Below are positions 1 to 45,159 of a stretch of 45,159 nucleotides of DNA, in pieces. Both the position numbers and the translations under genes were made by a program. Under the pieces are notes generated by a model, which searched no databases, had not been told where the DNA came from, and was given only the letters and a program-made list of their open reading frames with translations. Every line of letters begins with the position of its first letter. Position 1 is the stretch's first letter. The stretch comes from Candidatus Nitrosopolaris wilkensis (GTDB lineage Archaea > Thermoproteota > Nitrososphaeria > Nitrososphaerales > Nitrososphaeraceae): NCBI GenBank assembly GCA_003176995.1, contig QHBN01000004.1:1-45159 (forward strand), given 5' to 3'.

Positions 1-1
1 G

Positions 2-1303
2 TCAATGGATTGATAACGAACCTCCTGGTCCTAACATGCCTGCGTAAATCAATGCTAGTGCTACGAACATATTTACGAAAGCTAAAACTATCAACTTATA
101 CCAGCCGGTGTGGAGTAATATATCTATTCTAATTCTCGGGCTGATACCACGCGGGAGTAGCATTAACATGATTATTCCAATCGTCTTTACTAGGAACCAA
201 AAGATAGCATTAACTGTGACTGCGTTGTATAAGCCCTGGAGCGTCAACACTTTGACTAGTGGAATGGCGTCAGGAGGTCCTAATTGATGAGGGAAGATTT
301 GGGGGCCAGACCAGCCGCCGAGGAATAATATCACAAACAAAGCAGATAACGCATATACTTTAAGGTAAGATCCCAACTGAATCAAGCCGTAAATCATACC
401 TGACGTTTCGGTTAACCATCCTGCGACTATTTCGCTTTCTGCTTCAGGGAGATCAAAAGGGACTCTTTCCAGTTCGGCTAGCGAAGAAATAAAAAACACA
501 AATGCGCTAATTGGAAGAAACAATATAAACCAAAACGGGTGTTGTGACTTCGCAATATCGGTGAGATTGAGTGAGCCAGCCAAAATAACCACTGATAGCG
601 CCGAAAGAATGAAAGGGATTTCGAAAGCTATCATCTGGTGCAACGCGCGTAAACCGCCGATGAATGGATATTTACTGTTGCTTGCCCAGGAGAACAGCAA
701 AGCAATTAATGGAAAGAATCCTAGTATTGCGAATACAGCGACTAGTCCGACGCTTGTATTCGAAACTACCCAACCAGGAGCTACCGGGATCAAGGCTACG
801 ACTGCTGCTGCGGTTGCTACAAATGCGATAGGAGCTGCCCAGAATATTGGCTTATCTGCTCCTGACGGAATAAGAATCTCTTTGGAAATCACCTTTAACC
901 CGTCGGCTGCTAATTGGAGAATTCCTTCACCCACACCCCACACTCCAGCATATAAGGGACCTACCCTAAGCTGCATTTTAGCCAAAAATTTGCGTTCAAC
1001 AAATATTGTAGCTGCGGCAATGATTGCAGCAAATACAAATCCCGGAAATACTACAACCTTGAAGGGTGTCGTGTGAATCAGGTACTTTACAATAGGCAGG
1101 GTTCGAGTCGGATCCACAACCATTGATAGAAAAAGGTAAGGCGTCAATACTTCTCCGTTTACAGGAGGAAGTGGCACGTAGAACAGTACTATAAACGTCA
1201 GAGGGAGAATTACGAGTGTGAGTACTACAATAACAATTAATATTAGCCATATAATGCTTGCAAGGAAATTGCCAAATCGAAATTCTCCTGGAACTGTGGC
1301 CAT
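2..1303 (-). CDS. nuoH: NADH-quinone oxidoreductase (complex I) subunit H
   Basis: Membrane subunit H (ND1 family) of respiratory complex I, which joins the peripheral arm to the membrane arm and forms much of the quinone cavity. The 433-residue protein is almost wholly hydrophobic. It carries the family motif ERKFLAKMQLRVGP near residue 105 and the acidic loop FDLPEAESEIVAG followed by TETSG. The N-terminus is about 60-70 residues longer than usual and adds one hydrophobic helix before the conserved part. It starts with ATG 4 nt after the nuoD stop, so it is translationally linked to nuoD. Its stop codon lies at the very edge of the window, so the expected nuoI and later genes would lie beyond position 1. 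Thaumarchaeal complex I lacks the NADH-input subunits, so the donor is probably reduced ferredoxin, or the complex runs in reverse; this is family knowledge and not visible here. Confidence 0.95.
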   Translation of the reverse strand: MATVPGEFRFGNFLASIIWLILIVIVVLTLVILPLTFIVLFYVPLPPVNGEVLTPYLFLSMVVDPTRTLPIVKYLIHTTPFKVVVFPGFVFAAIIAAATIFVERKFLAKMQLRVGPLYAGVWGVGEGILQLAADGLKVISKEILIPSGADKPIFWAAPIAFVATAAAVVALIPVAPGWVVSNTSVGLVAVFAILGFFPLIALLFSWASNSKYPFIGGLRALHQMIAFEIPFILSALSVVILAGSLNLTDIAKSQHPFWFILFLPISAFVFFISSLAELERVPFDLPEAESEIVAGWLTETSGMIYGLIQLGSYLKVYALSALFVILFLGGWSGPQIFPHQLGPPDAIPLVKVLTLQGLYNAVTVNAIFWFLVKTIGIIMLMLLPRGISPRIRIDILLHTGWYKLIVLAFVNMFVALALIYAGMLGPGGSLSIH

Positions 1304-1307
1304 GAGA

Positions 1308-2468
1308 TTATCTATCTGCCTCCACAGGCCAATAATTTAGCGCCCAATAGATAACCGGCATATCTCCCATTTTTGCACCGACTAACAAATGAGGCAAGGC
1401 GAGCATATTCCTAAATGAACCCACAGATATCTTCACCCTATAAGGTTTTGGAGTCCCGTCACTTATGATATAATAGCCAAGAGCGCCCCTCCCAGACTCT
1501 ACTCTCCTATAGGCTTCTCCGGGTGGACCTCGAGGATTCGCCTGAAGCTTCGCTCTTACCTCACCGGCTTCAGGCATTTTGTCAAGCAACTGTCTTAGGA
1601 TGTGACACGATTCCCTCATATCCAAGAACGGTACATAGGCTCTCGCAAAAGAATCAGCAGTTTTCATATACTGAACCTTAAAGTCGATCTCATTGTATAC
1701 GTCATAGGGTTCAGCTTTTCGTATATCGTACGGAACACCAGAGGCACGGAGGACAGAACCGGTCACGCCAAGCCTTATGGCGTCTTCCTTCGTCAGGATT
1801 CCCACGCCTTCTGTTCTTTGTCTCACAAGCGGGTTATTGTAAAAAATATCTTCATACTCCTTTAGTCTTTTTTCGTAATAAGCTATCTGTCTGAGGCATC
1901 TATCCTTAAATCCGTTAGGCACATCGTTGCGCACACCTCCGGGAATATTAAATGCGTGGGTCACCCTAGCACCCGTCAAAGCCTCTAAGAGATCTATGAA
2001 AAGCTCTCGGTCGCCTGTTGGCCACATAAACATTGTCGAATGTCCTAGGAAGATCCCATATATCGCCAGCCAGTATAACGTATATACTTGACGGTTTAGC
2101 TCCGAGGCGATTGCTCTAATGAATTGGCCTCTTCTAGGGACTTCGATTCCGGTCAGTTCTTCGACTGCCAGACTGTAGGAGTAAGTAATATTCGTAGAGT
2201 CGTGAATAACGGGACGCTCGAGGTGTGGAATATTCTGAATGAAATTGCGGTACTCTGTCATCTTCTCCTCTCCACGATGTACATAACCTGGATCGGGGTC
2301 GCAGTGAACGATGTAATCGCCATCAAGTTTCACTATAAATCTGAAGTGCCCAGATCCTGGATGTTGTGGTCCCACGCTTAGAGTCATCAATCTGTCGTCA
2401 TCTGACTCCTTTACGATCTGCATCCCTATCTTCTGGGATTCACTAATGCGGTCTTCTAGATCTATCAT
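1308..2468 (-). CDS. nuoD: NADH-quinone oxidoreductase subunit D
   Basis: The 49-kDa subunit of complex I, related to the large subunit of [NiFe] hydrogenases. It lines the quinone site together with NuoB and NuoH. The 386-residue length is normal. Conserved stretches are visible: SVGPQHPGSGHFRF near residue 31, DPGYVHRGEEK near 60, and RGALGYYIISDG near the C-terminus. The hydrogenase-type nickel cysteines are absent, as expected for NuoD. It starts with ATG; nuoC ends 19 nt upstream and nuoH follows after 4 nt, so it belongs to the nuoABCDH transcript. Confidence 0.95.
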   Translation of the reverse strand: MIDLEDRISESQKIGMQIVKESDDDRLMTLSVGPQHPGSGHFRFIVKLDGDYIVHCDPDPGYVHRGEEKMTEYRNFIQNIPHLERPVIHDSTNITYSYSLAVEELTGIEVPRRGQFIRAIASELNRQVYTLYWLAIYGIFLGHSTMFMWPTGDRELFIDLLEALTGARVTHAFNIPGGVRNDVPNGFKDRCLRQIAYYEKRLKEYEDIFYNNPLVRQRTEGVGILTKEDAIRLGVTGSVLRASGVPYDIRKAEPYDVYNEIDFKVQYMKTADSFARAYVPFLDMRESCHILRQLLDKMPEAGEVRAKLQANPRGPPGEAYRRVESGRGALGYYIISDGTPKPYRVKISVGSFRNMLALPHLLVGAKMGDMPVIYWALNYWPVEADR

Positions 2469-2487
2469 ACTCCTTCTTTACCTCATC

Positions 2488-3162
2488 CTATCTTCCTTTG
2501 ATTCTAAATTCCTTTCTTAAAGGGGGGATGTCCGCCCAGTCTTCCGGTAGAAGGAAGCGCTCGTTTCGAGGATGTCCTTCAAAATATACCCCCAGCATTT
2601 CGAAGGTCTCTCGTTCATGGTATTCCACACTCTTGTAAACATTGATTAGCGTAGGGAGCCTTGCATCATCACGGTTTGTTCGCGTCGCAATAGCGAGAAC
2701 ATGTCCTGCTAAATCATCTCTTAAATACGAGCCCAGGTGGTAGATCACTTCAATTTGATTGTCCTTAGGATAATCTGTCCCTGCAACAGATTCAGCATGA
2801 TCAAATCCCAAGTTATCACGGAGAAAAGTTGCAACTTTGACAATGTTTGGCGGTTCTACTGCGATTTTAATGCGAAGAGGTTTGATGAAAATTATCTGAA
2901 CCATTTGTCCGAAATTAGCTGATATTTCACCTGCAATTCCCTTCTCAAATGCTGGAGGTTCTGACCCCGTACGCAATGTAGTTGTGGTTTTGACAGGAGG
3001 AGGGTTAGAGGAGGATGAAGATTTTGATTCTATCTCACGAAGTTGCCTTGAATCGGGGGGAGTGTACGAAGCAGATGTCTCTGTAGTACCTGTCTTGGAA
3101 TCATTATTAATGATGATATAATTATTATTACTAATATCTTTTTGATTGGTCTTTGAGCTCAT
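2488..3162 (-). CDS. nuoC: NADH-quinone oxidoreductase subunit C with low-complexity N-terminal extension
   Basis: The 30-kDa subunit of the complex I peripheral arm. The conserved domain occupies roughly residues 85-222 and ends in the typical ERFLLPEDWADIPPLRKEF segment (HYHERETFEMLGVYF-like motif just before it). The first 75 or so residues are a Ser/Asn/Thr/Pro-rich tail with little sequence constraint, not found in most NuoC proteins and probably disordered. It starts with ATG one nucleotide after the nuoB stop. The AT-rich codons of the tail (runs of aat/att near 3105-3140) suggest growth by replication slippage. The function is confident; the role of the tail is unknown. Confidence 0.93.
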   Translation of the reverse strand: MSSKTNQKDISNNNYIIINNDSKTGTTETSASYTPPDSRQLREIESKSSSSSNPPPVKTTTTLRTGSEPPAFEKGIAGEISANFGQMVQIIFIKPLRIKIAVEPPNIVKVATFLRDNLGFDHAESVAGTDYPKDNQIEVIYHLGSYLRDDLAGHVLAIATRTNRDDARLPTLINVYKSVEYHERETFEMLGVYFEGHPRNERFLLPEDWADIPPLRKEFRIKGR

Positions 3163-3163
3163 A

Positions 3164-3679
3164 CTACCTGATCTTTGACACCTTGATTTTTTCTTGCAGC
3201 AGCATGGTTCCTTGGATCAAAGTTTCAGGTCGAGGGGGGCATCCAGGCACATAAACATCAACCGGTATAATCCCGTCGATTCCGGGGAGGACATTATACG
3301 AATCAACGTATAGCCCACCAGTAATCGCGCATGCACCCATTGCAATTACATACTTGGGCTCTGGCATTTGATCATAGACCATTCTTAATCGTGGTGCCAT
3401 TTTTCTGGTAACCGTTCCCTGCACAACGATCAAGTCGCACTGCCTCAATGAACCAAAGGCTTCGATAATTCCAAACCTCTCGACATCATATCTTGGACCC
3501 GAAGCCGCTCCAAATTCCACACTACAACAGGCAGTTTCAAGATGTACTGGCCATAAAGACCATATCCTTCCCCAATTGATGGCATAACCTAATGGCTTGT
3601 CCAGAGCTTTGACAAGTATATCGCCTAGCTTGCTCACCAGTACGTTAAATTGAGTCGGGTTTATCAAGTCCTTGATCAT
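3164..3679 (-). CDS. nuoB: NADH-quinone oxidoreductase subunit B
   Basis: The PSST/20-kDa subunit that carries iron-sulphur cluster N2, the last electron carrier before quinone. All four cluster cysteines are visible: the adjacent pair in ETACCSVEFGAA, one in AMGACAITGG, and one in VPGCPPRPE. The length of 171 residues is standard. It starts with ATG (MIKDLINPTQF), with GAGGG on the minus strand just upstream as a possible ribosome binding site. A 64-nt gap separates it from nuoA, and nuoC follows after one nucleotide. Confidence 0.96.
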   Translation of the reverse strand: MIKDLINPTQFNVLVSKLGDILVKALDKPLGYAINWGRIWSLWPVHLETACCSVEFGAASGPRYDVERFGIIEAFGSLRQCDLIVVQGTVTRKMAPRLRMVYDQMPEPKYVIAMGACAITGGLYVDSYNVLPGIDGIIPVDVYVPGCPPRPETLIQGTMLLQEKIKVSKIR

Positions 3680-3728
3680 TGCAATCCCTCATCTACTTGT
3701 TCGGTTATTAGATATTTAATATTTGTCA

Positions 3729-3741
3729 GTGATATTATCAC
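3729..3741. promoter_or_regulatory. Inverted repeat in nuoA-nuoB gap
   Basis: GTGATA-T-TATCAC is a perfect 6-bp inverted repeat with a one-base centre. It lies in the 64-nt gap between the nuoA stop and the nuoB start. It could be a protein-binding site or a weak RNA hairpin. It is short and AT-rich, so chance is possible. Confidence 0.25.
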
Positions 3742-3743
3742 GC

Positions 3744-4118
3744 CTACCATATGCCTTTCTTTCCAGATAAGTACAATGCATAACCCATCGCAGAGAACAT
3801 AACTCCCAAGAATGCCATAATCGGAAGAGTCGCAACCCTAGGAATGGAAAACAATGAGACACCCCACAGGTAAAGGAAAATTGCCATTACATCAAATACG
3901 ACAAACATCAGTATATACGCATAATATTGCATCATAAAGTGAGAACGCCCCTCACCGACTGGTACCTGGCCACACTCCACGGGCAAAAACTTGACAGGAT
4001 TATACCTTCGCCGAGGCGAAATTAATCGTGACAAAAACAAGGAAATGCCTCCAGCGAATACGCCGAAACCAAGCATATACAGAATAGGTGTAAACTGCGT
4101 GACGGTCTCACCAGGCAA
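3744..4118 (-). CDS. nuoA: NADH-quinone oxidoreductase subunit A
   Basis: Small membrane subunit A (ND3 family) of complex I with three predicted transmembrane helices. The conserved loop PVECGQVPVGEGRSHF (the Cys loop near the quinone tunnel) and the following YYAYILMFVVFDVMAIFLYLW helix are clear. It has 124 residues, a normal length. The start is read as TTG at 4118, because a TATA box centred about 29 nt upstream places the transcription start almost on this codon. An ATG at 4076 (M15) is the alternative. It is the first gene of the nuo operon seen here. Confidence 0.92.
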   Translation of the reverse strand: MPGETVTQFTPILYMLGFGVFAGGISLFLSRLISPRRRYNPVKFLPVECGQVPVGEGRSHFMMQYYAYILMFVVFDVMAIFLYLWGVSLFSIPRVATLPIMAFLGVMFSAMGYALYLSGKKGIW

Positions 4119-4143
4119 AACATGTGTTGCTGATTGGTGAAAG

Positions 4144-4151
4144 ATATAAAA
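4144..4151 (-). promoter_or_regulatory. TATA box of the nuo operon
   Basis: On the minus strand this reads TTTTATAT. It sits in the 41-nt gap between the geranylgeranyl reductase gene and nuoA, about 29 nt before the nuoA start. It implies that nuoABCDH has its own promoter and a nearly leaderless mRNA, rather than depending on read-through from the reductase gene. Confidence 0.55.
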
Positions 4152-4159
4152 GTTTTGCT

Positions 4160-5353
4160 TTAAGATCTCGTGACTAGGCCTAGTAGCTGCCGAGTGGCGA
4201 GTTTAGGATGGTTTAACGCAAACTTCAGAAGCTTGCCAATGGTAAACTCTGCTTTGATAAAGTCGATAAATTCATCGACAGACATTTCTCCAAGAATATC
4301 AATCTCTCTATTCCACTCTTCATCTGAGAGACCAATCCATCTCTTCTGAACTCTAAGAGCGGACGTTATCATGGCTTGGTTCTTATCTTTCCAGTTCTTT
4401 TCGTACTCCGCAAGTCCTTCTTTGCTACAATTTTGTTTCATGGCAGTATTGCCCGCTAACCTCCCATATTCTATAGCATAACGAATACCTTCCAACACTA
4501 AAGGGTTAGACTGACCTGCACTATCACCAACAAGTATCAACCTATCATAGACGATGGGGGTTCTTGGACCTTCGTTCGGGATAAATCCATAATGAAGCTC
4601 CATTGGCTGGATTTTTCCTATTCCGTCTAACGGCCGTAGCTTTTTATCCATGATATCGTTTAATTTCTGTAAAGGGTCCGAATAAGATTCGGGTCTGCCG
4701 ACTCCAACTCCAATGCGTGCTTTATTTTTGGAAACCGGAAAAATCCAAGCGTAACCTGCTTCGGAGTATCTTGTACCAACCATTAATACCCACGTTTCGT
4801 GGTCTAGATTTTCACAGTAGCATTCGTATTCAGCGCCAATTCCGTATCTTCTCCATTCTTTAACTATTCCCAAACAGCGGGCAATAGAAGAACTAAAGCC
4901 ACTGGCATCGATTACTACCCTACAATCTATTACAGTTTCGCCCTTTGGAGTCTTCGCCTTTAGTCCACAAATCCGTCCGTCTTCTGGAGTAGTAACGACG
5001 TTGGTCACCCTGCTCCTCACCATAATTTCTGCACCAGCCTCAGCTGCCAACATCGCTAAATGCTGATATGTACTGCGTACGTTCAAGACACATGCTTTAG
5101 GCGTGATCCCTCTGATGGTAACCTCGTTTGAACTCGATATGAATGAATAATTTTTTATAGGATTATAGTACTCGCTGCTAATGCCTAGTTTTTCAATCTC
5201 ATCTATCCAGGTTACGCCACTCGTTCGGATGCTATGTGCAATAGACTCGTCTTTCTCTAATAAAATTACTTTCCCACCGGCTTTTGCGGCTGCATAAGCA
5301 GCAGAGAGACCAGCCGGGCCTCCACCTACAACAGCAATATCATAGGTTACCAT
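4160..5353 (-). CDS. Geranylgeranyl reductase family FAD-dependent oxidoreductase
   Basis: FAD flavoprotein of the geranylgeranyl reductase/digeranylgeranylglycerophospholipid reductase family, which saturates isoprenoid chains of archaeal lipids or of quinone side chains. The N-terminal dinucleotide-binding motif VVGGGPAGLSAAYAA (residues 8-22) with the acidic strand end LLEKDE, and the second FAD motif LILVGDSAGQSNPLVLEGIRYA (about 270-290), are diagnostic. The 397-residue length fits. It starts with ATG at 5353. It lies just upstream of nuoA on the same strand but is separated from it by a promoter. Thaumarchaea have several paralogues, so the substrate (GDGT lipid precursor or menaquinone tail) cannot be assigned from sequence alone. 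Confidence 0.85.
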   Translation of the reverse strand: MVTYDIAVVGGGPAGLSAAYAAAKAGGKVILLEKDESIAHSIRTSGVTWIDEIEKLGISSEYYNPIKNYSFISSSNEVTIRGITPKACVLNVRSTYQHLAMLAAEAGAEIMVRSRVTNVVTTPEDGRICGLKAKTPKGETVIDCRVVIDASGFSSSIARCLGIVKEWRRYGIGAEYECYCENLDHETWVLMVGTRYSEAGYAWIFPVSKNKARIGVGVGRPESYSDPLQKLNDIMDKKLRPLDGIGKIQPMELHYGFIPNEGPRTPIVYDRLILVGDSAGQSNPLVLEGIRYAIEYGRLAGNTAMKQNCSKEGLAEYEKNWKDKNQAMITSALRVQKRWIGLSDEEWNREIDILGEMSVDEFIDFIKAEFTIGKLLKFALNHPKLATRQLLGLVTRS

Positions 5354-5560
5354 TCTAGTCGATTGTCAAGATAAATCTGATATCTCACAACTATATAATG
5401 CCGCTGATCCCAGTCTCTGGTAGTTGCTTGCAGAAAAGATTCTTCGCTCATGTTGTGAGTGTAAAAAGCTATGTACAACTATTAGCTAGTCATCAACAAT
5501 TATGAAGAGAATAATCATCGCTCACTATGATTTGTTTGAGGTAATTACAGAAATCTGAAA

Positions 5561-6916
5561 TTACCTTTCGCCGGCAGTGAAAGATATATTGTTGAATCGG
5601 GTGTACGGCAGGATGGAATCTGGTAAAGACTTTGTTTCTTTGGACACGCCTGTAAGATTTTTTAAAGCGTCAAATGTATTGCCAGCCACCATCAATTCTT
5701 TGACAGGACAAATGATATTTCCATCCTTAACGTAGTAGCCCCCTTTTACAACACCTGAGAAATCCCCGTCCACCGAATTCACTGTTCCCGAAAAGCGATT
5801 TATTAAGACTCCCTTTTGAATTTCAGAAATTAAGGTTTCTAATTTGGAGTTGCCTGCGCTGACAATCATGTTCGTAGTAGATACCATAGGGGGATATTTG
5901 GGAGACCCTCCGGCATTTCCGGTACTCTTCACGCTATCTTTATTGGCTGTGTACGTATCATAAATAAACCCCTTCAAGATTCCTTTCTCTATGATCACAT
6001 TTCGCAGATGGCCTACGCCCTCTCGATCAAAGCTGGACGCACCTAATGCATCGACGTTGGTAGCATCATCTTCGAGATTTAACAAATCTGTGGAAACAGG
6101 CCTATCAATGTCTTCCTCAAACTTACTGGCATGTTTCTGAACGATATTGGAGTTAATCGAATGAGCGATCACGTCTTGCACTAGTTCCGTAGATGCAGAA
6201 GGACTTAGGATCATTTCGCCCCTGAAACTATCGACATTTCGAGGTCCAAGATAACTTATAACAGCTTTAGCAAATTGCTTAGCCGTTGAGATCACGTCAA
6301 TATCTTTGACACAATGAGAGCTATCAATTTGAAAATCAAAATTGGAGACCTGATCAGGCGTTACCGCCATTCCCATAAGAGACCAGGAAAATAGGCTAAT
6401 ATTTTCTATTACGCTTATTCCGCAGGAATTTAATACCATGTGTGTTAGAAGGGCACTAGTAAAGCTACCACTATCTATGCTTACCCTGTTGTCGTATGAT
6501 CTTGCTGTCAACAGCATGTTTTTGGCCATTCTAACATTGTCGGATGGCTCGAAATCCAAGGCTTCTTTGTCATATATTTTCTTTAAAAGGCTGATTTTCG
6601 CCGTTTTATGCGGAATTGAATTAAAGTTATCTGGCGGACTGACTTTTGCAAGTTTAATTGCCAGTTTTACTGACCGAATAATTTGCTCCTTTTCAAAAAC
6701 ATTAACAGATGAAAAACCCTGGGATCTTCCTACGAGTACTCTGATTCCTAAATTGCCAATTTCGTGTGACTTTAATTGTTTCAAGTCATTGTTTTCGATG
6801 ATAACCTCCGACTCTTTACTATCAACCCCATATGCCTCTGCATCAGTAGCGCCATTTCTCACGGCTTCCCTTACAACTGTACTACATGCATCAATCAACG
6901 AGAGCAGGGTCCTCAT
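5561..6916 (-). CDS. pmbA: TldE/PmbA family metalloprotease-like subunit
   Basis: TldE/PmbA family, the partner of the TldD protease; in bacteria the heterodimer degrades or matures small peptides and controls gyrase-toxin sensitivity. The 451-residue protein has the family's N-terminal domain (ending about residue 200) and the C-terminal beta-rich domain with SFDREGVGHLRNVIIEKG and GEMILSPSASTELVQ. It lacks HExxxH, as expected for the non-catalytic partner. The open frame extends upstream to 6943, but the ATG at 6916 overlaps the tldD stop as ATGA, so this start is preferred. Together with tldD it forms a two-gene operon. Confidence 0.88.
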   Translation of the reverse strand: MRTLLSLIDACSTVVREAVRNGATDAEAYGVDSKESEVIIENNDLKQLKSHEIGNLGIRVLVGRSQGFSSVNVFEKEQIIRSVKLAIKLAKVSPPDNFNSIPHKTAKISLLKKIYDKEALDFEPSDNVRMAKNMLLTARSYDNRVSIDSGSFTSALLTHMVLNSCGISVIENISLFSWSLMGMAVTPDQVSNFDFQIDSSHCVKDIDVISTAKQFAKAVISYLGPRNVDSFRGEMILSPSASTELVQDVIAHSINSNIVQKHASKFEEDIDRPVSTDLLNLEDDATNVDALGASSFDREGVGHLRNVIIEKGILKGFIYDTYTANKDSVKSTGNAGGSPKYPPMVSTTNMIVSAGNSKLETLISEIQKGVLINRFSGTVNSVDGDFSGVVKGGYYVKDGNIICPVKELMVAGNTFDALKNLTGVSKETKSLPDSILPYTRFNNISFTAGER

Positions 6917-8352
6917 TGCAAACCTCCAACGGTCGCAAAACACCTGATGTGTGGCCCCCCGCCATCAACTTTCATCGGTTGAACTTTGCCACAATATCCA
7001 GTACCCATATCGTAAGCGAAATCCTTGCCCACCATATCGACAGATCTTAATACATCCAAAGCGTTTCCGGAAACACTTGCCCCCTTCATGAGCTCTTTAA
7101 TTTCCCCTTTTTCGATCAGATACGCCTCCTGAAATGCGAACATAAATTCTCCATTTGCGTCCGCCTGTCCATTTCTAGCTCCCTTTAACAGATATCCGTG
7201 TTTTGTTTCCTTAAGCATGTCATCAACCGTGTCACGTTTGGGTTCAAGGAACGTGTTCCTCATCCTAATAAGCGGGTCATCGTCATACTCGTACGCACGT
7301 GCATTTCCAGCTGGTTTTGTGTCAAATATAAAAGCACTCTCACGGTTGTGTAAGAAAGACTCTAGATACCCATTTTCTATGATGACAGCGTTTTCAGCCC
7401 TAACTCCCTCGTCATCAACTGCAATAGTGCCTGCTCCTTTTGGAAAAGTCTTCGACTCTCCACTGTCTATTAAAGTGACCAGATCACTTGCAACTCTTTC
7501 TCCTATCTTATCATTCACGAGTGAACCTGACTGAACAAAGTCTGCCTCCACCATGTGACCGATAGCTTCATGGGCTATCAAACCTACCAATCCTGGATCT
7601 AAAATAATAATCGCGCTCTCGCCAGGTACGTGATTTGCCTTAAGTAATTTTACAGCTTTTTCAGACGCTAAAATGGCATAATCTAGAGGATCGTGCTTAG
7701 CGAATAGATCATCCCACCCACCTGTTATTCCTATACCTTCGGAGATAGTTGCGGTTTCGTTTCCTTCTGCTGCGATCGCTGTTACATTAAACTCTGGCTT
7801 AGAATCAGACAGCTGTACTTCGGCGCCGTCTGTATTGACTATGATCTTATGATCCAAAATCTCTCGATAAATACAGGACGCCGATTTTATTTTTTCGGAA
7901 TAATTTCGTGCGGCCCATTCGGCATCTTTCGTAGTTTTTATTTTTTGTTCAATATCTATGTTCTTGAGATTTCCTTTTACCCTCGCTTCCAGATGACCCC
8001 TAGCCATTTGATTCACTTCAGCCAGTCCCTCCACCTTTTTTTTCTTGTTTCCAGATAATAATTTCGCAATGGATATAGCCTCATAAAGGGCATTTTTCAA
8101 TGCGTCCTTCGAAGTGTTACTAGTGCTAGTAAAACCCCAACAGCCATCTACCAAAACTCGAATGCCGCAGCCTGAATTTGAAACGTTGCGTATCAGTTCA
8201 ATTTCTCCATTGCTGAAATTCACTTCATTAATTATTCGACAATGATAACGTGTTTCTGCGTATTTTGCCCCACTGATTGTTGAAATTAGAGAATATAATT
8301 CGTCAAATACTGGTTCTTCGTTTCTTGTCATTTCCATGGATTCAAACTGCAT
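6913..8352 (-). CDS. tldD: TldD family metalloprotease
   Basis: Zinc metalloprotease of the TldD/PmbA family. The zinc motif HEAIGHMVEAD is present near residue 260 and supplies HExxxH, and a second metal-ligand region with Cys is seen at DMGTGYCGKVQPM near the C-terminus. The 479-residue length is normal. It starts with ATG at 8352 (M6 and M8 are alternative starts). Its stop overlaps the start of pmbA by 4 nt, indicating translational coupling of the two subunits of one complex. The physiological substrate in thaumarchaea is unknown. Confidence 0.9.
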   Translation of the reverse strand: MQFESMEMTRNEEPVFDELYSLISTISGAKYAETRYHCRIINEVNFSNGEIELIRNVSNSGCGIRVLVDGCWGFTSTSNTSKDALKNALYEAISIAKLLSGNKKKKVEGLAEVNQMARGHLEARVKGNLKNIDIEQKIKTTKDAEWAARNYSEKIKSASCIYREILDHKIIVNTDGAEVQLSDSKPEFNVTAIAAEGNETATISEGIGITGGWDDLFAKHDPLDYAILASEKAVKLLKANHVPGESAIIILDPGLVGLIAHEAIGHMVEADFVQSGSLVNDKIGERVASDLVTLIDSGESKTFPKGAGTIAVDDEGVRAENAVIIENGYLESFLHNRESAFIFDTKPAGNARAYEYDDDPLIRMRNTFLEPKRDTVDDMLKETKHGYLLKGARNGQADANGEFMFAFQEAYLIEKGEIKELMKGASVSGNALDVLRSVDMVGKDFAYDMGTGYCGKVQPMKVDGGGPHIRCFATVGGLQ

Positions 8353-8379
8353 ATTTTGGTGGCAGACGTTATATCTATT

Positions 8380-8595
8380 TTAACTGTGGGATAATACCGG
8401 TCCCTTGGCGGTGGCTTTAATAATTGAGGAAGTAATCAACCTGTGAATCCTCATGGGCAAGCCAATAAACTCCTTCATATTGGTGCGCACGCAGACCGGT
8501 ATATTGGATCTGCGACTAACCGTTTGTAGTAACACTTCCTCCACCTTCGTCGACTTTTTGACGGGGCTAGGCCAGTACAAACCTAAAAACCGCAA
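8380..8595 (-). CDS. Small hypothetical protein
   Basis: A 71-residue open frame starting at TTG, 27 nt upstream of tldD on the same strand. It is basic, with a segment NMKEFIGLPMRIHRLITSS, and has no membrane segment or recognised motif. No gene lies opposite it, and it could be the first gene of the tldD operon. I do not recognise the family. Weak start codon and short length make it uncertain; an internal ATG (Met in NMKEF) would leave only about 30 residues. Confidence 0.35.
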   Translation of the reverse strand: MRFLGLYWPSPVKKSTKVEEVLLQTVSRRSNIPVCVRTNMKEFIGLPMRIHRLITSSIIKATAKGPVLSHS

Positions 8596-9027
8596 TTAAT
8601 TCAACCTGAGTGGCAACGGTCACGCAAAAAGTCGATTTAAGGCGACAGAGCGCCTAATTCTACTTTTTTATTCGGCGTATTAGCGTCGCCGAAAGAATTG
8701 CTATGAATAATCGCATCCAAACAAATTGTTGTCGTTGCACGCTATGTCACGGCAAAAACCGGCTTTTAAATCTGTTCGAAAAAAAGAGGAAATCGGGTCA
8801 ATCAAGAGAATTGGCTCGGACTACGAGTAACCCAAAGACAGGATCTCATTCTATTTTTCAAGAACGTAAGACGGATCTCTTTTTGTTTCGTTATTGATAT
8901 TAGAAATGAAATTCATGAACTTAACACCAGTCAGACAATTTTGTTTTTTAGGCATTCGTTTTTGGTCAACGATGCAAGGTTTTTTATCAACATTTGCTTG
9001 TAATAGACTAAGGCAAATGAAGGCAGA
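8596..9027. other. Intergenic region, no convincing gene
   Basis: A 432-nt gap between a minus-strand small ORF and the peroxiredoxin gene. A 64-codon plus-strand frame (8703-8897) contains a CCRCTLC cluster but has no promoter or ribosome binding site I can see, so it is not called. A TATA-like TTTTTATC at about 8980-8987 lies some 40 nt before the peroxiredoxin start and probably drives it. Confidence 0.4.
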
Positions 9028-9492
9028 ATGACGACATTAGAGCAAGGAGATTGGGCACCCGATTTTGGTTTAACAGATTTAGAAGGCAACAACATTAAAC
9101 TCTCAGATTTCAGGGGTAGGAAGAATGTTGTAGTGTACTTTTATCCCAAGGACTTCACTCCTGGGTGTACCGTCGAAGCGACTGAATTCACAAGAGACTA
9201 CAATAGGTTCAAGGACGTTGATATTGAAATTATAGGCGTTAGCCCGGATAATGCCCAATCGCATCTAAAATTTAGAGAGAAAATGAAAATTCCCTATTTA
9301 CTTGTTACTGACTCTGAGAACGAGATCTCAAAAAAGTATGCGGTCTATGGTCTCAAGAGTTTCATGGGTAGAGAGTATTTTGGTGTTAGCAGATCAACAT
9401 TCTTGGTCAATAAAGAGGGGAGAATCATTAGACTATTTGCGAAGGTCAAGCCAGGTGGACACAGCCAAGAGGTGTTCGAAGCTTTCAGATGA
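9028..9492 (+). CDS. bcp: Peroxiredoxin, Bcp/PrxQ type
   Basis: Thiol peroxidase that reduces hydrogen peroxide and organic hydroperoxides in the cytoplasm. The thioredoxin-fold motif FYPKDFTPGCTVEATEF places the peroxidatic cysteine at residue 47, with the conserved Thr44/Pro45 before it. The 154-residue length matches the Bcp family. The usual resolving cysteine five residues later (CxxxxC) is Thr52 here, and I see no other cysteine, so it is likely a 1-Cys enzyme needing an external thiol. It starts with ATG, with AAGGCAG just upstream. Confidence 0.9.
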   Translation: MTTLEQGDWAPDFGLTDLEGNNIKLSDFRGRKNVVVYFYPKDFTPGCTVEATEFTRDYNRFKDVDIEIIGVSPDNAQSHLKFREKMKIPYLLVTDSENEISKKYAVYGLKSFMGREYFGVSRSTFLVNKEGRIIRLFAKVKPGGHSQEVFEAFR

Positions 9493-9535
9493 TGAACTCC
9501 CAACGTAAGCCAACTCGTCATTCAGCATAAGCGAG

Positions 9536-9620
9536 TGCGGGAGATGGGATTTGAACCCACGAACCCCTAAGGGATAAGAGCCTCAGTCTTACGCCTTTGG
9601 CCATGCTGGGCGACTCCCGC
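9536..9620 (-). tRNA. tRNA-Leu (anticodon GAG)
   Basis: Class II tRNA. The acceptor stem GCGGGAG/CTCCCGC pairs perfectly. The D arm is GCC...GGC. The anticodon stem TAAGA/TCTTA encloses the loop CTGAGGC, giving anticodon GAG for CTC/CTT leucine codons. A long variable arm (TCCCTTAGGG) follows, then the T arm GTGGG-TTCAAAT-CCCAT. The discriminator base is A and CCA is not encoded. No intron. AT-rich sequence (TTAAATAAAATAAAAAA) directly upstream serves as promoter region. Confidence 0.95.
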
Positions 9621-10031
9621 TTTTTTATTTTATTTAATGGTTTTCGAGGACTAATTTGAATATTAGGTTTTAGAGAATACTAACCTATTAGAGTTAGTGG
9701 TGAATCACCTGTCCGGGATATTAGTTGATTGACCATTTCGACTGTTGTTACATTTTCCATTAATTATAGTCGTATCCTCATTAATGAGTTGTCTAGCCTG
9801 TTCAAATGAGCATAAGAAAGACTTGCTTGAGGTCAAAAGGACTGAAATTGTTCAAACCTATATGGGAATCACTGTTATCTGTTGTCGTAGTTCACTTAAT
9901 ACCACGATGCAGGGTAACACATGGTGTTGTTTTCATAAGTTCGTATTCTACACTAGGTAACTCGACTATTGCCACACGCTTAGACATATCTATGTGACGA
10001 GCGAACTTACGATTAAGCGGCCAGAAAATGG
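9621..10031. other. Intergenic region between tRNA-Leu and rpoN
   Basis: About 410 nt without a convincing gene. Two overlapping plus-strand frames (9745-9960 and 9806-9997) look non-coding: they have irregular composition, no family resemblance and no start signals. A short inverted repeat AGGTT...AACCT lies at about 9665-9687. The rpoN promoter begins at its right edge. Confidence 0.4.
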
Positions 10032-10039
10032 TTTTTATA
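10032..10039 (+). promoter_or_regulatory. TATA box of the rpoN-eno-rps2 cluster
   Basis: TTTTTATA centred about 29 nt before the rpoN ATG. That spacing puts the transcription start on or next to the start codon, so the mRNA is likely leaderless, as is common for first genes in thaumarchaeal operons. It probably drives the long downstream cluster. Confidence 0.55.
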
Positions 10040-10064
10040 ACACATTGAATAACTAAAATCTGCG

Positions 10065-10301
10065 ATGCTAGTGCCTGTGAGATGTTTCACCTGTGGAAAA
10101 TTAATCGGAGACAAATATCTAGAGTATACTAACAGGGTAAAAGCAGGCGAAGAACCGGCTAAAGTAAGCGATTCATTGAATATAAAGCGTTACTGCTGTA
10201 GAAGGATGATTGTCTCCACGGTCGAAACTATATATCAAGTGATACCATATTACGAAGCTTTGAGACGCAGGATGTCCGAGATTCAGTCAGAAACTGAATG
10301 A
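10065..10301 (+). CDS. rpoN: DNA-directed RNA polymerase subunit N
   Basis: Subunit N (Rpo10/RPB10 homologue) of archaeal RNA polymerase, a small zinc-binding assembly platform. The 78-residue protein has [16 protein letters not shown] with CxxC at residues 7-10 and the paired cysteines CCRR near residue 45, forming the characteristic zinc bundle. The length is normal with a slightly longer C-terminus. It heads the gene cluster; eno starts 9 nt after its stop. In many archaea rpoK follows rpoN here; it is absent from this site. Confidence 0.95.
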
Positions 10302-10310
10302 TTAGGTTTA

Positions 10311-11558
10311 ATGGCTTCAATTACCGGGCTTAAAAGCAGAATCGTCTTCGATAGCAGAGGGGCTAAAACCATCGAAATTGACGTCACAACAGATAAAAAA
10401 TTCTCTGGTAGAGCTTGTGCGCCATCTGGAGCAAGTGTCGGAAAACATGAAGCACAGAGTTTCCCAAGAAATAGTCCTGAAAAGGCTTTGGAGGTTCTCA
10501 AAGCCAACGAAATAAGATTTATTGGATTAGACGCAGAGAACCAAAAGGAAATCTTCGATGCGCTTAGATCTATTGACGATACTGAGATGTATTCAGTGAT
10601 TGGGGGTGCAGTTGCTTATGCTCTCAGCTTGGCATCTCTTGATTCTGCATCAAAGGCACTGGCTATGCCGATGTTTATGCTGTTAAAACCACACAAGCCA
10701 TATATGTTTCCGTTTCCGTTAGGTAATATACTAGGAGGGGGTGCCCACGCCGGACCAGGTACTCCAGACATACAGGAAATTCTTGCATGTCCTATCGGTG
10801 CAAGAAATATCAGTGAAGCCTTGGAAATGAATTTCAGAGTTCACAAAGAAGTGCGATCAGTCATTCAAGCAAAGGACGAAGATTTTACTTACGGTCGTGG
10901 AGATGAAGGCGGATGGGCACCCAACGCAAATAATGATCAGGCATTGGAGATTACAGAGCTCGCTGTCAAAAACTGCGGTTTTACGATGGGTAACGACATG
11001 TCACTCGGAATTGATTTCGCAAGTTCATCATTTTGGGATGAGAAAACGCGGGTGTATAATTACAAAAGACAGGGCATAACTCGTGGAAGGGAAAAACAAA
11101 TATGCTATGTTAATCAGCTGATAAAGAATTACAAGCTCATCTACGTGGAGGATCCTGTTAATGAAGAAGACTTTGAAGGCACAGCACGTATCACGAAAGA
11201 TAACACAAATTGCATTGTTACAGGAGATGATATGTTAGTCACAAACACTATGCGTGCCAAAATGGCGGCACAGCATAACGCATGTAGTGGAGCAATTTTG
11301 AAGGTCAACCAGGCAGGAAGCCTTTACGATGCCATGAATTTCGCTCAAGAGTGTGCCGCAAATGGCATTAAGCTTATCACGTCACACAGATCAGGAGAAT
11401 CTATCGATTCTCATCTGTCTCATATCGGAATTGCGACCGACTCAAAAATGTTGAAAGCTGGCATACTCGGGGGAGAGCGAGTAGCAAAACTAAACGAACT
11501 TCTAAGATTAACAGAGTATGATTTAATAGATGGCATGGCTGAACTGTCCTCTAATTAA
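10311..11558 (+). CDS. eno: Enolase
   Basis: 2-phosphoglycerate dehydratase of glycolysis/gluconeogenesis. At 415 residues it has normal length. Active-site signatures are visible: GDEGGWAPN (family DEGGFAPN), VEDPVNEEDFEG, VTGDDMLVTN with a metal-binding Asp, KVNQAGSLYDA with the catalytic Lys, and SHRSGESID in place of the usual SHRSGETED. Compared with bacterial enolases some motif positions are relaxed, but all key catalytic residues appear present. It starts with ATG 9 nt after rpoN, and its stop is one base before the rps2 ATG. In an autotroph it serves mainly gluconeogenesis. Confidence 0.95.
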   Translation: MASITGLKSRIVFDSRGAKTIEIDVTTDKKFSGRACAPSGASVGKHEAQSFPRNSPEKALEVLKANEIRFIGLDAENQKEIFDALRSIDDTEMYSVIGGAVAYALSLASLDSASKALAMPMFMLLKPHKPYMFPFPLGNILGGGAHAGPGTPDIQEILACPIGARNISEALEMNFRVHKEVRSVIQAKDEDFTYGRGDEGGWAPNANNDQALEITELAVKNCGFTMGNDMSLGIDFASSSFWDEKTRVYNYKRQGITRGREKQICYVNQLIKNYKLIYVEDPVNEEDFEGTARITKDNTNCIVTGDDMLVTNTMRAKMAAQHNACSGAILKVNQAGSLYDAMNFAQECAANGIKLITSHRSGESIDSHLSHIGIATDSKMLKAGILGGERVAKLNELLRLTEYDLIDGMAELSSN

Positions 11559-11559
11559 A

Positions 11560-12426
11560 ATGAGTGACGAGGCAGAAATTTCCGAGGGTGTCATTTCCCC
11601 TGTCGAGGGACGCAGCACGAGCAATGGTACTGGTAGTACTGGTAGTAGTACTAATTCAGAAAATAACAATAATAACAATAATAACAATAATAACAATAAT
11701 AACAATAATAACAATAATAACAATAATAACAATAATAACAATAACGGCGAGCCTGCCTCAACGGATCTAGATTCGGAGAGAACTGACGAGGAGAGAAAAG
11801 ACGCAGAGAACTATCTCCCAGAAGAAGAGAACTTGGAAAAGATGATTCTTTCTACTGGTATTCGTGTGGGTACACCGGTCAAGACTAAATATATGACACC
11901 GTTTATCGTTCGTGCAAATCCAGAAGGCTTGTATATACTTGATATCAGTAAGACACTGTCACGAATAGATGTGGCAGCAAAATTCATCGGTCGTTCAGCC
12001 ACATCAAAAGTCGCAGTCACTTCTGCGCGAGAATATGGTAAAACTCCTGTGGAGAAATTCTGCGAACTTACTGGTGCTACACGCATACTTGGACGATTTA
12101 TGCCAGGAACTTTCACGAACCCCTCTTTACCAAAATATATGGAGCCAGAGATCGTAATCGTTACCGACCCGCAGGCGGATCAACAGGCGGTCATAGAGGC
12201 TACCAGAGCGGGTGTTCCGGTAATAGCAATCGCGAATAGTGACAATGTTACTTCCAAAGTAGATTTAGTAATTCCTGCAAACAATAGGGGAAGAAAAGCC
12301 CTCGCTACTGTTTACTGGCTGCTTGCGAGGGAAGTTTTAAAGAAACAGGGAACGATCAAATTAGACAGCGACATGAAGATGCCGATCGATGACTTCGAAA
12401 CTAAGTTAGTCGAGGAAATTTCTTGA
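11560..12426 (+). CDS. rps2: 30S ribosomal protein S2 with a polyasparagine N-terminal extension
   Basis: Ribosomal protein S2 (uS2) of the small subunit. The conserved core begins near residue 90 (MILSTGIRVGTPVKTKYM) and runs to the C-terminus, including GRFMPGTFTNPSLPKYMEPE and DQQAVIEATRAGVPVIAIANSDN. The start chosen is the ATG at 11560, one base after the eno stop, since the longer frame would overlap eno. The 288-residue protein has an N-terminal extension of about 85 residues: acidic Ser/Thr-rich sequence, then 28 consecutive asparagines (residues 35-62) coded by a 9-bp repeat, then an acidic stretch. No such run is known in ordinary S2 proteins. Its end overlaps the TTG start of the Memo gene. 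Confidence 0.93.
   Translation: MSDEAEISEGVISPVEGRSTSNGTGSTGSSTNSENNNNNNNNNNNNNNNNNNNNNNNNNNNNGEPASTDLDSERTDEERKDAENYLPEEENLEKMILSTGIRVGTPVKTKYMTPFIVRANPEGLYILDISKTLSRIDVAAKFIGRSATSKVAVTSAREYGKTPVEKFCELTGATRILGRFMPGTFTNPSLPKYMEPEIVIVTDPQADQQAVIEATRAGVPVIAIANSDNVTSKVDLVIPANNRGRKALATVYWLLAREVLKKQGTIKLDSDMKMPIDDFETKLVEEIS
11662..11745 (+). repeat. 9-bp minisatellite coding 28 asparagines in rps2
   Basis: About 9.3 perfect tandem copies of AATAACAAT, in frame with rps2. Every codon is AAT or AAC. Copy-number change by one unit would add or remove three Asn without breaking the frame. Confidence 0.97.
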
Positions 12427-13277
12427 TTAAGGGGAATAGAAGAGCGCCAGCTGTTGCGGGCGTATTCTATCCCTCAGCTGCAGATGAGCTTAATCAAATG
12501 ATAGAACTTTCCTTTAAAGACCGACGTTTCGGTCCTGGTGATCTGCCACCGTGTAAAGAACTCAGTCGACGGCGAATTTATGGAATTATATCGCCTCATG
12601 CAGGATATGTTTATTCTGGTGCTGTAGCAGCAAACGGATATTATGAAACATCATCGATGAATTTCGACCGAGTAGTAATGATAGGTCCTAATCATTATGG
12701 AATTGGGACAGGCCTAGCAACTGTGAGAGACGGAATCTGGGAAACTCCTTTAGGTCAAGTTGAAATAGATACCGAGCTTGTCTCAAGGATTTCCGAAAAT
12801 TCAGGGATCCTGGATTTTGATGATTTAGCACACAGCAGGGACCATTGTCTTGAGGTTCAACTTCCATTTCTTCAGTATATAAAAAAAAATCAATTCAAAC
12901 TAGTGCCAATTATAATGATTATGCAAGACAAAGTTACGGCATCAGAAATAGGCGAGTCTATAGCCGACTCCACGCGAACGCTTAACGCATTGCTTATTGG
13001 TTCCTCGGATTTTACCCATTACGAACCAAACAGCGAGGCTCATAGAAAGGATCGCGAGTTGATTGAGGCTATACTGTCTCTAGATATTGCGATTTTTTAT
13101 ACTACTTTGGAACGACTTAACGTTTCTGCCTGTGGGTATGGTGCAATTGCATCAATAATGACAGCAGCCAAATCTCTTGGCTCGACCAAAGGAGAATTGT
13201 TAAGGTATGCCACGAGCGGCGATATAGTAGGCGACACAAAAAACGTGGTTGGTTACGCATCAATTATTTTTACATGA
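12423..13277 (+). CDS. MEMO1 family protein
   Basis: Memo/AmmeMemoRadiSam family protein, related in fold to class III extradiol dioxygenases. The 284-residue protein has the metal-site histidines in ISPHAGYVYSG (His about 60), MIGPNHYG (His about 92) and SSDFTHYEPN, and the motif DHCLEVQLPFLQ. It uses a TTG start whose last two bases overlap the rps2 TGA stop. Its end overlaps mevalonate kinase as ATGA. Its placement between ribosomal and isoprenoid genes is conserved in many archaea. Function unknown; recent work on eukaryotic MEMO1 points to metal (iron or copper) binding. AMMECR1, another member of the three-part family, is encoded 20 kb away at 33931. Confidence 0.88.
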   Translation: MIKGNRRAPAVAGVFYPSAADELNQMIELSFKDRRFGPGDLPPCKELSRRRIYGIISPHAGYVYSGAVAANGYYETSSMNFDRVVMIGPNHYGIGTGLATVRDGIWETPLGQVEIDTELVSRISENSGILDFDDLAHSRDHCLEVQLPFLQYIKKNQFKLVPIIMIMQDKVTASEIGESIADSTRTLNALLIGSSDFTHYEPNSEAHRKDRELIEAILSLDIAIFYTTLERLNVSACGYGAIASIMTAAKSLGSTKGELLRYATSGDIVGDTKNVVGYASIIFT

Positions 13278-14269
13278 GATTGAGAAGAAGCTCTGCAAGA
13301 GCCTCTGCGCCTGGAAAAGTTGTCTTGTTTGGCGAACATTTTGTAATCTATGATAACCCGGCGATCTTGGCGGCTATCGACAGACGCGTCAATGTAACGG
13401 TGCATGTAAACACCTCCGGTAGCATCAATATTACTTCAGACCTTGGACTCATTGCTTCGTTTGAGGGTTCAACGTTTCACCTGCTGAAAGGTACCACAGA
13501 AACAAAAACAATTTTGGCGCCTCTGTGTGAATGTGCAAGATTGGTCCTTTCTGAACGAGGTTGCAATCTTGGACTGGATATTGAGTTAGTTTCGAACCTT
13601 CCAGAGAGTGTGGGACTCGGATCGTCTGCAGCCTGCTGCGTAGCAATAACAGCTGCCGTAGATTCATTATTTCACGAACCGGATAGGTACTGGGTATGTT
13701 CCAAGGCGGCCGAATCGGAACGTTTAATTCATAAGGACTCCTCGGGCGCGGACTGCAATATTTCAGCCTTTGGTGGTATGATGTACTTTGTCAAAAGCAA
13801 AGGTTTCACAAATATTTACTCAAAGAAAGAGTTGTCATTAGGATTAATAAATACAGGAAAGAAGCACTCGACTGCAAATTTGGTGTCCTCTGTAAAAAAA
13901 TTCAAAGATATTAATCGATTCTCATTTAAGGTCTTGGCCTCACTTTCAAACGCTATTTGTCAGAAAGCCTTCGCCGCGATCAAAGAAGGTGATGAACAAA
14001 TGCTGGGGAATTTAATGAGTCAGAACCATGTGTTACTCCAAGAGATCGGTGTTTCAGATAAGACAATCGATGAACTGGTCGACCTTTGTTTGACAAATGG
14101 AGCATGTGGAGCAAAACTAACCGGAGCAGGAGGAGGGGGAAGTGTTGTTGTGCTGGTTCCTCATAACGAAGATGGGTCGAAAATATTTTTTGATGGCATT
14201 GGGAAGAACGGGTGGGGTAGTGAATCGATTCCGGTGAAGGTAGATTACAATGGAGTCCTTGTAGCCTAA
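13274..14269 (+). CDS. mvk: Mevalonate kinase
   Basis: GHMP-family kinase that phosphorylates mevalonate for isoprenoid synthesis. The ATP-binding motif PESVGLGSSAACCVAI lies near residues 115-130, the N-terminal ASAPGKVVLFGEHFVIY carries the substrate-binding region, and the C-terminal KLTGAGGGGSVVVLV is the third GHMP motif. The length of 331 residues is normal. The ATG overlaps the Memo stop (ATGA). Isopentenyl phosphate kinase, IPP isomerase and prenyl synthase follow, so the cluster covers several steps of the archaeal mevalonate route. Confidence 0.93.
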   Translation: MRLRRSSARASAPGKVVLFGEHFVIYDNPAILAAIDRRVNVTVHVNTSGSINITSDLGLIASFEGSTFHLLKGTTETKTILAPLCECARLVLSERGCNLGLDIELVSNLPESVGLGSSAACCVAITAAVDSLFHEPDRYWVCSKAAESERLIHKDSSGADCNISAFGGMMYFVKSKGFTNIYSKKELSLGLINTGKKHSTANLVSSVKKFKDINRFSFKVLASLSNAICQKAFAAIKEGDEQMLGNLMSQNHVLLQEIGVSDKTIDELVDLCLTNGACGAKLTGAGGGGSVVVLVPHNEDGSKIFFDGIGKNGWGSESIPVKVDYNGVLVA

Positions 14270-14310
14270 TACTTATCTTTAAATCTATACAAAATTATGG
14301 AGTGAGAAAG

Positions 14311-15090
14311 ATGAGATCTGCACTGCTGCTAGTGAAACTGGGCGGCTCAGTTATAACCTTTAAAGAAAAACCTCTTTCACCAAATTTTAAGGCGATAAAG
14401 GACCTGTCCCGCGTGCTGGCCTCTGTGCAGATGCCTGCAGTTTTTGTCCACGGCGGAGGTTCATTCGGACATTACTGGTCTGTCAAATACAAGATGCACA
14501 CCAAGCCTGATGGATATGACTTGCATGGTATTTCAATCGTTCACGAGTCGATGATTGCTTTAAACGAAATCATCGTCAATTCTTTGATCAAAGAAGGAGC
14601 GAATCCGTATGCCATTATGCCTTCCATGTTCACAAATGGTTTCAGACCAATCACCTCTAAAATTGAAGAACTCAGAACTATTGCCAAGGGGGGAATAATT
14701 CCTATTACCTTTGGGGATGTTGTTCATGTAAATAGCCGAAATTATTCTATTTTCTCAGGAGATGCCTTGATGACAATTCTAGCAAAACGACTAATGCCTA
14801 CAAAGACTATCTTCCTAGTTAATGTGGATGGACTATACAAAGACCCGAAGACTCGAGAGATTATCCGGGAAATAAATAATGCGACCTACAAATCGATAGA
14901 GTTCTCAAAAATGCTTACGGACGTCACAGGGGGAATGAGTAGAAAAATTAGGGAAGCCTTTAAGATAGCAGCATCGGGAATAGATGTATTGCTGGTTAAC
15001 GGACTAAAGCCTCAACGAATTTTGGATGCTATAGGGGGTATCGATTTTGATGGTACCATAATTAGAGGCATAAAGAAGAAGGGTGGATAA
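14311..15090 (+). CDS. ipk: Isopentenyl phosphate kinase
   Basis: Amino-acid-kinase-fold enzyme that phosphorylates isopentenyl phosphate to isopentenyl diphosphate, the hallmark of the archaeal mevalonate pathway. Visible motifs are VKLGGSVIT (phosphate loop), VFVHGGGSFGHYW with the catalytic His specific for this family, IPITFGDVV and SGDALMTILAKRL. The ATG at 14311 is chosen because GGAG lies 8 nt upstream; a GTG at 14302 is also in frame. The reading gives 259 residues, typical for the family. The next gene starts 2 nt after its stop. Confidence 0.92.
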   Translation: MRSALLLVKLGGSVITFKEKPLSPNFKAIKDLSRVLASVQMPAVFVHGGGSFGHYWSVKYKMHTKPDGYDLHGISIVHESMIALNEIIVNSLIKEGANPYAIMPSMFTNGFRPITSKIEELRTIAKGGIIPITFGDVVHVNSRNYSIFSGDALMTILAKRLMPTKTIFLVNVDGLYKDPKTREIIREINNATYKSIEFSKMLTDVTGGMSRKIREAFKIAASGIDVLLVNGLKPQRILDAIGGIDFDGTIIRGIKKKGG

Positions 15091-15092
15091 GA

Positions 15093-16190
15093 TTGTCGAA
15101 TGCTTCTGACATGCCGCCGGATCTGGAAATCATTAAACGGCGGAAGAAAGAGGGAATTGATATACCTCTGCATAAAGATGTCCAGGCGAAGACCACTTCT
15201 ACTTATTTGGAAGACATTAAATTTGTACATAATGCCTTACCTGAGCTTGATTATGAAGAAATTGACACTTCTACCACCTTCTTGGGCCATAAGTTTTCTG
15301 CCCCTATTATCATAGACTCTATGACTGGTGGAACTCCGGAAGCAACCGAGATTAACTCTAGACTAGGTGAACTCGCAGAAAAGTATGGTTTCGGAATGGG
15401 CCTTGGTAGCCAGAGAGCCGGTCTTAAGAGTACTGACCTTGCAGATACATATTCTATAGCAAGAAAAAATGCTCCTAACGCATTCCTGATAGCAAACATC
15501 GGTGGTGCGCAACTTGCTAAAGGCCTTTCTGTCGATGATACTAGAAAAATTTTAGAAATGATAGGGGCGAATGCTCTTGTGATTCACCTCAACCCGTTGC
15601 AAGAACTTATCCAACCAGAGGGTGAACCAAAATACAGAGGAGTGCTTCAAAGGATTTCAGAACTAGTAAAGAGTCTGGATGTGCCTGTCATGGTAAAAGA
15701 AGTAGGGGCTGGGATTTCTAGGGAAGTTGCAATCAGGCTGGCGTTGGTTGGCGTTTCCGCAATCAACGTGGCCGGCACAGGAGGAACTAGCTGGGCAGGA
15801 GTAGAGAAGTTGCGCGCAGAGACACAAAAAGACACAGTCAAAATTCGTTTAGGCGAATTGTTTTGGGATTGGGGAATACCCACTGCTGCCAGTCTTATCG
15901 AAGTTAGGCAGGCTGTCCCACAGGTGCCGCTGATCGCTTCTGGTGGTCTGCGCAACGGTTTAGAAGTTGCCAAGTGCATTGCATTAGGCGCTGACATGTG
16001 TGGCATGGCCTATCCATTTTTGCGTAAAGCAGCAGAGTCAAAGGAAAGTTTGTTCGAATTTGCAAGAATGATAACAGAGGAACTTAAGAGTGCAATGTTC
16101 CTGGTCGGAGCCAAAAATATCAAAGACTTGAAGAGTTCAAGGTATATATTGACTGGCTATCTAGCAGATGGATCTAGTAGCAACCGATGA
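15093..16190 (+). CDS. fni: Isopentenyl-diphosphate delta-isomerase, type 2
   Basis: FMN-dependent type 2 isomerase interconverting IPP and DMAPP. Motifs: IDSMTGGTPEATEINSRL, GLGSQRAGL (FMN/phosphate site), HLNPLQELIQPEGE with catalytic Gln and metal-binding Glu, VKEVGAGIS, and ASGGLRNGLEVAKCIALGA. It has 365 residues. It starts at TTG 15093, 2 nt after the ipk stop, with GGGTGG as ribosome binding site. Its last bases overlap the ATG of the prenyl synthase (ATGA). In many archaea an RNase J-like gene sits between isomerase and synthase; it is absent here. Confidence 0.94.
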   Translation: MSNASDMPPDLEIIKRRKKEGIDIPLHKDVQAKTTSTYLEDIKFVHNALPELDYEEIDTSTTFLGHKFSAPIIIDSMTGGTPEATEINSRLGELAEKYGFGMGLGSQRAGLKSTDLADTYSIARKNAPNAFLIANIGGAQLAKGLSVDDTRKILEMIGANALVIHLNPLQELIQPEGEPKYRGVLQRISELVKSLDVPVMVKEVGAGISREVAIRLALVGVSAINVAGTGGTSWAGVEKLRAETQKDTVKIRLGELFWDWGIPTAASLIEVRQAVPQVPLIASGGLRNGLEVAKCIALGADMCGMAYPFLRKAAESKESLFEFARMITEELKSAMFLVGAKNIKDLKSSRYILTGYLADGSSSNR

Positions 16191-17200
16191 AGGCAATCGA
16201 TATTAAGGACGAGCTAGAGTCTAACGCTTCCAGCGTGGACCAGTACATTCTTTCTTCGTTAGAGGGTGACCCCATTGAATTGTACCGGGCGTCAGCCCAT
16301 TATATCAAAAGTGGAGGTAAGCGTTTGCGTCCATTTCTATTAATTAAGTCAAGTGAAATGTTTGGAGGCAACCTAAGAAGGGCTCTGCCCGCTGCTGCTG
16401 CCGTGGAACTTGTCCATAATTTCTCTCTCGTGCACGACGACATAATGGATAACGATGATATGCGCCACAGTGTTCAAACTGTTCACAAGCACTATGGTAT
16501 GCCATTAGCCATTTTGGCAGGCGATATTTTATTTTCAAAAGCATTCGAGCTGTTGGCTGTAAATGGAAGAGCCAAGGGCATTCCGGAAAAAGCAATATGT
16601 GAGATGGTCGCCAAGCTATCTTCAGCATGCATACAGGTATGCGAAGGTCAAGCTACCGACGTCCACATGGCTTCAATGAATGATGAGTTATCAATCGACT
16701 CGCCTCAATACATTAATATGATTAGTAAAAAAACTGCCGCGTTATTCGAGCTTTCCTGCGCTTTGGGCGTATTATCCGCCCCGAATTCGAGCGTCATTGA
16801 TGTGGAACGACTTTCATGGTTTGGAAGGAACATCGGCATCGCATTTCAGCTGGTTGATGACTTGATAGGCATCACAGGAGATCCTAAGATCACAGGCAAA
16901 GCAGTAGGCAATGATCTGCGAGAAGGGAAAAAAACTTATCCGATACTTCTAGCCCTGAATAATGCGAAGGGGGAGAACCGAAGCAAGATCCTCAAAATTT
17001 TTGGCAGAAAGAATGCGTCGGCTAGCGACCTGAATGAAGCGGTCGGAACTATTTCTACTATAGGGATAGATCAAGAGATCAGATTGGCCGCACGAACACA
17101 TATAGAAAAGGCAGTACAATCATTAGCTGATTACGCAGATTCAGAAGCCAAAAGAGCACTCGAATCTTCTGCCTCCTTTATAGTAGAAAGGAGCTTGTAG
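16187..17200 (+). CDS. idsA: Geranylgeranyl diphosphate synthase family polyprenyl synthetase
   Basis: Trans-prenyltransferase condensing IPP with allylic diphosphates to make the C15-C20 or longer precursors of lipids. The first Asp-rich motif is DDIMD at residues 84-88 and the second is DDLIGITGD at 224-232, with GGKRLRP at 43-49 for IPP binding. At 337 residues the size is normal. The residues before the first Asp motif (NFSLVH) include Phe79 at the fifth position upstream, which in this family tends to limit chain length, so a C20 product is plausible. Overlaps the isomerase stop, and gltX starts 5 nt later. Confidence 0.92.
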   Translation: MKAIDIKDELESNASSVDQYILSSLEGDPIELYRASAHYIKSGGKRLRPFLLIKSSEMFGGNLRRALPAAAAVELVHNFSLVHDDIMDNDDMRHSVQTVHKHYGMPLAILAGDILFSKAFELLAVNGRAKGIPEKAICEMVAKLSSACIQVCEGQATDVHMASMNDELSIDSPQYINMISKKTAALFELSCALGVLSAPNSSVIDVERLSWFGRNIGIAFQLVDDLIGITGDPKITGKAVGNDLREGKKTYPILLALNNAKGENRSKILKIFGRKNASASDLNEAVGTISTIGIDQEIRLAARTHIEKAVQSLADYADSEAKRALESSASFIVERSL

Positions 17201-17205
17201 CGTTA

Positions 17206-19113
17206 TTGACGTGGTCGTCATCCTACTCAGTTGATGAAGGCACTAGAAATTTCATTAAGATTATCGTTTTAAAAAATGCCATACAGTACGGCGGAAAAGC
17301 GAGGGACGAAACTGTTATTTCCAAAATTATTGCTCAGAGACCAGATCTTCGGAGCAATTTAAAAATACTGATTCCTGAAATCAAAATCACACTAGAGGAA
17401 ATAAATGCATTAACGTTAGACGAACAAAAAGCTCTGTTCGCACGTATCGCACCTCATGAATCTGCTGCCAAGAAAAAGGGGACGGCAGGTCATGATGCAA
17501 ACCTGCCTTCTCTAAATGACGCGAAACTGGGCAATGTCGTTACAAGATTTCCTCCGGAGCCGAATGGATATCCTCATATAGGACACGCCAAAGCTGCAAT
17601 TATTGACGATGAATACGCTCGTAGGTACAATGGGAAGTTAATCCTACGTTTCGACGATACGAATCCTTTAAACGAAAAACCAGAATATTATGACGCTATC
17701 AGGGAAGGCATAGAATGGCTTGGAATAGAACCAGATATTGTGAAGAACACGTCTGACGATATCCAATTATTATGTGATTACGGTAAAAAATTGGTAGAGC
17801 TTGGTGGAGCATACGTGTGCAGATGTACTCAGTCTGTAATGCGGGAGCTCCGGTCAAAAGGACTTCCATGTGATTGCAGAACGGATGCAACGAACACCCG
17901 AGACCTACTAAGCAAATTGTTCGATGGGTCATTTGAACCAAATACTGCTGTGCTCAGATTCAAAGGTGACATGGCTGATCAAAATACAGCCATGAGAGAT
18001 CCGACGCTTTTTAGAATAATCGAAGGCCACCACCCAAAACTAGGTAATTCTAATAGAGTGTGGCCCACTTATGATTTTGCAGCCCCATTAGAAGACAGCC
18101 TCGATGGTGTAACGCATGCACTTCGGACAAAGGAGTATGAGTTACGCAATGCACTGTACTTTGCTATACTTGAAAGGCTCTCTCTTCGTAAGCCTTCGAT
18201 GTTAGAATTTTCGAGATTAGAGTTCGAAGGAATGCCTGTTTCCAAGCGAAAAATTAAGCCGCTGGTAGAAAAGGGCCTTGTTCAAGGCTGGGACGATCCT
18301 CGTCTTCCGACTTTGGCCGCGATCAAAAGGAGAGGTTTTTTACCACAGGCAATTCGCAAATTTGTCCTTTCTTTGGGTCTGACCTTGTCTGAGACTAAGC
18401 CACCGTTTGAAGCACTTGAAGCATTCAACAGAAAAATTATTGACCCTCAATGCATAAGGTTATTTTTCGTTAAAGACCCAGTTCAACTACAAGTGCGAAA
18501 TGGTCATACGAAAGAGGTAACTTTGAGCAATCATCCGAGCATGAATCTGGGGCACAGAAAGATACGTGTGTCAAATTCCTTTTACATTGCTGGCGACGAT
18601 GCAGCTAGCCTAAGAGTTGGAGATGAAATAAGGCTGATGGAGTTATACAATATAAGGATCGCTGATATTAAATCCGAATATACTCCCAAGCTTCGTGGTT
18701 CGGACAAGAGTATTAGTAGTAATAGTGGCACCGGTAGCAGTAGTAATAGTGGCACCGGTAGCAGTAGTAATAGTGGCACCAGTAGCAGTAGTAATAGTGG
18801 CGGTGGGTCTATGCACTCTAGTAATAGGAATAATAGCGGAAGACTAATAATAGTCGAGCAGACGGGCGACGAGATAAACCAGGATATGCCGAAAATCCAA
18901 TGGGTCGCAACCGAGGATGCGTTACCGTATAGAGTTATGATTGCTAGGGAACTGTACATTGGAGAAAATTATAACACAAACAGTCTTGAAAGATGTGAAG
19001 GATTTGCCGAGTCATTCGTATCATCCCTGAACGAAGGTACGCAGGTTCAACTTGTGAGATTCGGCTTTTGCAGGCTAAACGGTGGCAATGCCGCGATATT
19101 TACTCACAGGTAG
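17206..19113 (+). CDS. gltX: Glutamate--tRNA ligase, archaeal type, with repeat insert
   Basis: Charges tRNA-Glu (and tRNA-Gln in most archaea) with glutamate. The class I motif appears as PPEPNGYPHIGHAK near residue 125 (HIGH), and the KMSKS equivalent is MPVSKRKIKP near 345. The rest fits archaeal GluRS with a beta-barrel anticodon domain. At 635 residues it is about 60 longer than usual. Much of the excess is a Ser/Gly/Asn linker at residues 504-545, within the anticodon-binding half, part of it coded by a 24-bp tandem repeat. It starts at TTG 17206; GGAG lies about 13 nt before. It is the last gene of the isoprenoid cluster. Confidence 0.94.
   Translation: MTWSSSYSVDEGTRNFIKIIVLKNAIQYGGKARDETVISKIIAQRPDLRSNLKILIPEIKITLEEINALTLDEQKALFARIAPHESAAKKKGTAGHDANLPSLNDAKLGNVVTRFPPEPNGYPHIGHAKAAIIDDEYARRYNGKLILRFDDTNPLNEKPEYYDAIREGIEWLGIEPDIVKNTSDDIQLLCDYGKKLVELGGAYVCRCTQSVMRELRSKGLPCDCRTDATNTRDLLSKLFDGSFEPNTAVLRFKGDMADQNTAMRDPTLFRIIEGHHPKLGNSNRVWPTYDFAAPLEDSLDGVTHALRTKEYELRNALYFAILERLSLRKPSMLEFSRLEFEGMPVSKRKIKPLVEKGLVQGWDDPRLPTLAAIKRRGFLPQAIRKFVLSLGLTLSETKPPFEALEAFNRKIIDPQCIRLFFVKDPVQLQVRNGHTKEVTLSNHPSMNLGHRKIRVSNSFYIAGDDAASLRVGDEIRLMELYNIRIADIKSEYTPKLRGSDKSISSNSGTGSSSNSGTGSSSNSGTSSSSNSGGGSMHSSNRNNSGRLIIVEQTGDEINQDMPKIQWVATEDALPYRVMIARELYIGENYNTNSLERCEGFAESFVSSLNEGTQVQLVRFGFCRLNGGNAAIFTHR
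18715..18801 (+). repeat. 24-bp tandem repeat inside gltX
   Basis: About 3.6 copies of a 24-bp unit coding SSNSGTGS. Units start at 18715, 18739, 18763 and 18787; the third differs by one base (Gly to Ser) and the fourth is partial. The unit is a multiple of three, so copy changes keep the frame. Confidence 0.95.
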
Positions 19114-19142
19114 AAGGAGACAGGAAGAATGAATGAAATGAA

Positions 19143-20012
19143 ATGAAAATTGCACGAATAAAGAACGCCAGTCTGGTCGAGACATACGCCATAGTCTCCG
19201 AGGATGGAAAAAGACTAATTACAAGACCAGAAATTCAAGACCAGACAGGCATTCCAATACCGTCTAGCATAAAGGAATTCATGTTCAAAGGTTGGCTAGA
19301 CGAAGTTAAAGAACATCAAAGAAAGTTAGAATATACCCATAAGATCGAAGAGACCGAGTTATTGGCGCCTCTGCCAAACCCACCAAAGATAATCTGTTTA
19401 GCGTTTAACTATTATGATCACGCTAAAGATGCAGGGTTAACTCCATCTGATGAGCCCGTGATTTTTATGAAACCAAGGACCACTTTGAATTCTCCCTACA
19501 GTAACATTGTTTGTCCTTCCTTTGTTAAACGCTTGGATTACGAGGCGGAAATTGCCGCAATAATTGGTAAGGATACAAAAAAGGCGTCGATAGAGCAATC
19601 TGTCGACTCTATTTTCGGATACATGATCTTGCATGATGTGTCTGCAAGGGATATTCAGTTTAAAGATAAGCAATTCACTAGAGGGAAGAGTATTGATACC
19701 TTTGCCCCCTGTGGTCCATGGATTACAACCAAAGACGAGATCTCAGATCCTCAAAATTTAGAAATCGTTACTAAAGTCAACGGAGAGTTGCGGCAGAAAT
19801 CCTCAAGTGTAAATATGGTAATCCCTATAAAAAAAATAATTTCTAGCCTCAGCTCGATAATGACGATAGAAGAAGGTGATATCATTTCAACAGGCACGCC
19901 TGCAGGTGTTGCCATGTCAATGAAGGAACCAAAGTATCTCAAGGACGGCGATATAGTAGAAATCTCTATCGAAAACCTAGGCACGATCAGAAATCGGGTC
20001 GTGTTTCAATGA
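19143..20012 (+). CDS. Fumarylacetoacetate hydrolase family protein
   Basis: Member of the FAH superfamily, which includes fumarylacetoacetase, acylpyruvases and decarboxylases of aromatic degradation. Core motifs are present: ICLAFNYYDHAKDAG near residue 82, DYEAEIAAIIGK carrying the metal-binding Glu residues, and FAPCGPWITTKDE, then STGTPAGVAM near the C-terminus. The 289-residue length is normal. Start ATG at 19143, chosen over nearby ATGs because homology begins at MKIARI. The specific substrate cannot be assigned. It lies 29 nt after gltX and may be co-transcribed. A 26-codon frame overlapping its stop is judged spurious. Confidence 0.85.
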   Translation: MKIARIKNASLVETYAIVSEDGKRLITRPEIQDQTGIPIPSSIKEFMFKGWLDEVKEHQRKLEYTHKIEETELLAPLPNPPKIICLAFNYYDHAKDAGLTPSDEPVIFMKPRTTLNSPYSNIVCPSFVKRLDYEAEIAAIIGKDTKKASIEQSVDSIFGYMILHDVSARDIQFKDKQFTRGKSIDTFAPCGPWITTKDEISDPQNLEIVTKVNGELRQKSSSVNMVIPIKKIISSLSSIMTIEEGDIISTGTPAGVAMSMKEPKYLKDGDIVEISIENLGTIRNRVVFQ

Positions 20013-20430
20013 GGACGATAATAAGAGTAAAATCAGGAAAGGGAATAACCATCGAACAAGTCTTTATCCGGGAGCAGTGTTACCAGTAATATTAGTGGAA
20101 GCGACAATATTATTACACAAGCAGATGTCAACCTTCTTGTCTACAGCTGGAAATGTATGATAAATAGCTAGCATAACGTGTGAGGGATCATAGGTCTTAT
20201 CTACGCCCCCTCAATCAAACGGATTGGCAAAGGAGCTATGTTTTACGATAATCGATAATTTAACAACCATTATTGAGACACCAAGTCATCAGTGAAGTTG
20301 TGCCTAAACTCTGAATACCGGGAGATACGTAAATTTGAGTAATTAATAATCAAACTTGAGGTAGAAGTCGATATGGATAGTGACAAAAAAAGAGAGGAAA
20401 GATTAGAGTGGCCTCTATTCGTTCAGTCCA
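20013..20430. other. Intergenic region before nirK 3' end
   Basis: About 420 nt between convergent genes. A 45-codon plus-strand frame at 20372-20509 (a charged start then a Leu-rich hydrophobic stretch) is preceded by GAGGT but overlaps the nirK coding strand for over half its length, so it is not called. An A7 run at 20384-20390 gives a T7 tract downstream of nirK on the minus strand. Confidence 0.35.
20384..20390 (-). terminator. T-tract downstream of nirK
   Basis: On the minus strand CTCTTTTTTTGTC follows the nirK stop by about 40 nt. Archaeal transcription commonly ends at such oligo-T tracts without a hairpin. Confidence 0.35.
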
Positions 20431-21576
20431 TTATTTGGTTGCTTTTGCTCCTGCTGCTGGTGAACTCATCATTTTCATCGCCGCTGGCTGCTGCTCACCG
20501 CTAACAAAACTACTGGCCTTTGGAGGTACCCATGTGCCTGGAGGTTGATCGCCTGCGGTGGAGTTGTTAACTGCCAACACAGCAAACGCTGCGCCCTTTA
20601 ACACATGATTCATGTTGTGGTCAACGCCAACATAGACACCCGGTAGTGGGAATGTGGATTCAATCACTTGGCCCCCTGAAACTGGAATCCAATTGACCTG
20701 GTCGTTCTGATCTTGCGTCAATAACCGTTGTGTGCCATTGGCATAACCGTACTTCGCACTCTGGTACCCACCTATGAAGTGGAAAGATACACCGTCATTG
20801 GGTCCAGCATTGAAAATATACCATCTCGTTAATTCACCGGGCTTCACTTTGAAAACTGTCGCATTGTTGTTGAGTGGTATCTTCACTATTTTTCCTACTG
20901 ATGGTGTGTATTTGAAAGCCATGCCATTAGTCAACATTAAATCTGGTTGGTCTGCAATGAATTTCTTCAAATCAAAGGATCCTACTTTTCCTTTTGTACC
21001 ATTGAATAATCCTTGGTCGGCGGTATTGAATAGCTGACCAAATACCATGTAGAACTCCTTAGCTGGTGTTTCGCCCAGAGGATGTACTACAGTGCCACCG
21101 TACATACCATTGGAAATGTGTTCCCAGATACCGTTAAGTGCATCTGCGCTGCAGTGGTAAAACCACGCGCCCGGTGCTGGATTATTTATTGTCCAGGTGA
21201 ACGATTTACCTGGTTGAATTGGGCCTGAGTTTGCTTGGCTCGCACCATATCCCATGTGGAAATCGAGGCTGTGTATAACTTTCCCGTCATTCCTTAATGT
21301 GATTTGTACGTTATCTCCTTGTGTGAGTGATATAACTGGCCCCGGGACTGTACCATTAAAGACCATTGCATTATACTTTATTCCACCCGGATGCAACGGA
21401 TCGTCTGGAGCAACCTGTACCACCTTTTCATTTGCGATTAGGAGGACTTTTTTAGTCTTACCTGATGTTGCAGCTTGTGCTTGTGCTACGTGGGATTGTC
21501 CTACTAAAAGGGGAGTAAAAATCAATCCAGCAACCAATACACTCGCAACGATTCCTGCGAGAACTTCCTTATTCAT
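20431..21576 (-). CDS. nirK: Copper-containing nitrite reductase, thaumarchaeal NirK
   Basis: Secreted multicopper enzyme reducing nitrite to nitric oxide, abundant in ammonia-oxidising thaumarchaea and thought to supply NO for ammonia oxidation. The start is taken as ATG 21576, because a TATA box 26-27 nt upstream predicts a leaderless mRNA there; the frame extends to 21609. In the resulting 381-residue protein a signal peptide spans residues 1-35. Type 1 copper ligands: His102, Cys142, His153, Met158. Type 2 ligands: His107, His141, His320. Active-site Asp105 and His266 complete the set. All are intact, so it should be active. The C-terminus is a short Met/Ala/Lys-rich tail without an extra domain. 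Confidence 0.93.
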   Translation of the reverse strand: MNKEVLAGIVASVLVAGLIFTPLLVGQSHVAQAQAATSGKTKKVLLIANEKVVQVAPDDPLHPGGIKYNAMVFNGTVPGPVISLTQGDNVQITLRNDGKVIHSLDFHMGYGASQANSGPIQPGKSFTWTINNPAPGAWFYHCSADALNGIWEHISNGMYGGTVVHPLGETPAKEFYMVFGQLFNTADQGLFNGTKGKVGSFDLKKFIADQPDLMLTNGMAFKYTPSVGKIVKIPLNNNATVFKVKPGELTRWYIFNAGPNDGVSFHFIGGYQSAKYGYANGTQRLLTQDQNDQVNWIPVSGGQVIESTFPLPGVYVGVDHNMNHVLKGAAFAVLAVNNSTAGDQPPGTWVPPKASSFVSGEQQPAAMKMMSSPAAGAKATK

Positions 21577-21598
21577 TAATCTCAAGATAGAGTCCACT

Positions 21599-21606
21599 AT
21601 TAAAAA
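21599..21606 (-). promoter_or_regulatory. TATA box of nirK
   Basis: TTTTTAAT on the minus strand, centred 26-27 nt before the ATG at 21576. It overlaps the alternative upstream ATG (21609), which makes that longer start unlikely. Confidence 0.55.
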
Positions 21607-21815
21607 CATTTTGATTTTTTAGCAGCTTTTCTGTTCCACTGTTTTGTCCTAGCATAATTTTATTGATATTCGAAATTTTCTAGCTTACTGGTTGCAAACA
21701 TAAATTTTTTTATCTTTGCGTAGACATTGATAGATAAGAACGGCTTTCTTAGGTTTGAAGTTGTAGCTTCTATAATTATTGTAAAATGGAACATTTATGA
21801 ACTAACGCAAACAGA

Positions 21816-22115
21816 CTATGGTTTTGCATGTGTTCCGTCGGTTCTTTTCAGCCGTACTATCTCTCTTTCTAAGAGCCTTGCATAATATTCATAGCATTCA
21901 ACTAACTTCCCTCTGATGTTTGCTATTTGCATAGACGCGTTTAGCGCTTCAAGACAACTCTCAAGCGATCTTTCGGAGGCAAAGTTGTTCATTGCTTTAT
22001 TAAAAGTATTGACCGTCTTTCTTTGTTCAGAGCTTTGTTCGTTAATTGTATTCGCAAGTTCATCCATATCTCCAGATCGAGAAAGAGAATTTTTATCCTT
22101 AACCCAACTTGCCAT
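21816..22115 (-). CDS. Small hypothetical helical protein
   Basis: A 99-residue, mostly helical, charged protein with no membrane segment or cysteine pair. The central part (FNKAMNNFASERSLESCLEAL) and the C-terminal ECYEYYARLLEREIVRLK read like a small helical bundle. It starts with ATG at 22115. It stands alone between nirK (same strand, 240 nt downstream) and the divergent FNR gene, and shares the intergenic promoter region with FNR. I do not recognise the family; the codon use looks coding. Confidence 0.6.
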   Translation of the reverse strand: MASWVKDKNSLSRSGDMDELANTINEQSSEQRKTVNTFNKAMNNFASERSLESCLEALNASMQIANIRGKLVECYEYYARLLEREIVRLKRTDGTHAKP

Positions 22116-22249
22116 ATGTGCAACTTGTTATTATAGTCAATTAAGACTTTCTGCCAGGCATTGTTTCCACACAAAAATATACCAGATACTTGAGGGTCAG
22201 GCATCTCTATACGAATTCACTCATTCCAGAGAGGTAACAAATATATTCA

Positions 22250-22257
22250 TTTATAAG
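22250..22257 (+). promoter_or_regulatory. TATA box of the ferredoxin-NADP reductase gene
   Basis: TTTATAAG, centred about 34 nt before the ATG at 22288, giving a leader of roughly 8 nt that contains GAGAG. Confidence 0.45.
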
Positions 22258-22287
22258 CGACGCAATTAAATCTGGTGAGAGAGTTGT

Positions 22288-23133
22288 ATGGTAGTCGATA
22301 ACAAGGGCAGAGTTACATATGTCCGTGTTCTGAAGGAGGATCTTTCTATTATCCGAGTTTCATCTTTAGATGGTCAACCAGTTCCAGACTTTAAAGCAGG
22401 TCAATTTGTTACCCTCGGTAGTTATATTCCAAGTGAGAAAAAGATAATACGCAGAGCTTATTCAATCGCTTCGCCTCCGCATCAAAAAAAATACTTTGAA
22501 TTGCTCATCAGATGGGTACGAAAGCCTCTTCCAGGCCGACTAACTACCGAACTCTTTAACAAAAAGGAGGAAGACGAAGTTGTCTGGGTAAAACCTGTAG
22601 GACTGTTTACCATTAATGAAAAAATGCATGATGGCTCGCCGGATAACAGAAGATTAATTCTTATGGGAGGGGGCACTGGTTTGGCTCCATTTATCGCGTA
22701 TTCTTTGCACCTAAAACAGATCCAAAGTCACCGTGAGATAGTTGTTTTACACGGAGCTAGTTACGTGGATGAACTCAGCTACAGGGAATTATTGACTGAC
22801 TTGGAGGAAGAAAGTCTAGATAAAGGAAAGGACAAATGGAATTTCAGGTATAGGGCTAGCATCAGCAGGCCGCAAGAGTGGTTCAATCGATCTTGGGGTG
22901 GGCTGAAAGGACGAGTTGAATCATTCTTGAAATCGGACTCAGGCAGTGACCGCTCTCAACTAGAGGAACTTGTAGGTGAAAAGATAACGCCAGAAAACAC
23001 TTCTTTTTATGTTTGTGGATGGCAGGGAACTATTGACGGAGCATTGCACTACTTGATTCCAAAAGGATTTGTAACCGAGCGTAATAAGAGAAAAGATGGC
23101 AGCTTTGATATGAAGTACGAATCTTACGGATAA
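22288..23133 (+). CDS. fpr: Ferredoxin/flavodoxin--NADP+ reductase family protein
   Basis: FAD enzyme moving electrons between ferredoxin (or flavodoxin) and NADP(H). The FAD motif RRAYSIASPP lies near residue 56, the NADP-binding GGGTGLAPFIAYS near 129-141, and the YVCGWQGTIDGAL motif near the C-terminus. The 281-residue length fits the bacterial Fpr type. In thaumarchaea without NADH-input subunits on complex I, such an enzyme is a plausible link between reduced ferredoxin and biosynthetic NADPH; this is inference. It is monocistronic as far as can be seen. Confidence 0.88.
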   Translation: MVVDNKGRVTYVRVLKEDLSIIRVSSLDGQPVPDFKAGQFVTLGSYIPSEKKIIRRAYSIASPPHQKKYFELLIRWVRKPLPGRLTTELFNKKEEDEVVWVKPVGLFTINEKMHDGSPDNRRLILMGGGTGLAPFIAYSLHLKQIQSHREIVVLHGASYVDELSYRELLTDLEEESLDKGKDKWNFRYRASISRPQEWFNRSWGGLKGRVESFLKSDSGSDRSQLEELVGEKITPENTSFYVCGWQGTIDGALHYLIPKGFVTERNKRKDGSFDMKYESYG

Positions 23134-23208
23134 CGGAATAATAGCAACGCCAATAATAATAGAAATAATGTCCTTCCTTTATATGTCAAATTTCTAACAA
23201 GGCCTTAT

Positions 23209-23216
23209 GCTTATAT
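23209..23216 (+). promoter_or_regulatory. TATA box of the 112-residue hypothetical gene
   Basis: GCTTATAT, centred 27 nt before the ATG at 23240, predicting a leaderless transcript and supporting this start. Confidence 0.5.
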
Positions 23217-23239
23217 CACGGACACCTCCGAGCTAGCTT

Positions 23240-23578
23240 ATGAAATTTGAATTTGAAGAATTTTCGAACATAGAGGACGTTTTCATGTACCTTGTATCGG
23301 TTGCTCCCTACATGAAACAGGTTCTTCCAATAAGCTCATACAAGGGTTATGTGTTTTCGATAGTACCTTTAACTCCTTTATCCGGCGACGTGTTGATGAT
23401 GATCTACACTAAAGGTAACATTGATGCCGGGATGGTGGAGTTTGATATTTCTACTAAAAAATACAAGTCAGTCACTGCGGTTGAACGCGCTGATAAGAAT
23501 TATTTTATTATTCTGACCCCAAAGACTGCGAGTGTGGCAGATGAAGCGATTGCACAGTTGGAATCTGGCAAAAAGTAA
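23240..23578 (+). CDS. Hypothetical protein, 112 residues
   Basis: A 112-residue soluble alpha/beta protein without cysteines. The pattern of strands (GYVFSIVPLTP, VLMMIYTKGN, YFIILTPK) and a final helix suggests a small single-domain fold. I do not recognise the family. The gene has its own TATA box at leaderless distance and coding-like composition, so it is very probably real. It is convergent with the radical SAM gene. Confidence 0.7.
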   Translation: MKFEFEEFSNIEDVFMYLVSVAPYMKQVLPISSYKGYVFSIVPLTPLSGDVLMMIYTKGNIDAGMVEFDISTKKYKSVTAVERADKNYFIILTPKTASVADEAIAQLESGKK

Positions 23579-23634
23579 AGAGCGTCTCTGGTTTATCTGT
23601 AGATGGCCGTACAAGATCCAACCAATAAGAATAC

Positions 23635-23668
23635 AAAAAAACTAACTAGCTATCTAGTTGCTAACTAG
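23635..23668 (-). terminator. Hairpin plus T-tract terminator of the radical SAM gene
   Basis: Three alternating 6-bp arms (AACTAG 23644-23649, CTAGTT 23654-23659, AACTAG 23663-23668) can form either of two hairpins, followed on the minus strand by T7 (complement of 23635-23641). It sits about 70 nt after the radical SAM stop and also between two convergent genes. Confidence 0.5.
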
Positions 23669-23737
23669 GTAGTCGTCATTCAGCAACTAAAGCCTGGCGA
23701 CACCGACAAGAAGCTGTAACAAAACACACAGGACATA

Positions 23738-25312
23738 CTAAAGCCGCGGCATAGGCGAAGTAGTTACAGATCTCTTTCTGGCATAGATGTCAACGATGTC
23801 TTCTGGAGTCTGACCATTGAATAGAGTTTTGGATAACCCTCTAAGATATCTCATTATGCCCCAAGTCCCGAATTTGATTAACAGCGCCATGAACACTTTC
23901 ATTGCCGGACCGTATGTCTTATTTCTAATAATGATCGGAATGATGTCGTTTATAACCCATAAGTTGTGCTGCCAGCATTTCCAGAAGAGCGTGAACTGCG
24001 CCTCGTTGAGATTGCCAAAGTGCATAGAATTCTTTTCTGAAAAGTCTTGATAGAGTAAAGGTGCTACCAATCCTCTCATATTCATCTGACGAAAGTCTTC
24101 TATTAAATCAATTGTGTACTGTGTCTCATCGGTTGTCTCATCCGGCCAACCTATGATAAGGGTCAATGCTGGAAACCAGTGGTTCTGGTTTAGGATTCTT
24201 GCTCCTTCCCTCACTACTGCTCCCCATTCTTCTGGCCTAAACGGCTTTGTCTTGACTCCAAGATGTTTTTTGACCATTCTCGGTGCTACAGTTTCAACTC
24301 CTAGGTTCGTCGCAAGCCATCTTCCGTTGTTGTCCATATTATTAACCTGAGACAATTTCTTTATAAGATCCGGTGAGGACGCCACTGCAGATAAAGTCAT
24401 ATGAGTGGTCCCAATAAAATTTGCACCGACTTCTTTCAACCCTTTCCATAGACCTAAAATTACATCGGCGTTGGGGATAAAATCTCGATTGTCACACCCA
24501 TAAAGTAGCATCTCATCTGATTGAAGCCAAATAGAGTCAAAACCGTATTTGAGATTTATTTTGGCTTCTGCCTGTAATCTATCAAGTGGGATATCTTTTT
24601 TAGAACGCTTGTTAACGTCGCAGAAATCACAGCCTCTTCCGCAGCCACGCATAGCTTCTATCAATGAGTTTATAGTCGGGCCTCGTATCATTGGAATGTT
24701 TTCGATATTTCTGACAAATGTGTGCAATAGTTCTGGTGCATCACCGGCCTCGAGATCATGGAAGAGGTCAAGTGCGAGCTCGTCTGCTTCTCCTATAACC
24801 ACTGTATCGATACCGTGAATTTTCATTCTGTCAGGCTTCGCAAGCTCCCATGCCCCGTTTCCGCCTACTGCCACTTTAAAGTTGTATTTCTTTTTTAGTT
24901 GAATAATCGAAGCACACATCTTTTTGAATTTCATGGCAACGTAAGACAGATTTTCGGGTGACATTGTAGTAGTGACGGGAGCCATTCCAAGTGGATCCAT
25001 AACGTTAATTCCGACAACTTTAGTCTCAGGCCCAATGCATTTTTCCAGCATTTCTGGGTGAGCAAGGAAAATGTCTTCGCGGCTGTATTCTTTTAAGAGA
25101 GCGCCTTCGATCCTTCGCAAACCACATTGAGCAACCTTTATCTCACCAGTATTTTTATCTGTTTCAACGCTTGGACAAAATAACTTGTCAAAAACAAATT
25201 CTGGAACTAATTCATAAGGTCCACAAGCAATGAAACCGTAAAGGAAATTCCCTCTATAATTTGTCATTAAACTTCTGTCTGCTGTCAAAACTATGCGCTT
25301 CCCGGCAACCAT
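23738..25312 (-). CDS. Radical SAM protein with B12-binding-like N-terminal domain
   Basis: Radical S-adenosylmethionine enzyme. In the 524-residue reading, Cys224, Cys228 and Cys231 in MRGCGRGCDFC form the CxxxCxxC site for the 4Fe-4S cluster. The preceding 220 residues resemble the cobalamin-binding-type domain of class B radical SAM enzymes (VVGINVMDPLG, VAVGGNG, VVIGEADE), but the usual DxHxxG is not evident. The start is ATG 25312: a TATA box about 40 nt upstream places the transcription start downstream of the TTG at 25342, and GGAGG precedes the ATG. The family includes archaeal enzymes acting on unactivated carbons of membrane lipids (GDGT ring synthases); membership is a hypothesis here. 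Confidence 0.8.
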   Translation of the reverse strand: MVAGKRIVLTADRSLMTNYRGNFLYGFIACGPYELVPEFVFDKLFCPSVETDKNTGEIKVAQCGLRRIEGALLKEYSREDIFLAHPEMLEKCIGPETKVVGINVMDPLGMAPVTTTMSPENLSYVAMKFKKMCASIIQLKKKYNFKVAVGGNGAWELAKPDRMKIHGIDTVVIGEADELALDLFHDLEAGDAPELLHTFVRNIENIPMIRGPTINSLIEAMRGCGRGCDFCDVNKRSKKDIPLDRLQAEAKINLKYGFDSIWLQSDEMLLYGCDNRDFIPNADVILGLWKGLKEVGANFIGTTHMTLSAVASSPDLIKKLSQVNNMDNNGRWLATNLGVETVAPRMVKKHLGVKTKPFRPEEWGAVVREGARILNQNHWFPALTLIIGWPDETTDETQYTIDLIEDFRQMNMRGLVAPLLYQDFSEKNSMHFGNLNEAQFTLFWKCWQHNLWVINDIIPIIIRNKTYGPAMKVFMALLIKFGTWGIMRYLRGLSKTLFNGQTPEDIVDIYARKRSVTTSPMPRL

Positions 25313-25348
25313 CTTGTTATTAATCCTCCGTATTTCGCCCAATCTTAG

Positions 25349-25356
25349 GTATAAAT
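25349..25356 (-). promoter_or_regulatory. TATA box of the radical SAM gene
   Basis: ATTTATAC on the minus strand. Transcription expected near 25323-25329, leaving a 12-15 nt leader before ATG 25312 that includes part of GGAGG. It argues against the upstream TTG start. Confidence 0.45.
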
Positions 25357-25449
25357 CTATTTCCGTAGATATACGAGTGCGTATTAGTGGTAGTCCTAGT
25401 GGTGCCAGCAGCAGTGGCGGAAAGTCGCGATACCGGGATGGACAGAAAG

Positions 25450-26162
<713 letters not shown>

Positions 26163-26236
26163 GGGCCGGTCGTCTAGTCCGGTAGGATGCGGCATTGGCA
26201 TTGCCGAGGTCGTGGGTTCGAATCCCACCCGGTCCA
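26163..26236 (+). tRNA. tRNA-Ala (anticodon GGC)
   Basis: The acceptor stem GGGCCGG/CCGGTCC contains the G3-U70 wobble pair that identifies tRNA-Ala. The anticodon stem CGGCA/TGCCG closes the loop TTGGCAT with anticodon GGC. The T arm GTGGG-TTCGAAT-CCCAC is perfect, the discriminator is A, and CCA is not encoded. No intron. Confidence 0.95.
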
Positions 26237-26286
26237 CCTCTCTTTCATTATAGGTTTCACTAGTAGCGATAAAGACACTAATAGTG

Positions 26287-26820
26287 CTAAGAACTATTTT
26301 CGGCTTCAATCTCGAGGTTGACGTTCGAATCTATATCTGATGTAAAACATTCCTTTATTTCAATGGCGACTTTGCCGTGGTGGATAATATGATACACTCT
26401 AAAAATCGATTTGGATTTCGAATTGTAACCTATTTTAATTATTTTTCTGAATGTTTCTAATTCATGACCTATAATTATATTTCCGATGCCTAGGTTCTTT
26501 CTTTTAATCTGATTTATGATATCTCCAGGTATATTCTCTAGAAAAAAGCGCGACCTTGCATTGACTAGCGTTTCGCCGGTCTTCTTGCTGGCTATGCAAA
26601 CATCTCGCAGTATGAGTTCGCGATCCTCTGTTTGTTTTAAAACATTCACTATGGTTTCTGAATTCGTCAATATACTCAATATCTGTTCGACTGTACCTGT
26701 CTCAGCCAAAAGAATTTTTTTCGTAACAGGTAATTTGATATTCGACTTGTTTTCGAGTTCAGAAATCTTTTGTAACATATGACTTCCAAAATCCCTTACC
26801 ACAACAGATACTATGACCAT
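26287..26820 (-). CDS. Chorismate lyase-like protein (DUF98/MJ0807-type)
   Basis: A 177-residue protein resembling the archaeal chorismate pyruvate-lyase family (DUF98), which in methanogens makes 4-hydroxybenzoate from chorismate. Supporting patterns: KILLAETGTVEQILSIL at the start of the domain, RELILRDVCI and ARSRFFLENIP in the middle, IGNIIIGHELETFRKIIKIG, and the ending RVYHIIHHGKVAIEIKECF with the conserved Arg and Glu. It starts with ATG at 26820. It lies 60 nt after the UbiA-like gene on the same strand, with an intervening T6 tract, so it may be a separate transcript. Family assignment is by eye; product and pathway are inferred. Confidence 0.6.
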   Translation of the reverse strand: MVIVSVVVRDFGSHMLQKISELENKSNIKLPVTKKILLAETGTVEQILSILTNSETIVNVLKQTEDRELILRDVCIASKKTGETLVNARSRFFLENIPGDIINQIKRKNLGIGNIIIGHELETFRKIIKIGYNSKSKSIFRVYHIIHHGKVAIEIKECFTSDIDSNVNLEIEAENSS

Positions 26821-26880
26821 CCACGACCTCTCTACTAACAGTACAATAATTAGAAAGTAGTTGTAGTATTAAAAAACGAC

Positions 26881-27582
26881 CTAAAAGATGACCCTAAGGA
26901 AGATGGCAGCAAAAGCAGCTGCTATAGTTCCTAAACTAATTAGTTTGAGATACACTTCCAATCTTTTAGCTCGCCGCTCGTTTAACCTCTTCCTTCTTAG
27001 TTCTTTGTATGGCCTGGATATTCTAATATGCATGTAGCTGACTAGGGCCGCGCACACAGACATTATGATTGGCAACGTTCCAACACCATTCGTCTGCATT
27101 ATGTATCCTCCTAACACAGGAAGAGCCCCCCACGAAAAAACAAATCCAAGATCATTATGCAAGACCCCCTTAAATAATTCAAAGTTATATGCAAAGACGA
27201 AAAAACCTTCTAGGGCAGCGACGACTACAAGCAAGGGGACATGAAATATTATATAATAAATTCCGATCGAATAGGCTATGGCTAGACTCAAAATTATTAA
27301 CAGCCATAACTGCATTGCGCTAAAGTACCTTCCCCACGGCTTATTTTTTTTTGATCCTAAATTGTCAGCAGCATGAGCCGACACGCCTAAGGCTAACCCG
27401 TATATTAGGGCTATGGCAGCAACCCTATCCCATTGAATTGTAGATGATAGCATCGCACCTATGATAGTAAAAGATACGCACATCCCGGTATAAGGTAAAA
27501 ATAATAAACCAACAAATGCCCGGAATTTTAGTGAGCCAAACTTAGGTACGAACCATTCGTTCAAACGAGAGTCTTCGTTCAT
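26881..27582 (-). CDS. UbiA/MenA-like integral membrane protein
   Basis: A 233-residue polytopic membrane protein with about seven hydrophobic segments, resembling the UbiA prenyltransferase superfamily. The segment after residue 130 (NFELFKGVLHNDLGFVFSWG, then LPVLGGYIMQTN) resembles the second half of MenA, with its short spacing to the GxY-x-QT pattern. The usual first Asp-rich motif NDxxD is replaced by AHAADN at residues 69-74. It is shorter than typical UbiA (about 290). The ATG overlaps the stop of the methyltransferase gene by 4 nt, so the two are translationally coupled. Prenyl transfer is plausible but unproved because the catalytic motif is atypical. Confidence 0.6.
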   Translation of the reverse strand: MNEDSRLNEWFVPKFGSLKFRAFVGLLFLPYTGMCVSFTIIGAMLSSTIQWDRVAAIALIYGLALGVSAHAADNLGSKKNKPWGRYFSAMQLWLLIILSLAIAYSIGIYYIIFHVPLLVVVAALEGFFVFAYNFELFKGVLHNDLGFVFSWGALPVLGGYIMQTNGVGTLPIIMSVCAALVSYMHIRISRPYKELRRKRLNERRAKRLEVYLKLISLGTIAAAFAAIFLRVIF

Positions 27583-28331
27583 GGCTTGTTGGCCGAAACA
27601 ATGGCGGACGTTCTCATGGTGTAGAATCTGAAGGATATGTTCTTAAACCCAGTACCTTCTAGCGCCTGCATGGTTTGTCCAAGCCAGCTACTCATTTTTA
27701 CAACCTGATCCAACTCTTGGAAAACTGGCGCCCACGAAGTTGCTGTTTTGGCAGCCGATCGCAATACCTTAAAATAGCCATTCCAAAGGCTTCTGGCCAA
27801 GGGGTTGGACGGATAAGTAAAGTCGTGGAAAACCACGATACCTCCATGTTTAAGGACACGCCAACACTCACTCACTACTCTTTCAATATCGGCATATTTT
27901 GCTAGATAAGATGATGTGACCGAATCGAATGATTTCTCTCTGTACGGCAACACCTCTGCTGTCCCGTTTGTTAGCAGTCCGGTGCTGCACTTTTTTTTTG
28001 CGGTTCGCAGGTAATCGAATGTCAAATCAAGACCGACCACACTTCTTGGTCTTTCTCCTCCATGATTCCCACGGTGCTCTATCAGCGAAGATAGTATTCC
28101 TGTCCCAGATGCAAGGTCCAGATGCATATGAGCTGGAAGATCATCAGAACAAGGAGAGGAAGAACAAGGAGAAGATAGATGGTGTTTATCGATAACATCC
28201 AGAATCTGCCTTTTCCATAGGTAGTCCTGACCAAAAGTGGCGATACGTACGACGGTATCATAACTGGAAGCATTCATAGATGTGAAGAATCTTGAAGCCC
28301 TTCTGTGTCCGTCATGTACCTGTGACACCAT
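27579..28331 (-). CDS. UbiE/MenG-like SAM-dependent methyltransferase
   Basis: Class I methyltransferase similar to UbiE/MenG, which C-methylate quinone rings. In the 250-residue reading motif I is LDLASGTGIL (71-80), followed by VVGLDLTFDYL, GTAEVLPYREKSFDSVT and ECWRVLKHGGIVVFHDFTYP, then the C-terminal region typical of UbiE (FQELDQVVKMSSWLGQTM). The ATG at 28331 follows GAAGGGAG; a TTG at 28391 extends the frame by 20 residues and cannot be excluded. Residues 53-65 hold a short Ser/Cys-rich loop (SSPCSSSPCS). It is coupled to the UbiA-like gene, which supports a shared quinone or similar prenyl-aromatic substrate. Confidence 0.72.
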   Translation of the reverse strand: MVSQVHDGHRRASRFFTSMNASSYDTVVRIATFGQDYLWKRQILDVIDKHHLSSPCSSSPCSDDLPAHMHLDLASGTGILSSLIEHRGNHGGERPRSVVGLDLTFDYLRTAKKKCSTGLLTNGTAEVLPYREKSFDSVTSSYLAKYADIERVVSECWRVLKHGGIVVFHDFTYPSNPLARSLWNGYFKVLRSAAKTATSWAPVFQELDQVVKMSSWLGQTMQALEGTGFKNISFRFYTMRTSAIVSANKP

Positions 28332-28407
28332 CACTCCCTTCGATAGGATATGATAGTTCGGTATTTTAAGTATTGAAACTTTTACATTCAAGCATTCACA
28401 TATAGTG

Positions 28408-28415
28408 TTATAATT
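28408..28415. promoter_or_regulatory. Shared TATA-like palindrome between methyltransferase and kinase
   Basis: TTATAATT lies between the divergent UbiE-like and kinase genes and reads as a TATA-like element on both strands (AATTATAA on the minus strand). It could drive both, linking expression of the two sides. Confidence 0.3.
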
Positions 28416-28416
28416 C

Positions 28417-29139
28417 TTGTATTTCGTAAACTGGCAGAGAGATGTATCAGTTCAACAGTTGGACGGGCGCATGGTAGTTATAAAGAAAAATAAATTAACA
28501 AAGGATTTTCACGAATACCTTTTGGCGGCCACATATAGCATAATGTCCGTTCTGATGGCACATCCTTCCGCTCCTCCACCTGCAGGAAAGCTGGCACTGG
28601 GAAATGAAGGGAATGATATGAGGAATAATTTGAAAAGACTAGGAATTCCTACTCCCCTTCTCATTTCGATAACAGCCGACACGATCGTCGAGGAGTATAT
28701 AGGAGGGGGTAACCTGTATAAAGCGTTTGCAGACGAGGAGCACAAAAAAAATATTATATGCTCTTTGGCATTCCAAGCAGGCTCCTTAACGGGAAAGTTA
28801 CACAAAGCCGGCTACGTTTTTACAGATAATAAATCGCAGAACTATCTAGTAAATCCTGATAACTCTATAGTGCGAACAGATCTAGGATTTATTCACAAAA
28901 CGAATTCGGTATTCGCGCAGAGTATGGACATAGCATCATTTCTGGCAAGTGTCATAGACTTCGAGCAATCCCAATACGAGACAATAGAGAAAGGATTCCA
29001 TGACGGCTACACGTCAGTAGTTAGACGCAATTTTCCGTATTTGCATATACTCTTACGCAACATACTTTCGCTAGGTTTTGCGTCAGATCAATCTGCGATG
29101 CTCCAAAATATGGCGAAAGGCCTCAATACAAAGAAGTAG
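28417..29139 (+). CDS. Bud32-like atypical protein kinase
   Basis: A 240-residue small kinase resembling the Bud32/RIO/lipopolysaccharide-kinase group. The catalytic loop is HKAGYVFTDNKSQNYLV, with His129, Asp137, Lys139 and Asn142, and the metal motif is DLG at 155-157 (RTDLGF). The N-lobe is very short (VVIKKNK with the likely ATP-binding Lys). The first codon is TTG 28417; ATG 28471 and TTG 28459 are later options, favoured if the TATA at 28408 is used. It is divergent from the UbiE-like gene. It is not obviously the Kae1-associated Bud32 of the KEOPS complex, since that motif set is only partly matched. Target unknown. Confidence 0.6.
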   Translation: MYFVNWQRDVSVQQLDGRMVVIKKNKLTKDFHEYLLAATYSIMSVLMAHPSAPPPAGKLALGNEGNDMRNNLKRLGIPTPLLISITADTIVEEYIGGGNLYKAFADEEHKKNIICSLAFQAGSLTGKLHKAGYVFTDNKSQNYLVNPDNSIVRTDLGFIHKTNSVFAQSMDIASFLASVIDFEQSQYETIEKGFHDGYTSVVRRNFPYLHILLRNILSLGFASDQSAMLQNMAKGLNTKK

Positions 29140-29174
29140 AAAAAAGAAGAAAAAAAACTGCAACAGAAAAAAAA

Positions 29175-29567
29175 CTAAATTGGCGGCAATTCAGTTTTTC
29201 TATCAAAACCACCGGACCCGAATTTGCAGTAGAAACATTGGTCAGATTGCATATACGGAATTTTTTGAATAACTACTGCGCCGATCTTGAGGGCGATTTT
29301 TGTCATTACTCTATATTTAAAGGGCATCGCAGGAATGACTTCGTGAAAATATACATTGTAATGATCAGGACACAGCTTGAGGGTAACTTGCGCCTTCTGC
29401 CTGGTTTCTTGGCTCACCTCTCGATTGTTGCTTACTGTCTTGGTAATATTGATCTGCTCTCGAATATACTCGTGTTTGGGACATGGGCAATCCTTGCCAC
29501 CAGGATGCTTATAAGCAGGAATATTTTTCCAGTCGAAATCAGGAAAATCCTTCTCGAAATCCTCCAT
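29175..29567 (-). CDS. Cys-rich hypothetical protein
   Basis: A 130-residue protein beginning MEDFEKDFPDFDW. Potential metal ligands occur as CPCPKH (Cys27, Cys29, His32), LCPDH (Cys66, His69) and CFYC (Cys111, Cys114), suggesting bound zinc or an iron-sulphur cluster. The segment before the last pair is hydrophobic and could pack inside the fold or form a membrane-associated helix. It starts with ATG at 29567. It is transcribed toward the kinase 3' end. Family not recognised. Confidence 0.6.
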   Translation of the reverse strand: MEDFEKDFPDFDWKNIPAYKHPGGKDCPCPKHEYIREQINITKTVSNNREVSQETRQKAQVTLKLCPDHYNVYFHEVIPAMPFKYRVMTKIALKIGAVVIQKIPYMQSDQCFYCKFGSGGFDRKTELPPI

Positions 29568-29665
29568 CTAGTGATCTCCTACGAGTACTAGAATCTCATG
29601 TCATATAAACATGTATATATGATGCATCTTGGGGCAAGGCGTCAGGCTACAAGCCACTACTCCAA

Positions 29666-30766
29666 ATGAGAAAAAATATATCCTCGGTAATACAAGAAAC
29701 TACATTCGACGTGGGACTGGACCAATATAGTACCGACAATGGAGGCACATCGGCGACAGCAGCGGCTGCGGCTGCGGCTACGACAACTGCCACTAGAACT
29801 CCAAGAAAGAATCTTGAGCGCGATCATCATTCTGGATTAGATTCGAATCTTACGACACTTATCGACTTCAAGAAGGCGTTGTTAGAAGAACAGAAAAAGG
29901 GGGAGGAACGAATTCAGGAGCTGAACAATAGCATCGAATCCGCTAAAAAGCAGATAGACGATGAAAGAGTCCAGCTAGAGGAGTTCCGGGTTAAACTGAA
30001 GCAAACAAATGAACAAAAGGACACGGAATTAACTCGGTATACTGAAATGAAAACTACCCTCATTGAAGCCAGAAATCGAATGAAGTCGATGGACGACAAA
30101 GGTGGCTCTGCGGCAGCAGTGAAATCACGCAGAGATAGATATGACATGTCAAAATTGGCTAAAAACCTGGAGCAGATCGAACGCGACATCCAGACTAAGA
30201 AGTTGACGAAAGATGAGGAACGCAAATTAGTTGCCAGATCAAAAGAAATCGCAACCAAGCTGCATTCTCTCAACGCACTTCACAAAAAAGAAGATGATTA
30301 TAGAAACATGTCATCACAATATGAAGGCTTAAGAACGAAAATGAATAAAATTTTCGACCAACGGTCTGATTTTGGTAATAAAATTGGTAATCTTAAAGCT
30401 AACCTTGATACACTTCTGAATTTGCGTGAGAGTCTTTATCAAGATAGGAGGACAATAATTCGTGCAGTAAGGGAGGCCAAAGCAAAACTGGAAATGGTAG
30501 AGACTCAGCTCAATGCAATTCAATTTAGAAAATCGCGACAAGCGGCTGCCGAAAATCGTCAGAGAAGACAACAATATCAACGACGTCAACCGCGTGACAA
30601 TGAGGAGAGACGCGAGAGCTTACAGGAAAGGTCAAGGAGAAACAGGGAAAACCAAGAAAGATGGAATATAATGAAGGAAGCTGCTTTAAAGAAGATGTCA
30701 AGCGGGGAAAAGTTAACCTTCGATGAGATGAGATTAATCTACGATGAAGGTAGCTCTTCGGACTAG
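29666..30766 (+). CDS. Large coiled-coil protein
   Basis: A 366-residue, highly charged protein dominated by coiled coil (about residues 65-290, Lys/Glu/Gln heptads) and a basic Arg/Gln-rich segment near 285-330. The first 50 residues are Ala/Thr-rich low complexity (the alanine/threonine run lies near 30-46, coded by gcg/gct/acg repeats). The C-terminal KEAALKKMSSGEKLTFDEMRLIYDEG resembles the end of an archaeal coiled-coil family often mislabelled phosphoserine phosphatase. It may act as a structural or nucleic-acid-associated protein; this is inferred from composition. It starts with ATG 29666 with no close TATA identified. Confidence 0.75.
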   Translation: MRKNISSVIQETTFDVGLDQYSTDNGGTSATAAAAAAATTTATRTPRKNLERDHHSGLDSNLTTLIDFKKALLEEQKKGEERIQELNNSIESAKKQIDDERVQLEEFRVKLKQTNEQKDTELTRYTEMKTTLIEARNRMKSMDDKGGSAAAVKSRRDRYDMSKLAKNLEQIERDIQTKKLTKDEERKLVARSKEIATKLHSLNALHKKEDDYRNMSSQYEGLRTKMNKIFDQRSDFGNKIGNLKANLDTLLNLRESLYQDRRTIIRAVREAKAKLEMVETQLNAIQFRKSRQAAAENRQRRQQYQRRQPRDNEERRESLQERSRRNRENQERWNIMKEAALKKMSSGEKLTFDEMRLIYDEGSSSD

Positions 30767-32734
30767 CCAAATCAGATCTAGATAGCAGCGTCTTAAGATC
30801 TAAGGAACACCCAGATGTGTCATGACTACTTTAAGGTGTTTTGACCTCGTTTCTGTCTATCTTTCAGCACATTTTGTTAGTATTTTTTGGTTATTGCTCC
30901 GGGATATTGACGATTGGTAGAGTAAAGTAAAATGTATCTCCTTTACCTTCATCGGACTCTGCATTATTTTCAGCCCATATTTCGCCATGATGAGCATTAA
31001 CAATACCTTTGCAGATAAACAACCCCAATCCTGTTCCTTGAAATGATTTCGTTGCAAATTTTTCAAATAATCTTGGAAATATGTCACAGTCTATTCCACT
31101 ACCGTTATCCTTTACACACACTACAGCAACCTCTTGGTTATCACCGTCATTTCCTTTTTTCTTTTCGGTACTGATAGAAATGGTTTCACCGTGTCCTTTC
31201 GTGAATTTAACCGCGTTACTTAGTAAGTTAGTAATAACCTGAACAACTCTATGTCGGTCTGCCTCTAGAAAAATGATATCCTCCCTTTTTGGTTCGTACC
31301 AGACTTGTACACTCCTATCCTCAATTTGATTCTTAATATCTTGAATGGCACTCGAGATTAGCTCACCTAAATTTAATACCTCTTTGTTCAGCTTTAGAGA
31401 CTGGCTCTCAATTTTCGTAGCATCTAAAAGATCCTCTGTAAGTCTCGTCAACCTTTTTGCATTTCTATCAATCAGATCTATTGAATTGTCCAACTTGTCT
31501 TTATCGACGTGTCCTTTTGTTGAACGAAGGAGCCCCACGATGCTGAGTATAGGTTGAACAGGGGTTCGTAACTCATGAGCGGCTACATTGATAAATTCTT
31601 GTTGCATTTTGTCATGAAGCTTTAGCCGCTCGTTTGCTGAAGCAAGTTGCTCGTTTGCTTGCTTAACCTGTGCATATAGTTCAGTCAGCCAAAGGTTCTC
31701 AAAGATAGAGACGTAAGACAAGACACCTGACCGACTATTTGAATATGTGGATAAACCTATTGCTTCATCGAAAGTTCCTCTCGAGTCATCCCTTAATTCC
31801 ATTACCAAAGAAATCTTTCTGTCAACTAACAGGATTGTGGCTTTAGTCCCAGAAGTTTGTTCAATATACCTAATATTGATTTGCCCAGGATAATTTTGTC
31901 TTAGTTTACCTACCGTCTGTTCACTTGATTCGTGTGCAGGCATTAGTATTCTAACTTTTACATTCCGCTGTTTTGCGGCTTTTATACATAATTCTATCAC
32001 TCCGATCGTCTTTTGACGAGTGAAAGCACCAGTGGTGGCAAATACCAGAAGCAATTCCTCTGCAGCAGACCTTACTAGGTCTAGATATAGGACCCTTGCT
32101 CTGGAAGAACTTTGTATCACCTCAATGTCTGCTAAGTCGGCATCTTCATTAATGTCACTTAATCTATCACTAGCATCAATTCCATTCTTCCATAACTCTT
32201 CAAATATAGAATAAAAATGACCGACATACGGAGCTTCGTTACTAAGTAGAAGACTTTGAACCATCTTGCCAGCCTCCATCTTTTCTATTGTGGTGGCATT
32301 TTCCTTATCTGAAACACCAAAGCTCATCGGTGGCAGATTTTTGATATGTCTTATTTCGATACCTGCGTCTAGAAATATTCTGGCTAATTTCGCATTATCT
32401 TTGTTAATATTACTTATGTATCTTATACCCTTGTGCCCTCCTTTCTGTTGTTTATCCAGTAGTTTCTTCTTTATCTCAAAAAAATGATTATAGCTATACT
32501 GCATCCCCCCAGGTGTAAAACAATTCGATAACTCATTTGAATTGGCCGTAAGACGACCAATTTCACTGACGATCTCTTCTGGATTATCTAATATCTTGGT
32601 TTCATAGTGTAGTGTTCCTTCTTCTATCTCTCTAATCTTCTGTTCTGCTGGTGTTCCTTTACCCCAAAGGGTATCAAACAGATATTGATGCTGCTGTATA
32701 TTTTCTTTGACATTGCTGTATACGGCATGTGAGG

Positions 32735-32803
32735 GCAATGCTGTTGTAGTTGCTGTAGTTGCTGTAGTTGCTGTTGTTGCTGGTGTTGCTGTTGCTGTTG
32801 TTT
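32735..32803 (-). repeat. Short tandem repeats coding a Thr/Ala linker in the histidine kinase
   Basis: Imperfect copies of a 9-bp unit (CAACTACAG on the minus strand) and CAACAG trinucleotides code an alternating Thr/Ala stretch between the first sensor segment and the next domain. Confidence 0.6.
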
Positions 32804-32875
32804 CAATCTGCAACTCCCTCATGGTTGAAGTAGCAAGATACTCTGTGTCACTAACACCGAAGTTTCCTTTAACTC

Positions 32876-32895
32876 CATCGAGGTGCATCGAGGTG
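32876..32895. repeat. Perfect 10-bp tandem duplication causing the kinase frameshift
   Basis: CATCGAGGTG occurs twice in direct succession (32876-32885 and 32886-32895). Deleting one copy joins the two reading frames exactly. Confidence 0.95.
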
Positions 32896-33359
32896 CCGAA
32901 CCTCACCAATTTTCATTATTACCTCTTTGCAATGATGGAAGTTGTCTTTCGTGATTTCAGTAATGAACCTTGATTTTATTCCTCTGGCTTTGGTATCAAT
33001 CAAAGCTTTTTCTATCATGTCAATCGCGAAAATTACCGACTTTACCTCTGCATAATAATCCCACTTGCTCTTTGAATTACGAAAAATTTGTAAATACGCG
33101 TTAACTATATTTTCGGTATTACGCAGTACCTCAATGCTAGTATTATTGCTAGCATCTGGCGTCGTAACTGTCAAACGCTAAATCGATCATGAGTTACTAT
33201 ACGATTCTTCCATTTAAAGAGAGTGGCTAGGATATTTTATAAAATAAATTAACTGTACTTTCTAAATTTTAATTTTGATCTATTTCCCAAATTTCGTTGT
33301 CACAAATTGTATGGATATATATTCAGGGGCAAGAGACTGTCTAGAAACTGCCGAACGCC

Positions 33360-33383
33360 AAGCTAGCTCCGAACAGCTAGCTT
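33360..33383. repeat. 9-bp perfect inverted repeat (hairpin)
   Basis: AAGCTAGCT at 33360-33368 and AGCTAGCTT at 33375-33383 with a 6-base loop CCGAAC. It lies between the histidine kinase promoter region and the 3' end of the small zinc ribbon gene. No T-tract follows on the plus strand; on the minus strand it sits about 60 nt after the zinc ribbon stop and could end that transcript or be a binding site. Confidence 0.5.
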
Positions 33384-33440
33384 ATCCGTCGGTCCCAAAT
33401 AGAATCCCAGTCAATGCCATATGCATTTTTTTCTTTATGT

Positions 33441-33563
33441 CTACGAGATAAGAAACAAAAGGACTCGTTTACACTCGCAATCGCCATCGACCTTAACTAT
33501 TTCTCCGCACTTTGGGCAAATAGTAGGACGAGAGGACGAACTCTGGAAGGTGTGTTTGTACAT
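33441..33563 (-). CDS. Small zinc ribbon protein, 40 residues
   Basis: A 40-residue frame starting with ATG 33563 and ending TAG 33441. It contains TICPKCGEIVKVDGDCECKR: the CxxCG pair (Cys16, Cys19) and a CxC pair (Cys29, Cys31), a plausible four-ligand zinc site. A TATA box at 33591-33598 lies about 31 nt upstream of the ATG. The Ser/Thr tail before the ribbon and a hydrophobic C-terminus (VLLFLIS) flank it. Thaumarchaea encode many small zinc-finger proteins of this size. Function unknown; DNA or protein binding is a guess. Confidence 0.6.
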   Translation of the reverse strand: MYKHTFQSSSSRPTICPKCGEIVKVDGDCECKRVLLFLIS

Positions 33564-33590
33564 TAGATCAGTAATATATCCGTCGTTCCT

Positions 33591-33598
33591 ATTTATAA
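33591..33598 (-). promoter_or_regulatory. TATA box of the zinc ribbon gene
   Basis: TTATAAAT on the minus strand, centred about 31 nt before ATG 33563. The surrounding AT-rich sequence gives alternatives. Confidence 0.4.
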
Positions 33599-33899
33599 TA
33601 TTTACGCAAAATGGACTTCTTCTCTATATTCTGTTCTGAAATAAATTATTTTATATTATTTCTGTGGAGAAAATTAGATACAAGTTGAAATAATTACCGT
33701 GTGGTATTTTCTGAGTCAAATAGGCAGACCTATTGCCTTCTCTGGTCTACGATCTACTTTTTGCTCACAACACTAGGACAAAGTGCATTGAAAATATTTG
33801 CAGAATAAGTAGCCCACATCTAAATGTCAACAATATAGTCAATTTCAGCGGAAGTCTGGGATGAGGGATAGGGGATAAGGGCTAAGGATTACACCATGA
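33599..33899. other. Intergenic region with a G-rich tract
   Basis: About 300 nt between divergent genes without a supported frame on either strand. Its right part holds a G-rich tract at 33858-33881 of four G-runs (GGG-ATGA-GGG-ATA-GGGG-ATAA-GGG), a canonical G-quadruplex pattern, about 20 nt before the AMMECR1 TATA box. Confidence 0.5.
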
Positions 33900-33907
33900 T
33901 TTTTAAG
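33900..33907 (+). promoter_or_regulatory. TATA box of the AMMECR1 gene
   Basis: TTTTTAAG centred 27-28 nt before the ATG at 33931, predicting a leaderless mRNA. Confidence 0.5.
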
Positions 33908-33930
33908 TCCAAATATCTAGCTCTTATCCG

Positions 33931-34578
33931 ATGATGATCCTCGACGAGGACGGAGAGAAGGCAGTCAGACTAGCCAGGCGGGTCGTAGATGCTCATCTTA
34001 CCGAGTTTGCCTCTCCCGGTACTGCATATGTTGGCGATGCCAGTAATGATAACGACGATAATTACGAGCTTAGCCGAAATACCGAAGGCTGTGGAGTCTT
34101 CGTCACGTTGAATTATTTGGATAGTCACAAACAAGAGCACTTGCGTGGTTGCATTGGTTTTCCATCAGCGGAGAAAAGCCTGTACCGTTCACTCATTGAA
34201 GCTTCTATTGCAGCGGCGACACAAGATCCGAGATTCTCCCCAGTTGACAAAAAAGAACTTGCAGACATAGTTTTTGAGGTGAGTATTCTGACTCCGCCTG
34301 TAGAAATAAAAGTACAGAACCCGATGGACTATCTGAATGTCATAAAGGTAGGCAGAGACGGATTAATATTGACATGGAGGGACGGATCAGGACTATTACT
34401 TCCACAGGTCCCAGTCGAGTTAAAATGGGACACCGAAGAGTATCTTGCAAATCTTTGTTATAAGGCGGGCGCGCCGCCGGACATTTGGCTCATGTCTGAT
34501 TCAAAGCTCTTTTCTTTTCAAGCGAGTATCTATAAGGAGTCCTGTCCTAAGGGCGATGTCGTAAGAGTAAGGCTTTAA
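33931..34578 (+). CDS. AMMECR1 domain protein
   Basis: AMMECR1 family (215 residues), a widely conserved domain of unknown enzymatic role; in some genomes it is fused or adjacent to Memo and a radical SAM protein (AmmeMemoRadiSam). The hallmark LRGCIGF (residues 72-78) is present, followed by SLIEASIAAATQDPRFSPV and FEVSILTPPVEI. A short Asp/Asn-rich loop near residue 40 is an expansion. Start ATG 33931, supported by its TATA box. The Memo homologue is separate at 12423; no AmmeMemoRadiSam radical SAM gene is adjacent. Confidence 0.9.
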   Translation: MMILDEDGEKAVRLARRVVDAHLTEFASPGTAYVGDASNDNDDNYELSRNTEGCGVFVTLNYLDSHKQEHLRGCIGFPSAEKSLYRSLIEASIAAATQDPRFSPVDKKELADIVFEVSILTPPVEIKVQNPMDYLNVIKVGRDGLILTWRDGSGLLLPQVPVELKWDTEEYLANLCYKAGAPPDIWLMSDSKLFSFQASIYKESCPKGDVVRVRL

Positions 34579-34593
34579 TATCTGGCACTTAAA

Positions 34594-34653
34594 AGCCTCC
34601 TGAGGCTACTAGTGAAGCTGTTCTTGATTTCTATGTTTTTTTTATTTTTTTTT
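34594..34653 (+). terminator. Hairpin and oligo-T terminator after AMMECR1
   Basis: AGCCTC-CT-GAGGCT (34594-34607) forms a short hairpin, and a long T-rich run (34636-34653, interrupted by one A) follows about 30 nt later. Either the T-tract alone or the combination could end the transcript. Confidence 0.55.
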
Positions 34654-34712
34654 GGTCTTGCCAACCAACCGAGAAACGAACAAGTTGTGGACTAGGATAA
34701 AAACCAAAATAT

Positions 34713-35921
34713 GTGTCCACCCAATCTCATATCGACGCTGACTTGCAGCCAAAAGCATATCTCACACCATACGGAGTCGGTCTGGGCCACGCAAGCAGAT
34801 TAATAATGATAGCCAATCAGCTCCAGAATTTAGGCGTGAATTTGAGATTTTCCTCGTCTGGAGAGGCCGTGGGCTATATTTCAATGCATGGATACGATTG
34901 TCTACCAATCCCACCAGTTGAATTGGCGTGGAGCATAGACGGAGGTTTTTCTATCCAAGACAGCATAGCGAAACTTCCTTATCTATTCACAAATTTCTGC
35001 AGGCAAGTGAATACTGAAGTTCGTAATATGTTAGAATACGAGCCTGACATCATTGTCTCAGATACGAGGCTGTCTTCACTTTTATCTGCTGAATTATTGG
35101 GAATTCCTTCTATAGTTATTTTGAATCAGTTAAAATTATTACTCTCACCGAGATTAAGGGAGCTCAAGATCGCAAGGATTTACGAGAGATTAAACGGTGA
35201 AGTTCTGGGTACTATGTGGTCGCTTGCAGACAGAATTCTTGTTCCTGACCTGCCTCCACCGTATACGCTAGCCGAGCACAACATTTGGGACATCAGTACT
35301 GTATCTGGAAAATTAGAATATGTCGGCCTTACTACACCAAAAATTCACGTCAACGAAGAACAAATCATCAAGGTTGCTCAATTTCTTGGTTTGGAAAGAA
35401 ACAGACCAATTATTTTTATTCACATCAGCGGTCCTAGCAACACTCGAATGCCGCTGATCAGAACCGCAATAGATGCCTGCAAAGCCCTTCGATCTGAAAT
35501 TCAGTACGTGATTTCAGAGGGGAATCCGAGAGGAGACACCAGCCCCAAGAAACTATGTGGTTCAGGGTGGTACTATGAATGGTGCCCAGTTCGAGACGAG
35601 ATCTTTGCAATGAGTAATGCGTTGGTACTGCGAGGCGGACACGCAGCTCTGTCGCAGGCAATTCAGTTCGGGAAACCCATCCTCACCATTCCCATAGAGA
35701 ATCATGGTGAACAATTAGCCAACTCCAAGAAAATAGCAAAAATTGGCGCAGGTATTATGTTAGACGCGAAAGAACTCAAGGCAAGTCAAGTTACGGATGC
35801 GATGTATGAGGTAATCAACGATTCCCAATACCAACAAAAAGCAAACGCGCTAATGAAACTCACAGAAAAACTAAACGGAATCGAGAATGTCGTGAAGATA
35901 ATTCGGGCCTATCTCAAATGA
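34713..35921 (+). CDS. Glycosyltransferase, GT-B fold (MurG/UGT-like)
   Basis: A 402-residue GT-B glycosyltransferase. The N-terminal YLTPYGVGLGHASRLIMIANQL holds the GxGH loop of the acceptor domain, and the C-terminal ALVLRGGHAALSQAIQFGKPILTIP holds the donor-site motif with the conserved GGH and the following Glu/Gln region (ENHGEQLANSKKI). Likely roles are decoration of membrane lipid headgroups, cell-surface glycans or protein glycosylation; substrate unknown. GTG 34713 is the start; an ATG two bases earlier is in another frame. Its 3' end overlaps the 3' end of the converging THUMP gene by about 50 nt. Confidence 0.8.
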   Translation: MSTQSHIDADLQPKAYLTPYGVGLGHASRLIMIANQLQNLGVNLRFSSSGEAVGYISMHGYDCLPIPPVELAWSIDGGFSIQDSIAKLPYLFTNFCRQVNTEVRNMLEYEPDIIVSDTRLSSLLSAELLGIPSIVILNQLKLLLSPRLRELKIARIYERLNGEVLGTMWSLADRILVPDLPPPYTLAEHNIWDISTVSGKLEYVGLTTPKIHVNEEQIIKVAQFLGLERNRPIIFIHISGPSNTRMPLIRTAIDACKALRSEIQYVISEGNPRGDTSPKKLCGSGWYYEWCPVRDEIFAMSNALVLRGGHAALSQAIQFGKPILTIPIENHGEQLANSKKIAKIGAGIMLDAKELKASQVTDAMYEVINDSQYQQKANALMKLTEKLNGIENVVKIIRAYLK

Positions 35922-37187
35922 GATAGTCTTCATATTCTTGAGAGCGGATTCTGTCATTATGTCTATTGACTTCCTGCATTTCGCATAGTCTTGTTTCGTG
36001 AACGTCAACAGCCCATCTATCATACAACTCTGGTCTGACATTAGCCGGAGTTTATGTTCTTCCATCCCCAGCTCCCTGGCAATATCATATATACCCTGGG
36101 TTGGCAGTAACAAAGGCATCCAGGGGATCTTGTTTGAGGAGAAGATTTTCTTGAAAGTTAATTCTATCAACCAAAGAGGATGGATGGCGGTACTCAAGGG
36201 CACGACGACTCCTTTCCCTCTCATGTGAGTCAGAATTTGAGTTGCAACGATTTCTTGCAAAATTGTTTTGTGACTGCTTTCGCGTTGTTGTTGATGTTGC
36301 TGCTGCTGTTGTTTTTGTATTTCCTCTACTTTCGCTAGTCGAACTGAATAATTCTTGGTGTTCATTCTATTAACTAACAGGCCAAATGTCTTCAAATTTT
36401 GTCTCAGGTTTTCGTCGTCAGTATAAAGAATTATTATCTCTGGAAAGAAGCCGCACTTTAGAACTGCCATACAAGAAATAGCTGATAAGGCGTTGTGTAT
36501 GGTACACAATACTTTTTCCTCTTGACATGCAAAAGGTAGACCGCCTAGAGCTGCGTCAATTTCAATACAAACGTAAACCGATTTCTTTCCTATGAATATC
36601 TCGATAAGTCTATCGGCGTCTAATTCGTTTTTTGCCGGGCGCGCAGAGGAGGTAAGTGAAGAAGCAGAAGAAGAAAAAGTAGAAGATTTCCGAGAGGATA
36701 ATGATAACGACGGCGGTAATGAGGATTGCAATGCTGCTGTAAGCTCGCCTGTAGAAGCAAACTCGAGATCTCTTGGCTTGTAATCGACTTTTGCATTATT
36801 GCTTATTTGAACCTTAACAAAGAATTTCTCCTTGGGCAAAATTTTCAGTTTTCCAATACGCACGACTTCTGCTAAGATTTCTTCAAAACGTGCAGTAGAC
36901 ACCTTTTTTGCGATAGCAACCTTGTCAATCCCGAACATCTCTACTGTAATCGCCGCGCCCTCTATTACGTCGTCCAACTCAAAAACGAGACATTCTTTTT
37001 CAATGGCGATAACTCTAAGCCCGACATCTTTTGATCGAAGGGCATCTTTAATATTGGCAATCAGTTTATCAATTCGGCCCATAGAGAACTGAGACGGAAA
37101 TACTAACAATACAGTTTTGCCTTGTTTATTCATCTTGGACTTATCTTGGAGTCGCCCGCGACCCTTCTTGCTGATGTTCAACTTCAA
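35871..37187 (-). CDS. THUMP-domain protein, ThiI-like with degenerate PP-loop
   Basis: A 438-residue protein with an N-terminal ferredoxin-like/THUMP part (to about residue 165, with FFVKVQISNNAK) and a C-terminal region reminiscent of ThiI, the tRNA 4-thiouridine synthetase. The ATP PP-loop SGGxDS is missing; the corresponding site reads DAALGGLPFACQE. An Ala/Ser-rich stretch (about 165-195) and a Gln/His run (QKQQQQQHQQQ, near 305) are low-complexity inserts. C-terminal motif PLSTAIHPLWLIEL. Start at ATG 37187; M19 (37133) is an alternative. Without the PP-loop it probably binds RNA rather than catalyses thiolation, or uses another site. Confidence 0.65.
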   Translation of the reverse strand: MKLNISKKGRGRLQDKSKMNKQGKTVLLVFPSQFSMGRIDKLIANIKDALRSKDVGLRVIAIEKECLVFELDDVIEGAAITVEMFGIDKVAIAKKVSTARFEEILAEVVRIGKLKILPKEKFFVKVQISNNAKVDYKPRDLEFASTGELTAALQSSLPPSLSLSSRKSSTFSSSASSLTSSARPAKNELDADRLIEIFIGKKSVYVCIEIDAALGGLPFACQEEKVLCTIHNALSAISCMAVLKCGFFPEIIILYTDDENLRQNLKTFGLLVNRMNTKNYSVRLAKVEEIQKQQQQQHQQQRESSHKTILQEIVATQILTHMRGKGVVVPLSTAIHPLWLIELTFKKIFSSNKIPWMPLLLPTQGIYDIARELGMEEHKLRLMSDQSCMIDGLLTFTKQDYAKCRKSIDIMTESALKNMKTISFEIGPNYLHDILDSV

Positions 37188-37216
37188 CTCTTCAACACCA
37201 GGGTGAAGTACGGAAA

Positions 37217-38203
37217 TTAGAGCTGACTAACAGCATCTTCAATATTCTTTTTATCTGCTGCGTTGGGTGTTTGTTCGAGATACTTTAACAGATCATCTTT
37301 GGCACCGGAGTTATTTTCAACTTGTAATCTCGCGAAGGCGCGATTTTTGTAAATTGGTCCAAATCTATACGGATTGATATCGATTGCCTTCGTGTAATAA
37401 TCTTCGGCTTTAAGATAGTCCTTGCTCTTTAAATAATAGTTTCCGAGGCCACGAAAAGCAAGATAATATCTGGGATTGAGTGTGATCGTCTTTTCGTAGC
37501 AAGAAACGGCGTCTTCTGAATTAATCTCATTAAATATCCCTCCCAACAAGCACCATGGTTGTGGGTTGTCATCGTCCAACTTGGCTGCTCTTCGCAACTT
37601 TTCTATAGCATCATTGATCCTTCCTTGCTGACGAAGTTTTTCTGCTTCAAAACAGATTCTGTTTGAATCACGGAACTTTAGGTCTTCATTTTTAAAAATA
37701 TCTTTCATATCATTTGGGACTATCACCAATGTAATCATATCGTCTTGTTCCCAATCTTGCTCGAATTTAGGTTCCGGAATTGCCCCTATTGTATCAGGCT
37801 CTGGCACATAAGTTAGGATTCTGCGTTCTTCAGTATCATAACCAGATACTATGGTGGCATGTTGCACTGTTTCGTGAATTCCAGGAAGGATAATTATTGG
37901 AGGAATACCCTGGTCTATCCGCCTTTTCAGATCCTTTATTGATCCTCTATAAATGTAGGTCGTAAAGCCATGTTTTTCAGCAAGCTCTATTCCCTCCATC
38001 ATTATCGAACCCTTCATCCCAGGATATTTCCTGGCAACGGCCATAGCCTCCTCTAATTGGATTTCTTCGCCCCAATATTTCGAAACCACATTAATAACCA
38101 GAGGAAGACAGATGTTTTCTTCCTCCTTACTAACAAGTGGAAGTGTTATTGAATGATCTTCAGGTTGAGATTGCACTCTGAATTTGATAGCGCTTTTAAT
38201 CAA
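37217..38203 (-). CDS. C39-like peptidase domain with TPR repeats
   Basis: A 328-residue protein. Residues 25-140 resemble a peptidase C39-like (papain-fold) domain: NICLPLVINVVSKYWGE with the candidate catalytic Cys32, ETVQHATIVSGYD with His115, and VPEPD with Asp137. Residues about 185-320 contain tetratricopeptide-type helices (PWCLLGGIFNEI, YYLAFRGLGNYYLKSKDYLKAEDYY) that would bind a partner protein. There is no signal peptide, so it is probably cytoplasmic. It could be an inactive or regulatory peptidase. It lies on the same strand just upstream of the THUMP gene (29-nt gap), so the two are likely co-transcribed. Confidence 0.75.
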   Translation of the reverse strand: MIKSAIKFRVQSQPEDHSITLPLVSKEEENICLPLVINVVSKYWGEEIQLEEAMAVARKYPGMKGSIMMEGIELAEKHGFTTYIYRGSIKDLKRRIDQGIPPIIILPGIHETVQHATIVSGYDTEERRILTYVPEPDTIGAIPEPKFEQDWEQDDMITLVIVPNDMKDIFKNEDLKFRDSNRICFEAEKLRQQGRINDAIEKLRRAAKLDDDNPQPWCLLGGIFNEINSEDAVSCYEKTITLNPRYYLAFRGLGNYYLKSKDYLKAEDYYTKAIDINPYRFGPIYKNRAFARLQVENNSGAKDDLLKYLEQTPNAADKKNIEDAVSQL

Positions 38204-38334
38204 ATAAAAATCATTCTTGTTGTCGGAGAGTCCGAGACACGGGGAGAGAAAAAACTAATAGTATAGAAAACAGGAACCGCACTAAAGATCAAGATAAAGA
38301 TAATGATAGTTGACGATAATCCTAATCCTTTGTC

Positions 38335-39099
38335 CTATACACTTAGAAATTTCGACAACAGATTAAGACCGTCTGCTCCACTTTTTTCTGGGTGGAACTG
38401 CGTACCGAATAATTTCTTCTCCTTGTGAGAAAAAATCTCGTGCTCACAATGTCTCGAAGATGCAAGGGACTCAAAGCCTTCAGGCAACTTTGCCACACAA
38501 TACCTATGACTCTCATAAACGAGAAGCGTCTTCATATCCGCAGAAATTAGCGAGCCTGATTTCGACACCTTTAAAGAAATAGTGTCCTGAACAGGCATAG
38601 CCATCTTGTGGATAGTCCCGCCAAGCGTTAACGCCAAAATCTCTGCACCATAACAGATGCCTAATAGTGGTATGTTATTTTCAAAACATTGCCTTATGAT
38701 GCCAGAATTTACGATATTAATCTCTCTATTGTTCATGCGTCTGCCAGATAAAATTACTTTGTCACAAGATAAATTATTACTAGTATTATTAGTATTATTA
38801 TTCGTGTCGATTATATCACGATTGTCACTATTGTTCTTCTTATCGTAATTAGCACCATCGCCAAGACTCTTACTCTGACTGTTGATATGGGCGGTGCCCC
38901 CGGGATTGTGACCATTGTATTTGTAAATGGAGCTGCTGTTATCGTCGTTAATATTGATAGTAACATTGGTAAGGCTGGAAAAACTCTTTTGGATATAATT
39001 TGCTCCCAGTTTATTAAGACATCTCATAATATCTGGTGTGAAGGGAGATAGATTATCTACAACAAGAGTTGTTTGCATCCTAGTTTTCATACCGGTCAT
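38335..39099 (-). CDS. guaA: GMP synthase glutaminase subunit with Asn/Ser-rich insert
   Basis: Class I glutamine amidotransferase subunit that supplies ammonia to GMP synthase (separate subunits in archaea). Nucleophile Cys149 in LLGICYGAE, and His236/Glu238 in TQFHPEKSG complete the triad. The frame is 254 residues versus about 190 for the family; the excess is a hydrophilic Asn/Ser/Asp-rich insert at residues 47-111 between the first beta strands and KVILSGRR. The ATG at 39099 is used; M8 (39078) begins the conserved TTLVVDNLSP and is equally plausible. The PP-loop ATP-pyrophosphatase subunit is not in the window. Confidence 0.82.
   Translation of the reverse strand: MTGMKTRMQTTLVVDNLSPFTPDIMRCLNKLGANYIQKSFSSLTNVTININDDNSSSIYKYNGHNPGGTAHINSQSKSLGDGANYDKKNNSDNRDIIDTNNNTNNTSNNLSCDKVILSGRRMNNREINIVNSGIIRQCFENNIPLLGICYGAEILALTLGGTIHKMAMPVQDTISLKVSKSGSLISADMKTLLVYESHRYCVAKLPEGFESLASSRHCEHEIFSHKEKKLFGTQFHPEKSGADGLNLLSKFLSV
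38767..38961 (-). repeat. AT-rich low-complexity insert in guaA
   Basis: Residues 47-111 of the GuaA glutaminase are made of Asn, Ser, Asp and Gly, coded partly by AAT/ACT triplet runs (for example TNNNTNNTSNN near residue 100). It interrupts the otherwise conserved amidotransferase fold. Confidence 0.6.
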
Positions 39100-39145
39100 G
39101 CCTATTAACCAAGCGACTATTCAATTGAGCTATCAATCAACTAAG

Positions 39146-42100
39146 CTATCCTACATGAATCGAAATATAATGATTTTCCACTATTCCGTTAACAACCTTC
39201 AGTGTCCCAAAGTTCACAACTTTATTATCACTGCCCTGCCATTCAAAAATTCTTAGATCCGTAGGTATAGCAGCGGCACTATGGCTAGCGGAAGAAGTAC
39301 CTCCTGGACCGGGCGACGAAAATTCTAGGAGAAATTTTGTGATGGCTGATTTTACAAAATCGATCTGCGAATCTGCTAGATAGGTGACATCAGCCTCCTT
39401 AAAGCTGAGCGGCGCGGAAACAGCTGTTGGCTTTAGAACAGTTAGACCTGCAGAGACAAATATTTTCTCTAACCCTAGTATTCTTTCTGCCCTGTGGAGG
39501 ACTAGAGTTTCATTTGCTTGTTGCTGTTGTTTGGTTGTAGCGCTGGCGTTAGATAGGGCTGCAGGCAATGTTCCGTTTGCGACAGTGGTCGTACCGCCAG
39601 ATGTCTGATTTAAAGGACCAAGTCCCGCAGCCTTTAGTAGATAATTTTCAAAAGCCAGCTGGGGCGTATCGCCCAAACCAACGTAAGCATTCCCGGTTAC
39701 TGAAGCGCCTACCGCAGCGATGGTCCCCAGCTGAATTACACCTCCCCCAGAAGTACTAGCCGTGTACACAGGAATAAAGTAAACCTCTTGGTTTCCTATT
39801 CTGTAAAGTAAGCTGTCACCAACCCGTGTGTTGCGTAACAAACCCTTCTCTTTTGCATATGCAGGATCCTTCTCCAAAGCATCTCTTGCTGTACCTGGGC
39901 CTAGGAGCTTTGTAGCCGAGTCAAGAGGAACTGAATAAAAGATCATCTTACCGAAACTTTCCAGATTATTTTGAACCACCATGTATCCTACTAGGTTATT
40001 AGCAGGAGAATTACTTAGTTGCACAGATTGCATTCCCACGAATTGTGGTTTATCAAAGCCAGGAGGATTAGTAATTATGTAATTTGTTGAAACCTGGTCA
40101 GGAGTTTTGTAGAACTGTTGGGCTTCAATGAATGTCTTGGGATCAGTGACATGGTATTGGTTAAACCTGTTAACTTTCCACAAAAACATCTCCTCTGGAT
40201 ATACAAGTTGCTTGCTTAGCCATTCTGGGGTTTTAGTCAATACGGTACCATCGCCACCATTATTGCCAGCATATTGTTCAAAGAAAATTTGCGAGAACGG
40301 ATCGTTGCTACCACTAGCAGTGCTCCTTATTATTTTCACAGAGCCGTTATATGCATCTATTAATGCAAATCCAACCAGCCTCAACATATCACCGGAGCTC
40401 CAAGGAACGTGACTAGTATCTAGAAAAACGATAAGAGGCATCAACCAATACGTGTTCTTTCCATCAGTAACAGGTACAACTCCTACATTTCTTATGTTTA
40501 TATTGGCTTGAGAAGTTCCTTGGGTAAAGTCATAAACAAAGTAAGGATACATGACTTTCATTCGGTCAAATATGTCTTTGTAACGCAAAACATGCATCGT
40601 ACTATCAGTGTAGGAAAGCATGAATTTGGGCTCAAATACCCAGCTTACCGGAGGAGCTACATTAACGCCGCCCGTGCCAGTATAAAATGCGCCTTCGATT
40701 TCGTCACTAAGTGTTCTACCTACTGGAAAGGCAGACCAGGCTTGGTTGAAGATTCCAGTAGGACCGCTATCGCCATAGTAGATATTTTTTTGTTTGAAGA
40801 ATTTGCTCGAGTCTATTACATCACCTGTGTTGGCTTCCATCATCAACACGCCCTTTCCGGAGTGTGTGTATACAAAGTGTTCATTGTACCAAATATTTTC
40901 AGGAATGACATCTGCAGGCAAATTCGGAGCAGTTGGGGCAGCCCAATACATAGTGTTATTGAAGCGCTCGATATTGGTATCTGCAAAGTTAATGTCGTTT
41001 TTCTGTCCTAACTGCGGCTTGAGTTTGAGTTGCGCCGCTTGCTGATCCCATAGTCTGATATTATTTAGAGCATCATTATTTCCGTTAACCATTGCAGAAA
41101 TGCTGGGCGGAGGTAATGAAGAGGAGGAGGACGATAATGACGGAGGCGCAGCCAGACTGTAGTTTACTGTCTGCACTTTGTCAAGCTCGGCGATGTAGCG
41201 ATTCACAGCAATTTCCTGGGCAATGTAGGGTCCTCCCCATTGAATTTTCTTGGCATCGGCGATAGTATTATTGATAGCCATAAATGAGCCTGTGACAATT
41301 GTAATTGCCAGAATAGTAAAGAGTCTGGTGTAAATCTGCTTTCTTTCTGGTGTTACTATTATCTTTGAGCGCCTGTTATCCAGGAATCCATATGCAATGA
41401 AAAAGAGGCCCATGATAAGAGTTCCCAATATCGCGTACTTTGTATTATAATTAATATTGAAGCTGAAGAACATAGTGAAGCCAGTCCACAAGAGTGTCAC
41501 GCCAAGGATTTGTTCCATTGTTGAAATATATGACAATAATTTGGGTTTACTTTCTGACGTATCTGCCACATATCTTGATGCGATGCTAATCCCTCCTACA
41601 ACGCCGATGTAAAGAAAGATTCGAATCCCAATTGCTGATAAAAGAGAGGGTATTATTAGCGTCAGGACTGGAATAAGCGGTATCACATGCTGCTGGGCGA
41701 AACTGCCATCAGAGGGAATGTTTGTAAATGGCACTAGGAAAATGTTTGGAAGCAGTCCAAGTCCAATGTCATGTCCTTCCAGTAAGAAGACGGCACTGAT
41801 TCCAAATATCAGGTTAGTAAATAACGGTGCAAATAAAACCACCTTTGTTATCTGCCAAATTATAAAACTTCTCTTCTCCATTTTGAAATCCGGATACCGA
41901 ATTGGCAGCTTAGAACGTTTGGACGCAGTTTTTGAATAATAAGAAGATGAAGCTGAGGACGACGATGAAGAATCATTATCGCCACGCTTCAAAAAGTTGA
42001 CAAGCAGGTGGATGCCGTACCAAGTGATGGAATTTCTGTGCCGATAATCTACCCGTATTGCAGCGATGCTGCATAATATCAGACCGGAAACAATCGAGTA

Positions 42101-42277
42101 ATACAATGGTTTTGTGAAAACGTTACCAAACTCAACAACGTTCATGAAAAGGTTTACAGACTGGCTACTGGCTAGCCAAAATATAATTAGGCCAATTATT
42201 ACAAATACGGCGATACGAATAATTCTCCATATTTTGAATCCTGGAGTGCCACTATCCTCGTTAAAGGGATTCCACAA
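39146..42277 (-). CDS. UPF0182 family membrane protein
   Basis: A 1043-residue protein of the UPF0182/COG1615 family: several transmembrane helices in the first 380 residues, then a large extracytoplasmic domain (ADTNIERFNNTMYWAAP, FWLMPLIVFLDTSHVPWSSGDML, YAGNNGGDGTVLT). Conserved in actinobacteria, cyanobacteria and archaea; function unknown. A Ser-rich loop near residue 105 and another near 385 (LSSSSSSLPPPS) are low complexity. The start is TTG at 42277 (MWNPFNE); a GTG one base later is in another frame. The 800 nt upstream are non-coding. Confidence 0.85.
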   Translation of the reverse strand: MWNPFNEDSGTPGFKIWRIIRIAVFVIIGLIIFWLASSQSVNLFMNVVEFGNVFTKPLYYSIVSGLILCSIAAIRVDYRHRNSITWYGIHLLVNFLKRGDNDSSSSSSASSSYYSKTASKRSKLPIRYPDFKMEKRSFIIWQITKVVLFAPLFTNLIFGISAVFLLEGHDIGLGLLPNIFLVPFTNIPSDGSFAQQHVIPLIPVLTLIIPSLLSAIGIRIFLYIGVVGGISIASRYVADTSESKPKLLSYISTMEQILGVTLLWTGFTMFFSFNINYNTKYAILGTLIMGLFFIAYGFLDNRRSKIIVTPERKQIYTRLFTILAITIVTGSFMAINNTIADAKKIQWGGPYIAQEIAVNRYIAELDKVQTVNYSLAAPPSLSSSSSSLPPPSISAMVNGNNDALNNIRLWDQQAAQLKLKPQLGQKNDINFADTNIERFNNTMYWAAPTAPNLPADVIPENIWYNEHFVYTHSGKGVLMMEANTGDVIDSSKFFKQKNIYYGDSGPTGIFNQAWSAFPVGRTLSDEIEGAFYTGTGGVNVAPPVSWVFEPKFMLSYTDSTMHVLRYKDIFDRMKVMYPYFVYDFTQGTSQANINIRNVGVVPVTDGKNTYWLMPLIVFLDTSHVPWSSGDMLRLVGFALIDAYNGSVKIIRSTASGSNDPFSQIFFEQYAGNNGGDGTVLTKTPEWLSKQLVYPEEMFLWKVNRFNQYHVTDPKTFIEAQQFYKTPDQVSTNYIITNPPGFDKPQFVGMQSVQLSNSPANNLVGYMVVQNNLESFGKMIFYSVPLDSATKLLGPGTARDALEKDPAYAKEKGLLRNTRVGDSLLYRIGNQEVYFIPVYTASTSGGGVIQLGTIAAVGASVTGNAYVGLGDTPQLAFENYLLKAAGLGPLNQTSGGTTTVANGTLPAALSNASATTKQQQQANETLVLHRAERILGLEKIFVSAGLTVLKPTAVSAPLSFKEADVTYLADSQIDFVKSAITKFLLEFSSPGPGGTSSASHSAAAIPTDLRIFEWQGSDNKVVNFGTLKVVNGIVENHYISIHVG

Positions 42278-43077
42278 AACCGGCTGCTCTAATAGGTGTT
42301 AAAGGCTCTAATGTATATGTTTTTAATTCAGGCTCTTAACTTCACCGCTCTGTATATTTTCGTAGAATGTACGAATGATTGTATGCTAATGTCTAAATGA
42401 AATTCTCTGCTCGGTTTTTCAATAGTCTTGATGCACTACTCCAAATAGTCGTTTTATCACTGACCCTAAGGTTTCATTATTGTTTCGTTGAGCTACACCA
42501 TTATAATAGCCACTCTTCATTTGTTTCCTGTATCTCTCACGCGTCTTTCGTGTTGGCACATGTTCGTATCGTGCTACTATAAAACTAAGTGCATGGAATG
42601 TATCTCTTACTAGTGATTTTCTTCGCTATCTTTTGTCAGCTGTAACAACAGATAGGGTACGTACTGACATCTCTCTTATGAGTGGTCAGACATCTATGTT
42701 ATCATATTTGATTTTAATTGTACAGATTATTGGTTGCAACACATCAGCTACTAACGATAACTAAATGTATTTTCTTCTCCCCTCGTGGGTTACGTTGAAC
42801 CCCGATGAATCTATTCCAACGAATAGGGCTTATCAGAAAAAAGGCTAGTTTCTACTAAGCCAACTAATTACATATACTAGACAGTCACAGAAATACTTAA
42901 CAGTGTGGAATTCCTTCGCGATCATTGTAATAGGCAGTTTACTTACGGTCAGAGACCAGATGTGGCGCGGTGCAGCTGGCTAATAAAGTCTGCATTCTAG
43001 ATTCAAGATTAAATCATTATATCATCTCATCGTAAAGATTTCTGAAGCCAATTGATGAAATTTGAGCTTCGCTGAGA
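42278..43077. other. Gene-poor region
   Basis: Eight hundred nucleotides without a supported gene on either strand. The only frames of about 60 codons (for example 42397-42582) look random. It holds the UPF0182 promoter at its left end (AT-rich near 42316-42326), a small hairpin CTATTC-CAAC-GAATAG at 42811-42826, and a pyrimidine-rich tract (42770-42783). No tRNA or known RNA was recognised. Confidence 0.45.
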
Positions 43078-43741
43078 TCAAAGAATCGATTTTACTTTCT
43101 CGCTAAACTTATTGGCAGAATACAAAGCATTGGAAGTTATCAAATGTTCGTACGTTGTCGTCAACGGTAATGCATCTAGCAATTTATTCAAGTGATCACG
43201 ATGGTCAGGGTCTAAATACGAATGCTTGGCAATTGTTCGAAAGGCTGTTCTAGGATATCCTGTGATTTCTTGTAGTCGATCGATCAATTCCCTTTGCGGC
43301 GGATCCCCCTCTAAGAATGAAATATAACCAAGTAAACAAACCGGATGCCAATGATAAATCCAATAATATTGACTTCCAACCATCTCTGCTACTGCTTGCG
43401 AAGGTTTTTTTGATAAGGGAGTCTTGGCGAGAAACACCGATCGTTTCCAGATCATTCAGGAGCCACTCATCATGACTCATTTCTTCTGTAATATGCTCCT
43501 TGTAGTATTTCTTGAGCTGATCCAAAAGTTTCTCGCCATGGGGTAAGTCGCACTCGTGGTATGCAGCCTGCATCAGTGGAACGCTAGAGCGAATAATTGA
43601 GTGCATTGTGAAAAGATAATTTCTAAACCGAGCAGGTGCATTCCGCTTTGATAGAAATGTGGAACCCGCTTGTCTTAAACCATACCCCCCCAATTGTAGT
43701 TTGATACGCAATCTATTACTGAAGGTGGTTTTATAGCTCAT
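43078..43741 (-). pseudogene. Haem-oxygenase-like iron redox enzyme gene, frameshifted
   Basis: Two overlapping minus-strand frames (43741-43250 and 43455-43078) form one gene broken by a +1 shift. At the A7 run on the minus strand (complement of 43405-43411) removing one A joins LIKK to PSQAVAEMVGSQYY and gives a single 220-residue protein. The joined sequence resembles the iron-containing redox enzyme/TENA-like haem-oxygenase fold: N-terminal helices (YHECDLPHGEKLLDQL, HITEEMSHDEWL with likely metal-binding His/Glu) and a C-terminal part ending with LDPDHRDHLNKLLDALPL. It may be a true loss, slippage expression or a sequencing error in the homopolymer. Confidence 0.7.
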
Positions 43742-44053
43742 TTTTCTCTTCTACTTTGCCTATTGGAAATCTTCTAAATAAACTTGCACATAGGAGAAGT
43801 CCGCGCTCACCTTTAAGATTTGTGACACTTTCCAGCGAGCTTCACAGAACGCCTTAAACATAATGTAGAATCGTCCCAACCGTCCCATTCTATGGCTTAG
43901 AACTAAATTGGAAGGTCTGGAAATGGTGCTAAGGTTTCACGATTCAAATGACACTTACAAAAACCTAAAATCATATTAAGGTGCCAAGAATACAGCGACT
44001 TAGGATAAGGGATGATGGATATTGTTTCTTAACGAGAGGTCGGACCCGGTAGA
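43742..44053. other. Divergent intergenic region
   Basis: About 310 nt between the frameshifted haem-oxygenase-like gene and the methyltransferase remnant. AT-rich stretches near 43970-43980 (ATCATATTAAG) may be a promoter for the latter. A GGATAAGGGATGATGG tract near 44003 resembles the G-rich tract upstream of AMMECR1 but has too few G-runs for a quadruplex. Confidence 0.3.
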
Positions 44054-44692
44054 ATGGTAGCGGATCCGCGAGATCGAGAGCGACGAAGACAAGAATGGCA
44101 ACAACCCTCGACAGAACTTATCCACTTGAATATGATCCTAAATAGTTACTGGCTTTACTATCCTATTCATGTAGCCGTAAGGCTTGGTGTTGCGGATCCA
44201 CTGAAGGATGGCATCAAGAGCATAGAGGATCTTTCTGTTCTTACCCAAACAGATGCAAAGTCGTTGTACCGGTTGTTGCGCGCTTTGTCAAGTATAGGGA
44301 TATTCGCTGAAATAAAAGTAGGGAGTAGATCGTCATTCAGGATTACTCCGATGGCGCAATATCTCCGGCAAGATTCAGGCAGTTCAGTATACGACATGAT
44401 ACTATATGCAAGCTATCATGCATTCCGTCTTCCCTGGGAAAATCTTATTTATAGTATTAAAACAGGCAAAAATGCCTTTGAAAAGGTCAATGGAATGTGC
44501 TTGTTCGATTACTTGCAAAAAAATCACCTAGCCGCGAATATTTTCCATTGGGCCATGGCAGGGGAGCAACTAAACGAAGCTCTTGTATCCATGTTTGTTC
44601 TACTGATCAATCTGAGATGGGTCCTATTACATACAAACAATCATAGAGTATTTGCTAACTACCATGCTCACACCGACAGAACTGCATTGTGA
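44054..44692 (+). pseudogene. O-methyltransferase, truncated (dimerisation domain only)
   Basis: A 212-residue product matching the N-terminal winged-helix dimerisation domain and linker of the O-methyltransferase family 2 (hydroxyneurosporene/acetylserotonin type): IHVAVRLGVADPLKDGIKSIEDL, DAKSLYRLLRALSSIGIF, ITPMAQYLRQDS, and NIFHWAMAGEQLNEALVSM. After about residue 178 the sequence stops resembling the family and the SAM-binding domain (DVGGGxG) is missing; none of the three frames downstream to the window end restores it. It is therefore a truncated gene. Starts with ATG 44054 after GGTAGA. Confidence 0.6.
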
Positions 44693-45159
44693 CCTAATTT
44701 TATTTACCACCTATAGAATTTATTATCTGTATATTCGAGAGTTTTGCCCTAGCTCATTTATTTTTGAATTTATCTAGGATAACTTAGTATCATGGCTACC
44801 GCTTCGGGACGTCCAAAAGGGTGACAATTTTCGTAATTGATCGGGCTTAGCCAAGGATATCCAGCGTTTCTCCCTTGAATGATATTTACGCAATATCCAC
44901 CTTAATTCTACTCCTTTTGAATTTAATTCTGTGCCAAAAAATGTCTATCCAGGAGAAATTTTATTTCCGAAAGAATCCAAACTCCAAACAAAAAGCAAAG
45001 CGATTAAAATAAAATATTTGTAGTATCGTGTTTGGAATCAAAGGCTCCACAACGCTACGCTCTTACTCGGAAACAATTCTGGATTAGTTGGTGCACGAAA
45101 TTGCATTTAAGCAGGTATAAGACAATGTATCAATAGAAAATTTATTTTCTGTATGGCTT
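44693..45159. other. Non-coding tail of the window
   Basis: 467 nt with no supported gene, tRNA or repeat. AT-rich, with many short T and A runs. It would have contained the methyltransferase C-terminal domain had that gene been intact. Confidence 0.35.

Follow-up and report, generated by a model that had tools for sequence, protein, structure and literature searches.

Three adjacent genes in the genome of Candidatus Nitrosopolaris wilkensis – encoding a UbiE-like methyltransferase (MT), a UbiA-like membrane protein (MP) and a relative of chorismate lyase (CL) – are, on balance, best regarded as an operon that would make a prenylated aromatic lipid of the membrane, a module set apart from the synthesis of menaquinone. 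The sequence examined, referred to here as the window, is a stretch of 45,159 nucleotides comprising positions 1 to 45,159 of contig QHBN01000004.1 (assembly GCA_003176995.1). The original prediction read the three genes as a row on one strand, and their coordinates, their order and the 4 nt overlap of the MT stop with the MP start were all read correctly (Table 1). A spacing of 60 nt separates MP from CL. An internal ATG near 28331 may serve as an alternative start for MT, given that the median MT relative is 230 aa in length.

Table 1. Coordinates of the three-gene module and the divergent kinase gene in the window.
Feature	Position	Strand	Description
MT	28391-27579	minus	UbiE/COQ5-like SAM methyltransferase; operon gene 1
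MP	27582-26881	minus	UbiA-superfamily membrane protein; ~7 transmembrane helices, with HxxD and SRxYK replacing both Asp motifs
CL	26820-26287	minus	Chorismate lyase family (UbiC/DUF98, PF01947); final operon gene
Bud32-like kinase	28417-29139	plus	Divergent from MT; syntenic neighbour, probably outside the module

Evidence that these genes comprise a functional unit comes from the conservation of their linkage across loci. The neighbourhood was predicted to persist in related genomes, and it does so far beyond chance: CL lies 3-140 nt behind MP in 93 of the 115 CL genes of the order, while 78 loci pair MT with MP, in three different arrangements, the distances of the two proteins being correlated (r=0.86). 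Among ammonia-oxidising archaea MP tracks family structure (clade support 98/97), with a patchy distribution in probable Nitrosopumilaceae; none was found on plasmids. Bacterial relatives, 50-57% identical, occur in Nitrospirota, Ectothiorhodospiraceae and Geobacteraceae, where MP and MT are often kept together (33 loci: MT in 21, a polyprenyl synthase in 11 and a geranylgeranyl-reductase-like gene, GGR, in 5). In Nitrosocaldaceae and one other archaeal family (f43) the cluster gains a polyprenyl-diphosphate synthase and a GGR-like flavoprotein, and in a distant archaeon (G014) an MP relative stands between a polyprenyl synthase, which comes first, and a GGR. Two DDxx[DEN] motifs are present in the synthases that cluster in this way, and YxWxFP in the GGRs.

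The membership of CL in the chorismate lyase family is supported by several lines of analysis. A profile search matched CL to PF01947 at 30.8 bits, above the cut-off of 22, and a profile built from five CL relatives found the DUF98 structure 2nwi at 2.2e-10. The AF2 model (pLDDT 89), compared by Foldseek with solved structures, likewise matched 2nwi at 4.5e-10 and the UbiC of E. coli (1jd3) at 1.0e-5. R72 and E157 are invariant in alignments of 15 and 31 sequences, and match by motif position R76 and E155, the active-site Arg and Glu of UbiC. Sequence and model thus place CL in the chorismate-lyase family, with the fold of that family and with lyase activity predicted, and the DUF98-type identity first ascribed to it holds. 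AF1396 (2nwi, DUF98) and the chorismate lyase Rv2949c share both Pfam family and fold with CL; neither is known to stand behind an MP-type gene. GntR/HutC regulators, in which the chorismate-lyase fold is a ligand-binding domain, are also among the fold-search matches.

The identity of MP is less easily read. In a single-sequence search the window protein alone had no UbiA match in Pfam, a PDB profile search gave only noise, matches to VTT, CSC1 and the like in single-sequence Pfam and PDB searches were discarded as noise, and a profile-profile comparison by hhalign found no relationship to five UbiAs of its own genome (prob 1.2). PF01040 is nonetheless detected in 39 of 58 aligned MP members at E<=1 (best 3.8e-8), and the best Foldseek matches of the AF2 model (pLDDT 91.6) are UBIAD1, DGGGP synthase and AfUbiA, at a probability of ~1.0 and TM of 0.5-0.57 with weak E values of 0.02-0.3; the nearest solved structures (8djk, 7bpu and 6m31) fall in the UBIAD1/MenA and DGGGP synthase group. 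The earlier designation of MP as UbiA-like is supported by the fold; PF01040 is matched by part of the aligned members and not by the window protein itself.

About nine helices and intact NDxxD and DxxxD motifs characterise UBIAD1/MenA and DGGGP synthase. MP, for which these are the closest solved folds, differs in both respects. As had been noticed, AHAADN stands in place of NDxxD(xxxD): H70 and D73 are invariant across 59 relatives, giving an HxxD close to where helix 2 ends, while a near-invariant SRxYK, similarly placed in helix 6, takes the place of the second motif, DxxxD, so that the two replacements occupy the two UbiA Asp-motif positions. The model has ~7 membrane helices and terminates at residue 233, with helices 8-9 missing. 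We consider MP a divergent member of the UbiA superfamily, as judged from sequence and predicted structure, with changed motifs; given the changes in both of the Asp-rich motifs by which UbiA catalysis is defined, and the absence of the final two helices, prenyl transfer by MP is not assured.

MT was expected to be UbiE-like, and its match to PF01209 (67.5 bits against a cut-off of 20.1, 1.4e-18) places it there, yet it falls under every quinone-methylase cut-off: 88.6 versus 216 and 86.1 versus 158 bits for the NCBIfam UbiE/MenG models, and 68-73 versus 335 bits for MpqE. The UbiE signature residues are altered. The module as a whole has three enzyme families in common with the UbiC-UbiA-UbiE start of ubiquinone synthesis, including in CL the UbiC fold and key residues, but departs from it in the motifs and helices of MP, in the scores of MT, in that no UbiD, UbiX or hydroxylase partners were seen beside it, and in that CL was not found in ~1/3 of MP genomes.

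What, then, might the module do? From these families, folds, motifs and linkage we infer the following substrates, steps, order and product. CL would cleave chorismate into pyruvate and 4-hydroxybenzoate; MP, as a membrane enzyme of the UbiA fold, would use a polyprenyl diphosphate to prenylate this aromatic acid; and MT would then methylate the prenylated product. In the window organism the tail would be drawn from the general isoprenoid pool, whereas in Nitrosocaldaceae, the further archaeal family and a number of bacteria it is probably dedicated and saturated, because there the module is joined by its own polyprenyl-diphosphate synthase and GGR-like flavoprotein. Given the changes in the two Asp motifs of MP, a single metal bound to H70/D73 may hold the pyrophosphate, together with the basic residues K81, R190, K193 and K213. 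CL did not turn up in Nitrosocosmicus-type genomes (g92), in f49 or next to the MPs of bacteria, and of 22 genomes searched through such loci only 10 have a PF01947 gene of any kind; the acceptor may therefore not be 4-hydroxybenzoate everywhere.

The cluster was originally put forward as the source of archaeal menaquinone, on the premise that complete menaquinone routes are absent; as such it would be the missing quinone route, making respiratory menaquinone or its replacement. This we judge highly improbable. A ring source, a UbiA-like and a UbiE-like gene do stand in one row, menaquinone is documented in these archaea (as cited in PMC10030591), and the saturated tails of archaeal quinones would require a GGR such as occurs in related clusters. 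Yet elsewhere in the genome one contig (C132) brings together an MqnD-type gene, MqnC (439 bits, cut-off 428) and a second radical SAM gene that fits MqnC/MqnE below both cut-offs (387 versus 428 and 381 versus 435), and another (C42) carries a MenA-like UbiA. The only PF02621 gene of the genome is MqnD-type by sequence, and nearly all relatives with any such gene have just one; MqnA was accordingly not found, nor did any MenB of the classical men route exceed its cut-off. The MqnC/D/E-type genes point to a futalosine-type route. In addition, a complete MP-free genome of the same order (G003) keeps a gene of PF02621 as well as one of MqnC/E type, a chorismate lyase leads to benzene rings rather than naphthoquinones, and MT scores far below the MenG/UbiE cut-offs. 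With the mqnC/D/E-type and MenA-like genes encoded at other loci, and a scattered occurrence of MP among probable Nitrosopumilaceae, MT-MP-CL does not look like the core menaquinone pathway.

A second redox lipid of benzoquinone type, resembling ubiquinone or plastoquinone and relying on hydroxylation and decarboxylation enzymes encoded elsewhere, is unlikely. The enzyme logic is that of quinones based on 4-hydroxybenzoate, MP-carrying Nitrospirota make unusual plastoquinones (PMC12324825), and disulfide-oxidoreductase-type flavoproteins stand behind MP or MP-CL in some genomes; against this, UbiD numbers two in most MP-bearing genomes and equally in MP-free G003, and MT, while of the UbiE type common to the Nitrospirota methyl-plastoquinone pathway, is not MpqE by its score. 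Neither a dedicated decarboxylase nor a ring hydroxylase was identified, no hydroxylase was observed to accompany the module, and 'quinone' is therefore a putative description of the product. It is quite unlikely, too, that MP is some other prenyl-diphosphate enzyme of the UbiA fold – a cyclase, hydratase or phosphatase – with CL perhaps an inactive relative of the lyase that binds a ligand instead: the altered Asp motifs and missing helices of MP would fit, as would the ligand-binding use of the CL fold in GntR/HutC regulators, but the invariance of R72 and E157 speaks against the latter, and partners that suit a prenyl-acceptor product (polyprenyl synthase, GGR, methyltransferase) against the former. 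That the genes are chance neighbours with no common task is barely credible, the sole point in favour being the general synteny of Nitrososphaeraceae, which takes in the kinase and some of the flanking genes, whereas the same genes recur in differing orders across several archaeal families and three bacterial phyla.

Returning to the prenylated aromatic lipid, we tentatively suggest a broader possibility: that MP defines a UbiA subfamily with rebuilt motifs (HxxD, SRxYK), making an undescribed methylated, often saturated prenyl-aromatic lipid that ammonia-oxidising archaea would share with Nitrospirota, Nitrococcus and metal-cycling bacteria, apparently by inter-domain transfer. Both in the archaeal ammonia oxidisers and in bacteria that nitrify or cycle metals the module is strongly conserved, and the literature searched yielded no known product for it; once found, that product would be a membrane lipid, perhaps a biomarker, of nitrifiers, and MP offers a test of whether UbiA-fold enzymes work without Asp motifs. 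The cluster itself, thought to be undescribed, has apparently been drawn before, so that 'undescribed' is partly wrong: the genome paper of Ca. Nitrosocaldus cavascurensis (PMC5797428) labels, in the legend of Fig. 8, genes of an integrative conjugative element as UbiC, UbiA, RmlB, UbiE, GGPS and CHLP, apparently the same genes as our locus L031, which is probably from that genome. The portion of that paper concerned gives only the names chosen by its authors and does not analyse motifs, distribution, structure or function.

The kinase beside MT had been likened to the UbiB/COQ8 proteins that assist quinone assembly, a role we reject, there being no linkage outside Nitrososphaeraceae: the kinase adjoins MT only within that family (25 loci). 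It scores 55 bits against the archaeal Bud32 model TIGR03724 (cut-off 125) and makes a partial match to ABC1/UbiB PF03109 (23.3 versus 22.9 bits), the Bud32 models scoring higher; the true Bud32 of the genome is encoded on another contig (C260, 212 bits). The kinase is thus a Bud32 paralogue, probably outside the module. A role in metal resistance, raised by ChrB-like and disulfide-oxidoreductase genes near the module in a few genomes, was dropped, since these neighbours recur in small subsets only.

In the window, contig C4 of a 4.0 Mb assembly whose closest MP relatives lie among Nitrososphaeraceae, the genes for a UbiE-like methyltransferase (MT), a UbiA-superfamily membrane protein (MP) and a chorismate-lyase relative (CL) have the coordinates originally predicted, as does the divergent kinase. 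Because MT relatives have a median length of 230 aa, translation of MT probably begins at an internal ATG at about 28331.

Coordinates of the module genes, their neighbours and the futalosine-type genes of the same genome (G000)
Feature	Position	Strand	Remark
MT	28391-27579	minus	first of three consecutive genes
MP	27582-26881	minus	overlaps MT by 4 nt
CL	26820-26287	minus	last of three consecutive genes
Kinase	28417-29139	plus	divergent from MT
tRNA-Ala (GGC)	26163-26238	plus	~50 nt past CL end; possible integration site
PF02621 gene (MqnD-type sequence), MqnC, second MqnC/MqnE-type radical SAM gene	L100:9970-13280 (G000:C132)		sequence, profile scores

That MT, MP and CL form a cluster, as first proposed, is borne out by linkage recurring across Nitrososphaeraceae, f2 (probably Nitrosopumilaceae), Nitrosocaldaceae (f3) and family f43. 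Nitrososphaeraceae repeatedly show the genes as MT-MP-CL, closely spaced or overlapping; in f2 either MP-CL faces MT, or MP faces MT with a divergent cupin-like gene. In Nitrosocaldaceae an oppositely oriented NAD-dependent epimerase gene separates MT from MP-CL, after which come a thioesterase-like gene, a polyprenyl-diphosphate synthase and a geranylgeranyl-reductase-like flavoprotein (GGR). One f43 genome carries MP-CL-polyprenyl synthase-GGR, and a distant archaeon (G014) has an MP relative directly between polyprenyl synthase and GGR. Of 400 genomes in the order, 116 have a CL profile match; in 93 of 115 placed matches compared, CL follows MP in the same orientation after 3-140 nt. MT is co-directional with MP and 5′ of it at 55 loci, and at 21 it is 3′ and on the opposite strand. 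Being related, these loci do not count as independent events, but the varied arrangements and their occurrence in several families exclude chance adjacency. MP and MT distances correlate (r 0.86, 78 genomes), as expected were the pair inherited together.

Other genes also occur near MP. The cupin-like gene (131 aa; L034, L036-L040) gave no Pfam match in the member tested. At L131, L132, L135, L144, L148, L091, L092 and L185 the neighbourhood of MP includes a flavoprotein disulfide reductase-type gene with CxxxxC, in most cases immediately downstream of MP. ChrB C-terminal-domain genes are found close to MP in distant genomes (L041, L091, L092, L164). In Nitrosocosmicus-type genomes the MT-MP pair is only about 6-16 kb from mqn genes (L108, L111 with L076, L079).

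The window's MP by itself matched no UbiA profile in a Pfam search, although 39 of 58 members of the MP alignment match PF01040 (best 3.8e-8). A confident AlphaFold model (pLDDT 91.6, pTM 0.89), in which the chain ends after about seven membrane helices, finds UBIAD1, DGGGP synthase and archaeal UbiA homologues, plus soluble prenyl-diphosphate synthases, as nearest solved structures (probability about 1, TM up to 0.57, E only 0.02). HxxD replaces the NDxxD of UbiA near the end of helix 2, and SRxYK replaces its DxxxD near the end of helix 6. The model therefore presents MP as a UbiA fold with different motifs, and classing MP as a canonical UbiA is unwarranted. No variation is seen at R6, E9, W10, H70, D73, W83, E125, Y132, N133, E135, H142, S189, Y192, K193, E209 or K213 among 59 sequences from archaea and bacteria, suggesting that MP is an enzyme and not a degenerate copy.

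The family assignment of CL is upheld. It scores 30.8 bits against PF01947 (cut-off 22), as the sole such gene of its genome; a profile of five relatives matches the Archaeoglobus DUF98 structure 2nwi at 2.2e-10, and in a structure search its AlphaFold model (pLDDT 89) retrieved 2nwi (4.5e-10) and the chorismate lyase of E. coli (1e-5). R72 and E157, invariant in 31 sequences, correspond by their place in the RxVxI and IxE motifs to UbiC R76 and E155. Structure comparison gives GntR/HutC ligand-binding domains the same fold, so lyase activity is likely, short of certain. MT belongs to PF01209 (1.4e-18), but reaches only 68-89 bits against the NCBIfam UbiE, MenG and MpqE models (cut-offs 158-335); at the UbiE signature (PROSITE pattern Y-D-x-M-N...S...H..W) it reads YDTVVRIATFGQDYLW, keeping the spacing with other residues. 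By these comparisons MT is related to UbiE but is not its orthologue.

The simplest reading is that CL, MP and MT would together make a methylated prenyl-aromatic lipid, its tail saturated in relatives with a dedicated polyprenyl synthase and GGR; we infer these steps and the product from the enzyme families. A benzoquinone is possible if further steps are done by enzymes encoded elsewhere, but the module genes were not seen to be accompanied by any hydroxylase or decarboxylase, and there are two UbiD copies both in most MP-bearing relatives and in G003, a complete genome of this order that lacks MP. The module does not look like the menaquinone route hinted at originally. Menaquinone is taken as general in ammonia-oxidising archaea (as cited in PMC10030591); 59 of about 70 f1 genomes carry a strong MP, but only part of f2 does. 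Futalosine genes in Thaumarchaeota were already reported (Zhi et al. 2014, PMC3914697). The window's own genome has MqnC (439 bits, cut-off 428), MqnD-type and MqnC/MqnE-type genes on C132 and a MenA-like UbiA on C42; G003 keeps a PF02621 gene and an MqnC/E-type gene. MqnA, the first futalosine step, was not found: ammonia-oxidising archaea retain mqnC/D/E-type genes, but nearly all relatives with any PF02621 gene have only one per genome. Deeper lineages (f44, f45, f50) have a pair of adjacent PF02621 genes.

The kinase, originally likened to the kinase-like proteins that assist quinone assembly, is left out of the module: it adjoins MT only at 25 loci, all Nitrososphaeraceae by record or kinship, in which conservation extends to several unrelated neighbours as well. 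It scores 55 bits against the archaeal Bud32 model (cut-off 125), and the genome's true Bud32 is on C260 (212 bits). With two unknown genes (29175-29567, 29666-30766) it forms a block, 28417-30766, conserved in Nitrososphaeraceae only.

The Fig. 8 legend of the Ca. Nitrosocaldus cavascurensis genome paper (PMC5797428) names CHLP, GGPS, UbiC, UbiA, RmlB and UbiE in a cluster on one of two conjugative elements. This is apparently our locus L031, so the genes were labelled in 2018; the passages covered here give no analysis of MP motifs, distribution or function. Among the papers searched, mostly outside subscription journals, no other treats the cluster. Sequence inspection of the Nitrosocaldaceae locus (L031:4970-14101) shows the module flanked by genes for a conjugation-type ATPase and a topoisomerase IA-like protein, in agreement with the published element.

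A genome-contig scan found MP relatives, ~50-57% identical, in Nitrospirota, Manganitrophus, Thioalkalivibrio and other Ectothiorhodospiraceae, Nitrococcus, Geobacteraceae and Syntrophobacterales; since many of these are metagenome bins, individual placements should be treated with caution. Among 33 bacterial loci MT accompanies MP in 21, polyprenyl synthase in 11 and GGR in 5; CL was not found beside MP there, and a PF01947 gene lies elsewhere in 10 of the 22 genomes searched through such loci. The synthases in these clusters have DDxxD plus a second motif, DDxx[DEN], and the GGRs have YxWxFP. MPs of ammonia-oxidising archaea form one clade (98/97) branching by family, which suggests an old transfer between domains followed by mostly vertical descent in archaea.
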